From contig CP072660.1 in the NCBI GenBank assembly GCA_029637525.1, forward strand, positions 558,001-622,000: DNA of 64,000 bases, read 5' to 3'. Both the position numbers and the translations under genes were made by a program. Below, piece by piece: positions 1-64,000 of this stretch. This stretch comes from Desulfurococcaceae archaeon MEX13E-LK6-19. GTDB lineage: Archaea > Thermoproteota > Thermoprotei_A > Sulfolobales > Desulfurococcaceae. The notes under the pieces were generated by a model that saw only the letters and a program-made list of their open reading frames with translations, ran no database searches and was not told the DNA's origin. Position 1 is the first letter of the stretch, and every line of letters begins with the position of its first letter.

Positions 1-524
1 CTTCCAACAGCCCATGTATCGCCTTTACTAGTCATGTAGGCTGCTTGTGCTTCTCCTTCAGCTGGTGCTTGAACCCATGGAATACCCATGTAGTCAAGCA
101 GTCTTTTTGCATCGTTAACCATGTCTTCTGTTAGTTTAGATGACATCTGAGCATATCTCTTAGCAGCCTCGAGGTCTCCCTTCTTGAGGGCCTCTTCATA
201 CTTTTTAACGGCTTCTTCTTTTACTCGTTTTCTTCTCTCGATCTCCATTTGTTTGATCTCTGGTGGTTTTCCATCGAACACGTATACGGGTTTAATACCG
301 TTTTCCATGAGGTTTATTGTCCTATAGAACAAGCCACTTAAATGGCTGGTTATCCTACCACGGCTATCCATTAAAGGAGTACCATCTGGCTGTCTTATTG
401 CAGCTAAAAACTGGTATAGTGCATTATATCCATCAATAGCTATGGCATTTCCTCTAAGCATTCTCAGATCTTCAACAACTACTTTTACTTCGTCGGGAAT
501 AAGGTCTTTTAAGTTAACACCCAA
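1..524 (-). CDS. fen: Flap endonuclease 1, N-terminal part (cut by window edge)
   Basis: Structure-specific nuclease that removes 5' flaps during Okazaki-fragment maturation and repair, normally bound to PCNA. About 174 N-terminal residues are visible; the C-terminus lies beyond base 1. Metal-binding acidic residues typical of the family are present: D31 in 'AIDGYNA', D84 in 'VFDGKPP' and E156/E158 in '[10 protein letters not shown]'. The start is a TTG at 524 giving MGVNLKDL, the usual archaeal FEN-1 N-terminus, with an AGGTGA ribosome-binding site just upstream. Its partner PCNA is encoded at 28.3 kb. Identity is secure; only completeness is unknown. Confidence 0.96.
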
Positions 525-576
525 CCAGGGTCACCTATGAATTGTATGGGGTGGAGAAGAGTTTATTGTTAGCGGT

Positions 577-849
577 TTAGATCTTGCCTTTTATAAAGTC
601 TTCAGAAAACGTTATGTTTAAGTCTCTCCCAACTTTATTTACGATAATAAATCCTCTTAGCTCAAGAGTCATTATAATTTTATAGAGCTCACTTAACGAT
701 ATATCATAGCCGTATTCCTCTTTAAGTATACGATACAATTCTCTATCAATAATTCTACCGCCATGTTTTGCTATTTCGTCTATGACAACCTTGTGTAATG
801 GTCGTGGTCTCCATTGTGTACCTAGTTTACTCAATGCCCGTTCCCCCAT
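577..849 (-). CDS. Small winged-helix DNA-binding protein, function unknown
   Basis: A 90-residue basic protein. The central part, from 'LHKVVIDEIAKHGGRI' through 'SLSELYKIIMTLELRGFIIV', has the helix-turn-helix then 'RGFI' wing pattern of an archaeal winged-helix domain, so it probably binds DNA. An in-frame GTG lies three codons upstream at 858; the ATG at 849 is preferred. It sits between fen and cdc48 on the same strand, about 50 bp before fen and 70 bp after cdc48, so it may be co-transcribed with fen. Target and role cannot be read from sequence. Confidence 0.75.
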   Translation of the reverse strand: MGERALSKLGTQWRPRPLHKVVIDEIAKHGGRIIDRELYRILKEEYGYDISLSELYKIIMTLELRGFIIVNKVGRDLNITFSEDFIKGKI

Positions 850-925
850 TTTTATCACGTTAATGCATTAAAGGAGAGGAGACATTGTGTACTAGAGATT
901 ACGTGTAAAAACCATATAGCAAGAC

Positions 926-3136
<2,211 letters not shown>

Positions 3137-3260
3137 TTACACCTATTATCATACTTCCTCTAATTAAGTGGTGTTTACCCCCCTAAAATACCTTAGACAC
3201 TTATGTAGTTTAGAATAGTTTTTTGAAAAGACTATTTTTCCATTACAAAAAACAACTAGT

Positions 3261-3536
3261 TTACTCTGATAGCCTATGGACTATTTCAACCTCTACCTGG
3301 CTAACTCCATCAACACTTGATACGAGTTTTTCTAGAGGCTCAGTGCCTCCCTCGGTTATCTCGGGCATTATGATGTATACTCTAAGTGCTTTTAGACCAA
3401 ATGCTATAGGCTCGATCTCATGTCTAGCTAGTTCATAGCCTTCTGGTAGTTTCTCTTTTATCTTCTCTTTGAGCTGCTCTAGATCGATGTTTATGTCTTC
3501 AGGAAGAATCTTCATTACAACAAGTACTCTAGCCAT
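3261..3536 (-). CDS. ef1b: Translation elongation factor 1-beta (aEF-1beta)
   Basis: Guanine nucleotide exchange factor that recharges EF-1alpha with GTP. The 91-residue protein is the usual compact archaeal form: an alpha-beta sandwich with 'GYELARHEIEPIAFGLKAL' in the middle and 'SVDGVSQVEVEIVHRL' near the end. The ATG at 3536 (MARVLVVMK) is preferred over an in-frame GTG three codons earlier because GGTGG lies 6-7 bases upstream of it. The next gene upstream, a zinc-ribbon protein, is 12 bases away and probably shares the transcript; this pair is common in Crenarchaeota. Its target EF-1alpha is at 62.6 kb. Confidence 0.95.
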   Translation of the reverse strand: MARVLVVMKILPEDINIDLEQLKEKIKEKLPEGYELARHEIEPIAFGLKALRVYIIMPEITEGGTEPLEKLVSSVDGVSQVEVEIVHRLSE

Positions 3537-3556
3537 ATATACCACCTAACTAGAGG

Positions 3557-3772
3557 TTATGGACCAACGAAACCACAATTAGGACATTTATATTGTACAG
3601 AGAATTTTCTACATTTCTTACAACGCCATATTAGTACAGTTCCGCAGTTAGGGCAAGAAAACGATACACCATGCTCATGCGGCTGGAGCGGCCTATGGCA
3701 ACTAGAGCATATTGGTGGTGATGCGGCTTCCAGGATCTGTGCTCCTCCGGACTCCTCGTACTTGCTGGCCAT
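3557..3772 (-). CDS. Small double zinc-ribbon protein
   Basis: A 71-residue protein with four CxxC pairs: CSSC and CPNC, then CKKC and CPNC. It ends in 'YKCPNCGFVGP'. This is the conserved archaeal zinc-finger family usually annotated as a predicted RNA-binding zinc-ribbon protein and often encoded beside aEF-1beta, as here. Two zinc ions are expected. Precise function is unknown; the translation-factor neighbour suggests a ribosome- or RNA-linked role (inference). Confidence 0.85.
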   Translation of the reverse strand: MASKYEESGGAQILEAASPPICSSCHRPLQPHEHGVSFSCPNCGTVLIWRCKKCRKFSVQYKCPNCGFVGP

Positions 3773-3845
3773 GGCTCAAACACCGTTAGGACTACTGCAT
3801 TGGTTAAAACTCTATACAAGCCTATAAAACTATCGGATAGAATAA

Positions 3846-3880
3846 GCATGTATATAAGTTGAGCTTAATGGGAGGTAGTA
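3846..3880 (+). promoter_or_regulatory. TATA promoter for pth2-truD
   Basis: TATATAAG at about 3851-3858 lies roughly 25-30 bases before the ATG at 3883. Transcription would therefore start only a few bases before the start codon, giving a leaderless or nearly leaderless mRNA. This supports the 3883 start over the upstream in-frame TTG and ATG. Confidence 0.5.
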
Positions 3881-3882
3881 GA

Positions 3883-4248
3883 ATGGTTGATGTATTTAAC
3901 TATAAGCAGGTTATTGTTGTTCGAACTGACATAAGTATGAGTAAAGGAAAACTAGCGGTACAAGTAGCTCACGCAGCTGTTTCAGCTGCTTTCGAAGCAT
4001 ATAGAAAATGGAGGAAATGGTTTGATGAATGGTTTGCGGAAGGGCAGAAGAAAGTCGTGGTGAAAGTAAGTTCTGAGAAAGAACTACTAGATATAGCTGA
4101 AGAGGCACGTAGGCTTGATCTACCTGTTGCTATTATCCGTGATGCCGGGCTTACGGAGCTCCCGCCTGGAACTCTCACGGCCGTAGGAATAGGGCCGGCG
4201 CCATCGAATATTATCGATAAGGTTACAGGGAGGCTTAAACTACTATGA
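3883..4248 (+). CDS. pth2: Peptidyl-tRNA hydrolase, archaeal/eukaryotic type (Pth2)
   Basis: Releases tRNA from prematurely dropped peptidyl-tRNA. The 121-residue protein has the full Pth2 pattern: 'VVRTDISMSKGKLAVQVAHAA' at the N-terminus, 'KVVVKVSSEKELLDIAEEA' in the middle and 'DAGLTELPPGTLTAVGIGPAP' containing conserved active-site residues. The ATG at 3883 is chosen for its family-typical length, a GGGAGGT just upstream and the TATA box at 3851. It overlaps truD by four bases (ATGA), so the two are translationally coupled; pth2-truD pairing is common in archaea. Confidence 0.96.
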   Translation: MVDVFNYKQVIVVRTDISMSKGKLAVQVAHAAVSAAFEAYRKWRKWFDEWFAEGQKKVVVKVSSEKELLDIAEEARRLDLPVAIIRDAGLTELPPGTLTAVGIGPAPSNIIDKVTGRLKLL

Positions 4249-5369
4249 AGCCTTGTTACTGTAATGATCTCGATATCGTGGCAGGAATATCGTTTTGCTT
4301 AACCCGGGAAAAAATTGATGCGAAATACAGTTTTTCTCCCGAAACATTTCATGTGATCGAAATTATTGATTGGAGGAGTCTAGGATTCAATATTGATAAT
4401 GGAGACTATATTGTTCTTAAGATTGAGAAAAAGAACATCGATACCTTTACTGTGGCTGATGTTGTTTCGAAAACACTGGGTGTGCCTAGGAGCAATATTA
4501 TATACCTCGGACTTAAAGACAAGCGATCGTATTCAGTACAATATTTCTTCCTGAAAAAATACTTGGTTAGAAGAGACTTAAAGATAGGCAGTGTATTAAT
4601 TGAACAAGATAATCTTGTTGCAATTGTGCATGGATTTGTTAGAAGGAAACCTAGGAAAGAACATCTTTTAGGAAACATGTTTAGAGTTCTCATAAGTGAT
4701 TACAATAAAAATCACCATAAAGCTAGGAGTATTATTGATAAAATATGTATTCACGGTCTTCCCTCATATTATGGTTATCAAAGATTTGGTGTCACGAGAC
4801 CAAACACGCATTATGTAGGTAAAATGCTTCTATTAGGAGAATATGTTGATGCACTCCATGAATTTGTGGAGGGAGCCTATCTTAGTGAATCAATAGAATC
4901 ACTAAAATCACGTAAATACAAGGTTTTTCCCTACTCAATGAGGTATGAGTTCCAAGTATTCAAAAGATCTATGTCAAGTGTTTATCATTCCTGGATGAGT
5001 CTTGACTCAAGATTATTCAACTTGTTTATTGAATCATATCAATCATATCTCTTTAACAGAATGTTATCAAAAATATTTCTTCTAAAGAGAAACGTTGCGA
5101 ATAAAGTGAATGAAGTATGTGTCCCTGGAATGGATTGTCTTGACCCCTTTGATATTGTTACCGAAGTATTACTTGATGAAGGAATTGACTATAATGTATT
5201 TTCTGCAAGAAGAATAAGGGGTTGGCGGCGGAGCATCTTGTTTAGACCACGTGATGTCAGATTTGAAAGACACGGTACTGATTTCTATTTGGTTTTCCGT
5301 CTAGAAAAAGGGTTTTTTGCATCTATTGTCTTAAGAGAATTGTTTAAAGAAAATCTTGAATTAAAGTGA
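4245..5369 (+). CDS. truD: tRNA pseudouridine synthase TruD
   Basis: Isomerises uridine to pseudouridine, classically at tRNA position 13. The 374-residue protein has the TruD catalytic motif 'GLKDKRS' with catalytic Asp92, the 'NMFRVLI' segment and 'YYGYQRFG' motif, and a C-terminal strand-rich half. It has an unusually AT-rich, Tyr/Lys/Ile-rich composition compared with pth2. It overlaps the end of pth2 by ATGA. Its end is four bases from the convergent KH-protein gene. Confidence 0.95.
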   Translation: MKPCYCNDLDIVAGISFCLTREKIDAKYSFSPETFHVIEIIDWRSLGFNIDNGDYIVLKIEKKNIDTFTVADVVSKTLGVPRSNIIYLGLKDKRSYSVQYFFLKKYLVRRDLKIGSVLIEQDNLVAIVHGFVRRKPRKEHLLGNMFRVLISDYNKNHHKARSIIDKICIHGLPSYYGYQRFGVTRPNTHYVGKMLLLGEYVDALHEFVEGAYLSESIESLKSRKYKVFPYSMRYEFQVFKRSMSSVYHSWMSLDSRLFNLFIESYQSYLFNRMLSKIFLLKRNVANKVNEVCVPGMDCLDPFDIVTEVLLDEGIDYNVFSARRIRGWRRSILFRPRDVRFERHGTDFYLVFRLEKGFFASIVLRELFKENLELK

Positions 5370-5372
5370 AAA

Positions 5373-5873
5373 TTACTCGTATCTTATTCTAACGGGCTTA
5401 CCTATAATTTCGCCGAGAATTTTCTCATAGTCTTTTATGTAATTAGATATCAGTCTATGATCCCTTCTCGGGATCCTAATAACAACTTGTTCGCTTCCAT
5501 CGGGAAGCCATAAGGTGTTGACGCCTAGCAGTATTGCAGGATGAATGACTTGTTCTATAAGTCTTCTTATATCACCTGTTTTTTCAATAATCTTTACTCT
5601 AAAACCTAGTTTCTGTGAAAGGTCTTTGGATGCTTTCTCTAATGCTTTGGGATCGCCGATACCTTGGACAAGTACTATAATTATGTTATCGCTCTTGTAT
5701 GCTTTTATATAACTGCCTTGTCTTAACTCTTTATACTTGCCTTCCTCTAGCTCTATCAGTGTCTTCATTATTGGTATCTCGTATTGTTGTACTTCTCCTG
5801 TATCGACAAGTCTTTGGCAGCGTGGACAAAGTATGCCGCTTTTAACACAGACCTTGTCTAGCGGGTACTTCAC
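5373..5873 (-). CDS. KH-domain NusA-like RNA-binding protein with N-terminal zinc motif
   Basis: A 166-residue protein. Cys residues at 9, 16 and 19 ('CPRC') suggest a small metal-binding knuckle. Two alpha-beta modules follow, containing 'LVQGIGDPKALEKASKDLSQKLGF' and 'HPAILLGVNTLWLPDGSEQVVIRIP', which look like KH domains of the archaeal NusA-like family. It is therefore a predicted RNA-binding or transcription-elongation protein. A second NusA-like protein lies in the rpo operon at 60.2 kb. Family assignment is by pattern; the specific role is unknown. Confidence 0.7.
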   Translation of the reverse strand: MKYPLDKVCVKSGILCPRCQRLVDTGEVQQYEIPIMKTLIELEEGKYKELRQGSYIKAYKSDNIIIVLVQGIGDPKALEKASKDLSQKLGFRVKIIEKTGDIRRLIEQVIHPAILLGVNTLWLPDGSEQVVIRIPRRDHRLISNYIKDYEKILGEIIGKPVRIRYE

Positions 5874-6041
5874 TTAAGACAACACCTCATTTCTGCTTCA
5901 GCATCCTTCTCTTAAAGCTTAAGACATTATTTAGACTATTAACCTTATTCCCTATTTGTATTTTGTTCCTATAATATCTTTAGGATCTTTTTAACTTGAT
6001 TGAATTGAGAACAGATATGTAGGAGTTTTGTTCTTCAAAAT

Positions 6042-6109
6042 AATTAGATGATGAGTACTCCCCAGCGGGAGCTCTTGGCTATGAAGAAAATTCCTTTATC
6101 TGACTTATT
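6042..6109 (+). ncRNA. Candidate dual-guide box C/D sRNA targeting 16S rRNA
   Basis: Within the otherwise empty 5874-6184 gap. Box C ATGATGA is at 6048-6054, a C'-like ATGAAGA at 6081-6087 and box D CTGA at 6100-6103, giving a 56-base core, the normal archaeal size. Flanks AATTAG and CTTATT pair in five of six positions as a terminal stem. The guide after box C, GTACTCCCCAG (6055-6065), is complementary to the universal 16S segment CTGGGGAGTAC. The 12-base guide before box D contains AATTCCTTTA, complementary to 16S TAAAGGAATT, a short distance downstream in the same rRNA. Box D' is degenerate (CGGG at 6066). The 16S sequence is recalled, not aligned here. Confidence 0.75.
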
Positions 6110-6187
6110 GGTTAGCCTTCTTCAAAAAGACTAAAGACTATTGGTTCTATTGTATTGTTGAGTTTGCTTAGTGAACTAGAAGAGTGG

Positions 6188-6292
6188 AGCCGGGGGCGGG
6201 ATTCGAACCCGCGATTAAGCGGGTTTCTGTGACGGGCGGTTGTTTATGGGGCCACTGCAGCCCGCCGCCTTTGACCGCTCGGCCACCCCGGC
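6188..6292 (-). tRNA. tRNA-Cys (GCA) with intron
   Basis: GCCGGGG/CCCCGGC acceptor stem, D-arm GCC..GGC, anticodon stem GCGGG/CCCGC with loop CTGCAGA after intron removal, T-arm GCGGG-TTCGAAT-CCCGC, discriminator T73 as usual for tRNA-Cys. CCA is encoded just beyond (6185-6187). A 30-base intron at 6225-6254 interrupts position 37/38, the canonical archaeal site. The mature form is 75 bases. On the minus strand a TATA-like ATTTAAA lies about 35 bases upstream (near 6326-6332). Confidence 0.93.
6225..6254 (-). other. tRNA-Cys intron at 37/38
   Basis: Thirty bases inserted between G37 and A38. Exon CTG (32-34) can pair with CAG near the intron 3' end, placing both cut sites in three-base bulges, as in a relaxed bulge-helix-bulge substrate of the archaeal splicing endonuclease. 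The intron's own helix is weak. Confidence 0.8.
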
Positions 6293-6438
6293 TCCTCTTC
6301 TTTCTTTTTCTTGTGTTTTACTGGGTTTAAATGTTTCAGTGTCTTCGTGTTGTTGGGACTTGTTTTCGTGATTAAAGTATTTAAGGTTATTTTGTTGAAT
6401 AGACATGTAAGTGTTTTGTGAGTTATAGGTGATGTATT

Positions 6439-6993
6439 ATGGGGTATAGTATTGATGAGCTTGCATATGTTCTTGGAAAGCTTATGGAGTATGGTATTGA
6501 CTTCGTAATTATAGGTGATACTGTTGTACAGTTTGCGTTAAAGAAGAAAATTCTTGAGGGCGATGTTGACTTGTTTGTTATAAGTCCTAGCGTTATTGTT
6601 GAGGAGGAAAAGTATGGTAGTATAGCGGAGTCTGAAGGCTGGCTCTACGCGACTACAGATGCTGGTACACCTAAGATTATAGCCAGAGTTGATGATAAGG
6701 AGATACCTCTAGAATTCTATGAAAACATATTCGATATCTATGTACCTGAGGAGATCATATCTGGTGCTGGGAAGAAGAAAATTAGCGGTATAGAGATCAA
6801 GATGATCAAGCCTGAGGAATACATAGTATTAAAGGCTAGACAGGGAGTAGACCTAGATAAGTTATCGAAGTATATTAGTGAGTTGAAGAACGATATTGAT
6901 AAGAGGATCATATTGAGAACTATCATGTACTTCCCCGAAGACGAGGAGAAACTTATTATAAGTAGGCTTAGACAAGCGGGTCTCTCAATATAA
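6439..6993 (+). CDS. Nucleotidyltransferase-fold protein
   Basis: A 184-residue protein. The N-terminal part 'YGIDFVIIGDTVVQFAL' followed by 'EGDVDLFV' has the pattern of the Pol-beta-type nucleotidyltransferase fold, with the DxD metal pair in 'GDVDLF' and a later 'KIIARVDDKEIPLEFYEN' strand. 'IKPEEYIVLKARQGVDLDKLSKYI' resembles the helical segment of archaeal AbiEii/MNT-like proteins. No HEPN partner gene is adjacent, so a toxin-antitoxin role is not supported. Substrate is unknown. It stands alone after the tRNA-Cys gene. The ATG is preceded by AGGTGAT. Confidence 0.65.
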   Translation: MGYSIDELAYVLGKLMEYGIDFVIIGDTVVQFALKKKILEGDVDLFVISPSVIVEEEKYGSIAESEGWLYATTDAGTPKIIARVDDKEIPLEFYENIFDIYVPEEIISGAGKKKISGIEIKMIKPEEYIVLKARQGVDLDKLSKYISELKNDIDKRIILRTIMYFPEDEEKLIISRLRQAGLSI

Positions 6994-7063
6994 TAGTTAC
7001 GACCTTCCTTTTATATGGTGTCTAGCCTATTAATTTTAATTATAAAAACTTGTTTTGAGTGTT

Positions 7064-8920
7064 TCAGAACGTGAAAAGAGGTTTTCCGCTGAGTACTCCT
7101 CCTCTACCCATTATGAAACCTACTATTAATCCAACGATCAATATTACTGTCGCGACTCCCGATAGTGTTATGAGATCTAGTGTAGGTTGCGTCTCGGTAA
7201 TGGTTGCTGTTGTGGTTACTAGACTTGTTGTTGTAAAGGTTTTTGTTGCTGTGTAGGGTACTGTTACTGTTTCTGTTGCTATAGTATTCATCATGGTTAT
7301 TGTTGTTACGTTTACTAGATTTATTGTTGTTACTTCGGCTACTATCTTTTCTGTAGTGGTTGACGTTACTGTTGTGGTTACTGTTGTTGTTATTTCTTTT
7401 GTTGTTGTAGTGGTTGATGTTACTGTTTGTATAGAGTATAATGTTACAGTCTTTGTTTTTGTTACTGTTATCACTTCTGTGGGGTATTCTCCTGTAGGTG
7501 TGGCTATGTATGCTATTGGTATCACGGCATTTAGTACTACGTTAGTTTGCTGTTGTACAACTAGACTTGTTGTTATTGTTATTATTATTGGTATCTCGTC
7601 TTTACTGTGGCCTGTTGGCGATAGATCATATTCTGGTACGGTCTTCTTTGATAGAGTAACGTTGTTAGGATACCCGTTGTCAACCCATATCATATTTTCT
7701 GTGGAGGAGAGTGTGCTTAGATAAGCGTCTTCTAGTTTAGCGAGGAATAAGTCTTCGCTTCCACTGCTAAAGCTTGTTGTTGAGCCTGTAATGTATATGT
7801 TGTCGTTGACTACCGTTACTGCTGATGAGGAATCGTATTCGCTTCCCCCTATTACTATGAACCAGTCAATGTTACCTGTTTTGGCATCTATTCTTGCCAC
7901 GAATATGTCTCCTTGATCGGTGTCTGTTGCGGAGTAGCTTGTTGTAAAGCCTGTCACATAGATCTTACCATTATAATACTTTATTCCATAGGGTATGTCG
8001 TCTCCGTCTCCACCAAACATCTTGATCCATTCTATTGTCCTGTTTTCGTCAGGCAGTATTTTGGCGACAAATGCATCTATTGTGTCAGTTGTTGTGTTGA
8101 GAGTCCATCCTGCTACATATATTGTCTCGTTTTCATCCAAAGTTATCGCGGTAGCTTCATCGCTTTCACTTGTGCCTATTACTTTAAACCACAAAAGAGA
8201 GCCTTTGCTCGAAATCTTAGCTACAAATGCATCATATATACCATACCCGTAGCTTGCAGTTTTCCCAACGATATAAATGTTATTTTCATTGTCTAAATAC
8301 AAACCATTGGCTTCATCAGAGTATGGTCCGCCTATAGTTAATGCCCATATGAGCGATCCATTTTCACTTAATTTCACGACAAGTACATCTGATGATCCTG
8401 CGCCAAAACTTCTCGTATATCCTGTAGCGTAAAGGTAGTTGTCGCTTCCCTGTTTAAGCGACTTTAATGAATCTGCTTGGCTTCCTCCTAGAGTAACATA
8501 CCATATTATGTTTCCAAACCTATCGATCTTTGTTATGTATGCGTCTCTTCCTCCTGCACCAAAACTATATGTTGACCCGGCGACATACATGTAGTCTGTT
8601 CCTTTCACGGCTATATCGTAGGCTTCGTCGTCGCTGTTTCCGCCAAATATTATTGAGAATATGAGTCTACCAAGGGGATCTACTTTTGCTACGAATGCCT
8701 TTTTTGTTGTATTGCTCCAGCTTAGAGTTGTCCCTGTTATGTATACGTTGTTTCTATAGTCTAGCGTGATCCCGTTGCCCGGTGTCTCGGCCCCTGTCCC
8801 ACCTATTGTCAGGAACCATGTTGCATACCCGTTTTGTGTCCCGGAATCCGCGTTTAGTGGTGTTGCCAGTACTGCTAGTATTATGGTGAGTATCGTTAGG
8901 TAGGATTTGAGCCTCAGCAT
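7064..8920 (-). CDS. Secreted beta-propeller-repeat surface protein with Thr-rich stalk and C-terminal anchor
   Basis: A 618-residue predicted cell-surface protein. Residues 1-25 form a hydrophobic signal peptide (MLRLKSYLTILTIILAVLA). Residues about 30-390 hold seven to eight repeats of roughly 45-55 residues with the recurring pattern 'FGG..DDEAY.I......IYVAGST.S.GAG..DA.V.KI', like SBBP-type beta-propeller repeats. A Thr/Val-rich stalk follows (about 465-580), then a membrane segment (about 590-612, 'GVATVILIVGLIVGFIMG'). The Thr-rich part would be a dense O-glycosylation target. Expected to project from the S-layer; ligand unknown. Minus-strand TATA (AAGTATTTATTATT) lies at about 8965-8980. 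Confidence 0.8.
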   Translation of the reverse strand: MLRLKSYLTILTIILAVLATPLNADSGTQNGYATWFLTIGGTGAETPGNGITLDYRNNVYITGTTLSWSNTTKKAFVAKVDPLGRLIFSIIFGGNSDDEAYDIAVKGTDYMYVAGSTYSFGAGGRDAYITKIDRFGNIIWYVTLGGSQADSLKSLKQGSDNYLYATGYTRSFGAGSSDVLVVKLSENGSLIWALTIGGPYSDEANGLYLDNENNIYIVGKTASYGYGIYDAFVAKISSKGSLLWFKVIGTSESDEATAITLDENETIYVAGWTLNTTTDTIDAFVAKILPDENRTIEWIKMFGGDGDDIPYGIKYYNGKIYVTGFTTSYSATDTDQGDIFVARIDAKTGNIDWFIVIGGSEYDSSSAVTVVNDNIYITGSTTSFSSGSEDLFLAKLEDAYLSTLSSTENMIWVDNGYPNNVTLSKKTVPEYDLSPTGHSKDEIPIIITITTSLVVQQQTNVVLNAVIPIAYIATPTGEYPTEVITVTKTKTVTLYSIQTVTSTTTTTKEITTTVTTTVTSTTTEKIVAEVTTINLVNVTTITMMNTIATETVTVPYTATKTFTTTSLVTTTATITETQPTLDLITLSGVATVILIVGLIVGFIMGRGGVLSGKPLFTF

Positions 8921-9063
8921 TGATCACCTCATTCTACCAGTATTATCTATTATTTTGGACGAATAATAAATACTTTATCAATAATTTTGATCTAGTGTAT
9001 CATTTATTGCTACTTTATTTTATAGTCTGTGCTCTAATTGTTTTTTGTATTTACTATTTTGTT

Positions 9064-9660
9064 TTATCGTTTTGTTCTCCATAGTTTTACCCATGGTTTG
9101 TAGCATATCTGGCGCCAGATCCTATGGGCGGTACCTGGTTTTATGCTGTCTAGTATTTGTCTTATGGTGTACGGCTTTATTGTTTTTATCAAGTAGACGT
9201 CGTCTTCATGGCTGCAGGTTATTTTTGTCAGCAAGTTTATTGTCATGTCGTTGTATCTTCTATATAGATCGTCTAGTATTAGTACAGTGTACCCTAGGTC
9301 TTTGAACATTTTTATTGATGCTTTGTTTTCTATCGTTGTTGATGCCATGTATGCTATTGTATTTTGGGCTGTTAGTTCTTCTATTGATAGTACTGTTATT
9401 TTGCCTATGTTTTGTTTCTGATGCTCTTTTTCCACAGCGATATAGTAGATTATCGTCAGTGTTTTTGTGTCTATGGGTACTGTGTAGTATACTCCTGTCG
9501 CTACTGGTTTATTGTCGTGGAGCACTATGATGCTACGGCATATCCTTGTCTTTATGCATTCTACTGCATAGTATGCGTGCAGCGGCCCCATCGTGGACTC
9601 TATGATCTCTTGTACTATGCTCGTGTTGCTGGTTTCTATTACTCTGAGTGTGTTCTGCAT
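9064..9660 (-). CDS. GNAT-family acetyltransferase
   Basis: A 198-residue protein with a GNAT fold: 'IVLHDNKPVATGVYYTVP' (beta strands), 'TLTIIYYIAVEKEHQKQNIGKITVLSIEELTAQ' covering motif A with the acetyl-CoA loop 'EHQKQNIGKI' (family form Q/R-x-x-G-x-G/A), and 'STTIENKASIKMFKDLGYTVL' (motif B). The C-terminal 60 residues are an unrecognised extension. Acceptor substrate unknown. The minus-strand coding sequence is A/C-rich, matching the strong G/T bias of the plus strand in this region. Confidence 0.75.
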   Translation of the reverse strand: MQNTLRVIETSNTSIVQEIIESTMGPLHAYYAVECIKTRICRSIIVLHDNKPVATGVYYTVPIDTKTLTIIYYIAVEKEHQKQNIGKITVLSIEELTAQNTIAYMASTTIENKASIKMFKDLGYTVLILDDLYRRYNDMTINLLTKITCSHEDDVYLIKTIKPYTIRQILDSIKPGTAHRIWRQICYKPWVKLWRTKR

Positions 9661-9753
9661 GTTTTCCTCATTGTCCTTCTGTAGTGTTGTGTCTAATGTT
9701 TATTATCTTTGATTTCGTAGATTGTTATTGTTGTCTCGTGTTGGGGTGGTTGT

Positions 9754-10908
9754 ATGTTTGTTGATGGTTTCGTTGTTGATTATAAGGGTGTTCGTGTCTT
9801 TTTCGGACGTGGTGTTGTTGGTGGTCTCGGGAGGTTCTTGAAGGGGTTTAGTAGGGTTGCTATTGTTACTGGTAGGTCTTCTGCTAGGGTTAGTGGTGCT
9901 CTCGGTGATGTGGTTAGGGTTCTTGAGGAGAATAATGTTGGTTATGATGTTTATGATCGCGTGACTCCTAATCCTTGGGCCAGCCAGGCTGATGATCTTG
10001 GCGAGTTTCTTTGGAGGAATGGTTTTGATGCAGTTGTTGCTATTGGTGGTGGTAGTGTTATTGATACTGCTAAGGTTGCATGTGTTATTGCCGCTAGTGG
10101 TGGGCGTGCTGTTGACTACTTGTATTGGAGGCGTAGACCCCGTGGCTCGCTTCCGTTGTTTGCAGTGAATCTGACTCATGGTACTGGGAGTGAGGTTGAC
10201 CGGTATGCTGTTTTAACTGTTGATGAGAACCGGGAGAAACGGGGTATAGCAATCCTCTACCCGAAGGCTAGTGTTGATGACCCGGGTTATACTGTTACGT
10301 TGCCTAGGGACCAGACTGTTTATACCACGCTTGACGCTTTTTATCATGCCTATGAGGCGGCTACTTCAAGGTCTTCGACGCCCTATACTTTGCTTCATAG
10401 TGTTTCAGCTACCGAGAATATTGCTGGTTTCATCGAGCGTGTACTAAGGGATCCAAGGGATCTTGATGGTAGGTCTAGGCTTCTATATGGCTCGTTGTTA
10501 GCGGGGATAGCTATTGATATGAGTGGTACGCATATCATACACGCTATAGAGCATGCATTAAGTGGGTTGAACCCGAAGCTCCCCCATGGCTGTGGCCTCG
10601 GGATACTTGGTCCTAGGGCGGTCTACTATACACATAAAGCAAGGCCTTCTGAGTCGGCAGAGATACTCAAGTTACTTGACTCGAGTATAAAGCCCGACCC
10701 CGGTGACGCCGGGAAAGCAATGAAGATTATCGAGGAGTTCCAGGAGAAAATAGGGTTCACTAGGAAGCTTAGCGACTACGGGTTCGGTAGAGACGACATC
10801 AAAACAGTGACCGGCATGGTTCTAGGAGGGCTCAAGTACCTCCTCGAGGGAACGCCATTCAAGGTAGACGAGCAGATAATCAAAGACATACTAGAACATA
10901 GTCTATAG
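9754..10908 (+). CDS. Iron-containing alcohol dehydrogenase family protein
   Basis: A 384-residue Fe-ADH-type dehydrogenase, probably NAD(P)H-dependent. The nucleotide-binding segment 'DAVVAIGGGSVIDTAKV' (about 90-106) is the hallmark motif. Metal ligands are expected in 'STTYTLLDAFYHAYEAAT'-like and 'HIIHAIEHALSG...LPHGCGLG' segments; the two His-containing segments are visible near residues 253-260 and 271-275. Substrate is unknown. Codon use changes inside the gene: the first half is strongly GTT/GGT/GCT (T-ending), the last third mostly A- or C-ending. The start is a GTG or TTG-rich region; the ATG at 9754 is preferred. Confidence 0.9.
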   Translation: MFVDGFVVDYKGVRVFFGRGVVGGLGRFLKGFSRVAIVTGRSSARVSGALGDVVRVLEENNVGYDVYDRVTPNPWASQADDLGEFLWRNGFDAVVAIGGGSVIDTAKVACVIAASGGRAVDYLYWRRRPRGSLPLFAVNLTHGTGSEVDRYAVLTVDENREKRGIAILYPKASVDDPGYTVTLPRDQTVYTTLDAFYHAYEAATSRSSTPYTLLHSVSATENIAGFIERVLRDPRDLDGRSRLLYGSLLAGIAIDMSGTHIIHAIEHALSGLNPKLPHGCGLGILGPRAVYYTHKARPSESAEILKLLDSSIKPDPGDAGKAMKIIEEFQEKIGFTRKLSDYGFGRDDIKTVTGMVLGGLKYLLEGTPFKVDEQIIKDILEHSL

Positions 10909-10934
10909 CCGCGTAGACGAGAAGGAGAGTAAAG

Positions 10935-11010
10935 GGCCCGGGCCGGGATTTGAACCCGGGACCTCCGGGTCCACAGCCCGGCGCTCTATCCAGGCTGAGC
11001 TACCCGGGCC
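10935..11010 (-). tRNA. tRNA-His (GTG)
   Basis: Acceptor GCCCGGG/CCCGGGC with the extra G-1 (complement of base 11010) opposite C73, the tRNA-His identity pair. Anticodon stem CCGGG/CCCGG, loop CTGTGGA, T-arm CCGGG-TTCAAAT-CCCGG. No intron; CCA is not encoded. It lies 26 bases downstream of and convergent with the dehydrogenase gene. Confidence 0.95.
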
Positions 11011-11030
11011 ACCTAGACAGCTAGTCATCC

Positions 11031-11110
11031 CGCTGCTTTCACGTGGCCTAGGGTCTTCATCACCCCAGTAAGGGGGCTCCCGGGTAGACCGGGCCCTTGT
11101 CCCGGGGCTT
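11031..11110. other. GC-rich structured intergenic segment
   Basis: Eighty bases of clearly higher GC than neighbouring non-coding DNA, between tRNA-His and L40e. It contains CCCC-AGTAA-GGGG (11074-11086 region) and GGCTCCCGGG pairing with CCCGGGGC around an inner GGGCCC. On the minus strand it also has a GTGATGA resembling box C, but no CTGA box D at a suitable distance. It may be a structured RNA or a 5' processing region of tRNA-His. Nothing recognisable. Confidence 0.3.
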
Positions 11111-11251
11111 CTAATTCACCACTTCTATTTATATTGGTTTCCCTACTACAACACGACGAGCTAGTAAGATTTATTACTCGTCTACACTGTATGGTTGATG
11201 GAGAATCAGCAGTACGACAGAAAACAGGGGAAAGGAGGGCAGAAACAAGAC

Positions 11252-11422
11252 ATGCCCATAACAGACCCCGTGAAACTAAAAATAGTATACAACCGTGCAC
11301 TCAACAAACTAGTATGCCGCAAATGCGGAGCACTAAACCCACCAGGAGCAACCAAATGCCGAAGATGCAGAAGCAAAAACCTAAGACCCAAGAAAGTACA
11401 GAAACTAGGCAAAATAGGCTAA
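11252..11422 (+). CDS. rpl40e: Ribosomal protein L40e
   Basis: Small zinc-binding protein of the large subunit, 56 residues: '[26 protein letters not shown]', then '[17 protein letters not shown]', with the CxxC-x(n)-CxxC zinc site. The ATG at 11252 gives the family-standard start. An in-frame ATG at 11198 would add 18 residues and sits about where a leaderless transcript from the TATA-like sequence near 11169-11175 would begin, so the longer form is possible. The surrounding plus strand is extremely A/C-rich. Confidence 0.9.
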
Positions 11423-11477
11423 CAACCACAAAACATATAACCCCAAAACAAAAAACACACAAAACCCCGGAGGAAAC

Positions 11478-11552
11478 GCCCCGGTAGTATAGCCCGGCCT
11501 AGTATGCGGGCCTGTCGAGCCCGTGACCCGGGTTCAAATCCCGGCCGGGGCG
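11478..11552 (+). tRNA. tRNA-Asp (GTC)
   Basis: Acceptor GCCCCGG/CCGGGGC, anticodon loop CTGTCGA in stem GCGGG/CCCGT, T-arm CCGGG-TTCAAAT-CCCGG, discriminator G. No intron, no encoded CCA. A TATA-like ACATATAA lies about 35 bases upstream (near 11440). A LAGLIDADG endonuclease gene ends 30 bases beyond its 3' end. Confidence 0.94.
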
Positions 11553-11582
11553 TATCATTCCTTTATACCTTTTCTCTTGCAT

Positions 11583-12503
11583 TTATACAGTTGCCTGATT
11601 TATGTCTATTTTACCATTCTCGTCTACTACGAGCACTAACTTATTCTTGTTCATTGTAAGAATGAATGATTGTAGTATCTTATGTATCTTGTAATTTTGA
11701 TCTTTAAGTCTTTTATTGATCTTTATTAGTTCCTCCATCGTTATTTTGTTCTTATAGTATAGTTGAATTACCTTTGCTTTTGGCAGTCTTTCAATGTTTA
11801 ATAGGTGATTATCAGTAAGTTTCAAGAAATTGTATACACTTTCAAGTGAATTTATTCTTAGTCTGTAAACACCTGGGGTATATGCATAGACTACGTTTCC
11901 TCTTATGGAGTATCTCGAAAATAATTGTTTTTGAATTTCTTTAAGTAATTTCGTATTGCTATTGATTATACAAACCTCGGGCTCAAAGTATAGTCTCTGG
12001 TTTTTCTTTCCACGCTTCTTTACGTAAGGCTGTATTGATCCATCGCTATCTATAATACCTGCTAAAAAGGATCTAAACATATAATCTTCTTCAAATACAT
12101 TAAATTTGTCGAATTCACGTGAAGCTAGTAGCTCAAGTAGTTCTCTGGATACCTTGGCGTAAGCCCTCATTTTATATTTTGCTCGACTATCTTTTCTTAC
12201 ATAGAATCTTATCTTTATCGGTGGTGTAGCTAGCAATAAGAATATGGTGAGGAAACAAATCAGTGTACCCAATCGACTGGTTTCAACATCTATTCTTTTT
12301 GTTTGGAGATAAGCTCTATCTATTGAGGCATCTCCTAAACTAAATCCAAAAGCCCATGCATGAACTTCAAGGGGATTCCATTTGATAACTCTTTTCAGTA
12401 ACTCTCTTAGTGGTATTTCGAAAAGTCTTCTAGCAGTATTTGTGATGTCTATCGTTTTATAAGTGCTGCTTAATTCTCCGGAAGACGTTGTTATATTTAT
12501 CAT
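11583..12503 (-). CDS. Free-standing LAGLIDADG homing endonuclease-like protein
   Basis: A 306-residue protein with two LAGLIDADG-type motifs: 'HAWAFGFSLGDASID' and 'FRSFLAGIIDSDGSIQPY', each ending in an acidic metal ligand. Two-motif proteins act as monomers that cut long asymmetric sites. A possible DNA-reading beta region with basic residues follows each motif ('RKDSRAKYKMRAYAKV', 'KKRGKKNQRLYFEPEV'). It is not inside an intein or an rRNA/tRNA intron here. Composition is AT-rich and near-neutral in skew, unlike its neighbours, consistent with acquisition. The ATG at 12503 lies about 25 bases after an AT-rich TATA (TTATATATTAT at 12513-12530 region). An in-frame GTG at 12512 is the alternative start. 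Confidence 0.85.
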   Translation of the reverse strand: MINITTSSGELSSTYKTIDITNTARRLFEIPLRELLKRVIKWNPLEVHAWAFGFSLGDASIDRAYLQTKRIDVETSRLGTLICFLTIFLLLATPPIKIRFYVRKDSRAKYKMRAYAKVSRELLELLASREFDKFNVFEEDYMFRSFLAGIIDSDGSIQPYVKKRGKKNQRLYFEPEVCIINSNTKLLKEIQKQLFSRYSIRGNVVYAYTPGVYRLRINSLESVYNFLKLTDNHLLNIERLPKAKVIQLYYKNKITMEELIKINKRLKDQNYKIHKILQSFILTMNKNKLVLVVDENGKIDINQATV

Positions 12504-12643
12504 AAATACCACGTATTATATATTATTTTTTAGTATTATTTAAACCTTTTTATTACTTCTTATTATTGTTTAATGCTTTTTGTGTTTGAGTAGGTTTTTA
12601 TGGTGCTTTTTTGTATTGTTTTTTGTTGTGGGGGTGGTTTGTT

Positions 12644-12814
12644 GTGGGTGAGGGTTTGGAGTTTGTTGGTAGTGTTACTGTGTTGAAGTCTGGTTCGTTG
12701 TATCGTGTTACTGTTCCGAAGAAGATTGTTGATAAGATGGGGCTTAAGGCTGGTGAGAAGCTGTTGGTGTACTATGATCCTGGGAGGAATGCTGTGGTTC
12801 TCGTGAAACCATGA
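12644..12814 (+). CDS. AbrB/SpoVT-type DNA-binding protein
   Basis: A 56-residue protein with the swapped-hairpin AbrB pattern: 'GSVTVLKSGSLYRVTVPKKIVDKMGLKAGEKLLVYYD'. Such proteins dimerise and act as transition-state regulators or antitoxins. The GTG at 12644 is chosen: GGTGG precedes it, and the AbrB core begins soon after; an in-frame TTG at 12611 would add 11 mostly hydrophobic residues. No toxin gene is adjacent. Strong G/T bias on the plus strand. Confidence 0.75.
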   Translation: MGEGLEFVGSVTVLKSGSLYRVTVPKKIVDKMGLKAGEKLLVYYDPGRNAVVLVKP

Positions 12815-12844
12815 ATTATTGTATTATTGTTTTTTCATTCATAC

Positions 12845-12862
12845 ACATATATATTTTATCTA
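12845..12862 (+). promoter_or_regulatory. TATA-like promoter for the winged-helix regulator
   Basis: ATATATATTTTATC lies in the 97-base gap before the regulator. A start about 25-30 bases downstream would leave a short leader before the codon at 12912/12918. Confidence 0.4.
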
Positions 12863-12917
12863 GTGGAACATAATCTAGTTACCTGGAACCCCTCTACGCT
12901 ATTGAGGGCTTGTGGTT

Positions 12918-13199
12918 ATGCCTGTTACACTAGAGGAGCATATCAGGCTTCTCGGTAGTGTACTCAAAGCTATTGCGGAGAACGAGGGAGTTAGCATAAG
13001 TGATTTATCAAGAATGATAGGTAAAAACAGGCCACAAGTGTACACTATAGTCAAGACACTGGAGTCACTAGGGCTCATAACGAAAAAGAAAGTACAAGGA
13101 TTACCGCCAAAAGTACAAATATACTTATCCAGTAAAGGAAGAATACTCTATGAATGCTTAAGAGAAATATTCATGGAAAACCAAGGGCAAAACAAATAG
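12918..13199 (+). CDS. MarR/winged-helix transcriptional regulator
   Basis: A 93-residue winged-helix protein: 'LGSVLKAIAENEGVSISDLSRMIGKNRPQVYTIVKTLESLGLITKKKVQGLPPKVQIYLSSKGRILYECLREIF'. The helix-turn-helix and the basic wing 'KKKVQGLPPK' are clear. It could regulate the following KaiC-like gene, 195 bases downstream. An in-frame GTG at 12912 precedes the ATG. Effector unknown. Confidence 0.8.
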   Translation: MPVTLEEHIRLLGSVLKAIAENEGVSISDLSRMIGKNRPQVYTIVKTLESLGLITKKKVQGLPPKVQIYLSSKGRILYECLREIFMENQGQNK

Positions 13200-13394
13200 C
13201 AACATAATACTATAAAAACCACTACAAAAACATGTAATAGAAAACTTACCATAAGATAAGTCCACAGTACAATTAAATAGTTAATAGGAATATACCAGAT
13301 ATAAGTCACAGGAATAAATATAACCAACCTCTGCACAGTGTATAAGGGAAGTTTGAATACACGATAAAAACTATACATTATCCTCGCAAAACAG

Positions 13395-14804
13395 GTGTCT
13401 TATGTGCAACGTAACCCTAATCAATGTTTTGTATTCGGTATAAAAGAACTAGACAACATATATTCTAAAGCACTCACACCAGGAACAACAATACTTATAG
13501 CCGGAAACCCAGGCGCCGGAAAAACAACACTGGCTGCAACAATATGCTACCACAATGCAATAAGAGGATGTCCTTGTATCTACGTGTCATTCAATGAAGA
13601 CAAAAACAAGTTCATAAAAAGAATGAAAACCTTCGGAATGGACTTCGAGAAACTAGAGAAAAACAAGCTCTTCAAATACTTGAGACTACCACTACTATCA
13701 TCAAGAGACATAATAGACGACCTAATAAACGCCATATCAACGGAAATAATAGAGTTCCAAGCAAAAATAGTAGTACTAGACAGCTTCACACCAATAGGAC
13801 ACGCAGTCGAGAAAACAATAAACGCACGAGGACTAATCCAAAACTACGTATACAACATAGCATCACTAATCCAGGGACTAGTAGTAATAATCGCCGAAAT
13901 ACCATTAGGAGAAACCACGATAAAAGTAGGCGACGTAGAATTCGTTGCAGACGTCGTACTAATACTCAAGCACAACATAGAAAACAAACTACTAAACAGA
14001 GTAATAGAACTACGGAAACTAAGAGACGCAAGAATCTCGGTAGCAGAAATACCATTCATACTCGTGGAGGGAAAAGGAATACGACTCTTCTACCCGCCAA
14101 TACAAGAAGAACCACCATCAGCTAAACTAGATGTAGAACTAAAACACCCATGCAAACAATTGGCAGAAGCAATAGAGCCCGTGTATCCAGGAAACAGTAT
14201 GTTAGTAGTATACCCTCCCGATGCACGAAGCATAATATACACGTACATGCCAATAATAACAATGCTTACAATAAATAAGCTCAAAACACTAATAGTAACC
14301 TACAGGTACTCAGTCAAGGAGATAGAGAAATTCGCTAAACAATTACTAAATAAATATGGAATCAATTCAGATGACATAATGAATAATATTATAGTAAAAG
14401 CAATAAACCCGGCATCACTAAGCCTCGAGGAAATACTGGGTAAGGAACTAGAACTAGTAGACGAATACAAGCCGGACGCAATGATATTTCATGGCGTGGA
14501 AGTAGTTAATTCAATGCATGGCAACAACTCAAAGTACTACATGTTCCTTAGAAACCAGCTGCTATACCATAAATCCAAGGGAATACTAACAATAAGATAC
14601 ATGACACTAGTTGATAAAAAGAAATACTACAAAAACGCCGAGCTATCAGAGATCATAATGAGACTATACTACAAGAAGACCAAGGAAGAAAAACTAGAAC
14701 CATACCTCTACGTATGGCGGGCAGGAAAAGAACCAACAATACTCACGCCAAAACAGCTGAGTGAATGCTTGAGCGAATGTATTAAAGCATTGAAAGGAGA
14801 GTGA
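13395..14804 (+). CDS. KaiC/RecA-superfamily ATPase
   Basis: A 469-residue protein. The first half is a KaiC-type RecA fold: 'FGIKELDNIY', Walker A 'GNPGAGKTT' (37-45), Walker B ending in Asp129 ('IVVLDSF'), and the strand 'GLVVIIAEIPLG'. The second half (about 255-465) lacks a P-loop; 'NSMLVVYPPDARSIIYTYMPIITML' and 'PDAMIFHGVEVVNS' suggest a degenerate RecA-like domain. Related archaeal proteins are linked to signalling or regulation; function here is unknown. GTG start with AGGTG overlapping. Eight bases separate it from the next small gene, so they form an operon. Third codon positions are strongly A/C. Confidence 0.8.
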   Translation: MSYVQRNPNQCFVFGIKELDNIYSKALTPGTTILIAGNPGAGKTTLAATICYHNAIRGCPCIYVSFNEDKNKFIKRMKTFGMDFEKLEKNKLFKYLRLPLLSSRDIIDDLINAISTEIIEFQAKIVVLDSFTPIGHAVEKTINARGLIQNYVYNIASLIQGLVVIIAEIPLGETTIKVGDVEFVADVVLILKHNIENKLLNRVIELRKLRDARISVAEIPFILVEGKGIRLFYPPIQEEPPSAKLDVELKHPCKQLAEAIEPVYPGNSMLVVYPPDARSIIYTYMPIITMLTINKLKTLIVTYRYSVKEIEKFAKQLLNKYGINSDDIMNNIIVKAINPASLSLEEILGKELELVDEYKPDAMIFHGVEVVNSMHGNNSKYYMFLRNQLLYHKSKGILTIRYMTLVDKKKYYKNAELSEIIMRLYYKKTKEEKLEPYLYVWRAGKEPTILTPKQLSECLSECIKALKGE

Positions 14805-14811
14805 AGAAGTA

Positions 14812-15153
14812 ATGAAGGTGAATAAATGGGAAATACTATCACATATAAAACAATACATATCAGAAAAGACGCCAGGATACCTACACTTACTCGACATAAT
14901 AGCGAGAAGAAAAACAGGAAAAACAGCAATAGAACTACTACTAGAGGACCCGGCGGCCCTATACGAAGTACTCGAAGAATACTATGGAGATAAATCAACA
15001 GTGATATTCATATTATCATCAATGTTCTTGAAACCATTAGCGATAAAACTAGGAAACCCCGCGCTAGTGGACGACCTCTTAAACGCGATAATGAAGAAAG
15101 ACAACAAAGAGTTCTTCAAAATACTCAAGGAGAACGGTTTAGAAATAAAATAA
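14812..15153 (+). CDS. Uncharacterised small helical protein in KaiC-like operon
   Basis: A 113-residue, mostly alpha-helical, soluble protein ('GYLHLLDIIARRKTGKTAIELLLEDPAALYEVLEEYYGDKSTVIFILSSMFLKPL'). No recognised family. It begins eight bases after the KaiC-like gene with an upstream GGAGAGTGAAG, so it is almost certainly co-translated and is the best candidate partner of that ATPase. The end is followed by T-rich tracts (15160-15192) that could terminate transcription. Confidence 0.65.
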   Translation: MKVNKWEILSHIKQYISEKTPGYLHLLDIIARRKTGKTAIELLLEDPAALYEVLEEYYGDKSTVIFILSSMFLKPLAIKLGNPALVDDLLNAIMKKDNKEFFKILKENGLEIK

Positions 15154-15302
15154 CAACATCTTTATTTTACTCATTCTTTATGTTCCCCCTTGTCATCAGG
15201 GCTATCTATTATCAAGACATATAACAAAATAATCAATATAGAGAAAAAGGAGTAAGCAAATACTTCTAAACACGTCTACTACACGCTAGGTGTCGAAGAG
15301 CA

Positions 15303-16628
15303 ATGGTGCTCGAAGGAGTTAGGAAAGCGCTATCAAAATTCCTTAGAAGCAACAAGGAGTACAAGGAGAGTGTAAACGAGTTCATAAAAGAGCTACAGAA
15401 AGAACTAATTAAAGCGGATGTAAACGTCAAGCTAGTCTTCCAGTTAACTAAGGAGATAAAAGAAAGAGCGCTCAAAGAGGAGCCTCCACCGGGTATCAGT
15501 AGGAAAGACTGGCTTGTGACAATAGTCTACGAGGAGCTCTCAAAACTATTCGGTGGGGACAAGAAGCCGGAGATAAAGCCGCCGAAGAAACCATGGGTTA
15601 TCCTACTAGTGGGCCTCCAGGGAAGCGGTAAAACGACAACAGCGGCAAAACTAGCATACTACTATAAGCTCGATGGATACCGTGTAGCACTCGTATGTGC
15701 GGATACGTATAGACCGGCAGCCTACGACCAATTAAGACAACTGGGCGAGAAAATAGGGGTACCAGTCTACGGAGAGCCTGAGAACAAGAATGCTGTTGAA
15801 ATAGCTAAGCGAGGAGTAGAACTATACAAGGAAAAAGACTTCGATATAATAATCGTTGACACAGCTGGTAGACACCATAGGGAGGAAGACCTGCTCAAAG
15901 AAATGAAGGATATAGCCAAGGAGATAAAACCTGATGAAGTAGTATTAGTCATCGACGCCGCCATAGGCCAGCAGGCATACAATATAGCAAAGAAATTCCA
16001 TGAATCAACACCAATAGGCTCGATAATAGTAACGAAACTCGATGGAACAGCAAAAGGAGGAGGAGCATTATCAGCAGTAGCAGTCACTGGAGCCACGATA
16101 AAATTCATTGGTACAGGCGAGAAAATAGATGAACTAGAAGTCTTTAACCCAACGAGATTCGTTGCAAGAATACTAGGCATAGGAGACCTAGAAGGACTTC
16201 TAGAGCGCGTCAAGAAGACAAAGATCGAGTTCACTGAGAAAGAAGTCAAGGAACTTCTCAGCGGTAAAATAAACATGAGGCTAGTATACAAGCAAATAAT
16301 AAGTCTGAGAAGAATGGGTCCATTGAAGAAAATATTATCAATGATACCCGGACTAAGTCTCAAAGCACCATTCGACATAGACTTGAGTGCACGTGAAGCC
16401 GAGGAGAAAATCAATAAATGGCTCGCAATCATAAACTCGATGACATACGAGGAGCTAGACAACCCCGAGATCATAGATAGAAGGAGGATGAGGAGAATAG
16501 CACTTGGAGCAGGCGTGGACATAAACGACGTCAAGGAGCTCATGAAGCAGTACCAGCTAGTCAAGAAATTAGCCAAGCAGTTGAGGAGAAGAAAGGATCT
16601 CTTGGAGAAACTCAGGATAGGGATCTAG
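15303..16628 (+). CDS. srp54: Signal recognition particle GTPase SRP54
   Basis: Binds 7S RNA and signal peptides and docks ribosomes at the membrane. The 441-residue protein has the N helical bundle (1-95), G domain with G1 'GLQGSGKTTT' (104-113), 'DTAGRHHREEDLLKEM', and 'TKLDGTAKGGGALS', then a Met-containing M domain (about 300-440) with 'LRRMGPLKKILSMIPG' and a basic end 'QLRRRKDLLEKLRIGI'. First gene of the long plus-strand block reaching 32.3 kb. ATG start. Confidence 0.98.
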   Translation: MVLEGVRKALSKFLRSNKEYKESVNEFIKELQKELIKADVNVKLVFQLTKEIKERALKEEPPPGISRKDWLVTIVYEELSKLFGGDKKPEIKPPKKPWVILLVGLQGSGKTTTAAKLAYYYKLDGYRVALVCADTYRPAAYDQLRQLGEKIGVPVYGEPENKNAVEIAKRGVELYKEKDFDIIIVDTAGRHHREEDLLKEMKDIAKEIKPDEVVLVIDAAIGQQAYNIAKKFHESTPIGSIIVTKLDGTAKGGGALSAVAVTGATIKFIGTGEKIDELEVFNPTRFVARILGIGDLEGLLERVKKTKIEFTEKEVKELLSGKINMRLVYKQIISLRRMGPLKKILSMIPGLSLKAPFDIDLSAREAEEKINKWLAIINSMTYEELDNPEIIDRRRMRRIALGAGVDINDVKELMKQYQLVKKLAKQLRRRKDLLEKLRIGI

Positions 16629-16640
16629 GAGTTCTAGAGA

Positions 16641-17243
16641 ATGAAGTACAAAAAACGGATAATACTAGTTGAAATAAACAATCCATGTCATGATATCGAG
16701 AAAACATCTTCTATTCTCTTATACTCACTAGTGGTATCACATGGGATAAGAGTAGACACAATACTTGTAACATTAACGCATGACAAAATAGTTCTCCTCG
16801 AAGGAAAACAATTAAGACACTTGTATCCACAAGAAAACAGTCTTAGAGGATTTGTGAAGGCGGTGTACTGTAAAGAAAAACGATTACCCGGAGTCAAGTA
16901 CGTGGAGAAAAACATGGAGACATTAAAGAAGTTAATCACAAGCGAATGTATGAGAACAATAATACTGAGGCCATGGGGTGAGGGGCAACCAGTTCATCCA
17001 TGCGAACTATACCCAGTGTTCAAAACAGCTAATTGTATAGTCATTGATACATGCGGGAAACAATTATTACCTGAGGAATCACGTCAAACAATAATACTTA
17101 AGGGTGTAAACGAGAATACCGTAAAGGCAATCGCTATAACCCACTACATTATAGACACTGCTTGCGGCGCATTGATCAGGAGGAAAGGTGAGATAATATA
17201 TGCAAGAGGATTATGTGGAGAAAGCGAAGAACAATGCAGCTAA
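16641..17243 (+). CDS. TrmY-like SPOUT methyltransferase (probable tRNA Psi54 N1-methyltransferase)
   Basis: A divergent 200-residue protein. Several stretches line up with archaeal TrmY (COG1901/DUF358): 'SSILLYSLVVSHGIRVDTI' against the 'SDAFFLSHDIRRDVV' region, 'IVLLEGKQLRHLYPQENSLRGFVKAV' against the '[25 protein letters not shown]' region, 'PGVKYV' and a C-terminal 'AIAITHYIIDTACG'. TrmY methylates the pseudouridine made at tRNA position 54 by Pus10, and this gene overlaps pus10 by 44 bases in another frame. The assignment rests on these patterns plus context, so treat it as a strong inference. Confidence 0.65.
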   Translation: MKYKKRIILVEINNPCHDIEKTSSILLYSLVVSHGIRVDTILVTLTHDKIVLLEGKQLRHLYPQENSLRGFVKAVYCKEKRLPGVKYVEKNMETLKKLITSECMRTIILRPWGEGQPVHPCELYPVFKTANCIVIDTCGKQLLPEESRQTIILKGVNENTVKAIAITHYIIDTACGALIRRKGEIIYARGLCGESEEQCS

Positions 17244-18543
17244 CATAATAGAGAAAACGATAAGGATCCTGTTGAAACACCCACTTTGTAATCATTGTCT
17301 AGGAAGATTATTTGCTAGACTAGGCAAGGGATTAGGAAACGATGAACGTGGATACGCGTTGAAAACGCTGGTATCAATGCTTATTCCGACGGAGGAAGGA
17401 GACGATAAACTAAGGGATTTTGTCAAAAAACTTGCTGAAAATGCTGGAGACCCGCTGACAAGACTATACAACGTAGTTTATGGTGAAGACGTAGAGCCTA
17501 AGAAATGTAGTTTATGTAATGGAAAAATATCCCGTAAATACTTCGAGGAACTAGCGGATAATGTGATAGAGATACTCAAGGAATACAATGCTACAAGCTT
17601 CCTCATCGGAGTAACAATAGATAGGGAAATGATGCTAAAGGAACTAGAGCTCGTTAGAGAAATAGGGATTGATTATAGTGAATCAATAAAAAACGAGATA
17701 AAAAGAGAAGTAGGAAAAATAGTCAAGGAGAAAACAGGTATAGAACCAGACTTCACGAGACCAGATATAGTAGCGATAATAGACTATGAGAAAAACACCA
17801 TACACCCCATCGTCAACCCCATTCTTCTCACCGGCAGATACTGGAAGAAAGCAAGAAACATATCACACACTATATGGAGTGTTGAAGGAGCAAAGAAGTA
17901 CCCGTACTCCATAGAAGAGTTCCTAGACCATACACTAAACCCCCTCTACGATTCGGATAAAGCAATACTGCATGCATCAGGTCGTGAAGACGTTGATGCA
18001 AGAATGCTAGGAACAGGAAGACCAATGGTAGTAGAAATCGTGAACCCTAGGTTCAGGCTCGTTGATACGAATTTGTTAAACGAGTTACTCAAATCAGTAG
18101 TTATTGATGCAGAAGTATACGGGGAAGCAACAAGAGAGACGATAAGACTGCTGAAAACAGACTTGTCGAAGAAGGAAAAAATATACAAAGCACTGGTTGT
18201 GACGGATCAGCCAGTGAGTGATGATAAACTACGTGAACTCGAGGAGTTCTTCAGAAACAGGACAATCAGGCAGCTAACACCATTAAGAATACTTAGAAGG
18301 AAAAAAGAGAGAGAAAGAATTAGGAAGGTATACGAAGTCGTTGTCAATAAGATCTCGGATAGAGTTTTTGAGGCACTGATAAAAAGTGATGGGGGTCTCT
18401 ACATAAAGGAGTTAATATCAGGGGATCAAGGTAGAACAGATCCAAGTTTTACGTCGGTACTAGGAGTACAAGCATACTGTATAGAGCTTGACGTGATCGG
18501 TGTAGAAGTATATCTTCCACGTATACAAAAACCTTTAAATTAA
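17200..18543 (+). CDS. pus10: tRNA pseudouridine synthase Pus10
   Basis: Makes pseudouridine 54 (and 55 in archaea) in the T-loop. A 447-residue protein. N-terminal THUMP-like half with two zinc-knuckle-type Cys pairs, 'CNHCLGRLFARLGKGLGNDERG' and 'CSLCNGK'; C-terminal catalytic half with the catalytic Asp in 'GREDVDARMLGTGRP' and 'EIVNPRF'. Overlaps the TrmY-like gene, indicating tight coupling of isomerisation and methylation. L21e follows 55 bases later. Confidence 0.96.
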   Translation: MQEDYVEKAKNNAANIIEKTIRILLKHPLCNHCLGRLFARLGKGLGNDERGYALKTLVSMLIPTEEGDDKLRDFVKKLAENAGDPLTRLYNVVYGEDVEPKKCSLCNGKISRKYFEELADNVIEILKEYNATSFLIGVTIDREMMLKELELVREIGIDYSESIKNEIKREVGKIVKEKTGIEPDFTRPDIVAIIDYEKNTIHPIVNPILLTGRYWKKARNISHTIWSVEGAKKYPYSIEEFLDHTLNPLYDSDKAILHASGREDVDARMLGTGRPMVVEIVNPRFRLVDTNLLNELLKSVVIDAEVYGEATRETIRLLKTDLSKKEKIYKALVVTDQPVSDDKLRELEEFFRNRTIRQLTPLRILRRKKERERIRKVYEVVVNKISDRVFEALIKSDGGLYIKELISGDQGRTDPSFTSVLGVQAYCIELDVIGVEVYLPRIQKPLN

Positions 18544-18598
18544 GGGTTCGCTGTTCTAAAACAAGCCAGAGTATATACGGAGGAGATGGTGGCAATAA

Positions 18599-18904
18599 AT
18601 GGTCAAGGCACCCAGAGGCTATAGGCATAGAACAAGGAAATTAATGACGAAAAAAGTCAGAGAGCGCGGCGCAATACCTCCACTAAGCCTCCTCTTGTAC
18701 GAATACAAGGTTGGCGATAAAGTACACATAGTGATAAACCCCTCGGTGCACAAAGGTATGCCTCACAGGAGATTCCATGGAAAAACAGGAGTCATAGTAG
18801 GCAAGAGAGGGAAATGCTATATCGTTGAGGTATACTTAGGTGACAAGAAGAAAACACTGATCGTACGGCCTGAGCACCTTAGGCCCGTTAAAACAAGCCA
18901 GTAA
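18599..18904 (+). CDS. rpl21e: Ribosomal protein L21e
   Basis: Large-subunit protein of 101 residues: 'MVKAPRGYRHRTRKLMTKKVRERGAIPP', 'YKVGDKVHIVINPSVHKGMPHRRFHGKTG' and 'VRPEHLRPV' are diagnostic. An ATATAC-containing TATA-like box sits at about 18570 with GGAGGAGATGG following. Commonly encoded beside rpo4, as here. Confidence 0.98.
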   Translation: MVKAPRGYRHRTRKLMTKKVRERGAIPPLSLLLYEYKVGDKVHIVINPSVHKGMPHRRFHGKTGVIVGKRGKCYIVEVYLGDKKKTLIVRPEHLRPVKTSQ

Positions 18905-18950
18905 AACAATTTATTAACAGGAAACAATACTTCAATCATGGTGTTAACCC

Positions 18951-19310
18951 TTGTCCAGTGAATTAGATATTGAAGTGATTGAGGAAAAACATGTATCAAA
19001 TCCTGTTGCTAAAAAACTTCTAGAGAAAATAATCAAGCGTATAGAAGAAAAGGAAGGCACTATACCTCTCTTACTACACAAGACCATGGAGTATCTACGC
19101 CAGTACTCGAAAATGGATGCAGACAAGGCTGAAGCTCTCGAGAGGGAGCTAAGTGCTTTTGAGTTGAAACCAGAAACCATAGTAATGTTCGTCAACATAT
19201 GTCCTGAAACACTTGATGAAGCCAGAACCCTACTTGTACTGGAGGAAAGAACTATCGATACTGAAGAACTAAACAAGATCCTGGAAGTTGTAAAGAAGTA
19301 TTGCTCATAA
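18951..19310 (+). CDS. rpo4: RNA polymerase subunit Rpo4 (RpoF)
   Basis: Forms the stalk of archaeal RNA polymerase with Rpo7. The 119-residue protein has the helical Rpo4 pattern: 'LEKIIKRIEEKEGTIPLLLHKTMEYLRQYSKMDADKAEALERELSAFELKPETIVMFVNICPETLDEARTLL' in sequence. TTG start at 18951 after CCTTG; 46 bases after L21e. Co-occurrence with L21e and DUF655 is the conserved archaeal order. Confidence 0.95.
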   Translation: MSSELDIEVIEEKHVSNPVAKKLLEKIIKRIEEKEGTIPLLLHKTMEYLRQYSKMDADKAEALERELSAFELKPETIVMFVNICPETLDEARTLLVLEERTIDTEELNKILEVVKKYCS

Positions 19311-19443
19311 GAATCTCTTTATGAGATATAAATACTTCTTGGAAATCTAAACTAACTAACTTAAATAATCTGGGTCTACATTATTATATTGACAAGACCA
19401 ATGCATAAAACACTCTCTAACATGTAAAAGGTGATCAATTACC

Positions 19444-20118
19444 GTGTACCAGCCGCGTAGGCCAAGACAACCCTTTGGCCCGCCCGGGCCTTCTAGGAGA
19501 AGAGGGAGAGAAGAACTTAAGGAGACTAGTGTTTATATTCTCGACTTCATGCCGTTTGGCAATCCATTGGATAAATATGTTGAGTATAGGAATAAACCTG
19601 TTGCACAAGCCATAGGAACAAGGTTCTTTACACTACTTGAAGTAGAACCCTATCCTGGTGTTGACCTGAGACCCGGCGAGAAAGTAGAGCTTGACAGGGA
19701 GTCAAAGATCAAGAGGATTATTGGTAGGATATCGTATGACGATCTTACATCTACGGCTAAGGATAATCTGGAGGGTATTGTCAGAAAGATTGTTGAAGAG
19801 AACGAGAAAGTATTCGTGGACTTCTTTAATAAAGCAGGGCCCATAACACTTAAACTGCACACACTTGAGCTCCTGCCTGGAATAGGTAAAAAGACCATGA
19901 AATTAATACTTGATGAACGAAGGAAAAAGCCTTTTGAATCATTTCAGGACATACAAGAGAGAGTTAAACTAAGTGATCCCGTGAAAACAATAGTCGACCG
20001 TATACTAGTGGAGCTTCGTGGCGAAGACAAGTACTATTTATTCATAAAACCGCCGAGACATAAAATAGGTCCTGGGACGATATATATTGGTTACCTAGAG
20101 AAAGTACGGCACTTCTAA
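19444..20118 (+). CDS. DUF655 predicted RNA-binding protein
   Basis: A 224-residue conserved archaeal protein. A Pro/Arg-rich N-terminus is followed by an OB-like part ('DFMPFGNPLDKYVEYRNKPVAQAIGTRFFTLLEVEPYPG') and a helix-hairpin-helix nucleic-acid-binding region ('LELLPGIGKKTMKLILDERRKKPFESFQDIQERV'). Conserved next to rpo4 and ksgA in Crenarchaeota, suggesting a role in rRNA or transcript metabolism. GTG start at 19444; a 133-base leader region contains several TATA-like runs. Confidence 0.88.
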   Translation: MYQPRRPRQPFGPPGPSRRRGREELKETSVYILDFMPFGNPLDKYVEYRNKPVAQAIGTRFFTLLEVEPYPGVDLRPGEKVELDRESKIKRIIGRISYDDLTSTAKDNLEGIVRKIVEENEKVFVDFFNKAGPITLKLHTLELLPGIGKKTMKLILDERRKKPFESFQDIQERVKLSDPVKTIVDRILVELRGEDKYYLFIKPPRHKIGPGTIYIGYLEKVRHF

Positions 20119-20167
20119 TAGGTTACCGTAAAATTGTCGATTGAAATAAATGTGAAGGTACCATCCT

Positions 20168-20995
20168 TTGTCCAAACCTCCTTTGTCATCAACTAGAATG
20201 CTTCTAATATGGACAAGGAACAAGCTGAAAGAATATGGTATAAAACCCAAGGAAAAATACAGCCAGTCTTTTGTAGTAAGTCCTTTTCTTGTACTTGATA
20301 TTGTGGGTAAGGTTCGTGAATTAGCGTGTAGAAATGTTATAGAAGTAGGGAGTGGTCTTGGAACTATAACGTATTACTTGTCTTCATACAGTAGAGTTCT
20401 GGCAATAGAAATAGATCCATTACTTGCCGTTGCTACAAGAAATACTGTCGAAAACAAAAATAGCTGCATAGTAGTAAATGGCGATGCTCTTGAAATCGAC
20501 TGGTGTACTGAATGTATTGTATCAAATACTCCCTACCATATATCATCTGACTTAATAATAAAGATTGCAAGAACCAATGCTGTGAAGAAGGCGGTTCTTG
20601 TTTTACAGAAAGAAGTAGCTGAAAGACTAACTGCTAAGCCAGGTACCAACAGCTATGGGAGACTAACGATCATCACAAAAATATTGTTTAATGTGGAAAC
20701 AGTCCGGACATATCCACCATCTTGTTTCTATCCCCAACCAAAAGTGTATTCACGGTTAGTAGTACTTGAGAGAAAGAAGAATTACGATAAACATACTGAG
20801 ATACTAGAGGAGATTACAAGACTCCTTTTTAGCGAGCGAAGGAAAAAAGCTATACGTGTCCTTGAGAGAAAACTTGGTGTTAAAAGAGATGAAGCACGGA
20901 GGCTTGGTATTAGTGATGAAGCCAGAGTCTATGAGCTGGAGCCAAGGGTTTTGCTAGAGATAGCAAGACTGGTAATGGAAAGAAAGTATTCATAG
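20168..20995 (+). CDS. ksgA: 16S rRNA adenine dimethyltransferase (KsgA/Dim1)
   Basis: Dimethylates two adjacent adenines in the 3'-terminal helix of 16S rRNA using AdoMet. 275 residues: AdoMet motif I 'VIEVGSGLGTITYYL', acidic 'AIEIDPLLA', catalytic 'SNTPYHISSDL' (NxPY form), and the C-terminal helical domain 'FSERRKKAIRVLERKLG'. TTG start at 20168. Followed by the Mtq2-like gene after 20 bases. Confidence 0.95.
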   Translation: MSKPPLSSTRMLLIWTRNKLKEYGIKPKEKYSQSFVVSPFLVLDIVGKVRELACRNVIEVGSGLGTITYYLSSYSRVLAIEIDPLLAVATRNTVENKNSCIVVNGDALEIDWCTECIVSNTPYHISSDLIIKIARTNAVKKAVLVLQKEVAERLTAKPGTNSYGRLTIITKILFNVETVRTYPPSCFYPQPKVYSRLVVLERKKNYDKHTEILEEITRLLFSERRKKAIRVLERKLGVKRDEARRLGISDEARVYELEPRVLLEIARLVMERKYS

Positions 20996-21015
20996 ATGAC
21001 ACAACATGGATTACC

Positions 21016-21588
21016 GTGTTCAACGGAGTATACGAACCAGCTGAAGACACATGGCTTCTCCTGAAAATAATTAACGCAGATCTGATTAAGGGAAAGACCT
21101 TAGTTGATGTATGTACGGGGAGTGGTGTAATAGGGATCTACCTGGTGTTAAAAAACATTGTTTCTAAGGCAATACTGATCGATATAGATGACAATGCTGT
21201 CCATAACGCGTATCACAACGTTGTGGAGAAGAATATTTCCAGCAAAGCAATTGTGTTGAAATGCGATTTATTGTCATGTATCGGTAACAAAAGCGTAGAA
21301 GTAATAACAGCTAATCCACCATACCTGCCTAGGGAAAACAGGACTATGTTCAGAGACGTAGATGCAGGTCATAGAGGCATAGAAATCCTATCAAGAATTA
21401 TTGAGCAGTCATCAGAGAAACTTAAAGATAATGGTGTTCTCTACATAGTATTCTCCTCACTAACTGGAAAAGAGGAAGTATTCTCGCTTCTAAGAAAACA
21501 TGGTTTCAAAGTAAATAGAGAAGTTTATGAACATTATTTCTTTGAAGACATAATAGCTGTGGAGGCGATTCTTAGTGAAACAAGTTAG
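21016..21588 (+). CDS. HemK/Mtq2-type protein-glutamine methyltransferase
   Basis: A 190-residue AdoMet enzyme: 'GVYEPAEDTWLLLKII', motif I 'LVDVCTGSGVIGIYL', 'ILIDIDDNAVHNAYHNV' and the Gln/N-methylation motif 'NPPYLP'. The YEPAEDT start is typical of archaeal/eukaryotic Mtq2, which methylates the GGQ glutamine of release factor aRF1. GTG start at 21016. Overlaps the TrmJ-like gene by 14 bases. Confidence 0.88.
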   Translation: MFNGVYEPAEDTWLLLKIINADLIKGKTLVDVCTGSGVIGIYLVLKNIVSKAILIDIDDNAVHNAYHNVVEKNISSKAIVLKCDLLSCIGNKSVEVITANPPYLPRENRTMFRDVDAGHRGIEILSRIIEQSSEKLKDNGVLYIVFSSLTGKEEVFSLLRKHGFKVNREVYEHYFFEDIIAVEAILSETS

Positions 21589-22309
21589 GGTAGTGCTTGT
21601 CGAACCAGAAGGGGCTATGAATATAGGTTTTGTTGCAAGAACATGTATGAACTTCGGTGTCGAGGAACTCTATATAGTTAATCCAAAAGCTAGTCTTGAA
21701 GAAGCTAGGAGATATTCCGCCAAAGCTGTTGGTCTTCTCGAGAAATCAGTGATTGTTAATACACTTGATGAAGCATTAGAGGGAGGGGACATCATTGTAG
21801 CGACGTCAGCTAAAGGCTATAGTGAAGGAGATTACGTGAGGCAGGCGGTGCCCGTAAGAGAATTTGTTGAAAAAATGGTTACTGGTAAAGAGAAAATAGT
21901 CCTTCTCTTCGGCCGCGAGAGTACTGGTCTTACGCGAGAAGAAATCAAGAAAGCACAGGTACTAGTAACCATACCTGCTAACCCAGTGTATCCAGTACTA
22001 AACTTGAGTCATGCAGTAGCGATAATACTCTACGAGTTATGGGTGAAGCTATCCAATATTCAATGCAATGTTCCTCCACCAGCTCCGCCAAACAAGATAA
22101 ATGAGATCATAACTTTATTCGACGAGCTTGTGAAGAAACTTAGACTACATGAGACCAAGGCTGAGCGTATACACCATATAATAAGGAGTATACTCTATAG
22201 GAGTAGGCTTAGTGAGTATGAAGCAAGACTTCTTGTGTACCTGTTAAGGAAGACGCTGCGGGGTTTAGAGAGTATTGAAGATAGCCTTTACGGTGAATCC
22301 AGGGATTGA
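21575..22309 (+). CDS. trmJ: TrmJ-like SpoU-type tRNA 2'-O-methyltransferase
   Basis: A 244-residue SPOUT enzyme. SpoU motifs are clear: 'VLVEPEGAMNIGFVARTCMNFGVEELYIVNP', 'VLLFGRESTGLTREE' and 'PANPVYPVLNLSHAVAIILYEL', which form the trefoil-knot AdoMet site. The archaeal TrmJ family methylates the ribose of position 32 in tRNAs. The C-terminal helical extension is also family-typical. Overlaps its neighbours on both sides (14 and 35 bases). Confidence 0.88.
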   Translation: MKQVRVVLVEPEGAMNIGFVARTCMNFGVEELYIVNPKASLEEARRYSAKAVGLLEKSVIVNTLDEALEGGDIIVATSAKGYSEGDYVRQAVPVREFVEKMVTGKEKIVLLFGRESTGLTREEIKKAQVLVTIPANPVYPVLNLSHAVAIILYELWVKLSNIQCNVPPPAPPNKINEIITLFDELVKKLRLHETKAERIHHIIRSILYRSRLSEYEARLLVYLLRKTLRGLESIEDSLYGESRD

Positions 22310-23327
22310 AGATATCGTTGCAGAAGAAGCCCGTGCGGAACTGGGTGGAAAACCTGTATACAACATGTTGTCTGGCTATGTATTCCTTGAAGAACCTAAA
22401 CAAGGTATTGAAGGAATCTACAGGCTTAGAACAATAAATAGGGCAATGATCCTCCTAACAGTCATAGACAATATTAGACCCGACTACTCCTATTTACCAG
22501 AATTAAAAGCCATTCTCGAAAAGAATCTAGGTAACATTGTTGAATACGTGACGCCAGAGACAAGCTTTGCAGTACAAGTAGAGAGAATGGGTAGGCACGA
22601 GTACACGTCAATGGATATAGCACGTATTGTAGGCGATGTAGTGATTTCTATTACAACAAAATTCTATGGACGAAGACCACCAGTTAACCTGAGGAACCCC
22701 AATATAATAGTCCATGTTTTCCTCAGAGAGGAACGATTACTAGCAGGAATAGTGCTCACGGGCCCCTGGAGTATGCATAGACGCGGGTATAGAGTATATG
22801 ACCACCCGGCAGCATTGAAGCCAACACTGGCTGCAGCAATGCTATACATTTCGGGGACACGCGACAAACAAGTTATAGTAGACCCTATGTGTGGTGGCGG
22901 AACAATACCTATAGAAGCAGCTCTTCTACATGAAGACGCTGTAATTATTGGTACTGACATAAATCCCGTTCACATTAAGGGCGCTAGATATAATGCTGTA
23001 GCAGCCGGTGTCGCGGGGAAAACAACGTTTAAGGTATGGGATGCTCGCCGTATACATGAATTGCTCTCAAATATTGATCATATGATCCTCAATCCGCCTT
23101 ATGGAATACGTTACGGGGATCCATGGAGTATAAGGCGTCTATACAGGAAATTCCTTGAGTCAGCATGGAAAGCACTTAATGACGGGGGGAGACTAACGAT
23201 GATAACTACAGAATTCAGTTATGTACATAGAATTGCGGAGGAAATCGGGTACAAGATAGTGCATGAGAGAACAGTGTTCCACGGAAATCTCTATCCTCAC
23301 ATAATGGTTCTGGAGAAGAGTAGATAA
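22275..23327 (+). CDS. THUMP-domain RNA methyltransferase (Trm14-like)
   Basis: A 350-residue protein. N-terminal ferredoxin-like and THUMP part (about 1-150, '[18 protein letters not shown]', '[28 protein letters not shown]') and C-terminal Rossmann methyltransferase with '[17 protein letters not shown]' and the N2-guanine motif '[10 protein letters not shown]'. Closest in pattern to Trm14 (tRNA m2G6). TrmG10-type (usually DPPYG) is less likely. Overlaps trmJ by 35 bases. Confidence 0.82.
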
Positions 23328-23350
23328 GAGGAAATACCTTTATAAAGAAC
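23328..23350 (+). promoter_or_regulatory. TATA promoter before L10e
   Basis: CCTTTATAAAG at about 23336-23346, some 50 bases before the L10e start codon, suggests an internal promoter giving extra ribosomal-protein mRNA. Confidence 0.45.
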
Positions 23351-23395
23351 ACTAGGTTATCCACAAGAGTAGGGTTATGGAGAGGGCGGATAAGA

Positions 23396-23923
23396 ATGCC
23401 TTTGAGACCAGCGAGATGCTATACACACTTTTCAGGCCCACCCTACACTAGGAAGGAGTATATACCCGGTGTTCCACAGCCAAAGATCGTCAAGTTCGAG
23501 ATGGGTAACATACACGGAGACTATGATTACGTTGCATACCTCGTTATGAAAGAGGCGGGACAGATAAGACATAACGCACTGGAAGCAGCACGTGTAATGG
23601 CTAACAAGTATCTTAGCACTGAGGTTGGTGATAACAACTACTTCCTAAAGATACGTGTATACCCACACCACGTGCTAAGAGAGAACAAGATGATGGCTTT
23701 CGCTGGTGCAGACCGTCTACAAGATGGTATGAGACAGGCTTTCGGTAAACCAGTTGGTGTTGCAGCAAGAGTATATCCTGGAACAATAGTCATGGAAGTT
23801 CGTATAAAGAAGGAGCACGTACAACACGCCAAGGAGGCTCTCAGAAGAGCAGCTTCAAAACTACCTCTACCAGCAAGAATAGTATTCAAACCATTAAAGC
23901 CAGGGCTCAAGCCTATTGCCTGA
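23396..23923 (+). CDS. rpl10e: Ribosomal protein L10e (uL16)
   Basis: Large-subunit protein of 175 residues with the canonical '[23 protein letters not shown]', '[33 protein letters not shown]' and '[13 protein letters not shown]' segments. GGGCGGATAAGA precedes the ATG. The end overlaps dph2 by eight bases. Confidence 0.98.
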
Positions 23924-24962
23924 CAAAGAACCCCCGCCATACGAGATTAATTACGAGGAAATAGTTTCTTTCATAAAGAAAAACAATTGTACACGTATTC
24001 TCTTACAAGCACCAAATGGTCTAAAGACGATTCTACCACATATCATCCAAGAGCTTGAAGATAAACTGAGAAACTATAGTATCGAAATATATGTCTCGGG
24101 AACACCTTCTTATGGTTCATGTGATATCGCTGTGGATGAAGCAGAAGCTATTGGTGCACAAGCCATTATACATATTGGGCATAATAAGTATCCCCACATG
24201 CAAGTAGAGCCGAAGCTACCCGTGTACTATGTTCCAGCATACTACAGCAGACCCGTTGACAAAGAATTTATGGAGTACATAGCATCGTTTCTAGAAAAGA
24301 ATCGGGCTAAGAGAGTACTACTAGCTGCCAGTATACAGTATGTTAAGCAGGCTAGGCAAATCCACGAATTCCTTGAGGGAAAAGGATTCAATGTAATCAA
24401 GGGGACTCCAAGACATAAAGTGATGGAGGATTATCAGGTCATAGGATGCGATTATACTGCATTAGACTCCCATGAACATTACGACTTGATAATCATTATC
24501 TCCTCTGGGTTATTCCATGCACTAGGAGCGTGTTTGTATAAACGTGATAAAAAGGTCATTCTCGCCGATCCATTGAAGCGTGAAATAAAAGACCTGGGGG
24601 ATGAGTGTAGGAAAATTATTGCGAAAAGGTTGTATATTGTATCGAAAATTATTACGGATGGCTATAGTATTGTTGGATTAACTACTGGTACTAGACCCGG
24701 GCAATGCAGGCTGTCTCTCATGGAGTACTTATCTAAGCTTTTCAAAGAGAAAGGAGCACGTGTCGTAAGAATAGTATCGCACTACATTACACGTGAAGTG
24801 TTGGCAGCTATCGATAATGCTTTCAATGTAGACTTCTTTGTTGTAACGAATTGTCCAAGGTTAGCAATAGATGATCTAAGTGATTTTTATAAACCAGTTT
24901 TGACTCCTGGAGAAGCATTAATGGTTCTAAAGGAGTCACTAGACTACGTGTTCCCATGGTAG
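23916..24962 (+). CDS. dph2: Diphthamide biosynthesis enzyme Dph2
   Basis: Radical enzyme that transfers a 3-amino-3-carboxypropyl group from AdoMet to the EF-2 histidine. 348 residues with '[16 protein letters not shown]', '[32 protein letters not shown]', a central '[12 protein letters not shown]', and C-terminal '[11 protein letters not shown]'; the three separated Cys (in YGSCD, VIGCDY and TNCPR) are the expected [4Fe-4S] ligands. TTG start at 23916 inside the L10e end. Confidence 0.94.
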
Positions 24963-24965
24963 AGA

Positions 24966-25616
24966 ATGTTGGTTGACAAAAAAGAACTCGAATTATCTCT
25001 AGAGAATACACCCGAGATTAGAGAGCCTAGAGAGGAGCTGGAACAATACACGACACCACCAAGTATAGCAGCATCTCTATTATGGGAAGCGTTAATGCGT
25101 AATGATATAGTTGGAAAAACCGTTCTTGATCTAGGATGTGGGAGTCTGAGGCTAGGCATAGGTGCGCTCCTACTTGGTGCTAAAAGGGTAATTGGAGTAG
25201 ATATAGATTACAAGGTTCTTCTAGAAGCAAGAAACTGGCTTAGAGAAAACAATTTGTACCATAGAACCCTCTTGATTACTGGAGATGCTGGCTACATAGA
25301 GTTGAAGAACGTTGATACAACAATAATGAACCCTCCGTTTGGAGTAAAACCTTGTAGAAGAGGTGCTGATACGTTGTTTCTTAGAAAGGCATTAAGTATC
25401 TCTAGAAGCGTATATAGTATCCATAAGGACAGCCCTGGCTTCAGAAGTCTTTTAAAAAATATTGCTGAAGCATTTAATAGCAGGATATCTTATATTAGTA
25501 GAGCAAGATATCCTATAAAGATGATGTTGCCTCATCATAGACGTAGAGTGTACCGGATCGATGTATTACTAGTAGCTATCAGGAAAGGTGGATACCATGG
25601 AGACGCAGAAGAGTAG
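24966..25616 (+). CDS. METTL5-like N6-adenine RNA methyltransferase
   Basis: A 216-residue AdoMet methyltransferase. 'LEQYTTPPSIAASLLWEAL', motif I 'VLDLGCGSLRLGIGALLLGA', 'VIGVDIDYKVL' and catalytic 'NPPFGVKP' match the METTL5 family, which makes m6A in small-subunit rRNA in eukaryotes; the archaeal substrate is inferred. It starts three bases after dph2, and its end overlaps csl4. Confidence 0.85.
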   Translation: MLVDKKELELSLENTPEIREPREELEQYTTPPSIAASLLWEALMRNDIVGKTVLDLGCGSLRLGIGALLLGAKRVIGVDIDYKVLLEARNWLRENNLYHRTLLITGDAGYIELKNVDTTIMNPPFGVKPCRRGADTLFLRKALSISRSVYSIHKDSPGFRSLLKNIAEAFNSRISYISRARYPIKMMLPHHRRRVYRIDVLLVAIRKGGYHGDAEE

Positions 25617-26172
25617 ACAAGGAAACCTCGTTACACCTGGAGACAAGATATGTGTTATTGAAGAGTATCTCCCTGGCTCTGGGACATACGATTATATTGA
25701 CGGGTGGGTTAGGTCAGCTCTTGTTGGCAGAATTGTTATTGATAGAAACCAGAGAATGATTGTAGTTAGACAAGTCAAAAACCGTCCTTACACACCCAAA
25801 CCAGGTGATATAGTCATAGGAGTTATAGCGAGTATGTCTGACGACCTCGCGTTTATTAACATAATACAAATTGAAGGAAAAACCTCTCCATCAACATCTT
25901 TTACGGGTGTTCTACATATCTCCCAAGCCAGCGATAAATATGTTGAAACAATGTATGATGTGATCAGATTAGGGGATATAATTAGAGCAAAGGTATTGAA
26001 TGATAGAATACCCTACCAACTATCACTTAAGGGACCACAGTTTGGCGTCATAGCTGCTATGTGTAGTAAGTGTGGTGGAATGTTGAAGAAGAAAAGCGAG
26101 GAAATACTCTATTGCCCTAGATGCGGTAATGTTGAGAAAAGAAAAGTCTCAATAAAATACATGGTTAAGTAG
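25597..26172 (+). CDS. csl4: Exosome subunit Csl4
   Basis: Cap protein of the archaeal RNA-degrading exosome. 191 residues: an N-terminal domain ('LVTPGDKICVIEEYLPGSGTY'), an S1 domain ('PKPGDIVIGVIASMSDDLAFINI' to 'LGDIIRAKVLN') and a C-terminal zinc ribbon ('CSKCGGML' and 'CPRCGN'). The ATG at 25597 is preceded by AGGTGG. Overlaps the METTL5-like gene by 20 bases. Confidence 0.95.
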   Translation: METQKSRQGNLVTPGDKICVIEEYLPGSGTYDYIDGWVRSALVGRIVIDRNQRMIVVRQVKNRPYTPKPGDIVIGVIASMSDDLAFINIIQIEGKTSPSTSFTGVLHISQASDKYVETMYDVIRLGDIIRAKVLNDRIPYQLSLKGPQFGVIAAMCSKCGGMLKKKSEEILYCPRCGNVEKRKVSIKYMVK

Positions 26173-26209
26173 CTTCTACACTACCTAGTGTTTTTGGTGG
26201 AGAATCCTC

Positions 26210-26854
26210 ATGCCTATAATCAAGAGAGTATTCTTTATACCTTGCAGAGGCGATGAATGTCTTAAACTAGCTGAATTAATAAAAGACAATATCACGACAT
26301 TAGAAGCAGCCATTGAAGTGAAAGAACACGGTATAGAAGTGACTCTATACGGGTATAAAACAGATATAAAGAGAGCTTGGGTAAAAGTCAAGCAAATTGT
26401 ATCACTACACAAAGAATTGTCCAGCCTAAGTGGTAAAGAACATAAACGAATACCTGTGGACTACCTGGTCTCCTTAACTCGAAAGACATTCCCACCGATT
26501 CTCTTAGTCGAGATACTGTCCAGGAAAGGATACAAGGCGAAGTATTCCAATGGTGTCATCGAGACGAATGCTGATATAGAATTTCTGAAAAACGTTATTG
26601 AGAAAATTGCTGAAGTCTATGAGGAGATTAAGTATAGTGTTCGAGGCACAACGACAAAGTATTTTGTTGCAGCAGCATCAATAATACTTGATCTCGATCC
26701 AAACTACGTTATTGAGGAAGGATTGAAAAAAGGTTTGCTACGAAGTGATGAAGAAGAAAAACCCAGACTTACCAAGGAGTGGAGACAAGCCCTAAAAGAA
26801 TTCATGGAGAGTATTAGCAGTGAAATCCCAGGAGATCTCGAGGAGAACCCCTAA
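26210..26854 (+). CDS. DUF2067 protein
   Basis: A 214-residue crenarchaeal protein of unknown function, recognised by 'RVFFIPCRGDECLKLAELI' and 'VTLYGYKTDIKRAWVKVKQI'. The first 80 residues look like a ferredoxin-like/ACT-type alpha-beta unit. Conserved in the csl4-rpo11 cluster, so a role in RNA processing or transcription is plausible but inferred. Confidence 0.8.
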   Translation: MPIIKRVFFIPCRGDECLKLAELIKDNITTLEAAIEVKEHGIEVTLYGYKTDIKRAWVKVKQIVSLHKELSSLSGKEHKRIPVDYLVSLTRKTFPPILLVEILSRKGYKAKYSNGVIETNADIEFLKNVIEKIAEVYEEIKYSVRGTTTKYFVAAASIILDLDPNYVIEEGLKKGLLRSDEEEKPRLTKEWRQALKEFMESISSEIPGDLEENP

Positions 26855-26922
26855 ACTTATAATAGTGCGTATCTGTGGAGTAGAAAAGGAGTCTGTCATA
26901 ATGACTAATGTGGTGTAGTTTT

Positions 26923-27198
26923 ATGGAGATAGAGGTTAAGAAAGTCTCTGAAAGAGAAATAGTGGTGATTGTTAGAGGAGAAGGACACACTCTTGGCAAC
27001 CTCTTAGCTAAGCAAGCTATGATGCATCCACATGTAGTATTTGCCTCATACAGAATACCTCATCCCCTACAGGACAGAATGGAGATCTCAATAGCTGTTG
27101 ATGAAAACTATTCTGTAGACAAGGCATTGAAGGAAATTATTGATGCAATAAAAACCACGTTGGAGGAATTCAAGAAAAAACTTGAGGAAACACTTTGA
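26923..27198 (+). CDS. rpo11: RNA polymerase subunit Rpo11 (RpoL)
   Basis: Forms the assembly platform with Rpo3. 91 residues with the alpha-motif 'GEGHTLGNLLAKQAMMHPHVVFASYRIPHPL'. The ATG at 26923 (MEIEVKK) is preferred to an in-frame ATG at 26908. The next small gene starts at TTG overlapping its stop codon. Confidence 0.97.
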   Translation: MEIEVKKVSEREIVVIVRGEGHTLGNLLAKQAMMHPHVVFASYRIPHPLQDRMEISIAVDENYSVDKALKEIIDAIKTTLEEFKKKLEETL

Positions 27199-27548
27199 AG
27201 AAGGAAGCAAGAATACTATTCTTAAAAGAATGCAGTAGAGGCTATGCATTTATTGTTTGTCGCGGCAAGTCTATTGAGGAGATCTCAATTCATAGAGGAT
27301 ATGATCTACGTGAAGGGCTGAAGAAACTAAAAACACTAGAGGAAATCAGGTATTTCTATTGTATTGATTCGTGTGAACAAGGCGTTATAGGCTCCCTTGG
27401 GATCAAGTGTATAAGATACAGTGTGCTAGACCCCGATATTCTTTTCAATATCAAGCGTGTATTGAGTTCTCTATGTTACATCATAGATGTGTTTGGTAAA
27501 TCAAAACCTATTTCAGTCACTCATGTATGCATTAGTAAATCCTATTAA
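27195..27548 (+). CDS. Conserved-context hypothetical protein between rpo11 and TFS
   Basis: A 117-residue protein with no recognised domain. It has seven Cys residues ('KECSRGYAFIVCRG', 'YFYCIDSCEQG', 'GIKCIR', 'LCYIID', 'HVCIS'), not in CxxC pairs. Its TTG start overlaps the rpo11 stop, so translation is coupled. It may assist transcription, by position only. Confidence 0.6.
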   Translation: MKKEARILFLKECSRGYAFIVCRGKSIEEISIHRGYDLREGLKKLKTLEEIRYFYCIDSCEQGVIGSLGIKCIRYSVLDPDILFNIKRVLSSLCYIIDVFGKSKPISVTHVCISKSY

Positions 27549-27598
27549 TCTCTATAACAATTCCTAAAGACCTAGACCCTAAGTAAAAGGTGATCACA

Positions 27599-27946
27599 AT
27601 GAAGTTTTGCCCAAAATGCAGGTCAATAATGGTGCCTAAGAGAGAGGAAGGAAAGGTAGTATTCGTGTGTCCTCGGTGCGGATATAAATTAGAGCCAACG
27701 AGCAAAACTGAGTTAACAATGTATAAGAAGAGAGATGTTATCGAGCACACAGAGAAAGAGAAAACTATCGTTATCAGCAAGGAAGAAGAAGTTAAAGGGC
27801 TACCTGTAACAAGGGATGTTGTCTGTCCCAAATGTGGTAATAGAGAAGCATACTATTGGTTTTTGCAGACTAGAGCGGCAGACGAGCCTCCTACGAGATT
27901 CTTTAGATGTACTAAGTGCGGGTATGTGTGGAGAGAATACGACTAA
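27599..27946 (+). CDS. tfs: Transcription factor S (TFS, TFIIS-like)
   Basis: Rescues backtracked RNA polymerase by stimulating transcript cleavage. 115 residues with two zinc ribbons: N-terminal 'CPKCRSIMVPKREEGKVVFVCPRCG' and C-terminal 'CPKCGNREAYYW...CTKCGYVWREY' around the catalytic Asp-Glu in 'RAADEPPT'. The ATG at 27599 gives MKFCPKC; a GTG three codons earlier is possible. Confidence 0.96.
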   Translation: MKFCPKCRSIMVPKREEGKVVFVCPRCGYKLEPTSKTELTMYKKRDVIEHTEKEKTIVISKEEEVKGLPVTRDVVCPKCGNREAYYWFLQTRAADEPPTRFFRCTKCGYVWREYD

Positions 27947-27982
27947 CTTAATCCATTATTTATTTTAAGAGATCGGATCTGG

Positions 27983-28216
27983 GTGTATGATATAATGCAG
28001 GATACCGTATTTAATGATGAGTTTTTAAAGAAGGTTTTCTATAAACTTAATAACATTTTGACCGAGGCGTATCATTCAACGCCAAACTATATTTCATCTA
28101 AAACATTGATTGAAAGAGCTTTACTCATAACGCGCTCAATAATTAATTGTCTGGAAAGTAGTGGAAGGAAACCAAGTGCTGGTGAAAATAAAAAAGTACA
28201 CATAAATGTTTCCTAA
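27983..28216 (+). CDS. Small hypothetical protein upstream of PCNA
   Basis: A 77-residue open frame, mainly helical ('FLKKVFYKLNNILTEAYHSTPNYISSKTLIERALLITRSIINCLES'). No recognised family. It sits on the coding strand between tfs and pcn, starts at GTG with an ATG four codons in, and ends before a TATA box for pcn. Real but uncharacterised, or possibly non-coding; moderate doubt. Confidence 0.45.
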   Translation: MYDIMQDTVFNDEFLKKVFYKLNNILTEAYHSTPNYISSKTLIERALLITRSIINCLESSGRKPSAGENKKVHINVS

Positions 28217-28240
28217 GTGGAGTTTATATATCAACACTGC
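28217..28240 (+). promoter_or_regulatory. TATA promoter before PCNA
   Basis: AGTTTATATATCA at about 28221-28233 is a good archaeal TATA box and would start transcription roughly 35 bases before the pcn start codon. Confidence 0.5.
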
Positions 28241-28294
28241 ATAACTCTTAATATCGTGGGGTTGGGAAATTATTTTCTAGCGTGAGGTGTCGGT

Positions 28295-29041
28295 ATGAGG
28301 ATACTATTCTTTGATGCAAGAGTATGGAGATACGCTATAAACGCTGTAAGCAAGATAATAGAGGAGGCAGCTTTCGTCATCAATAATGAAGGGTTTAGAT
28401 TAAAGGCAATTGATGCTTCTCGTGTCGTACTGGTCGACTTTATTATGCCAAGCTCTAGTTTTGATGAATTCGAAGTAGAGAAAGAAGAAGTTATAGGAGT
28501 AAATCTAGAGGATTTATCAAAGATCCTTAGGAGAGCGACTAAAGCTGACAAACTAGAGCTGAAAACACTTGAGGCAGGAAGACTTGCTGTATCATTTATT
28601 GGTAAGGGTACAAGAACCTTTATCATACCATCAATTGAGACAACGGCTGAGAAACTACCTGAACTAAAGATTAAGTTCACTGTTAGAACAAAGATGATGA
28701 GCACTATTCTAAGAGATACAGTTAAGGACCTTGAGCCTATTGGTGATGCTATAGAGTTCCTGGCAAGACCCGATACACCAGTACTTAAGGCGAGAAGTTC
28801 AGGAGACCTAGGTGATGCAGAGATCGAGTTATCTGAGGAAATGGGTAGTCTCATAGAGTATTCTGCTGAAGAGGAAGCTAAAGCGATATATTCAACGGAC
28901 TACTTGTCAGATATAGTTTCAGCAGCACAAGCAGCTGATGAAGTCATATTTGAGTTTGGTACAGCGATACCATGCAAAATAGAGTTCATACTTCCTCAGG
29001 AAGGCCGGTTGATATTCTATGTCGCGCCTAGGACTGAGTAA
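28295..29041 (+). CDS. pcn: DNA sliding clamp PCNA
   Basis: Ring-shaped processivity factor for DNA polymerase, FEN-1 and ligase. 248 residues; two alpha-beta repeats with 'GFRLKAIDASRVVLVDFIMPSSSFDEF', 'VNLEDLSKILRRATKADKLEL' and a C-terminal 'AIPCKIEFILPQEGRLIFYVAPR'. Acts with FEN-1 (1-524) and PriS, which overlaps its end by 23 bases. Other Crenarchaeota carry up to three PCNAs; only one lies here. Confidence 0.97.
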   Translation: MRILFFDARVWRYAINAVSKIIEEAAFVINNEGFRLKAIDASRVVLVDFIMPSSSFDEFEVEKEEVIGVNLEDLSKILRRATKADKLELKTLEAGRLAVSFIGKGTRTFIIPSIETTAEKLPELKIKFTVRTKMMSTILRDTVKDLEPIGDAIEFLARPDTPVLKARSSGDLGDAEIELSEEMGSLIEYSAEEEAKAIYSTDYLSDIVSAAQAADEVIFEFGTAIPCKIEFILPQEGRLIFYVAPRTE

Positions 29042-30167
29042 TAGAAAATTTCTTCAAGATCTTCTTTACAAATACTATTCTCTAGAACCACTCAAGGAGC
29101 CTAGACTACTTCCTAAAAGGGAAATTGCCGTACAGCCTATTGGTAGTAAATCTTATGTAAGGCATTTGTCTTTTCCGTCAATGTCTATGTTGTATAAATA
29201 CATTTTATCGAAACCCCCACTACACTTGTACTACTCATCAGCAATATACGATAATCCCTCTTCCGAAGACATGGAGTCAAAAGGTTGGCTTGGCTCAGAT
29301 CTCATTTTTGATATAGACTCGGATCATTACCCGGGTTGTAGTGATGTAATCAGAATTTGTCCTAAATGTGGTTCTCTTGTTGGAGAAGAAGGTAATAAAT
29401 GCCCTAATTGTGGTTCTGAAGAACTGGTAAAAATTCCTCTATTTGACGAAAAGTGTTTGGAGATGGCTTGGAATGATGTGATAAAAATAATTGATGTAAT
29501 GGAGAGAGATTTTGGTGCAAAACAGTATGAAGTAGCATTTTCTGGTCATAGAGGTTTTCATGTAAAGTTTGAAGACGACTTCTTTAAAGACCTTGGGAGG
29601 GACGAGAGAAGAGTTATAGTTGATTACTTGACATTGAAGAATATATCTCTTGAGAAAATACTACAACCTACTGGAAGAGGAAGACGAAAAGACAAGGTAT
29701 TGTTTTACAAGAGAAACGAGTACGGGTTTAGAGCAAGACTAAGAGACTCTGTTTTGAGTGCTCTGGAGTATAGGGATCTTGGCGATGTTATTGAAGCAGA
29801 CTATAATGAGGTCGAGAAAATAGCTATGTTATGGAAAGTGGAAGTAGATCCTGTAGTCACTATGGATATCTCTAGGTTATCTAGATTCATAGGTTCAATA
29901 AACGGAAAAGCTGGATTAGCCGTCTGTGAACTCGATCCTGACAAGGGGCTCGAGCCGGTCTTTGATAAATATACTGTGTTCAGAGGAGAAGCTATTGTTG
30001 TCCCTCGAGTCGATCTCCCTGAAGTGAGAATTCTTGGCAGAAAGGTAAAATTGACTAAAGGCGAGAAAACTAAACTGGATGCTACGCTGGTTTTCTATCT
30101 AGCTGTCAGGGACCTGGTTGATGTTGTTGACTATAGTGGTGTAGAAGTGGTGAAGCCATGCAAATGA
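29019..30167 (+). CDS. priS: DNA primase small catalytic subunit PriS
   Basis: Synthesises primers for replication, with PriL. 382 residues: catalytic 'IFDIDSDHYPG' with the DxD metal pair, a zinc-binding insertion ('CPKCGSLVGEEGNKCPNCG'), 'YEVAFSGHRGFHVKF' (SGxxGxH nucleotide motif) and a later 'VTMDISRLSRFIGSINGKAGL' containing the third acidic motif. ATG start within the end of pcn. The GINS-like gene overlaps its end by ten bases. Confidence 0.97.
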   Translation: MSRLGLSNRKFLQDLLYKYYSLEPLKEPRLLPKREIAVQPIGSKSYVRHLSFPSMSMLYKYILSKPPLHLYYSSAIYDNPSSEDMESKGWLGSDLIFDIDSDHYPGCSDVIRICPKCGSLVGEEGNKCPNCGSEELVKIPLFDEKCLEMAWNDVIKIIDVMERDFGAKQYEVAFSGHRGFHVKFEDDFFKDLGRDERRVIVDYLTLKNISLEKILQPTGRGRRKDKVLFYKRNEYGFRARLRDSVLSALEYRDLGDVIEADYNEVEKIAMLWKVEVDPVVTMDISRLSRFIGSINGKAGLAVCELDPDKGLEPVFDKYTVFRGEAIVVPRVDLPEVRILGRKVKLTKGEKTKLDATLVFYLAVRDLVDVVDYSGVEVVKPCK

Positions 30168-30652
30168 AGTATCTTAGCCTGGCACGTGATGAACTACTGT
30201 CGAGCAAGATACTTAAAATTACAAGAGAAGACATTGAGGATTTCCATAAAGAATTATACCAGACAATAATTGATGTCAGGAGAGCTGGTGGGCTTTCACG
30301 GGAATATTTTTCAAAATACTTAAAGAAAATACTTGTTGACGCTGAGCTCTTGATCAGAGTAAGGCTCTTGAAGGCAGTCGCAGGTCTCGATATAGAGAAG
30401 GGTTCTTTTGACGAAATTGTCCTTGAAAATATTAATAATGTTATCGCGTTTCTAGCGAAATACATTGTGGGGCTTTTACTCACTACTCCCGATGGTAAAG
30501 TGTTGATGCGTGTAAAAGAAGAGGTGTCGTTTAGGAAAGCAAGGTATAGACCTGGTGACATAGTCGCTCTTGATCTAAATAAAGCGGTTCTGTATGTGCT
30601 CTCGGGTATAGCTGTACCTGTAGAGTCTGTTTTCGCTGGAATTACCTCGTGA
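30158..30652 (+). CDS. GINS complex subunit (Gins51/Gins15-like)
   Basis: A 164-residue protein with a helical A domain (about 1-115, '[21 protein letters not shown]...[27 protein letters not shown]') and a small C-terminal beta domain ('[26 protein letters not shown]') arranged A then B, as in Gins51/Gins15. GINS joins MCM and Cdc45/GAN in the replicative helicase. Overlap with priS and the archaeal habit of coupling primase with GINS support this. Subunit type is inferred. Confidence 0.65.
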
Positions 30653-30735
30653 TTATGGTAAGCTTTAATATCTCTAATACACTAGACATGGAAGGTAGCG
30701 AGGAAGAGAGTATAACAGCGGTATGGGGAGGCTCA

Positions 30736-31023
30736 ATGAAGTTTCCTAAAGTAATAGTAACTTATTGTCCTCGTTGTAAAACACATACTGAACATAGTGT
30801 AACAATATACAAGCATGGCAAAAGAAGAGCTCTTGCTGAGGGAGAAAGAAGATATAGAAGAAAACAAGAAGGTTATGGTTCTAAGAGGAAGCCTGAACAG
30901 AAAAGATTTGCTAAAGTAACAAAAAAGGTTGTATTGAAGCTTAAGTGCAGGAAATGTGGCTACATACTACACAGGAGAGGAATTAGGCTAAAGAAAGTCG
31001 AGTTGGTTGAGGTGGCTAAGTAA
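30736..31023 (+). CDS. rpl44e: Ribosomal protein L44e
   Basis: Zinc-binding large-subunit protein of 95 residues: '[31 protein letters not shown]' and '[18 protein letters not shown]' give the two CxxC knuckles. The ATG at 30736 is family-standard; the in-frame upstream extension from 30649 is probably not translated. Stop overlaps the S27e start. Confidence 0.97.
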
Positions 31024-31232
31024 TGGTTAAGAAACGGAAGATCCTTATACCTCAACCACGTAGCCGTTTCCTTAAAGTAGTGTGCAAAGTTTGTGGAGCT
31101 GAAAACATTGTTTTCAGTCATGCAACATTCCCGGTTAGATGCAAGGTTTGTGGTACACAGCTGGTCAGGCCAACAGGAGGTAAAGCAGAGATTATAAGAA
31201 AGAATGCTGAAGTCGTGGCCGAGCTTGGATAA
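31023..31232 (+). CDS. rps27e: Ribosomal protein S27e
   Basis: Small-subunit zinc protein of 69 residues with '[24 protein letters not shown]'. ATG overlaps the L44e stop by one base (TAATG). The pair is conserved in archaea before aIF2alpha. Confidence 0.97.
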
Positions 31233-31331
31233 ACTTATTTTATTTCATTGATTAATCAGGCGAACTCAATTTATATTATTCCTGCTCTTACTCTTATTCT
31301 CGACTAGAGCAAGAATACTTGGGTGTATAGT

Positions 31332-32138
31332 ATGAGTGTGCTTAAGCCTAGGAAAGAGTTGCCTCATGTTGGCGAGTATGTCGTAGCTACTGTCAAGGAG
31401 ATATTCGACTATGGTGCATACGTTACACTAGACGAATATGGTGGTCTTCAAGCATATTTACCTTGGAGTGAAGTATCAACGAGATGGGTTAGGAATATCA
31501 GAGATGTGATCAGGGAAGGCCAGAAGATTGTTGTTAAAGTTATTAGAGTTAATAGACACAGGAAAACAGTTGATGTCTCGCTAAAGAAGGTTAGTGATAG
31601 TGATCGTAGGAAGAAAATGATGTGGTGGAAACGGTATGTAAAAGCAGCTAAAATTGTTGAAATAGTTGCTCAGAAAATAGGGAAACCTATTGATGAGGCC
31701 TATGAGAAAGTTATATGGAAACTTGAAGACTACTATGGCGATCCATTATATGGGCTTGAAGAAGCTGTTCTCCGAGGACCAGAGGCTCTTAGAGAGGCTG
31801 GTGTACCTGAAGACTGGATTGAGCCGTTGATGCAGGAGATAAACAGGCATATAAAGATAAAGAAGGTTAGGATACGTGGCACGTTTATACTGAGAAGCCT
31901 TAAACCTTATGGAGTAGAGGATATAAAGAAAATATTGCTCACGATACCTGAGGTTGCTAAGAAGTTTGAAAAAGTATCTGTTAAAGTATACACCCTAGGT
32001 GCGCCAAGGTACGTTGTTGAAGTAGAGGCCCCTGACTATAAGATCGCTGAGAAAGCTCTCTCGGCAATAGTTGAGCAGGCAACCACTATGGCTAAAGACC
32101 TTGGTGTTGAAGCTAAGTTTGAGCGTGAGAAACGATGA
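31332..32138 (+). CDS. eif2a: Translation initiation factor aIF2 subunit alpha
   Basis: Part of the ternary complex that delivers initiator tRNA. 268 residues: an N-terminal S1 domain ('[37 protein letters not shown]'), a helical middle and a C-terminal alpha-beta domain ('[24 protein letters not shown]'). The ATG at 31332 (MSVLKP) is preferred to the upstream GTG at 31323. nop10 overlaps by ATGA. Confidence 0.96.
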
Positions 32139-32335
32139 ACTGGCTTATGAGGAAATGCCCTGTTTGCGGAAGATATACGTTGAATAAAGACAAGTGTCCC
32201 GCGTGTGGAGCAAAAGTTGTTGTTCCACATCCGCCAAGGTTCTCTCCTGAGGATAAATACATAGAGTACAGATTGAAAATGAAAGCAGAGGCTGGTTTAC
32301 TAAAAATAGATGAACAACCACTCTTTGATCCTTAG
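32135..32335 (+). CDS. nop10: Nop10, H/ACA RNP protein
   Basis: Core protein of box H/ACA pseudouridylation RNPs, 66 residues. '[24 protein letters not shown]' supplies the zinc ribbon, then the conserved '[20 protein letters not shown]' linear segment. An internal ATG at codon 5 is an alternative start. Its stop overlaps the end of the convergent AglB-like gene by four bases. Confidence 0.96.
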
Positions 32336-34398
32336 CTTGTTTCTTCTGGTGGTACAAACTCATATAACGCCACTAATACTCTTATCTCGTAATCACCCAT
32401 GTCGGTGTGTACTGTATCTAGATAGGTCATTGTTGCCTTTACTAGTTTAAAGTACTTTAGTTCAGGGAAGTCAGTTCTTGTTAATGGATTACTTGATACG
32501 AGATTGTTTACGGGATTATATCCAAGCTGGAATATAGCATCGGTTACTAGTCTCACGAGTAGCGTCTTTTCTGCTTTGGGGCTCCAGGCTAATGATAGTT
32601 GTAGAGATGATCTTATTGGTGCCTGTAAGCTTATGTATTCAGCGGACTTCTTTCCTGACAATGTAACGTACTCAAAGAGTCTGGCAATATCGCCGAACGG
32701 TATATATATTATTTCAGGCATTCCATAGGCTCCTTCTCCCGCTACATAAGCCCTACCTATGTGTACAGCTTTTCTTACAAGACCCAGTGGTGTTTTGTCT
32801 ACTGAGACAAGTTCTGTTACTAGTATGTAGACCTTGTATTTACTCGTGTCAATATATTTCTCTATGAGTGCACGTGCAGTTTCTTCATCGCTAATCATTA
32901 TGAGTGATATGATTCTCTTATTCGCATCAGGCCCATGATCGTCGGCAAGTGTGTGAACAGGTTTTAACCCAGTTACCCAGGCTGCTTTATCCCAATGCAC
33001 TATTACTACAGAGTTTTCTTTAACAAGGTTTAGGAGAGTAGCTAGACCGCTTTCATTGATAACCTTGTAGCCATGCCCTGCTGGTGTTATTCCACTATAG
33101 TATATTTGTGGAGGTGTTGATGCAACATTATAGGAGCCTGCGACACCACCGGCAAGAATACCAATTATGATCCATGTTAGTATTGCTAGGGCAAAGACTC
33201 TTAGTTTGCCTTTATATTCTTTGTAAATAAAGTCTGCAACTTTGCTCAAGGCAAACATTATGAATGGTGAAATAGCTAGTGTGGCAAGTACAGATAATGG
33301 AGGCTCGATGTATGCCGCTATTATACACGTCAAGAACAATATGATACTTACTACTTCAACGGAATTCCTCTTCAAATCAGCTAATAGACGTGACCTCAAG
33401 TACATTACTAGAGCGAATGGCGCCAAGATAACTACTGGGAATATGTCTACTACAGGATTGTATTCTTTTGAATAGGGTTCTGGTAGGCCTGGAGGATTGA
33501 AGAATGTGATAATGATATAAGTTAGTATTATAGCGGCTGCTAACGAGAATATCGTTGAGATAAATCTCCATATGTTTCGTTTAAACGCTATTGTTATTGC
33601 TGAAACGAAAGTGTACTCTAGGTATGAGAATATTGTTGTTGTGCCCAAGAGTATTAATGCGAATAGATGGTATACAGTGAAGTACTTATTTACGGCAGCT
33701 AATATCAGTGTTGTAAGGAATACTATTGATGCTGCTAAGAGTGTTCTCTTATCTATAGCACCTGAGTACATTAACGTGATCATGTAAAGTGATAGAACTA
33801 ATGGTATAATCCATGCAGCCGACCATATGAACCATGAGACAGTGTATATTATGATGCTTGCTGTAAAGATTTTCCAGAAGTTTTTGACATCGGTAGTGTA
33901 CTTGGGTAGTAACGCCAGTAGTACTATTGTTAGTACACCAATAGGCATTGCTATGTAGGATCCATAGTTTGTGTATTTAAACCAATAAGCAGTAGCTGGG
34001 ACAAGCAGTGTTAGTGCCAAGGCAAGCGATGAAGTTAGTTTATCTCGAAACATTATGTACGCTAGTACAAGTGCTTCAATACCCAAAAGTATGCCCATCA
34101 CAAGCGTTAATATACCTGGATTAAGATTGCCTGCATAGGCATTGATGATGTCTAACAGAATAGGTGAACGTGTAAGATCTTTACCTACAGGAAACCATAG
34201 ATACGGGTCATCAACAATACTTCCTCCATTTGCAATATACTTCAATATATGGATATGATACCAAGATATCTTGTCATCGTAGAAACTCTTGTCTACCGAG
34301 ACATATGTTGTGTAGATATAAGATACTATTGAAGCAAGAATTATTATTAGGCCAATAATTGTTACAAGACCTGTTTTGTCTTTAATAGACCTTAGCAT
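32332..34398 (-). CDS. AglB/STT3-like oligosaccharyltransferase with degenerate WWDYG motif
   Basis: A 688-residue integral membrane protein with about 12-13 hydrophobic segments over residues 10-415, then an extracytoplasmic domain of about 270. The first loop reads '[36 protein letters not shown]', the STT3 pattern with its acidic metal ligands. The second signature, normally WWDYG followed by 'W.T', is here [11 protein letters not shown] (467-477) then '[13 protein letters not shown]'. This site binds the +2 Ser/Thr of the sequon. It would transfer lipid-linked glycans to Asn, or to a different sequon, if active. Length is at the short end for archaeal AglB. Confidence 0.75.
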
Positions 34399-34494
34399 AA
34401 GTACTCCCTTGCTTCATTAGCTCTAACTTTAGAAGAAAAGGGGGATAAGAATAAAAATTATTTCCTCCAACCCTTTAAAGACAGGTGAATAGAA

Positions 34495-34896
34495 TTGACT
34501 AGAATTAAGAGAACGCTGCTTGCTCATTTCTTTGAGTATGAGTACTTTATAGAGAGTACTGCAAGATATGTTATAGGAATAGTGTTTGCAGCATCAATAT
34601 TCTTTCTCAGCAACTGGTATAATGCCATAAAGATCTATAGGGAAATGCCTTCATACTACGGGTTCTATATCCTGGGATTATCGCTACTTACAACATCGTT
34701 GTCTCTATTGACTTTAATAGTTGCATTCCTTATTCCGCGGTTTGAAGAAGTATTTCAGCCACGTGGTTTTAAGAGAATTCTAAGTAAAGGACGTGAGAAA
34801 CATATTACCGTAGCAGTAGTTTTAGTGATATTGTCGCTTGTCTCAGCAATAATATTCTTAGGATACTATACTGAGGCAGTATTGAAAGTAGGGTGA
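34495..34896 (+). CDS. Small membrane protein, unknown
   Basis: A 133-residue protein with three probable membrane helices: about 25-42 ('YVIGIVFAASIFFLSNW'), 54-80 ('YGFYILGLSLLTTSLSLLTLIVAFLI') and 104-126 ('ITVAVVLVILSLVSAIIFLGYY'). A short basic loop links the last two. TTG start. It diverges from the AglB-like gene across 96 bases and converges with carS. No family recognised. Confidence 0.6.
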   Translation: MTRIKRTLLAHFFEYEYFIESTARYVIGIVFAASIFFLSNWYNAIKIYREMPSYYGFYILGLSLLTTSLSLLTLIVAFLIPRFEEVFQPRGFKRILSKGREKHITVAVVLVILSLVSAIIFLGYYTEAVLKVG

Positions 34897-34916
34897 TAGA
34901 GAAATACTTAACTGTT

Positions 34917-35441
34917 TTACCAAGGTTTGTCTTTTAACCCTAGATTGTATGCAATAACATTTGTTGTTATGTGGAGTAGTAGTATTATGGTAAATGAGAA
35001 TACTACAAAGAATAAATGAGCTATGGTAATCAGCCCTGTTATCATGTAAAGTATGGTTGCTCCTATAGCGAAGTCTAGTTGATCGAATACTGGTAAGGGT
35101 TCACCTCGCTGTATTCCTAGTCTTCTCTTGAAGAATGATTCACAGATGTCGCCAAGTAAGCCAGCTATTGATGCCGCGAAGAATATTGGTAGTAATGGTT
35201 CTTCTCTGAAAAACAGTGATACCGCCAGGGAGGCTAAGAAACCTCCTATACTACCAATTAATAGACCTTCCCAAGTCTTGCCGTCTCCGAGAATTCTTTT
35301 TCCATCAATGAATAGTTTCCCAGAGTCTATGGGTCTACCTTTCTTCAAAAGTACTGGCATGGCATTTGCGATCATTGGTGGACCATAGTACTTCAATAAG
35401 AATACTAGGAGTTCTTCAGCTATAGTCAATCCACTCCACAC
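34917..35441 (-). CDS. carS: CDP-archaeol synthase CarS
   Basis: Membrane enzyme that activates digeranylgeranylglyceryl phosphate with CTP in archaeal phospholipid synthesis. 174 residues, five hydrophobic segments, and the family signature 'SGKLFIDGKRILGDGKTWEGLLIGSIGG' with a following 'GLLGDICESFFKRRLGIQRGEPLPVFDQLDFAIGA'. GTG start. Its 5' end overlaps the RadB-like gene by 26 bases. Confidence 0.94.
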   Translation of the reverse strand: MWSGLTIAEELLVFLLKYYGPPMIANAMPVLLKKGRPIDSGKLFIDGKRILGDGKTWEGLLIGSIGGFLASLAVSLFFREEPLLPIFFAASIAGLLGDICESFFKRRLGIQRGEPLPVFDQLDFAIGATILYMITGLITIAHLFFVVFSFTIILLLHITTNVIAYNLGLKDKPW

Positions 35442-36045
35442 CGCTTTCCTCTATAATGAATTTCAATTGGATATCCTTCTTATCTAAAGGCTTTACTATC
35501 TTAAGAACTCTCTCGCCGTCACTTCTGAGTAATTGTATTATTAAGTCAAACCAAAACTCTAGAATAGGCATACCTGAAGCAGTAACTTCTTCGCCATCAA
35601 TAGACTCTACTGCCCTTACTTGGGCTGAAGAATATACGACAGTGCTATTCTTTAGAGTGATATACTTGAGTAAACCTAGTATAATTCCTAGTTTCTCTAT
35701 TGACTTCTCTTTATATGCTTCAAGCCTGAAGGGAGCGTTTATACTGTCAATTATTATGCCGTCAACGCGTTTCATTAATGGTATTGTCAGAATAAGTTTC
35801 AATAACTCATCGAGACTATATACTTCAGCGAAAAACACGTTGCTATAATCCTTCTCTCGTGGAGCCACTCTAGCCATATACATGCTGCCTTCGGTGCTTA
35901 TAAAGAGGATCTTCCATCCATTGATTGAGAGATTTCTAGCAATCGTGAGCAACAATGTTGTTTTTCCTGTACCAGCTTCTCCATAGACAAGTATCATTCT
36001 ATGCTTCTCTAGTATCTCGTCTAGAATACTTGATCCTGTGAGCAT
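35416..36045 (-). CDS. RadB-like RecA-superfamily ATPase
   Basis: A 209-residue single RecA-fold protein: Walker A 'GEAGTGKTT' (18-26), 'ILFISTEGSMYMARVAP', Walker B 'VDGIIIDSINAPF'. It lacks the N-terminal HhH of RadA, so it is a RadB-type or related crenarchaeal paralogue that may act in recombination or repair. The identity between RadB and other short paralogues is not settled by sequence reading. Co-transcribed with carS. Confidence 0.72.
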   Translation of the reverse strand: MLTGSSILDEILEKHRMILVYGEAGTGKTTLLLTIARNLSINGWKILFISTEGSMYMARVAPREKDYSNVFFAEVYSLDELLKLILTIPLMKRVDGIIIDSINAPFRLEAYKEKSIEKLGIILGLLKYITLKNSTVVYSSAQVRAVESIDGEEVTASGMPILEFWFDLIIQLLRSDGERVLKIVKPLDKKDIQLKFIIEESGVEWIDYS

Positions 36046-36122
36046 AGAGTCAGCACTTCCTTTAGCAACGTTATGTAGGGAGGTATAGTGTCCTTATAGA
36101 GATTTTAGAGTGTATTAGAGAA

Positions 36123-36833
36123 ATGTTTTATGGGACTAATGGTATGGAGAAACGTAGACTAGTAGTGCTGGTATACGAACCTAAGAGATTCCGGCAAGTA
36201 CTTGATAGGTTGAAGAAGAGAAGAATACCATTCTCCATACCAGACGATATTAAAGACATTAAACCAGGTGATGTTGTTTATACTGATGACCCCAGGATTG
36301 CCATGGAGCTCATGGAGAAAGGTGTGCTTGTTTTCCTTGATGATAAGGGTAGTGATAGTGTTTTGGAGAAAGCAATACTTTCTCTGAAATTCAAAAACGA
36401 ATACAATGAATTAACTGTAGGTGTTGACCCTGGGGATAGATTTGTAGTTGTTGTACTAGCTGATGGCAGTATTGTTGATTTCAATATAAGTTATTCTATA
36501 GAGGAAGCCCTTGACTACATACGCTGGGTTCTAAAGGTTTTTCCGGCAAAAAAGAAGATTATCAAGATCGGTGGTGGAGTCGGCGGCATAGCGTTTCTCG
36601 ACAAGCTATGTAAAAGTCTTGGACTAGTAGTCAAAGAAACTAGAACAAAGATCATGGTTGTCGACGAGGGTAATAGTACTCCAAAGACTAGATGGCGTAA
36701 TCCCTTTATAGAAAGGATCATTAGTGTTATACCCGATAGTATTCCCTATAGGAAAGACCTGTATGCTGCAACAGCAATAGCGTTGAAACAAGGTGTTTTG
36801 GTGGAGGATAGTGATGAGGATAAGCCTTCCTAA
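36123..36833 (+). CDS. RuvC/RNase H-fold protein, unknown function
   Basis: A 236-residue protein. The first 90 residues resemble a small alpha-beta domain ('EPKRFRQVLDRLKKRRIPFS', 'DDPRIAMELMEKGVLVFL'). The rest shows RuvC/YqgF-like landmarks: 'TVGVDPGDRFVVVVLADG' (first acidic strand), 'KKIIKIGGGVGGIAFLDKL' and a terminal 'YRKDLYAATAIALKQG' (last acidic helix). Nuclease or resolvase activity is an inference. An internal ATG at 36144 is an alternative start. Overlaps the kinase gene by 20 bases. Confidence 0.6.
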   Translation: MFYGTNGMEKRRLVVLVYEPKRFRQVLDRLKKRRIPFSIPDDIKDIKPGDVVYTDDPRIAMELMEKGVLVFLDDKGSDSVLEKAILSLKFKNEYNELTVGVDPGDRFVVVVLADGSIVDFNISYSIEEALDYIRWVLKVFPAKKKIIKIGGGVGGIAFLDKLCKSLGLVVKETRTKIMVVDEGNSTPKTRWRNPFIERIISVIPDSIPYRKDLYAATAIALKQGVLVEDSDEDKPS

Positions 36834-38061
36834 AAACGGTGTACTTCGCGTATTCGGGCCAGCGCTAGTAAGTGTTGTTGAGGGCAAGGCTTGTATTTTA
36901 GGTAGAGTAATTGGTCCAGGAGACAAAGTCGTAATACACAAGATGAGAAGCTATGCTGTCCTAGCACTAGAAGACCTTGTTATCGAAGCCAATTTAGGGC
37001 CTGGTGCAACAATACAAGAGCCCAGTCCTAATGAGGAACCTATTGCCGAATGGATGGAGCTTGCCAAGAAAATTGTTGGTAGAAACAAGAAAATAATCAT
37101 TATGGGGCCAATAGACTCGGGTAAATCATCTATAGCGATGTTGTTAGCAAATATTGCTTTGAATAACGGGCTTAAGAAAGTGGCAATCATAGATTCTGAT
37201 GTAGGCCAAGCAGATATCGGTCCTCCAGGATTCATCACGTTGTCGATGGTGTCAAGCCCAGCTATTTGGATGAGAGAATTATCACCGACAATTATGAGGT
37301 TTATAGGCGATATAAGACCGCAGTACCATGTCGAGAAGATAATATGGGAAGTAGTTAAACTAATAGGCAATGCTGTAAGTAATGGAGCCGACATGGTTGT
37401 TATTGATACTGATGGATGGATCCAGGATAGTAATGCTATTGACTACAAGATCAGGCTTATAGAAGCTGTATGGCCTGATGAAGTAGTTGTTATGGGTGAA
37501 CAATACGGGAAAGTATTCAGGAAACTAGAAGGTCTTGGAATAAAAGTTCACGTATTCAAATCACCACCAGTAATCAAGTCTAGAAATCGTGACGAGAGAA
37601 GATGGCTTCGTAGTGAACAATATAGGAAATTCCTTGAAGAAGCGCCTATAAAGAAGTACATGCTAAGCGATCTGATCATTATAGGTAACCCATTATTTGA
37701 AGGAGAAGAAGTTGATGCAAGTAGTATTGAATCCATAGCGGGTACAAAAATATACTATGCATCTCTATTACCGGACTCACTTAACCTAGTCATACAACCT
37801 GGGAGCAGAGTCGTCCCTGTAGACAAGATCAAGGAGATGATGGGAGTTCAGCGAATAAGATTTTATACACTGGGGTTTGAGAAGGGGATATACGTATCCT
37901 TATCTAAAAGAGATATAGCTGAATACCCTGGCCTAATCGACAACATAGACTATACTTCTAAGACTATATCGGTCAAGACTATGTTCGATGACAAGCCGCT
38001 TATCATAAAATTCTCCCGTATGAGGATAACAAAAGATTATACAGAGCAGTTAATAGAGTAA
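36814..38061 (+). CDS. Grc3/Clp1-type polynucleotide 5'-kinase
   Basis: A 415-residue RNA/DNA 5'-hydroxyl kinase family member. N-terminal beta domain ('GVLRVFGPALVSVVEGKACILGRVI'), central P-loop 'IMGPIDSGKSSIAMLLAN', 'VAIIDSDVGQADIGPPG' (the Clp1/Grc3 DxxxGQ segment), 'MVVIDTDGWI' and a C-terminal beta domain. Works in RNA processing or tRNA/rRNA end repair. The ATG at 36814 lies inside the end of the RuvC-fold gene. Confidence 0.88.
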   Translation: MRISLPKNGVLRVFGPALVSVVEGKACILGRVIGPGDKVVIHKMRSYAVLALEDLVIEANLGPGATIQEPSPNEEPIAEWMELAKKIVGRNKKIIIMGPIDSGKSSIAMLLANIALNNGLKKVAIIDSDVGQADIGPPGFITLSMVSSPAIWMRELSPTIMRFIGDIRPQYHVEKIIWEVVKLIGNAVSNGADMVVIDTDGWIQDSNAIDYKIRLIEAVWPDEVVVMGEQYGKVFRKLEGLGIKVHVFKSPPVIKSRNRDERRWLRSEQYRKFLEEAPIKKYMLSDLIIIGNPLFEGEEVDASSIESIAGTKIYYASLLPDSLNLVIQPGSRVVPVDKIKEMMGVQRIRFYTLGFEKGIYVSLSKRDIAEYPGLIDNIDYTSKTISVKTMFDDKPLIIKFSRMRITKDYTEQLIE

Positions 38062-38107
38062 AAGTAAACAATCTTGTTTACCATAGTGTGACAAAGGTGG
38101 TTAGAGT

Positions 38108-39394
38108 ATGAGTGAGACTAGTGTATGGGGTTTTTTCGATAAGTTAAGAGAAAACGGTTTCAGTATTGATGACAAAGGTGTTATCAGCAGTTTATTTGAT
38201 GTAACGCGTATTGTCGCAAAACAAAAAGATCCCTTTATAGCGTCGATTAAGAACTCTTTCTCAAGAATTTATGCCAATGTTGTTAGTAGTAGAAAGCATA
38301 TTCATTTAATGCTTAATGTAAGAAATGATGTTGAGTCCTACAAGAAGATTCTTGAGGCACTCAATAACCCTACTAAAGGCGTTGTAGATAACTTCAGGAA
38401 ATATTTTGAAGAAACAAGCTATACTCTCAAGGATCTACCATTCATAAAATTTTATAGAGAAGATGGAGGATACTATCTAACTAGCTCGATCTATTGTACA
38501 TGTATTGATAGTGTTTGTAATGCTTCTTATCATCGTACAATGCTTATTGATGAAAATAAGGCTGTTCTTAGAATAGTACCTAGGCATCTATACAGGATTT
38601 ATAATACCTACAGTGAAATGAGGAAAGACACGCCTGTGGCAATAATACTTGGTGTACATCCAGTAATAGAACTCGCCTCATCAACAAGTCCTCCCTATGG
38701 TGTCTACGAGCTATACGTCGCCAATAGACTTCTAGACAACAAGCTTGCATTCGTGGAAACTCCACAGTTCAAAATCCCCGTTCCAGCGACAGCAAGTATT
38801 GTTGTCGAGGGAGTAATCTCTCGGGACGAAGAGGAATGGGAAGGACCTTTCGTTGATATACTGAGGCTTGCCGATAAAAGGCGGAAACAACCCGTGTTCA
38901 AGTTGAGTAGTATCTATGTTAACAAAGAATTTGAACCATTGGTGCATGCCATAGTGCCTGGTTTCGAAGAACATATACTACTCATGGGTTATCCTCGTGA
39001 AGCATTGATATGGGATAGCGTTAGGCGTGTTACAGATGTAAAAGCTGTTAGGCTAACTCCTGGTAGTGGAGGATGGCTCCATGCGGTTATCGCTATAAGG
39101 AAGAAGAATCGTGGTGAAGCAAAGAATGTTGTACTGGCGGCTTTCACTGGTCATCCAAGCTTAAAGAGTGTTATCGTAGTTGATGACGATATCGATGTTG
39201 ATAACCCGCTTGAAGTCGAATGGGCTTTGGCGACTCGTTTCCAGGCTTCAAGAGATCTCATTATAATTAAGAGTGCTAGAGGCAGTACACTAGACCCTAG
39301 CGGTGATGATGGTGTTGTCGATAAACTAGGATTTGATGCAACTATTCCGCTAGAAAAACCCAAAGAGGAATTCAAGAAAATAGAGATACCCTGA
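38108..39394 (+). CDS. UbiD-family decarboxylase, probable anhydromevalonate phosphate decarboxylase
   Basis: A 428-residue prenyl-FMN-dependent UbiD-type protein: 'DTPVAIILGVHPVIELASSTSPPYGVYELYVANRLL', 'IPVPATASIVVEGVI' with 'EEEWEGPFVDI', and 'VFKLSSIYVNKEFEPLVHAIVPG'. The two genes that follow are aconitase X large and small subunits. In the archaeal mevalonate route, phosphomevalonate dehydratase (aconitase X) makes trans-anhydromevalonate phosphate, which a UbiD-type enzyme decarboxylates to isopentenyl phosphate. This neighbourhood assigns the specific reaction. Confidence 0.85.
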   Translation: MSETSVWGFFDKLRENGFSIDDKGVISSLFDVTRIVAKQKDPFIASIKNSFSRIYANVVSSRKHIHLMLNVRNDVESYKKILEALNNPTKGVVDNFRKYFEETSYTLKDLPFIKFYREDGGYYLTSSIYCTCIDSVCNASYHRTMLIDENKAVLRIVPRHLYRIYNTYSEMRKDTPVAIILGVHPVIELASSTSPPYGVYELYVANRLLDNKLAFVETPQFKIPVPATASIVVEGVISRDEEEWEGPFVDILRLADKRRKQPVFKLSSIYVNKEFEPLVHAIVPGFEEHILLMGYPREALIWDSVRRVTDVKAVRLTPGSGGWLHAVIAIRKKNRGEAKNVVLAAFTGHPSLKSVIVVDDDIDVDNPLEVEWALATRFQASRDLIIIKSARGSTLDPSGDDGVVDKLGFDATIPLEKPKEEFKKIEIP

Positions 39395-39411
39395 GCGGGA
39401 GTGATCTACTC

Positions 39412-40602
39412 TTGTTTCTAACAAAACTCGAAGAAAAAATGCTTTCAGGAGAATACGGGGAAGCAGTAGCTCTCGCAATGAAGGTTATTGTTAAAGTTGG
39501 AGAAAGCCTTGGCGCAGAGAAACTGGTTAAGGTAAGACACGTCCACGTATCAGGCGTATCTTATAGCAATATAGGCGAGCCAGGGGCACGCTTCATTGAG
39601 AAACTAGCTAAACTCGGTGGCAGAGTAAGCGTATACACTACAAGTAATCCAACATGTATAGACTTGTATGGCTCGACAAGGATTTTCGATGAAAAACTTG
39701 TTATGGGGCAGAAAAAGATAAACAGTGCTCTTGAAAAAATGGGTATAAGCCCATCATATACATGTATTCCATACCTTATCAGTAAGCCAAGTGTAAGCGA
39801 ACACCTGGCTTGGGGGGAAAGTAATGCTGTTGCCATGGCGAACTCTGTTTATGGTGCCAGGACTAACCGTGAAGGAGGACCGTTAACACTATTGGCGGCA
39901 ATAGTTGGGAGGACCAGTTATGCAGGGTTACACTTGATGGAAAACCGTGTTGCAAGAACGCTTGTAGAATATACGGCATTCAGTAAACTCGATGATTATT
40001 GGGGTAGTCTTCTAGGTCTCTACATAGGGGACAACATATCTGATATACCGTTTGTAAAAGGCTTTAGTGAAGCTAGTTTCCTCGGCATAAAAGAATTACT
40101 TGCCTCAGCAGCTGCCACAGGAAGCCATGGATTAATTGTTCTGGACGGCATTACTCCCAGAGAAAGCTATAGTGTCGACATTAATGAGAAAATTATTGTT
40201 GACGAAAAAGAACTTAGAAACTACATGGACAAGATTTCAACCCAATATGATGATAAGGGTTATATTCTTGCTTACGTTGGATGCCCTCATCTCACGCTAA
40301 ACGAGTTGAATAAGCTAGCTAACCTAGTAAATCAATACACTAAAATTAAGAGTAACGTGAAATTCCTTGTAACAATACCATACATGTATAAGGGTGTTGT
40401 TGACGACATTGTTACAATACTACGTAAAAAAGGAATCGAAGTAGCTTATGGTACATGCCCCATAGTGTCTAGATTGAGAGAAAAACCTGATCTCGTGATA
40501 ACTAATAGCGGAAAAGCATTGTTTTACTTGAAGAAACTACATGGATTAGAAGTCTCACTGGCAAGTATAGAAGACATGGTAAAGGAGGTAATGGTTAAGT
40601 GA
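39412..40602 (+). CDS. Aconitase X large subunit, probable phosphomevalonate dehydratase
   Basis: A 396-residue aconitase-X catalytic subunit (DUF521). Landmarks are 'HVHVSGVSYSNIGEPGARFIEKLAKLGGRV', 'TTSNPTCIDLYG', 'SYTCIPYLISKPSVSEHLAWGESNAVAMANSVYGARTNREGGP' and 'AYGTCPIVSR', whose Cys residues would hold the iron-sulfur cluster. TTG start 18 bases after the UbiD gene. The small subunit overlaps by four bases. Together they would dehydrate mevalonate 5-phosphate. Confidence 0.88.
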   Translation: MFLTKLEEKMLSGEYGEAVALAMKVIVKVGESLGAEKLVKVRHVHVSGVSYSNIGEPGARFIEKLAKLGGRVSVYTTSNPTCIDLYGSTRIFDEKLVMGQKKINSALEKMGISPSYTCIPYLISKPSVSEHLAWGESNAVAMANSVYGARTNREGGPLTLLAAIVGRTSYAGLHLMENRVARTLVEYTAFSKLDDYWGSLLGLYIGDNISDIPFVKGFSEASFLGIKELLASAAATGSHGLIVLDGITPRESYSVDINEKIIVDEKELRNYMDKISTQYDDKGYILAYVGCPHLTLNELNKLANLVNQYTKIKSNVKFLVTIPYMYKGVVDDIVTILRKKGIEVAYGTCPIVSRLREKPDLVITNSGKALFYLKKLHGLEVSLASIEDMVKEVMVK

Positions 40603-41027
40603 AGGAATTCAAGGTAAAAGTTATTGTTAGAGGATCATGTAAGGGCGAGCCTGTTGTTATCAACAGAAAGATATCGTTTTTCGGAGAAGTAGATCCTGAA
40701 AAAGGTGTTGTCACAAGTGATGGTGTTTGTATTACCGATAAACCATTAGTTATTGCCGGGACACGGGGTTCTACTGTTGGTTCATATGTAATTTACGCGT
40801 TAAAAGAGTATGGTAGAGCGCCATCATGTATCATTGCTGGTGAAGCTGAGCCTATTCTCATTATAGGCTGTATTATTGCTAATATACCTCTGTTTGTTGT
40901 AGAGGACTACAGAGAGTTTATTGATTACTTAGGTAAACATAAAAAACCATATATTGAAGTAGATGATGGAAAGGAGGTAATTAGAGTCTATGAGGAGGGC
41001 ATACTTCATAGTAATAGAGGGGCTTGA
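40599..41027 (+). CDS. Aconitase X small (swivel) subunit, probable phosphomevalonate dehydratase
   Basis: A 142-residue DUF126 protein, the swivelling beta domain of aconitase X: 'FFGEVDPEKGVVTSDGVCITDKPLVIAGTRGSTVGSYVIYALKEYGRAP'. GTG start inside the end of the large subunit, so equal translation is expected. Its end overlaps tmk by 38 bases. Confidence 0.9.
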   Translation: MKEFKVKVIVRGSCKGEPVVINRKISFFGEVDPEKGVVTSDGVCITDKPLVIAGTRGSTVGSYVIYALKEYGRAPSCIIAGEAEPILIIGCIIANIPLFVVEDYREFIDYLGKHKKPYIEVDDGKEVIRVYEEGILHSNRGA

Positions 41028-41598
41028 CGGAGCTGGTAAGACAACTATTTCTAAATGGCTTGTAGAAGTATTTGAGAAAAATGGTAGGAGTGCGATCTAC
41101 ACTTACGAACCCAATGATACCAAATTCGTTGATGCATTAAAGAGCTATAAAGAATATAGAACACCTGAATTAGATGCACTAGCTTACGCTGCCGATAGAC
41201 TCGTGCATTTAAGGAAAGTTGTTATACCAGCGCTTCTTAGTGGAACAGATGTCATAATGGATAGATACTATTTCTCAAGCATAGCCTATCAAGGCGCTTC
41301 AGGTGTCCCCATAGAATGGGTTATTGAAGTAAATAGGTATGCGATAAAACCAGATCTATCAATATACATTGATGTAGAGCCCGAGACAGGATTGACCCGT
41401 ATTAAGAAGGGGAAGAGTAGTTCTAGATTCCCGGAGTATGAGAAAATCGATTTACTGAGGAAAGTCAGAGAAATCTATATAGACATGGTTAATCGTGGAT
41501 GGCTAGAATACGTTGACGGTAATCATCCTATTGAACAAGTAAAGGGAGAAGTCTTGAGTGTAATAAACCAAAAGCTGAGACTAGGTCTTCGTGCCTAA
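40990..41598 (+). CDS. tmk: Thymidylate kinase
   Basis: Phosphorylates dTMP to dTDP. 202 residues: P-loop 'IEGLDGAGKTT' (9-19), the 'DRYYFSSIAYQGA' dTMP-binding segment and a 'KGKSSSRFPEYE' lid region. Starts within the small aconitase X subunit gene. Converges with the zinc-finger gene, overlapping by 18 bases. Confidence 0.94.
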   Translation: MRRAYFIVIEGLDGAGKTTISKWLVEVFEKNGRSAIYTYEPNDTKFVDALKSYKEYRTPELDALAYAADRLVHLRKVVIPALLSGTDVIMDRYYFSSIAYQGASGVPIEWVIEVNRYAIKPDLSIYIDVEPETGLTRIKKGKSSSRFPEYEKIDLLRKVREIYIDMVNRGWLEYVDGNHPIEQVKGEVLSVINQKLRLGLRA

Positions 41599-41964
41599 CT
41601 CCTTCTTTATCCTCCTTATCCTCTCCAAGACCTCAAGCCATCCAATGATCTCTCTATATCCCCGTTCTTCTGGTGATTCAACTGCTTTACTGAGTATTTC
41701 GAGCACCTTATTCTCAAGAGCTTCAAGAACTTTTGACGCGGATACTCTTGCTAGTACTTCTCTAGCTTCCTCATCGCTTCTAACAAGGTAGACCCTGCCA
41801 TGGACAGGGCATACTACTTCTCCTGTCCTTAGCCTGAAAAGTGGCATGCTACAGTTTTTCACAGGGCATTTCTCCGGCAACATGACAGCACCGCTTCTGA
41901 GAAGTTCGCTCATTTTCTTCAATGCTTCTTTATTGCTCATACTGGTTGGCATAGAGTCCACCAT
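41581..41964 (-). CDS. Sjogren/scleroderma autoantigen 1-like zinc protein
   Basis: A 127-residue protein of the archaeal family related to the human p27 autoantigen. 'ALKKMSELLRSGAVMLPEKCPVKNCSMPLFRLRTGEVVCPVHGRVYLV' provides a CPxxxC-x(n)-CPxH zinc site, followed by a helical tail. Function unknown. Three Met codons occur in the first nine positions; the first is used here. Confidence 0.8.
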   Translation of the reverse strand: MVDSMPTSMSNKEALKKMSELLRSGAVMLPEKCPVKNCSMPLFRLRTGEVVCPVHGRVYLVRSDEEAREVLARVSASKVLEALENKVLEILSKAVESPEERGYREIIGWLEVLERIRRIKKELGTKT

Positions 41965-42085
41965 GGCTTATTCCTATTCATTCATAAGTTCCTTATAGAT
42001 TAAATATATAAGGTTAAGTATCGTGGTTTATGCATTATATTGTAGGACTGTAACGCCCTAATAACTAGCCCTAGAGGTGATTGAT

Positions 42086-42361
42086 GTGGCAGCCCCCACA
42101 CTATATGATAATGAGGCTAAGATCAAGCAGGCAATGCTCATGCTCATGAGGATCATTAATGACACCAGTGTACCACGTAACATAAGGAGAGCTGCTACAG
42201 AAGCATTAAACCAGCTTAGGGATGAGAAACTCTCTCCAGGAGTAAGAGCAGCTAATGCTATCAGTATTCTTGACTCCATAAGCCAGGATCCCAACATGCC
42301 TATTCATACCCGTGTCCGAATATGGAATGTTATAACATTGCTTGAAACAGTCAAGGACTAA
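42086..42361 (+). CDS. UPF0147 family protein
   Basis: A 91-residue, all-helical conserved archaeal protein: '[77 protein letters not shown]' in sequence, HEAT-like. GTG at 42086 follows GAGGTGAT; an in-frame GTG at 42077 would add three residues. Role unknown. Confidence 0.9.
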
Positions 42362-42370
42362 TGATCTAGT

Positions 42371-43819
42371 ATGGGAAGACCTCCCTTGGCTAGAGTGAGA
42401 GTACGTGGTATAGCTGCTACAGCATTAACAAAAATACTTGCAGACGCAGGACACGTGATTGTACAGGCAAGTAGAGTTATACAAGAAAGAATGGGTATCC
42501 CGTTAAATACATCGCCAGCCGATGTCACGGTTAAGGATGCTGATAGAGATGAGTTGCTAGTAATAGGTTTTCCAGATAAGGCTAGTGAAGTACTTGATAC
42601 GCTTACCAGCACTCTTAGGTATGTTCTTGTTTGGAAGCCTAAACTTAACTTACACTCAGTTGTTGTAGCGAAGATAATTAATCGTGAAGGAAATACTTGC
42701 ACGCTGGAACTGCCTTATGGATATAGAGCGTATCTTGATAATTGTAGAGGGGAACCAGGAGGTCTCGTAACGGTATCTGTAGTCAAGGCACCGGTTAAGC
42801 CAGGAGAGTTTCCACGTGTATCAACAAGTATTCGTGTCATAGGAGAATATATTGCGTTAATACATGGCTCAACGAGACTGACAATAAGCGAGCATGTCAG
42901 AGATGAAGTTAAGAGGAAAGAACTACTTGCAGCGGCGACAGCGGGAGTAATGGGTAAGGGTTTGGGAGTGCATTTACGTAGTAGTTCTGCTTATGCTTCG
43001 CCAGATGATATAGTTAATGAGATCAAGGTTCTCGAGCAGAAACTCAAAGAAGTCCTCGAAAAAGCGAGAGAATGCAGTGAGCCTTGTATAGTCTATGAAG
43101 GAGAGCTTGTTGCTCTTGTGGGGCTGACTAGTGAAGCAAAAAAGATCCTCGACGAGTATAGAGATAAAGTTGTAGCAACAATAAAGGGTCATCATAGCTA
43201 TAAAACCTTTGGTGATACATTATCTGAAATAGTTGATTTCGCTGAGGTCTTGTTAAAGAATGGTGTTGAAAGAAGTGTTGTCGAAGAGAGTATAAATGAA
43301 TACGTTATGTCAAAGAACACTAGTTCTCCGAAAATAAGTATAATCCATATCAAGCCCGATGGCAAGGTTTATGATTTAACCCCTGGTAGAATCGAAGCAA
43401 TAATCAAGACCGCCAATGGATACAAACTGAGGTTAAAGAGAGTGTTTCGTGGAACAGGAGTATATGATGGGCTTGGTGTAGAGAAAAAGCCTGGCGACTA
43501 CGATGAAATGATCGTAGAGACGGGTAAATGGTATGTAATACACAACTATAGGAGAAGCGATGGCACACCAATAGGTATGTATGTTAATATAAACACGCCT
43601 CCAGAAATACTTCCAGCACAAATAAAATACCATGACTTACTAGTTGACGTTGTTGCGAAACATGGTAGTGATCCTGAGATTATAGATATGGATGAACTCG
43701 AAAAATACTATAACGAAGGTGTTATCTCAGAGGAACTATATAATGGGGCTAAGAAAGCCATTGAAGAAGTATTGAAGAACGTGTTTAAGAAAAACATCAA
43801 CGAGAATGAGAGTCAATAA
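42371..43819 (+). CDS. fau-1: FAU-1 type RNA-binding protein/ribonuclease
   Basis: A 482-residue protein of the FAU-1 family (RNase E-like, reported to bind AU-rich RNA and process rRNA precursors). N-terminal alpha-beta domain with 'VRVRGIAATALTKILADAGH', a split S1-like region ('VVAKIINREGNTCTLELPYGYRAYL'), 'LIHGSTRLTISEHVRD' and a C-terminal DUF402 domain ('YVIHNYRRSDGTPIGMYVNINTPPEI'). It starts nine bases after UPF0147. The specific RNA target is unknown here. Confidence 0.85.
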   Translation: MGRPPLARVRVRGIAATALTKILADAGHVIVQASRVIQERMGIPLNTSPADVTVKDADRDELLVIGFPDKASEVLDTLTSTLRYVLVWKPKLNLHSVVVAKIINREGNTCTLELPYGYRAYLDNCRGEPGGLVTVSVVKAPVKPGEFPRVSTSIRVIGEYIALIHGSTRLTISEHVRDEVKRKELLAAATAGVMGKGLGVHLRSSSAYASPDDIVNEIKVLEQKLKEVLEKARECSEPCIVYEGELVALVGLTSEAKKILDEYRDKVVATIKGHHSYKTFGDTLSEIVDFAEVLLKNGVERSVVEESINEYVMSKNTSSPKISIIHIKPDGKVYDLTPGRIEAIIKTANGYKLRLKRVFRGTGVYDGLGVEKKPGDYDEMIVETGKWYVIHNYRRSDGTPIGMYVNINTPPEILPAQIKYHDLLVDVVAKHGSDPEIIDMDELEKYYNEGVISEELYNGAKKAIEEVLKNVFKKNINENESQ

Positions 43820-43854
43820 TAAAAACCTTCCTTAATAGCTAAATTACACTAGGT

Positions 43855-43942
43855 GCGGGGGTGCCCGAGCCTGGTCAAAGGGGTCGGGCTGAGGACCCGA
43901 TGGCGTAGGCCTGCGTGGGTTCAAATCCCACCCCCCGCACCA
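43855..43942 (+). tRNA. tRNA-Leu (GAG)
   Basis: Class II tRNA: acceptor GCGGGGG/CCCCCGC, anticodon stem TCGGG/CCCGA with loop CTGAGGA, long variable arm (TGGCGTAGGCCTGC), T-arm GTGGG-TTCAAAT-CCCAC, discriminator A, CCA encoded at 43940-43942. No intron. Confidence 0.96.
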
Positions 43943-43957
43943 ACTTCTTAGCAACCT

Positions 43958-43979
43958 TATAGTTACCATATAGTTACCA
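43958..43979 (+). repeat. 11-bp tandem repeat x2
   Basis: TATAGTTACCA occurs twice in direct tandem just after tRNA-Leu and 55 bases before the end of the convergent NikR-like gene. Purpose unknown; possibly slippage or a tRNA-end duplication. Confidence 0.6.
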
Positions 43980-44033
43980 TAGGAGTAGACTTGAGTGATT
44001 CTTCTTGATAATTCTGTTTAAGGGTAGTGTTTT

Positions 44034-44462
44034 CTATTCCTTTGTTTTGGGCTCTGTTGTAATGGGTATAAACCATATCTTGTCGACGCCTCTTATTTTT
44101 CTAAGTATTTTTATCATAGTTTGTATTTCTCTCCAATTGGTTTCGACTATAACTATGTTGAGGCACCATCCTTTCTCAAGTAGTTGGTGATAGAAGGATC
44201 TTATTATTGGTTGGAATGAGTGTATTGTATCAATTACCTTCTGGTCTACTGAGGGTTTTAGTTCATGGTTTGTTAATGCAATGAGTATGCCATAGATTCT
44301 CTCTTTATATAGTTCTTCAGGGTATTTTTGTGAAATATATTCCCTTAATGCTTCTCTAACAAACTCTGATCTGCCGGTGTACCCGTATCTTTTAATGCAT
44401 TCATCTATTTTGTCGAGGAGATTATCTGGTATTGAAATGCTTATGATAGGTGGCATGGGCAT
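44034..44462 (-). CDS. NikR-like ribbon-helix-helix metal regulator
   Basis: A 142-residue regulator. N-terminal ribbon-helix-helix ('ISISIPDNLLDKIDECIKRYGYTGRSEFVREALREYI', the NikR/CopG pattern) and a C-terminal ACT-like regulatory domain ('YGILIALTNHELKPSVDQKVIDTIHSFQPIIRSFYHQLLEKGWCLNIVIVETNWREIQTMIKILRKIRGVDKIWFIPI'). NikR metal-binding His/Cys are partly recalled by 'HELK', 'IRSFYHQ' and Cys107. It diverges from a P-type metal ATPase across a palindromic operator. Confidence 0.82.
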   Translation of the reverse strand: MPMPPIISISIPDNLLDKIDECIKRYGYTGRSEFVREALREYISQKYPEELYKERIYGILIALTNHELKPSVDQKVIDTIHSFQPIIRSFYHQLLEKGWCLNIVIVETNWREIQTMIKILRKIRGVDKIWFIPITTEPKTKE

Positions 44463-44543
44463 TATCCCCTTAAGATTTCTGATATATTAACTTGTTATGG
44501 CAGTTCTTAATATTTTCTCTATAATATCTGCTATTGGTATTTA

Positions 44544-44560
44544 ATAATAAGACTTATTAT
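44544..44560. promoter_or_regulatory. Perfect palindrome, candidate NikR-like operator
   Basis: ATAATAAG-A-CTTATTAT, eight-base arms with a one-base spacer, lies 82 bases upstream of the regulator start and 39 bases before the ATPase start, where the ATPase TATA box would be (TTATTATATT overlaps). Binding here would block the promoter, fitting a metal-responsive repressor. Confidence 0.55.
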
Positions 44561-44598
44561 ATTAGCTATTTTTGTATCGTTAACTGGGTTGACGTGTA

Positions 44599-46377
44599 GT
44601 GGAGAACAGTATACCGAGGTTTTGGGTGTTAATAGGCGTTGTAAGTGTGCTGGGCTTGGTTTTGTCTATTATTGGAATACATTACTATGCTATAGACTTG
44701 GCGCTTTTAGTTATATCAATGGCGATACTTGCTAGGTTTGTAAAGAATCTTGTTGTTAAGAAGAAGATATCAGTGGATCTATTGATGGGTGTAGCTGGAG
44801 TTGTTACGTGGTATATAGATGCTATTCTAGAAGGATTTCTTGTCTTCGCGCTATACTCTATATCGGAGTTAATAGAGCATTATGCTGAAAGATATGCCAG
44901 TAGAAAGTTAACAGGTTTAAGAGAGCTCTTGCCTAGTAAAGTTAGCGTACAAGTTGGTAATGGTATTATTGAGAAGGATCTTGATGACGTAGATGTTGGT
45001 GATATAGTACTGGTTAAACCCGGTGACACTGTTCCAGCTGATGGGGTTATCGTGGATGGTGAAGCAGTATTTGATACATCGTATATAACTGGCGAATCCG
45101 AGCCAAGATACCTCAGAAAAGGAGATCATGTCGAGAGCGGGTATGTAAATAAAGGCGGACTTGTTAGGGTACGCATCCTTAGAAGACCTGATGAATCTAT
45201 ACTACAACTACTTGTTATGGAAGCAGAAAGGTCTCTAGCCAGGAAGGCATCACTACAGCGCTTTATCGAGAGGTTTTCTCAACCATACACCATTCTTGTC
45301 CTAGTATTGTTCGGTCTAGCCACATTATTATTGACACCATATAGGGCTTTAGCAATATTATTAGCTGGCTGTCCTAGCGCGTTCATTATATCCTCTGGCA
45401 CGTCTACTGCACTAACTATCGCTGTTCTCGCTAGAAGAACAATTGTTGCTAGAGGAGGTTTATCACTAGAAAATACGTATAGGGCCAGGATTGTTGTGTT
45501 CGATAAAACAGGTACCGTTACACTGGGTAAACTGAGAGTTACGAGAGCCGTAGCCATCAATGGTTTTAGTGAAAAAGAGATACTGCAGCTTGCTGGTGGT
45601 GCTGCTAAGGCGAGTAATCACCCGGTTGCGCAAGCTATTGCTGAGCATAGCGATATGATTCCTTTTAGTGCTGAAGAGTATCCTGGTAAAGGTGTTAAGG
45701 CAGTTGTTGACGGTAAGACAGTATACATTGGTTCTAAGGAGTTCTTTAAAGAACTGGGTATCACGGTTAATGATGTTGGTTGCGGTGTTGGTGAAAGAGA
45801 AGTATTTGTCTCTATCGATGGATGCTTGGCTGGGGTTTTATGTCTTGGCGAAGAACTTTCCGGGGATGCGAGAGAAATAGTCTCTATTCTCAAGAAAATG
45901 GGGCTTGAAATAGTCATTGCAAGCGGCGATACAAGTGATAGAGTTGAAAAAGTCGCCAGGTTTCTGGGAATAGACAAGTATTATGCTGAGTTAAGCCCTA
46001 GTGATAAGAAAAAGCTTGTCAAAGATCTACGTCGTAAGTATGGATATGTAGCCATGGTTGGTGACGGGATTAACGATTTAGAGGCGCTAGCAGAAGCTGA
46101 TGTAGGCATAGCTGTTGGTAGTTTGAATGTTGTATCGAGTATTGCTGATGTAGTATTGCCTAAGGGTATAAATGGATTGCCTCTATTATTTCGTTATGCA
46201 AGAAAGTATATGTTGTCAATTTATACATCGATAGCACTAGCCTTAGCAATTAAGCTAGGCGTTATAACAATGGGTCTAATGGGATTACTGCCTTTATGGG
46301 CTATTGTTGGTATAGGTGATGACGGATCAACTCTTGTAGCACTGAGTGTAATAGGATATCTGGTCTCAAGACGATAA
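44599..46377 (+). CDS. Heavy-metal translocating P1B-type ATPase
   Basis: A 592-residue pump, lacking the N-terminal HMA metal-binding domain. Landmarks: TGES (164-167), the membrane metal motif CPS (258-260) in 'LLAGCPSAFIISSG', phosphorylation site 'FDKTGTVT' (301-308), 'NHPVAQAIAEH' and 'GDGINDLEAL'. CPS replaces the copper-type CPC, so metal specificity differs from classical CopA and is not determined (cadmium, zinc, cobalt or nickel possible). GTG start at 44599. Controlled by the divergent NikR-like gene. Confidence 0.92.
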   Translation: MENSIPRFWVLIGVVSVLGLVLSIIGIHYYAIDLALLVISMAILARFVKNLVVKKKISVDLLMGVAGVVTWYIDAILEGFLVFALYSISELIEHYAERYASRKLTGLRELLPSKVSVQVGNGIIEKDLDDVDVGDIVLVKPGDTVPADGVIVDGEAVFDTSYITGESEPRYLRKGDHVESGYVNKGGLVRVRILRRPDESILQLLVMEAERSLARKASLQRFIERFSQPYTILVLVLFGLATLLLTPYRALAILLAGCPSAFIISSGTSTALTIAVLARRTIVARGGLSLENTYRARIVVFDKTGTVTLGKLRVTRAVAINGFSEKEILQLAGGAAKASNHPVAQAIAEHSDMIPFSAEEYPGKGVKAVVDGKTVYIGSKEFFKELGITVNDVGCGVGEREVFVSIDGCLAGVLCLGEELSGDAREIVSILKKMGLEIVIASGDTSDRVEKVARFLGIDKYYAELSPSDKKKLVKDLRRKYGYVAMVGDGINDLEALAEADVGIAVGSLNVVSSIADVVLPKGINGLPLLFRYARKYMLSIYTSIALALAIKLGVITMGLMGLLPLWAIVGIGDDGSTLVALSVIGYLVSRR

Positions 46378-46503
46378 GGATCTAGCCGGTAAACCAGTAG
46401 TGATATTAAACAATTAGTTTAACCGCATGATTGTTTGTATCAAAGTATCTCTTTTAGCTGTAAGTTAACTCTTTAGGTAGCTAGCGATGATGTGGTATGG
46501 TGT

Positions 46504-47928
46504 TTAGTTTTTCTTAAGCCAGTCATCAAGGCTCCTAGCTTTACTGGGTTTGCCCTTCTTTTCGCTAAGGACTTTTTCTACAAAATTATCTCTCACGGGC
46601 TCATAGACGTACTTGTAGAACTTCTGTGGGTCTGTTAGTATTGTACGTGGGAATTTCGACACGTACTCGAGAGCCGCTTTCCAAGCTTTTTCATAAGGTA
46701 TACCGGCTTCTTCGAATCTCCTGGCGACATTTCTATCGTAGTCTTCTGGTTTTTGTTCAATACCACCCATCATGTAGTAGCCTGAAGGACCTATCTGTAC
46801 TCTCTCGCCGAGTTCTTCAACAATCTTCTTCTCTCCAGCCCCGCTTGTAATGTACGTTCTAGTAGTCTTCATTACAGGTCTTCGTGAAGGACCATAATAT
46901 TTTGCCCAGGCATAGAATATTGCTCTATTGAGACCAAAGCTCTTGGCTTTATCTATATCTTTCTTCAAGAGATAGTATCTTGCGGCTTGCAGTAAAGCCA
47001 TTACAGGGAACCTTCCAATAGATCTCCCTGTAGAAGATAGTGTAGCAAGATTAGATAGGGTTTCATGTATACTTGGCAGTGTTATCTTTGTTGCACGTGC
47101 TTCTATGAGACTCCGGGTCTTTACTTTCCCTATCTTCTTCAAAGCCTTTACAGCCAAGTCATCTGCTTCTCCTTGTTTAAATCGTGCCCAGGCTTTGCTA
47201 CTATATTTCGGCTCCTTTGGATTGCTCCAAGAAGGATTGAATTCATCTAAGTCTTCTGGACGTAAAGGTATGGCTACAGCATCTAGTCTACGATGTAGGC
47301 TAAGTGGTGCTGTAAACACTCTCTTGGGTGCAACGAGATTTTCTATTTTTATTAAGCCTCCACTATCCCTCACGATCTCGAGTAGCTCCCTCTTGAGAGA
47401 CTCCATGATATACTCTGCTAGAGCAAAGACCACGTCAATTGGATGAGCCATATTGTAGATGTTGTCACTAATGGCTTTCTCATGGATTCTAACATGGATT
47501 CCGGCGCCACTCCATAGGAAATAAATGCTTTCCCTAACACCCTCTTGCTCAAGAAAAGACCTTATTGTTTTGGCTGCCTCGATGGCGTAACGCCAAGTCT
47601 TCTCAACAATACTTTCGTCAACAATATCTATGTCGATAAACATTGTTGCAGCATATACGTTGTTCTCATAGTCTTCTTCAACATCTCTTCTTGAAGTAAG
47701 CCTCTTAAACAGCTCTATTGTCCCATAGATACTTCTTGGGTTGAGCCAGCGATTCTTCTTCAGTAAATCAACTATTTCGTCTGGCGACGTGATGATGAGG
47801 GGTTTATTATGGATCCATCTGATCCACTTCTTTCCAGGACCCTCTATGCCAACCCATCTATCCTTTAGAAACAAGGTAATTTCTTCGGCGACGTTTTTCT
47901 GAGAATAATACTCTATAACATTAATCAT
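46504..47928 (-). CDS. Archaeo-eukaryotic primase (AEP) superfamily protein, second primase-like protein
   Basis: A 474-residue protein. AEP motifs: 'AATMFIDIDIVD' with D99 and D101 as metal ligands, the nucleotide motif 'LWSGAGIHVRIHE' (about 138-150) and a third motif region 'LVAPKRVFTAPLSLHRRLDAVAIPL'. It is not PriS, which is at 29.0 kb, and lacks the PriS zinc insertion. The C-terminal half, 'FYAWAKYYGPSRRP' onward, has no recognised domain; 'RARSLDDWLKKN'-type end. Roles could be repair, lesion bypass or a mobile-element-derived primase; inferred. Confidence 0.72.
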   Translation of the reverse strand: MINVIEYYSQKNVAEEITLFLKDRWVGIEGPGKKWIRWIHNKPLIITSPDEIVDLLKKNRWLNPRSIYGTIELFKRLTSRRDVEEDYENNVYAATMFIDIDIVDESIVEKTWRYAIEAAKTIRSFLEQEGVRESIYFLWSGAGIHVRIHEKAISDNIYNMAHPIDVVFALAEYIMESLKRELLEIVRDSGGLIKIENLVAPKRVFTAPLSLHRRLDAVAIPLRPEDLDEFNPSWSNPKEPKYSSKAWARFKQGEADDLAVKALKKIGKVKTRSLIEARATKITLPSIHETLSNLATLSSTGRSIGRFPVMALLQAARYYLLKKDIDKAKSFGLNRAIFYAWAKYYGPSRRPVMKTTRTYITSGAGEKKIVEELGERVQIGPSGYYMMGGIEQKPEDYDRNVARRFEEAGIPYEKAWKAALEYVSKFPRTILTDPQKFYKYVYEPVRDNFVEKVLSEKKGKPSKARSLDDWLKKN

Positions 47929-47966
47929 GTTCCCCTAACCCACGATATTTCTCATAGAAAAAATAT

Positions 47967-49142
47967 TCAACGAATATTGAAAATACTTAGCACACCACGT
48001 ATATTATATCTGACCTTTCTATTCTTCCATGCGCTCTTATAGGCCTTGTAGAGAATTGCTATGGATAATATCAACAGGAATAATTGGATTATGAAGCCTC
48101 CAAGTAAACCATGAGCTGCTATCTCGGGTGACACGGCAGCTATTAGTAGCCCAGCGATGCTATTCACTGTAGCTATTATCCCAGCTGCTGTTGCCTGTAA
48201 TTCTGGCGGTAATCTACGGCTAATAGACATTGTTTGTGCCGTATCTTTGAATGGGAAAATCGGGACAAGCCATAGTACCAGTAGTATTAACCCACTTGAT
48301 ATGTAAAGGAATACATTGAGGATCATATAAGCTATAAGCGATAAAGCAAGCACAATATCTGGGTCATATTTGTCTACAAGCTTGCCTGAAAGAGGTCTCA
48401 TGAGCGAGCCTGTTAAGGCAGCTAAACTCATTGTCACAAGTCCGTAGATGAAGAGGTTTCCTACCTCCCTATAGATCTTGACGAGTAGAAGTGAGTAAAA
48501 CATAGTCAGTCCAGCTGTGGAGAAAAGAATAGCTAGAACCACAGCTGTAGACCTCTTTATTCCTTCGAAAACCTCTTGTAGGCTAATAGATCTACCTTTT
48601 AGTCCTTTAGGATAGTATGCAAACTGAATTATAGGAGATATGGCTAGGAAGATACCTGCCAGCAGGAAAAGCCCTATTCCGCCAATGTATTGCTTGAAAA
48701 TCCCGGGGACTAAGCCTCCTAAAGCCCATCCAATACCTGCAAAAAACGTTATCCATGCGTATATTTTTCCTGATCTACCGCCTGCCTCTAGTACTGTTCC
48801 CAAGCTACTTGGCGCCGATAATGCTGTTCCAAGATACATTAAAGCTACTGCTACTGGTGCATAAACAGGATTTATATACGCCAATAGTGTTAATGCCGGG
48901 AATCTAAGTATGCCAACAAGTATGAGGTTGCGTCTACCAATTCTGTCCCCGATCATTCCAGCTACTACAGAGAATATTGATGGAATTAATTCAGCCGAAG
49001 CGAGAAGGGCAGCTAACCCATACGCTTCTCCAAGATTCTCTATGATGTAAGGTCTACTGTACGTGAAGTATATTGATGTGCCAAGTCCTTCAAGGAGAAA
49101 AGCTATGGCGAAAGCCTTTAGCCATCTCTCTACATTCTTCAT
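47967..49142 (-). CDS. Major facilitator superfamily transporter
   Basis: A 391-residue membrane protein with about 12 helices in two halves. Contains the MFS loop motif 'GMIGDRIGRRNLILVG' and a second-half 'GSLMRPLSGKLVDKYDPD'. Substrate unknown. Minus-strand TATA (AAGTATTTAAG at 49162-49172) sits about 25 bases before the ATG. 38 bases downstream of it is the primase-like gene on the same strand. Confidence 0.85.
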   Translation of the reverse strand: MKNVERWLKAFAIAFLLEGLGTSIYFTYSRPYIIENLGEAYGLAALLASAELIPSIFSVVAGMIGDRIGRRNLILVGILRFPALTLLAYINPVYAPVAVALMYLGTALSAPSSLGTVLEAGGRSGKIYAWITFFAGIGWALGGLVPGIFKQYIGGIGLFLLAGIFLAISPIIQFAYYPKGLKGRSISLQEVFEGIKRSTAVVLAILFSTAGLTMFYSLLLVKIYREVGNLFIYGLVTMSLAALTGSLMRPLSGKLVDKYDPDIVLALSLIAYMILNVFLYISSGLILLVLWLVPIFPFKDTAQTMSISRRLPPELQATAAGIIATVNSIAGLLIAAVSPEIAAHGLLGGFIIQLFLLILSIAILYKAYKSAWKNRKVRYNIRGVLSIFNIR

Positions 49143-49181
49143 CTCACTATCCCATGGCTTAACTTAAATACTTGCTCTGTC

Positions 49182-49225
49182 GAACACTGTTCAGCATTAT
49201 GACTATAACATGTCTCGCTAGCGAG
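49182..49225. promoter_or_regulatory. Two palindromes upstream of the MFS gene
   Basis: GAACACTGTTC (49182-49192, five-base arms) and CTCGCTAGCGAG (49214-49225, perfect six-base arms) lie upstream of the minus-strand TATA of the MFS transporter. They may be regulator operators. No adjacent regulator gene. Confidence 0.3.
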
Positions 49226-49269
49226 TTTATCAAGTTGCTGTTTTACAGCTATTAGCTGTTATAGTGTCT

Positions 49270-49698
49270 TTAGGATTTCTTCCCAATTAGTTTCAGGAGT
49301 TCATCGTAGAATTCTTTTGTCCTACTGAAATCTCTTTTTATAAGGCCTTTGAATGGGGCGAAGTATAGTTTCATTGTTCCCTTTTTATCGCCAATAGTTA
49401 CTTCAATGAAGTCTTTTCGCCCAAAGATACCATACCTTAGATTAACTATCTTAGCATCAAGTATCGTGGAATATGGTATAGTTATTTTATCGCTCTTACC
49501 TTGGATCCATCTACCTAGCCCGAATAATCCAACGAGAACAGCAGTCTTAGCTATAAGCCCTACTGAAATACCTTTCTTCAGCTTCTCAGCCAGTAGCATT
49601 GGAAGTCTGACGACCAGCTCTTTATCGCCAAGTTCTACCTCGCCATCACCATACTGTGGCAACGGACCATACTTGAAGTAGAATAAAGCCTTCTCCAT
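49270..49698 (-). CDS. Hypothetical membrane-associated PH-like protein
   Basis: A 142-residue protein. Alternation of short beta-like strands ('LFYFKYGPLPQYGDGEVELGDKELVVRLP', 'KITIPYSTILDAKIVNLRYGIFGRKDFIEVTIGDKKGTMKLYFAP') and a single Gly-rich hydrophobic stretch ('LIAKTAVLVGLFGLG') resemble a PH-type domain near a membrane. No specific family is recognised. The ATG at 49698 is preferred to an upstream codon at 49707. Confidence 0.55.
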   Translation of the reverse strand: MEKALFYFKYGPLPQYGDGEVELGDKELVVRLPMLLAEKLKKGISVGLIAKTAVLVGLFGLGRWIQGKSDKITIPYSTILDAKIVNLRYGIFGRKDFIEVTIGDKKGTMKLYFAPFKGLIKRDFSRTKEFYDELLKLIGKKS

Positions 49699-49883
49699 GG
49701 ATATCACAATTAGTGTCTAAGCCTTAGAGTAGTATATAACAATATCTATAGTGCAACAGAATATTTAACTAAAGAAATTACTGATGTTTAATTAAATTAT
49801 AAACAATATCTAACCCAAACTTTCATGAACTATATTGGATAAAGTGAAATGGTATGAGTAGTATGTGTAGAAGATGTGTAGAA

Positions 49884-49960
<77 letters not shown>

Positions 49961-50031
49961 ACCTGTGCCATTTATCACTCTTTATTATAGGGGGGTTTAA
50001 GGATTTTTGGTTTAGGATCATTTGGTATAGA

Positions 50032-50041
50032 TTTTATATAT
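50032..50041 (+). promoter_or_regulatory. TATA box for orc1/cdc6
   Basis: TTTTATATAT lies about 25-30 bases upstream of the ORB-like site and predicts a start of transcription near 50065, giving a leader of about 35 bases before the TTG codon. Confidence 0.5.
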
Positions 50042-50060
50042 CCTTTGGACTTCTACCTTA

Positions 50061-50079
50061 TCTCCAGTCGAAACAGAGG
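50061..50079 (+). promoter_or_regulatory. Origin-recognition-box-like element
   Basis: TCTCCAGTCGAAACAGAGG resembles the archaeal ORB core (TCCAGTGGAAAC followed by a G-rich run) with one core mismatch, C for G. It lies at the predicted transcription start of orc1/cdc6, suiting autoregulation or origin function. Consensus is recalled from published ORB elements; no further copy was found nearby. Confidence 0.45.
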
Positions 50080-50099
50080 TTTTTCCGGGTGTTTTATGG

Positions 50100-51293
50100 T
50101 TGGGTGCCAAGGATATTCTCGATGAGCTTATCGAGGCGAGGCTGAAGAGACGGCATAGAATATTCGTTGACAAGGAGAAGCTTCACCCAGACTATATACC
50201 AGACAAACTACCTCATCGTGAAGAGCAGATTAGGCGCGTAGGCAGTATACTAATACCTGCTCTTGAGGGAGTAAGACCCAACAACATATTGATATATGGG
50301 CTGACTGGCACTGGTAAGACTGCTGTAACTCTCTTTGTACTGAAGAGGCTTGAGGAGAAGACTATCGAGCTTGGCTCTAAGTTCAAGTATGCTTATGTTA
50401 ATACACGGAAAACAGATACGCCATACAGGATCCTTGCTGAGATAGCTAGAAGTCTTGGTTTGAGAATACCTCATACAGGTCTTGCTAAAGCAGAAGTCTA
50501 TAGGAGATATATTGAGGCTCTTGAAAACTGGGGAGGTATACATGTTGTCGTACTTGATGAGATAGACTATTATGTTAAGAATCATGGAGACGACTTGCTC
50601 TATAAATTGGCTAGAATAAACGAGGAACTACGCACAGCCAAGGTATCGATTATAGGAATAACAAACGACATCAACTTCATTGAGAATCTTGACCCAAGGG
50701 TCAGGAGTAGTCTTGGAGAAGAAGAAATAGTCTTCCCACCATACAATGCTGAACAACTAGAGGATATTCTGTGGGAGAGAGCTAGAGAAGCATTTAGTCC
50801 AGGCGCAATATCACTTGATGTGATAAAGTATTGTGCAGCACTAGCTGCTAGAGAACATGGTGATGCTAGGAGAGCGCTTGATCTCCTTCGTGTTGCAGGC
50901 GAGATTGCTGAGCGTGAAGGCTCTGAGAAAGTATTGATAAAACATGTTAAACAAGCTTCGCTCGAAATAGAGTATGGTAGAATACAACAAGTAATAACAA
51001 CACTGCCTCTACACGCCAAGCTGGTGTTGAAAGCTATAGCGTTGATTGTTAGAGAGAAAGAACATGCAACAACAGGGGAAACCTATGACAAGTACAGGAT
51101 TCTAGCGAAAAGCATGGGGCTTGACCCATTGACTCAGAGGAGAGTCAGTGAGATAATAAATGAACTCGATATGCTTGGACTTGTCAACGCTATAGTGGTC
51201 AACAGGGGGCGCTACGGCAAAACAAAAATGATTAGAATAAGGGACTCGCTGGACATTATAGAGAAGACGCTGGATAAAGTTCTTGGAGAGTAA
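50100..51293 (+). CDS. cdc6: Orc1/Cdc6 replication initiator
   Basis: Binds origin ORB repeats and loads MCM. 397 residues: 'LPHREEQIRRVGSILIPAL', Walker A 'GLTGTGKT' (67-74), Walker B 'VVVLDEIDY' (D153, E154), sensor 1 'SIIGITNDINFIENLDPRV', sensor 2 'HGDARRALDLLRVAGEIAE' and a C-terminal winged helix ('EHATTGETYDKYRILAKSMGLDPLTQRRVSEIINELDMLGLV'). TTG start at 50100. Only one Orc1 gene lies here. Confidence 0.96.
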   Translation: MGAKDILDELIEARLKRRHRIFVDKEKLHPDYIPDKLPHREEQIRRVGSILIPALEGVRPNNILIYGLTGTGKTAVTLFVLKRLEEKTIELGSKFKYAYVNTRKTDTPYRILAEIARSLGLRIPHTGLAKAEVYRRYIEALENWGGIHVVVLDEIDYYVKNHGDDLLYKLARINEELRTAKVSIIGITNDINFIENLDPRVRSSLGEEEIVFPPYNAEQLEDILWERAREAFSPGAISLDVIKYCAALAAREHGDARRALDLLRVAGEIAEREGSEKVLIKHVKQASLEIEYGRIQQVITTLPLHAKLVLKAIALIVREKEHATTGETYDKYRILAKSMGLDPLTQRRVSEIINELDMLGLVNAIVVNRGRYGKTKMIRIRDSLDIIEKTLDKVLGE

Positions 51294-51295
51294 AT

Positions 51296-51874
51296 ATGGA
51301 AGTAATCGCTATTGATGACGGGTATTTTCCTCTAGAATACAAAGCTAGACGTGGATACACTATTCTCTTCGGAGTCCTATACAGCATCCCTACTAACGCC
51401 ATAGAAGCTTTTTCATGGAATTACATAGAAGTTGATGGACTTGACGCTACGGATAAGGCTATTGAGATAGTTAGGTTGCTTAAAAGAAATGAAAACATAG
51501 TACTACTTGATGGAGTAACCTATGGGGGTTTCAACATAATCGACCCTAGGAGAATATATAGTGAAACAAAAACTCCCTGCATAGTCGTGTTCAGATATCC
51601 TCTAAGCATAGAGAGAATAAGAAAAGCTTTGACGAAGAACTTCAGTGATTATAAGATCAGGCTTGAAGTTATAGAGTATGCCTTGACAAGAAGATACGTC
51701 ATGGAAACACCGTGGAGAGCCCTTGAGTACACACCAGTAGGCATAAGTCCTTATGAAGCGAAGACTGTTCTCGAGAAACTACAGTTCTACTCTCCCGAGC
51801 CAGAGCCGCTTAGAATAGCTGACCAACTAGCGTCTATTCTGTCAAGAGAAATGCTTAGGATAGGTATGTTATGA
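51296..51874 (+). CDS. DUF99 (UPF0215) endonuclease V-like protein
   Basis: A 192-residue archaeal family distantly related to endonuclease V: 'AIDDGYFP' with acidic residues, 'IVLLDGVTYGGFNIID' and 'TPCIVVFRYPLSIERIRKAL'. Activity unproven. Two bases after the cdc6 stop, so co-transcribed with the initiator. Its end is ten bases from the convergent tRNA-Lys gene. Confidence 0.85.
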   Translation: MEVIAIDDGYFPLEYKARRGYTILFGVLYSIPTNAIEAFSWNYIEVDGLDATDKAIEIVRLLKRNENIVLLDGVTYGGFNIIDPRRIYSETKTPCIVVFRYPLSIERIRKALTKNFSDYKIRLEVIEYALTRRYVMETPWRALEYTPVGISPYEAKTVLEKLQFYSPEPEPLRIADQLASILSREMLRIGML

Positions 51875-51884
51875 GAATGTGTAG

Positions 51885-51984
51885 CGGGCCCGCCGGGATT
51901 TGAACCCGGGACCTACGGGTTTCCTCCACCCGCTACACTGGGTTGTTAAAAGCCCGCCGCTCTACCAGGCTGAGCTACGGGCCC
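51885..51984 (-). tRNA. tRNA-Lys (TTT) with intron
   Basis: Acceptor GGGCCCG/CGGGCCC, discriminator G, D-arm GCTC..GAGC, anticodon stem GCGGG/CCCGT with loop CTTTTAA after splicing, T-arm CCGGG-TTCAAAT-CCCGG. A 26-base intron at 51921-51946 sits at 37/38. CCA is not encoded. The mature form is 74 bases. Confidence 0.93.
51921..51946 (-). other. tRNA-Lys intron at 37/38
   Basis: Exon CTTT (32-35) pairs with intron GAGG, and the intron body pairs ACCC with GGGT, giving a good bulge-helix-bulge with the cut sites in the two bulges. Length 26 bases. Confidence 0.82.
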
Positions 51985-52127
51985 ACAGGCTATCCTAGTG
52001 TAAGAGTGTTTCTCCTTTATAATTTTACTCTAAACAGTGGTGTAGATGTAGGAATAGTGTGGAATAGTGGTGCTGTCTCTAGCTGTTTTCGTAACTGTTA
52101 TAGTATTAATTATGGTAATGCTTAAGA

Positions 52128-52210
52128 ACCGGTTTGTAAATAGCCTTCTTGACCTGTGTTCCAGCCCACCGTCTTTGGGTTCGGTGATTGATAGTAAAGT
52201 ATATCTATCT
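52128..52210. other. GC-richer leader segment upstream of rpo5
   Basis: In the 255-base gap 51985-52239. It contains a short hairpin CACCG-TCTTTGGGTT-CGGTG (52167-52186). A TATA-like AGTATATCTATC follows at about 52198-52209, so the hairpin lies upstream of the probable rpo5 transcription start and could belong to a separate small RNA. Nothing recognised in 51985-52127. Confidence 0.25.
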
Positions 52211-52239
52211 GATAAGAGATAGGCTAGGGTTGACCTACT

Positions 52240-52494
52240 ATGCCTAAGTCTAAGAAAAAGACAGTTAATATACTCGAACATGAATGGGTTCCTGAACACG
52301 AGATTCTTAGCCCCGAGGAAGCTGCTGAGGTTCTTAAGAAACTTGGTGTGAAACCCATACAGCTACCATGGCTCTTGACAAGCGATCCCGTCGCTAAGGC
52401 AATAGGGGCTAAGCCAGGTGATATCGTACGTATTCGTAGAAAGAGCTTCACAGCTGGAGAAGTAATTGCTTATAGGTATGTAGTTGTTGGCTAG
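52240..52494 (+). CDS. rpo5: RNA polymerase subunit Rpo5 (RpoH)
   Basis: Small polymerase subunit equal to the C-terminal half of eukaryotic Rpb5. 84 residues: '[71 protein letters not shown]' in sequence. First gene of the rpo operon; ATG start. Confidence 0.97.
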
Positions 52495-52507
52495 GGGGTG
52501 TTTTGTA

Positions 52508-55500
52508 TTGTCCACGTCTAGACAGGAAGTTTTTCCTACACCAGATGATCGATGGGTTGTTATGGAAGCATACTTTAAGGAGAAGGGACTAGTACGCCAG
52601 CACTTAGACAGCTATAATGATTTCGTTGAGAGAGTAATATACGATATTATCGAGGAGTACAAGGAGATCCCTATACCAAGTATTGGCGCAAAGATTATCA
52701 TCGAGGGTATTCGCTTCGGCAAACCAATGATTAGAGAAGTCGACGGCTCCGTGAAGGAATTCCCTAGAGTAACCCCTATGGATTGCCGTTTGAGGAACTT
52801 GACTTACGCCGCACCTGTTTACTTGAGGTTCAAAGTAGAAGTTGAAGGAGAAACATATGGTCCTTATGAGATCCTCTTAATGGATCTCCCTATAATGTTA
52901 CGCTCATCTCTTGACCCACTTTCTCGTAAACCACGTGAATCTGAAGAAGACTATATCAAGAGGCTTATTGAGGCTGGTGAAGACCCCAAGGACCCCGGCG
53001 GATACTTCATAATCAATGGTAGTGAGAGAGTACTCGTTGCACAAGAGGATCTTGCAAGCAATAACGTGCTAGTTGACAAAGCTAGCGAAGGCTCTGCCGC
53101 TACACACATAGCTAAAGTAATTAGTGTAGCAAAGGGTAGGAGAAGCCAGCTTGTCATAGAGAGAAGGAAGGATGGAGTACTCTATGTAAACCTCCAAGGC
53201 ATCAGGATACCAGTAGTAATACTCATGAGAGCTCTTGGCCTAGAGAAAGACGAGGACATAGTATACGCGGTTAGCCTCGACCCTGAGATACAGAAAGAGA
53301 TGCTTCCAAGCCTCATGAAAGTAGTTGATATCAAGACTACTGAGGATGCTCTAGACTATATTGGTGCTAGAATAGCTATTGGACAACCGCGTCAAGCAAG
53401 AATTGAGAGAGCAAAACAGCTATTAGACGATCACTTGTTACCGCATATAACCGGTAGACCTGGTGAATCCAAGGAGCAGATCAGGAAGAAGAAAGCGTAC
53501 TTCATAGGGCAGATGGCTTGTAAACTCATAGAACTCGTCAAGGGATGGAGGAAACCAGACGACAAAGACCATTATAGAAACAAGAGGCTCAAACTAGCTG
53601 GTGAGCTACTAGCACAGCTTCTCAGGTATCACTTGACCAACTACTTTGTTCGTGAGCTAAAGAATGCTATCGAGAAGAACCTTAGCAGACACCGTAGAGC
53701 AGACATAAAGCATATACTCAAGCCAGGCATGCTTACAGACAGAATACTCCATGCAATGGCTACCGGTAACTGGCCTGGCGGAAAAACTGGTGTTAGCCAG
53801 CTTCTTGACAGAACAAACCTCATGAGCTCCTTGAGTCACTTGAGAAGAGTGATCTCACCATTATCCAGGAGCCAGCCTCACTTTGAGGCAAGAGAGCTTC
53901 ACCCAACACAATGGGGTAGGATTTGTCCATTCGAGTCGCCTGAAGGACAGAATATTGGTCTAGTCAAAAACCTAGCCCTTATGGCGAATGTTAGTGTCGG
54001 AGTCCCTGAAACCGAGATCGAGGACTTGCTCTACGAGGAACTAGGCGTGGTGCCTATAGACAAGGTTATTGAAATGGCTAAACAGGAAGGACCAGAGAAG
54101 TTCATGACATGGAGTAAAGTATACATAAATGGTAGATTAATAGGATACCATCCAGATGGCAGGGCTCTAGCCGAGGAGATCAGGAAGAGGCGTAGAAAAG
54201 GAGAAATAAGTAGCGAAGTAAACGTAGCCCATATCGTTACAAAACACACGAACGAGGTATTTGTAAACACTGACGCAGGCAGGATCAGGAGGCCACTGTT
54301 TGTTATCGAAAACGGTGAGCTCAAGCTAAAACCAGAGCACATAAAGAAGCTCGAGAGCGGTAAATGGAGTTTCTCGGATCTCGTTGAGAATGGTATAGTT
54401 GAATATCTTGACGCTGATGAAGAGGAGAACGCTTTCATAGCGATAGACCCGCATGAAATAACACCCGAGCACACCCACATGGAGATCTGGACACCAGCTA
54501 TACTTGGCATAACAGCATCGATAATACCCTATCCAGAGCACAACCAGAGTCCACGTAACACCTATGAGGCAGCAATGGCTAAGCAGGCTCTAGGCCTCTA
54601 TGCGGCTAACTATCAGAGGAGAATGGATACACGTGGCCACTTCCTACACTATCCACAGAAACCACTGGTACAGACAAGAGTAATGGATATAACAGGATTC
54701 AATGCCAGACCCGCCGGCCAGAACATGGTTGTAGCAGTAATGAGCTTCACTGGATACAACATAGAGGACGCATTGATTATGAACAAGAGTTCTGTAGACC
54801 GTGGACTCGGTAGAAGCACGTTCTTCAGACTATACAGTACAGTGGAGTACAAGTATCCTGGTGGTCAAGAAGACGTTATAGAGATACCACAAAGCCATGT
54901 TAGAGGGTACCGTGGACCCAAGGCTTACGAGAAGCTAGAAGAAGACGGTATTGTTGTCCCAGAAACACAAGTCAAAGGCGGCGATGTACTCATCGGCAAG
55001 ACCAGTCCACCGAGATTCCTCAGCGTCCAGGAATATGGCGTTGGTACTAGCCTAGTTAGGCAGGACACAAGCGTTGTCACAAGGTATGGTGAGAAAGGTG
55101 TTGTAGACACAGTTTTGATAACAACTGATTCCGAAGGAAACAAGCTTGTCAAGGTACGTGTACGTGACTTGCGTATACCAGAGCTTGGAGACAAGTTTGC
55201 TTCTCGCCATGGACAGAAGGGTGTTATAGGCTTACTTGTACCACAAGAAGACATGCCGTTCACTGAGGAAGGTATTGTACCCGACTTGATAATTAACCCA
55301 CACGCATTCCCAAGCCGTATGACAGTAGGACAATTGATCGAGAGTATGGCCGGTAAACTCGCTGCCCTCGAGGGAAGATTCATTGACGCGACACCATTCT
55401 ACAAAGAACCAATAGAAGGCATCAGGATAGGATTAAAGAAGCTAGGCTATCCTGCAACCGGAGAAGAAGTAATGTATGATGGTAGAACCGGAGAAATCAT

Positions 55501-55933
55501 ACAGAGACCAATATTCATCGGTATAGTATACTACCAGAAACTACACCACATGGTAGCAGACAAAATCCACGCCCGTGCCAGAGGTCCAGTACAGATACTC
55601 ACGAGACAGCCTGTTGAAGGACGTGCGAGAATGGGCGGTCTTAGATGGGGTGAGATGGAGCGTGACTGTCTAGTAGGCCATGGAGCAAGCTTGCTGCTGA
55701 AAGAACAGCTCCTCGATAAGAGCGACAAAACAGTGATCTATGTATGTGAGCTATGTGGCCACATAGGATACTATGATAGGAACAAAGGAAGACTAGTATG
55801 TCCACTCCATGGAGAGAAAGGAAAGCTCTACCCCGTTGAGGTGAGTTATGCATTCAAGCTCCTGCTTCAAGAACTCATGAGTCTCTGTATCATGCCTCGT
55901 CTCAAACTAGAAGATATCGTTAGAAAGAAGTAG
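52508..55933 (+). CDS. rpo2: RNA polymerase subunit Rpo2 (RpoB), undivided
   Basis: Second-largest polymerase subunit, 1141 residues, one uninterrupted gene as in most Crenarchaeota. Recognisable segments: 'GGYFIINGSERVLVAQEDLASN', 'SPFESPEGQNIGL'-type fork region, 'FTGYNIEDALIMNKSSVDRGLGRSTFFR' (hybrid binding), 'SRHGQKGVIGL' and a C-terminal zinc motif 'CELCGHIGYY...CPLHG'. The TTG at 52508 is chosen because GGGGGTG precedes it; the frame extends eight codons upstream. Confidence 0.98.
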   Translation: MSTSRQEVFPTPDDRWVVMEAYFKEKGLVRQHLDSYNDFVERVIYDIIEEYKEIPIPSIGAKIIIEGIRFGKPMIREVDGSVKEFPRVTPMDCRLRNLTYAAPVYLRFKVEVEGETYGPYEILLMDLPIMLRSSLDPLSRKPRESEEDYIKRLIEAGEDPKDPGGYFIINGSERVLVAQEDLASNNVLVDKASEGSAATHIAKVISVAKGRRSQLVIERRKDGVLYVNLQGIRIPVVILMRALGLEKDEDIVYAVSLDPEIQKEMLPSLMKVVDIKTTEDALDYIGARIAIGQPRQARIERAKQLLDDHLLPHITGRPGESKEQIRKKKAYFIGQMACKLIELVKGWRKPDDKDHYRNKRLKLAGELLAQLLRYHLTNYFVRELKNAIEKNLSRHRRADIKHILKPGMLTDRILHAMATGNWPGGKTGVSQLLDRTNLMSSLSHLRRVISPLSRSQPHFEARELHPTQWGRICPFESPEGQNIGLVKNLALMANVSVGVPETEIEDLLYEELGVVPIDKVIEMAKQEGPEKFMTWSKVYINGRLIGYHPDGRALAEEIRKRRRKGEISSEVNVAHIVTKHTNEVFVNTDAGRIRRPLFVIENGELKLKPEHIKKLESGKWSFSDLVENGIVEYLDADEEENAFIAIDPHEITPEHTHMEIWTPAILGITASIIPYPEHNQSPRNTYEAAMAKQALGLYAANYQRRMDTRGHFLHYPQKPLVQTRVMDITGFNARPAGQNMVVAVMSFTGYNIEDALIMNKSSVDRGLGRSTFFRLYSTVEYKYPGGQEDVIEIPQSHVRGYRGPKAYEKLEEDGIVVPETQVKGGDVLIGKTSPPRFLSVQEYGVGTSLVRQDTSVVTRYGEKGVVDTVLITTDSEGNKLVKVRVRDLRIPELGDKFASRHGQKGVIGLLVPQEDMPFTEEGIVPDLIINPHAFPSRMTVGQLIESMAGKLAALEGRFIDATPFYKEPIEGIRIGLKKLGYPATGEEVMYDGRTGEIIQRPIFIGIVYYQKLHHMVADKIHARARGPVQILTRQPVEGRARMGGLRWGEMERDCLVGHGASLLLKEQLLDKSDKTVIYVCELCGHIGYYDRNKGRLVCPLHGEKGKLYPVEVSYAFKLLLQELMSLCIMPRLKLEDIVRKK

Positions 55934-55945
55934 AGGTGTGTGCTT

Positions 55946-58594
55946 ATGGCAGTCAAGAGGATTAGCTCGATTAAATTCGGTATTCTCAGCCCAGAGGAGA
56001 TTAGGAAGATTAGTGTTACACAAATAATTACTTCCGAAGTCTACGATAACGACGGTGCCCCTATCGATGGAGGCATAATGGATCGTAGACTAGGTGCTAT
56101 CGAGCCACGTGAAGTATGTCCGGTATGTGGTAATACAAGAGATAATTGTCCAGGGCATTTCGGCCATATCGAGCTCGCTAGACCCGTAATCCATGTCTCT
56201 TTTGTAAAACATATACACATGTACCTTAAAGCCACATGCCGCCGTTGTGGACGAATTCTCCTCGATGAAAAAGAAGTCCAGTTATACCTTGACCTCATGG
56301 CACGTCTCGACAAGCTTGGAGCAAGTCATTTGAAGAAGAGGCTCATCGAGTTCATCCGTAGGAGAGCAGCTAAACAAACAACATGTCCTCATTGTGGAGT
56401 AAAACAATACAAGATCAGGCTTGAGAAACCATACATATTCTATGAAGAACGTGAAGAAGGTGTTGTCAGGCTCACACCTATTGACATAAGGAGCAGGCTT
56501 GAGAAAATACCTAATGATGACGTGAGGCTTCTCGGAGGAGACCCGCTGGAAGCCAGACCAGAATGGATGGTGTTAACAGTACTACCAGTACCACCGAAGG
56601 CAGTTAGGCCATCAATTCTCTTGGAGACAGGTATTAGGAGCGAAGACGATCTCACGCACAAGCTCGTCGATATAGTTCGTATAAACAATAGGCTCAGAGA
56701 ACACCTTGAAAGCGGTGCCCCGAACGCCATAATCGAGGAGGAATGGGACCTACTACAATACCATGTAGCAACATACTTCGACAACGAGGTACCAGGTATA
56801 AGCCCTGCCCGCCATAGAAGCGGTAAGATCCTTAAGGGTATTGCACAAAGACTCAAGGGTAAAGAGGGTAGATTCAGAGGGCACTTGAGTGGTAAGAGAG
56901 TAGACTTTTCAGCACGTACAGTAATATCACCCGACCCCAACTTGAGTATTGATGAAGTCGGTGTACCTATTGATGTAGCTAAAGTACTTACTGTACCCGA
57001 GAGAGTCACTCCATGGAATATTGATGAGCTTAGAAGACTTGTCCTCAATGGACCTGAGAAGTGGCCTGGAGCAAACTATATCATAAGACCTGATGGCAGG
57101 AGAATAGACCTCAGATTCGTTGACAGGAAAGCTATAGCTGAATCACTTGCGCCAGGATTTATTGTCGAGAGACACCTCAAGGACGGTGATGTGGTTCTCT
57201 TCAACAGACAGCCATCGCTACACCGTATATCAGTTATGGCTCATATAGTTCGTGTACTACCATACAAGACCTTCAGGCTTAACCTACTAGTCTGCCCACC
57301 ATACAATGCTGACTTCGATGGAGACGAGATGAACCTCCATGTACCACAGAGTGAGGAGGCACGTGCAGAAGCGAGAATACTAATGCTCGTTGAGAAACAC
57401 ATCCTCAGCCCAAGATATGGTGGACCAATCATAGGCGGTCTCCAAGACTATATCAGTGGAGCATTCCTCCTCACAGCCAAGAGCACTTTGTTAACGAAAG
57501 AAGACGTGATAGACCTCCTCGGAGTAGCTGGCTACAAGGGTGAGTTCCCCGAGCCAGCAATCCTCAAGCCAGGCCCCTACTGGACAGGTAAACAGCTCAT
57601 AAGCTTGTTCCTGCCCAAAGACCTTAACTATAAGAGGAATGCTACTATAGGCAAAGCCGCGGCCCTCAAGTGTATTGATGAAGACTGTCCACATGATAGC
57701 ATAGTGATCATAAAGAAAGGTATCATGCTGGAGGGAGTACTCGACAAGGCTAGTATAGGGCGTGAAGAACCAGAGAGCCTCCTGCACTGGCTTGTCAAAG
57801 AGTATGGAGAAGATGTTGCTAGAGAATTCATGGACAATGTCTACAAGATGTTTATAAGATATGTTGAGAAACATGGATTGACGCTTGCCTATGACCACGT
57901 TGTACTGCATCCAGAGGCTATGAAGAAAGTCAAGGAGATTATCGAGGAGAAGAGGAAGAAGGTGTTCGAGCTTATCGAGAAGTATAGACGTGGAGAACTA
58001 GAGCCTAGGCCAGGTAGGACTCTTGAGGAGACACTTGAAGAAGAGATAATTGACTTGTTGTCCAAGAAGCTTCTAGACGATGTAGCAGAAGCTATTACCC
58101 CGTACTTTGACCTAAAGAACCCGGTTATCGTGATGGCTAGAACTGGTGCACGTGGAAACCCAGTCAACTTAACACAGATGGCTGCACTACTCGGACAGCA
58201 GACAGTTAGAGGTAAGAGAATCGTTAGAGGCTACATGAATAGAACGCTACCACACTTCAAGCCAGGTGACCTTGGCCCAGAAGCACGTGGTTTCGTGAAA
58301 CACGGTTTCGCTGAAGGACTTAGCCCCGTAGAGATATTCTTCCACGCTGCTGCCGGTAGAGAGGGTCTAGTAGACACTGCTGTACGTACAAGCCAGAGTG
58401 GTTACATGCAGAGAAGGCTTATGAACGCATTACAGGACCTTAGAGTAGAATATGACGGTACTGTTAGGCTACCGTCTGGAGAAATAGTACAGTTTAAGTA
58501 TGGCGACGACGGTGTTGATCCAATGTGGAGTGACCATGGTAAAGCAGTTAAAGTTGAGAGAGTAATCGAAAGGGTTATCGGGTGGAGGATATGA
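55946..58594 (+). CDS. rpo1N: RNA polymerase subunit Rpo1N (RpoA1)
   Basis: N-terminal part of the largest subunit, 882 residues. Clamp zinc motifs '[20 protein letters not shown]' and 'CRRCG...CPHCG', '[21 protein letters not shown]', catalytic '[12 protein letters not shown]' with the three metal-binding Asp (456, 458, 460) and a C-terminal bridge-helix region ('[23 protein letters not shown]'). ATG at 55946 after a GAGGTGTG; overlaps rpo1C by four bases. No intein in the active-site segment. Confidence 0.98.
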
Positions 58595-59838
58595 GTGAGC
58601 GGAAGTACATAGAGAAAGAAGAAGATCTAAAGAAGTATCTTGAAGAACATTTACGTGATCAAGTAAGCGTATCAGTGTACGAAGAAGCAGTCAAAGTCAT
58701 TACTGAAACGTGGAGAAAATACGGGCTCACATGGGATGAGCTTGAGAGAATAGTCAAGGAGATCATTAGTAGGTACAAGGCATCACTTGTTGATCCAGGC
58801 GAGCCTGTTGGTACTGTTGCTGCACAAAGTATAGGAGAACCCTCAACTCAGATGACCCTACGTACATTCCACTATGCTGGTGTAAGAGAATTCAACGTCA
58901 CTCTAGGTTTACCACGTCTGATAGAGATAGTTGACGCAAGGAAGAAACCATCCACAGCAATAATGGAGATCTATCTTGATGAAGAACATAGGTATAGTGA
59001 AGAAAAGGCGCGTGAAGTACAGAGGAGAATTGAGACCACAACCATAGAGAATGTTGCCAAGGAGGTTGACGTAGACCCCATTGCTGGCGTGTCAATAGTT
59101 CTCGACAGGAGCATGATGGAAGACAAGGGTGTAACTCTAGAGGATGTAAAGAAGACTCTTGAGAAACTAAAGCTTGGTGACATAAGTGTTGATGAAGAAA
59201 ACAACGTCATTACTATTGAGTGGAAGACTCCGCCAGACTATACTAAGCTGGAGCGTATTAGAACAAAGATTCTGCAGGCCAGGATCAAGGGCATCAAGGG
59301 TATTAATAAAGTGATTATACAGAAGAGGAGAACTATTGCCCCCGATGGCAAGGAAGTCGAGGAGTATGTCTTGATCGCTGAGGGTAGTGCTCTAGCAGAA
59401 GTACTGAGGACACCTGGTGTAGACCACAGGAGAGTCTACACCAATAACATCAAGGAGGTCGAGGAAGTACTGGGTATTGAGGCAGCTAGAACAGCTATTA
59501 TAAAAGAGATCAAGGATGTACTAGAGGATCAGGGTCTCGATGTAGATGTAAGACACGTAATGCTTATAGCCGACATAATGACGTGGAGTGGTAGAGTAAG
59601 ACAAGTAGGTAGACACGGTGTAGCTGGAGAGAAACCCAGTGTGCTTGCGCGCGCAGCATTCGAAATGACTGTGCAGAAGCTCGTCGAGGCGGCTATGTCG
59701 GGTGATGTGGATCCGTTGGTGGGTGTGACAGAAAACGTAATAATAGGGCAACCAGTACCCGTTGGTACTGGTATGGTTGAACTGTACATGAAGCCAAGCA
59801 AGTCTGGTGAGGAACAAGAGGAAGAGGAGGAAGAGTAG
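58591..59838 (+). CDS. rpo1C: RNA polymerase subunit Rpo1C (RpoA2)
   Basis: C-terminal part of the largest subunit, 415 residues. '[27 protein letters not shown]' is the trigger-loop region; '[54 protein letters not shown]' is the C-terminal cleft. Ends in an acidic Glu-rich tail. The ATG at 58591 overlaps the rpo1N stop; GGAGG precedes it. Confidence 0.98.
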
Positions 59839-59850
59839 GAGGTGTAGTGT

Positions 59851-60183
59851 ATGAGTTTAAGTGTATCTGATTATGCAAGAGAACTCCAAATGGCTCTCAA
59901 AACAGGTACTGTTGTTTTAGGTAGTAAAAGGACAATAAAGTTGGCTAAACTGGGTAAGGCAAAGCTAATAATAGTTGCTATGAATGCACCGCCAGAGATA
60001 AAGAAGGATCTAGCATATTATGCTCGTCTATCAAATATCCCTATAGCAGAATTCCCTGGGACAAACATGGAGTTGGGCGCTATCTGTGGTAAACCATTTA
60101 GTGTAGCTGCTCTAGCTATAGTTGATCCTGGTCAATCGAGTATAGTTGAGCTAGTTAAAGAGAAGGGTAAAGAGGTGAAGTAA
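59851..60183 (+). CDS. rpl30e: Ribosomal protein L30e
   Basis: Large-subunit kink-turn-binding protein of 110 residues: '[73 protein letters not shown]'. In the conserved rpo operon position between rpo1C and nusA. Confidence 0.97.
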
Positions 60184-60187
60184 TGTT

Positions 60188-60625
60188 TTGTCGAATAAAC
60201 AAGTGAAACTAACTCCTGAAGAACTAAGATACATGGCTTTACTCCATGAGCTAACGGGTGTTCATGTAAGGGACTGTATTATTGACGATGAGTTTAATAG
60301 AATAATTTTTGTTGTAAACCCTGATGAAATAGGTCAAGCTATTGGTCCACGTGGTATCAATGTGCAGAGACTAAGGAAAATCCTTGGTAAGAACATAGAG
60401 ATTGTTGGTTACAGCGATAAACTAGAAGACATGGCTCGTCTAGCACTTGTTCCGGCGCGTGTACGTGATGTACGTGTTGTCGAGAGAGCCGGGAAGAAAA
60501 CTGTATATGTTAGCGTAGAGCCGACTGACAAGGGTATAGCCATTGGGAAGAACGGAAAGAATGTTGCGAGAGCAAAAATACTCTTATCAAGGTATTTTGG
60601 CGTAGACAACGTGGTTATAGCCTAG
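60188..60625 (+). CDS. nusA: NusA-like transcription factor (archaeal NusA)
   Basis: A 145-residue protein of two KH domains: 'VRDCIIDDEFNRIIFVVNPDEIGQAIGPRGINVQRLRKILGKNIEIVGY' and 'KGIAIGKNGKNVARAKILLSRYFGVDNVVI' with GxxG loops. Binds nascent RNA. TTG start. Conserved in the rpo-S12 operon of archaea. A relative is at 5.4 kb. Confidence 0.95.
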   Translation: MSNKQVKLTPEELRYMALLHELTGVHVRDCIIDDEFNRIIFVVNPDEIGQAIGPRGINVQRLRKILGKNIEIVGYSDKLEDMARLALVPARVRDVRVVERAGKKTVYVSVEPTDKGIAIGKNGKNVARAKILLSRYFGVDNVVIA

Positions 60626-60699
60626 AACAAAATAATCAATAAGGTTAAGAACCCCTAGTACACGCTATATACAGGTAGGCTTAGGGGGATGGAGTAGCT

Positions 60700-61143
60700 A
60701 TGGCAGGTAAGAAAGCTCCAAGCGGGTTGTTTGCAGCTAGGAAACTGAGGAAAAAGAGACTCAAGTTCAGGTGGAGCCAGAGAGAATTCAAGGTCAGAAT
60801 GCTTGGATTGAAGAGGAAAGTAGACCCACTTGAAGGAGCACCTATGGCAAGAGGGATTGTACTAGAGAAAGTCGCTGTAGAAGCCCGTCAGCCAAACTCA
60901 GCTGTACGTAAGTGTGTACGTGTACAGCTAGCAAAGAACGGTAAGGTAGTAACAGCATTCGTGCCATGGGACGGTGGTATAAACTACATTGACGAGCACG
61001 ACGAGGTCATCATTGAGGGTATCGGAGGACCAAGAGGAAGGTCGATGGGCGATATTCCTGGTGTAAGATACAAGGTGATAATGGTTAACGGCGTGTCATT
61101 GAGAGCTTTATGGCTTGGTAAGAAACAGAAACCCGTTAGATAA
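60700..61143 (+). CDS. rps12: Ribosomal protein S12 (uS12)
   Basis: Decoding-centre protein of 147 residues: '[63 protein letters not shown]'-type core with the PNSAxRK motif. ATG with GGGGGATGGAG upstream. A TATA-like CTATATAC is at about 60665-60672, so an extra promoter is possible. Confidence 0.98.
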
Positions 61144-61187
61144 AGACTGTTTTAAATAAGCAGGTTTCCTCTCCATAAAAAGTTTAT

Positions 61188-61706
61188 TCATTCAGAATCT
61201 TCTTCGTCTTCGATATTATCCGGTAGGTCTGGAAATAGCTCATTACTATATCTTTCTTGTTCGTCGACAAGCTCTCTTTTCACATAAATGGGTTTATCCG
61301 ATAATAGTGCTAGTAGTATCGCATGGCTTGGAACCATTTTCCTCTTGATCAACGCGCCGTCTGCACCAAATTCTGCTATAGCCGAGTAAGTGTATGTTAA
61401 TGGGTTTATCGAGTCTATTACTACTCTCTTTAAGTGTTTCCTAACTGCTTCAATGGATTCGGGGCTAGACAAGAGTATATCGTATATAGTCTCACGATCA
61501 TCTTCGACTTTGTAGCCTTTTATTTTCCTTATAGCGACAACAATGTCCTGAGGTACGGAGAATAGATTGAAGTCACGCCCGTCTTCTAGTCTACACACGA
61601 TAACTGGTATGTAGTGTATCGGGTTCTCGCCAACAATTGATATAAATGCATCTATTTCAACGACTTTCACGAGATCCTTTTCTTCGCCTTGGTTTTTAGT
61701 AGTCAA
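61188..61706 (-). CDS. DUF151 bifunctional-nuclease family protein
   Basis: A 172-residue protein: 'EIDAFISIVGENPIHYIPVIVCRLEDGRDFNLFSVPQDIVVAIRKIKGYKVEDDRETIYDILLSSPESIEAVRKHLKRVVIDSINPLTYTYSAIAEF' matches DUF151 (bfn). Ends in an acidic tail. Inserted in reverse orientation between rps12 and rps7, which are normally contiguous. Activity in archaea untested. Confidence 0.82.
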   Translation of the reverse strand: MTTKNQGEEKDLVKVVEIDAFISIVGENPIHYIPVIVCRLEDGRDFNLFSVPQDIVVAIRKIKGYKVEDDRETIYDILLSSPESIEAVRKHLKRVVIDSINPLTYTYSAIAEFGADGALIKRKMVPSHAILLALLSDKPIYVKRELVDEQERYSNELFPDLPDNIEDEEDSE

Positions 61707-61864
61707 TAATCTTCGTCCCCTAGCCTTAAATTCTATGCTATACCATGTTTCTAAACCATCTTATATAGATTATAGCTAATGGCCAATAATTACGGAAGTA
61801 AGGTTTTTAGGAGTGTTAATTTGTTGGTATTGCTAGTACACGAGTGGTAGGAAAGGTGTCTATA

Positions 61865-62458
61865 GTGGCTCAGGAGAGTGTTGTGATTAGGGTTAAGGAG
61901 ATAAAATTGTTCAATAAATGGAGTTACGATGGTCTTATTGTGCGTGACCCTAGTTTGAAGAGATACATATCGTTGAAACCAGTATTCCTACCACACACTG
62001 GCGGCAGACATGAGCATAGAAGGTTTGGTAAAGCAGAAGTACCTATTGTCGAGAGGCTTATTAACAAGCTTATGAGACCAGGCCGTAACATGGGTAAGAA
62101 GCATTTAGCGTACAATATTGTGAAGAAAGCATTCGATCTTATTTACTTGAAGACTGGTGAGAACCCGATACAAGTACTCATACGTGCGATTGAGAATGCT
62201 GCTCCTAGAGAAGAGACAACTAGGATCATGTACGGCGGTATAGTGTATCACGTTGCAGTAGATGTTTCTCCACAGAGAAGAGTTGATCTAGCGCTCAAGC
62301 ACTTGACAGAAGGCGCTAGAGCAGCTGCCTTCAATAACCCGAAGCCTATTGAGGAAGCTCTTGCAGAAGAGATTATTGCTGCAGCGAACAACGACCCGAA
62401 GAGCTATGCTATCCAGAGGAAGGAAGAGATCGAGAGGATAGCCCTAAGCAGCAGGTAG
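61865..62458 (+). CDS. rps7: Ribosomal protein S7 (uS7)
   Basis: Small-subunit assembly protein of 197 residues: '[97 protein letters not shown]' core. The GTG at 61865 is preferred, with AGGAAAGGTG upstream; further in-frame GTGs at 61844 and 61856 are possible. Confidence 0.97.
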
Positions 62459-62565
62459 CATACACCTACAATACCATATTTGGTTTCTTCAAACAAGATC
62501 ATTTCTGTATATCCTGTATACACTACATGAAACCCATGTATTGATCAAGGGTATATCGTAGATAA

Positions 62566-62611
62566 CTTTTATAAGCACTTTCCACCTTTAACTATATGCG
62601 AACTTTAAAGT
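62566..62611 (+). promoter_or_regulatory. Two TATA-type promoters for EF-1alpha
   Basis: CTTTTATAAG (62566-62575) and CTTTAAAG (62604-62611, with a purine-rich GCGAA before it). The second would start transcription at about 62630, making a nearly leaderless EF-1alpha mRNA; the first would give a leader of about 45 bases. Confidence 0.5.
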
Positions 62612-62640
62612 GTGAGAGTGATTAAGCTGGGTGCATGGGT

Positions 62641-63960
62641 ATGAGCAGCCAAAAACCACACCTAAACTTGGTAGTAATAGGGCACGTAGACCATGGTAAG
62701 AGTACTCTTGTAGGACACATCATGTATCGTCTAGGTCTAATCGACGAGAAGACAATCAAGACACTAGAAGAGGAGGCCAAGAAGAAGGGTAAAGAGAGCT
62801 TCAAGTTCGCATGGCTACTAGACAAGCTTAAGGAAGAGAGAGAACGTGGTGTAACAATTGCTCTAAGCTACCTAAAGTTCGAGACCAGGAAGTACTTCTT
62901 CACAATTATCGACGCTCCTGGTCACAGAGACTTCGTAAAGAACATGATTACTGGCGCCAGCCAGGCTGACGCAGCACTACTAGTAGTCAGTGCTCGTAAA
63001 GGTGAGTTCGAGGCCGGTATGAGCGCTGAGGGCCAGACCCGTGAGCACGCCATCCTAGCCAAGACAATGGGTATCAATCAGCTAATTGTTGCCGTAAACA
63101 AGATGGACGCCACTGACCCACCATGGAGCCAGAAGAGATACGAGCAGATCAAGGAGATTATGAGCAAGTTCCTCAAGAGCCTAGGTTATGATGTCAGCAA
63201 GATACCATTCATACCAGTATCAGCATGGACAGGTGACAACTTAATCGAGAGAAGCCCCAACATGCCATGGTACAATGGCCCAACACTAGTAGAAGCACTA
63301 GACATGCTAGAGCCTCCACCGAAGCCAATCGACAAACCACTTAGAATACCAATACAGGACGTCTACGCCATCAGCGGTGTAGGTACGGTACCTGTTGGTC
63401 GTGTAGAGACCGGTGTACTAAAGGTTGGTGACAGAGTAGTATTCATGCCACCAGGTGTTGTAGGCGAAGTACGTAGCATCGAGACCCACCACGTGAGAAT
63501 CGAGAAAGCCGAGCCCGGTGACAACATCGGATTCAACGTACGTGGTGTAAGCAAGAACGACATTAGGAGAGGAGACGTAGCAGGCCACGTAGACACACCA
63601 CCAACAGTAGCAGAAGAGTTCACAGCACGTGTATTCGTGATATGGCATCCAACAGCCATAGCTCCTGGCTACACACCAGTAGTACACATCCACACAGCAA
63701 GCGTTGCTTGTAGAATACTAGAAATACAGGCCAAACTAGACCCAAGAACAGGTAAGGTAGTTGAGAAGAACCCAGCTTTCATCAAGCAGGGTGACGCCGC
63801 TATAGTAAGGTTCAAGCCAATTAAGCCACTAGTTGTAGAGAAGTACAGCGAGTTCCCACCACTAGGCAGATTCGCTATGAGAGACATGGGTAAGACTGTT
63901 GGTATTGGTGTAGTAGTAGACGTCAAGCCAATGAAGATCGAGATAAGAGCTAAGAAGTAA
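62641..63960 (+). CDS. tef1a: Translation elongation factor EF-1alpha
   Basis: GTPase that brings aminoacyl-tRNA to the ribosome. 439 residues: G1 'GHVDHGKST', '[11 protein letters not shown]', G3 'DAPGHRD', G4 'NKMD', '[29 protein letters not shown]', then two beta barrels with '[21 protein letters not shown]' and '[12 protein letters not shown]' at the end. Start at ATG 62641 (MSSQKPH); an ATG two codons earlier at 62635 is also possible. Codon use is strongly biased, as in highly expressed genes. Confidence 0.98.
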
Positions 63961-63967
63961 AAACAAT

Positions 63968-63983
63968 CATGTTTTTAAACATG
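63968..63983 (+). terminator. Weak hairpin after EF-1alpha
   Basis: CATGTTTTTAAACATG can fold with a seven-base stem and T-rich stretches on both sides, eight bases after the stop codon. Possible terminator or merely a palindrome. Confidence 0.3.
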
Positions 63984-64000
63984 CTTCATTTTACAAAATG

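Follow-up and report, generated by a model that had tools for sequence, protein, structure and literature searches.

A short stretch of this archaeal genome very probably encodes a double-guide box C/D sRNA directed at two adjacent sites in 16S rRNA. This reading follows from exact guide matches to the organism's own 16S rRNA, from tests against chance, and from guides and boxes that are invariant in dozens of relatives; we hold with high confidence that the predicted RNA is an archaeal dual 16S methylation guide with sites G886 and A915. The genome, from a thermophilic-type archaeon, comprises a single contig of 1.91 Mb, and the window analyzed here is a 64 kb stretch of it (C1:558001-622000). 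On the plus strand, the elements occur in the order C, guide, D', linker, C', guide, and D between window positions 6048 and 6103, with 56 nt from box C to box D, and the full sRNA sequence is present as a single copy in the genome. The features of the locus are as follows:

6047-6104, plus strand: box C/D sRNA body, the stretch alignable to relatives from differing genomic contexts (58.6 bits with the family model; mature ends approximate)
6048-6054, plus strand: box C, ATGATGA, assigned from sequence, with the T, G, A, G, and A of RTGANGA in 94-100% of 48 relatives
6055-6066, plus strand: D' guide, GTACTCCCCAGC, in which 6055-6065 pair with 16S nt 848-858; predicted 2'-O-methylation of G886 (16S nt 851)
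6067-6070, plus strand: box D', GGGA, 12 nt after box C, with its GA invariant in 48/48 relatives
6071-6080, plus strand: D'-C' linker, with stem 6071-6073/6077-6079 (GCT/GGC, one U.G pair), loop CTT, and bulge T6080
6081-6087, plus strand: box C', ATGAAGA, assigned from sequence and conservation in relatives
6088-6099, plus strand: D guide, AAATTCCTTTAT, in which 6089-6098 pair with 16S nt 877-886; predicted 2'-O-methylation of A915 (16S nt 880)
6100-6103, plus strand: box D, CTGA, with C in 98%, G in 100%, and A in 98% of 48 relatives
6188-6292, minus strand: intron-bearing tRNA-Cys (GCA) gene, separate from the sRNA and convergent with it (Rfam tRNA 50.4 bits; anticodon read by hand)
5373-5873, minus strand: gene with a weak NusA-like KH match, the other neighbor of the sRNA

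An earlier note on this DNA had described ATGATGA, ATGAAGA, and CTGA in this order and spacing, next to a tRNA-Cys gene. All three boxes are present with the 56-nt distance from C to D, and Rfam recognizes the neighboring gene as a tRNA, for which manual reading gives the GCA anticodon. The short terminal stem described in the same note does exist, but is weak: it consists of a G-C pair, an A-T pair, a T.T mismatch, and three A/T pairs, and lies outside the usual kink-turn register. Terminal stems of at least three pairs were found in 16 of 48 relatives, compared with 4.6 expected. Folding of the RNA alone was uninformative (z -1.16), as expected for C/D RNAs. Upstream, TTTTTAACTT at 5988-5997 is only suggestive as a promoter of the sRNA. 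At the level of sequence, the putative sRNA has all testable features of archaeal box C/D sRNAs with the exception of a good terminal stem. In the same window, two intron-bearing tRNA genes on the minus strand, at 51885-51984 and 6188-6292 (Lys-TTT and Cys-GCA by hand), are found by Rfam and missed by ARAGORN. A LAGLIDADG-domain open reading frame on the minus strand (11583-12512), possibly a homing endonuclease, adjoins a tRNA-Asp gene (11477-11553).

Both guides contain exact complements of the single 16S rRNA gene of the organism, in agreement with the earlier note, which had postulated an 11-base match after box C and a second match before box D at nearby 16S sites, and had proposed aligning both guides to this gene. 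The D' guide sequence GTACTCCCCAG (6055-6065) is the exact 11-nt complement of CTGGGGAGTAC at nt 848-858, and the D guide sequence AATTCCTTTA (6089-6098) is the exact 10-nt complement of TAAAGGAATT at nt 877-886. By alignment to K-12 rrsB, which served as the reference for E. coli numbering after record L134 (1554 nt, with indels) was set aside, the targets correspond to E. coli positions 883-893 and 912-921, respectively. In the established 16S structure, positions 885-887/910-912 make up helix 27, and 915-918 belong to the central pseudoknot. The next-best Watson-Crick runs in the organism's 16S or 23S rRNA were 9 nt for the D' guide (23S nt 178-189) and 6 nt for the D guide, which had no rival site of near-equal match in either rRNA. 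Guide position 5 is paired in both guides, and by the N+5 rule the D-guided methylation already predicted on the third A of TTAAAGG stands as A915.

Such agreement is unlikely to have arisen by chance, as had been argued from the sequence. Among composition-preserving shuffled guides, 11-nt and 10-nt matches occurred at frequencies of 0.57% and 0.14%, respectively, and both match lengths were reached together in only 3 of 200,000 shuffles, even though neighboring sites were not required. Markov simulation yielded a C/D-like architecture 0.2 times per 64 kb, in no case with two guides that matched at least 9 nt.

Homologues of the sRNA were found widely across the class. A DNA search of 60 relatives yielded about a dozen clear homologues, with BLAST matches down to 3.6e-9, and a sequence-only model was built on 12 sequences. 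The window sequence scored 58.6 bits (E = 3.4e-17) with this model, of which it is itself one of the 12 sequences, and no second match was detected in the 64 kb window. At E values up to 0.01, the model matched 104 of the class's 229 genomes (59 of the 122 good assemblies); the weakest of these 104 are mixed, some having one guide only and others representing another sRNA family. Elsewhere in the phylum, five genomes from other classes also contained matches, and several genera of the organism's own family had none at the E threshold used in the model search.

Within the best 48 matches, D' guide positions 6056-6059 and 6061-6063 and D guide positions 6091-6098 were invariant (48/48), position 6060 was retained in 47/48, and the box bases that form G.A pairs were invariant or nearly so, with the D'-C' linker varying in both sequence and length. 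As the sequences share descent, these values do not count independent events. The target sequence is almost identical across all matched 16S genes, and the sole common guide change, A6064 to G, turns an A-U pair into a G-U pair; guide-target agreement was checked directly in the part of the set with a 16S match, which many metagenome-derived genomes lack. Nucleotide similarity between the locus and its relatives is essentially confined to 6047-6104, the exceptions being one unrelated match to a tRNA and, in some sequences, a few flanking bases. Twelve loci belonging to genomes of the same family have the sRNA near the start of a gene that presumably encodes an aldehyde ferredoxin oxidoreductase-like protein, as judged from its protein sequence; this gene is absent near the copy studied here. 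That similarity ends at the RNA and that the flanking genes differ indicate that selection acts on the RNA itself. In three relatives (L098, L100, and L099; genus g18, family f3), the D guide for A915 is kept and the D' guide is different, an example of guide exchange. Separately, a helix-27 query splits near E. coli position 901, 908, or 917 in the 16S genes of ten genomes (G012, G018, G060, G064, G078, G083, G084, G098, G145, and G156), which suggests 16S introns within or beside the segment that separates the two guide targets; of these genomes, at least G083 and G084 have the sRNA as well as the split query.

The position of box D' determines which base the first guide would target. The earlier note had read this box as CGGG (6066-6069), and suggested that the first guide may act without a proper D' box. 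We instead assign it to GGGA (6067-6070): GA follows the D' guide in 48/48 relatives and places D' 12 nt downstream of box C, whereas CGGG is not conserved. The D' position reads CTGA in one relative (L018, genome G053), and its first two bases are variable in the consensus of relatives. With GGGA, the window copy lacks the C-G and U.U pairs that D' usually forms with C', but retains the GA for the tandem G.A pairs. With D' at GGGA, the N+5 site becomes G886, the second G of CTGGGG, and thus shifts by one base from the third G (G887) predicted earlier.

A conserved internal stem further backs this D' motif, so that there is no need to think of the first guide as being without one. Stems of at least two pairs formed in 28 of 39 distinct linkers, compared with 10.8 expected from random re-pairing of linker halves; no trial of 10,000 reached this value (p < 1e-4), though the sequences are related by descent and hence are not independent events. 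The first stem pair exchanges between G-C (21/40 linkers) and C-G (9/40). The stem starts directly after GGGA, and one bulge nucleotide precedes the R and U of C', the position where a kink-turn requires such a nucleotide. Since the linker forms a short stem, C'/D' looks like a kink-turn with a stem of its own.

Two other readings accept the sRNA and differ in the role of this box. That the D guide (A915) alone methylates, with the weak GGGA leaving the helix-27 guide as a non-catalytic aid to binding or folding, is compatible with the missing C and U of CTGA and with the looseness of the first two D' bases across relatives. We nevertheless consider it unlikely given the invariant GA, the near-invariance of the guide core with its 12-nt spacing, and the internal stem, which would stabilize C'/D'. 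Much less probable is use of CGGG, with methylation of G887 instead of G886: an 11-nt guide followed by CGGG would fit the exact-pairing region, but it is the GA two bases on that is kept in 48/48 and is immediately followed by the covarying stem. That the resemblance is accidental, arising in intergenic DNA rich in A+T, or that the copy is dead, would accord with the poor terminal stem, but both ideas can practically be dismissed in view of the shuffle and Markov tests, the 58.6-bit model score, the BLAST matches down to 3.6e-9, and the intact state of all functional positions.

For the favored dual-guide reading, the architecture, complementarity, conservation, and internal-stem covariation were all computed, as was the presence of three kinds of protein genes: the genome encodes fibrillarin (362 bits), Nop5 (263 bits), and L7Ae-family proteins (111 and 76 bits). 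We infer that the sRNA is transcribed, assembled into an RNP, and used to methylate its targets. L7Ae would bind the C/D and C'/D' kink-turns, after which Nop5 and fibrillarin would assemble; each guide would then pair with pre-16S rRNA, and fibrillarin would 2'-O-methylate the target nucleotide that faces guide position 5, counted upstream from D' or D. In this way, the D' guide would cover the 5' strand of helix 27 and target G886, and the D guide would cover the helix 27/central-pseudoknot strand and target A915.

Although pairs of guides are usually said to evolve fast, one two-guide pairing is here kept widely across the class. Two exact methylation predictions, Gm886 and Am915, fall in the small-subunit core. 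The Sulfolobaceae-like members (L088-L093 and L095) carry a D' guide, ACTCCCCAG (ACTTCCCAG in L091), to the same helix-27 strand as the window copy, and their D guide is likewise directed to the same second strand. This D guide is shifted relative to that of the window copy, comprising TCCTTTAAGT plus 1 nt before CTGA, and its N+5 site would therefore be U912 rather than A915. These relatives make it possible to ask whether selection keeps the pairing or the methylation. By holding both strands at once, the sRNA may also play a folding (chaperone) role. We propose only tentatively that it is a deeply conserved Thermoproteota sRNA serving both as an assembly chaperone and as a methylation guide, with the 5' strand of helix 27 and the strand of the central pseudoknot held simultaneously; if so, the shift from A915 to U912 would mean that strand-holding outweighs which base is methylated. 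In archaea, helix 27 of 16S rRNA falls in a predicted hot spot of methylation, being one of the three 16S helices (3, 18, and 27) with the highest density of methylation guides, and double guides to facing strands have been considered possible chaperones (Dennis et al., 2015; PMC4644070).

Other C/D sRNAs were also observed. A second likely double-guide C/D sRNA in the same genome (L123, C1:968000-968450, RNA at about 195-252) has guides ATTACTCCCGGC and AAACTTACCCAG, which match the organism's 23S rRNA at nt 2089-2099 (11 nt) and nt 2134-2142 (9 nt), respectively. Another conserved C/D sRNA family occurs in related genomes (L107, L120, L121, L126, L017, and L024). Its members carry the guide TACTCCCGAC (TACTCCCGGA in L107), which matches an 8-nt stretch of the organism's 23S rRNA at 2091, and in most cases also AAGGCATTTG, which matches 23S CAAATGCCTT (nt 2121-2130 in this organism).

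The sRNA described here contributes one more annotated gene to a class of RNAs that gene finders overlook. No Rfam family matched the sRNA locus at gathering scores. The closest named family is sR15 (RF01146), which has the same box order; the window scored 22.9 bits against it (E 0.057), below the gathering cut-off of 40, and for this reason we do not file the sRNA as sR15, though one relative with the same guide cores (L103) passes at 44.6 bits. The other relatives scanned fell below this cut-off. Judged by these scores, the putative sRNA is a relative of sR15 rather than sR15 proper, and a new archaeal double-guide C/D sRNA. A literature search returned no text naming it in this genus; the supplementary tables of two studies (PMC4644070, PMC11698992), outside that search, may list G886, A915, or U912. 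With known archaeal double-guide box C/D sRNAs (PMC4644070, PMC7994747), it shares RTGATGA/CTGA boxes, internal C'/D' motifs, guides of ~12 nt, two closely spaced rRNA targets, and a genome with fibrillarin, Nop5, and L7Ae genes. Unlike them, it has GGGA as box D' and, in place of a tight loop, a 10-nt D'-C' linker with a short stem.
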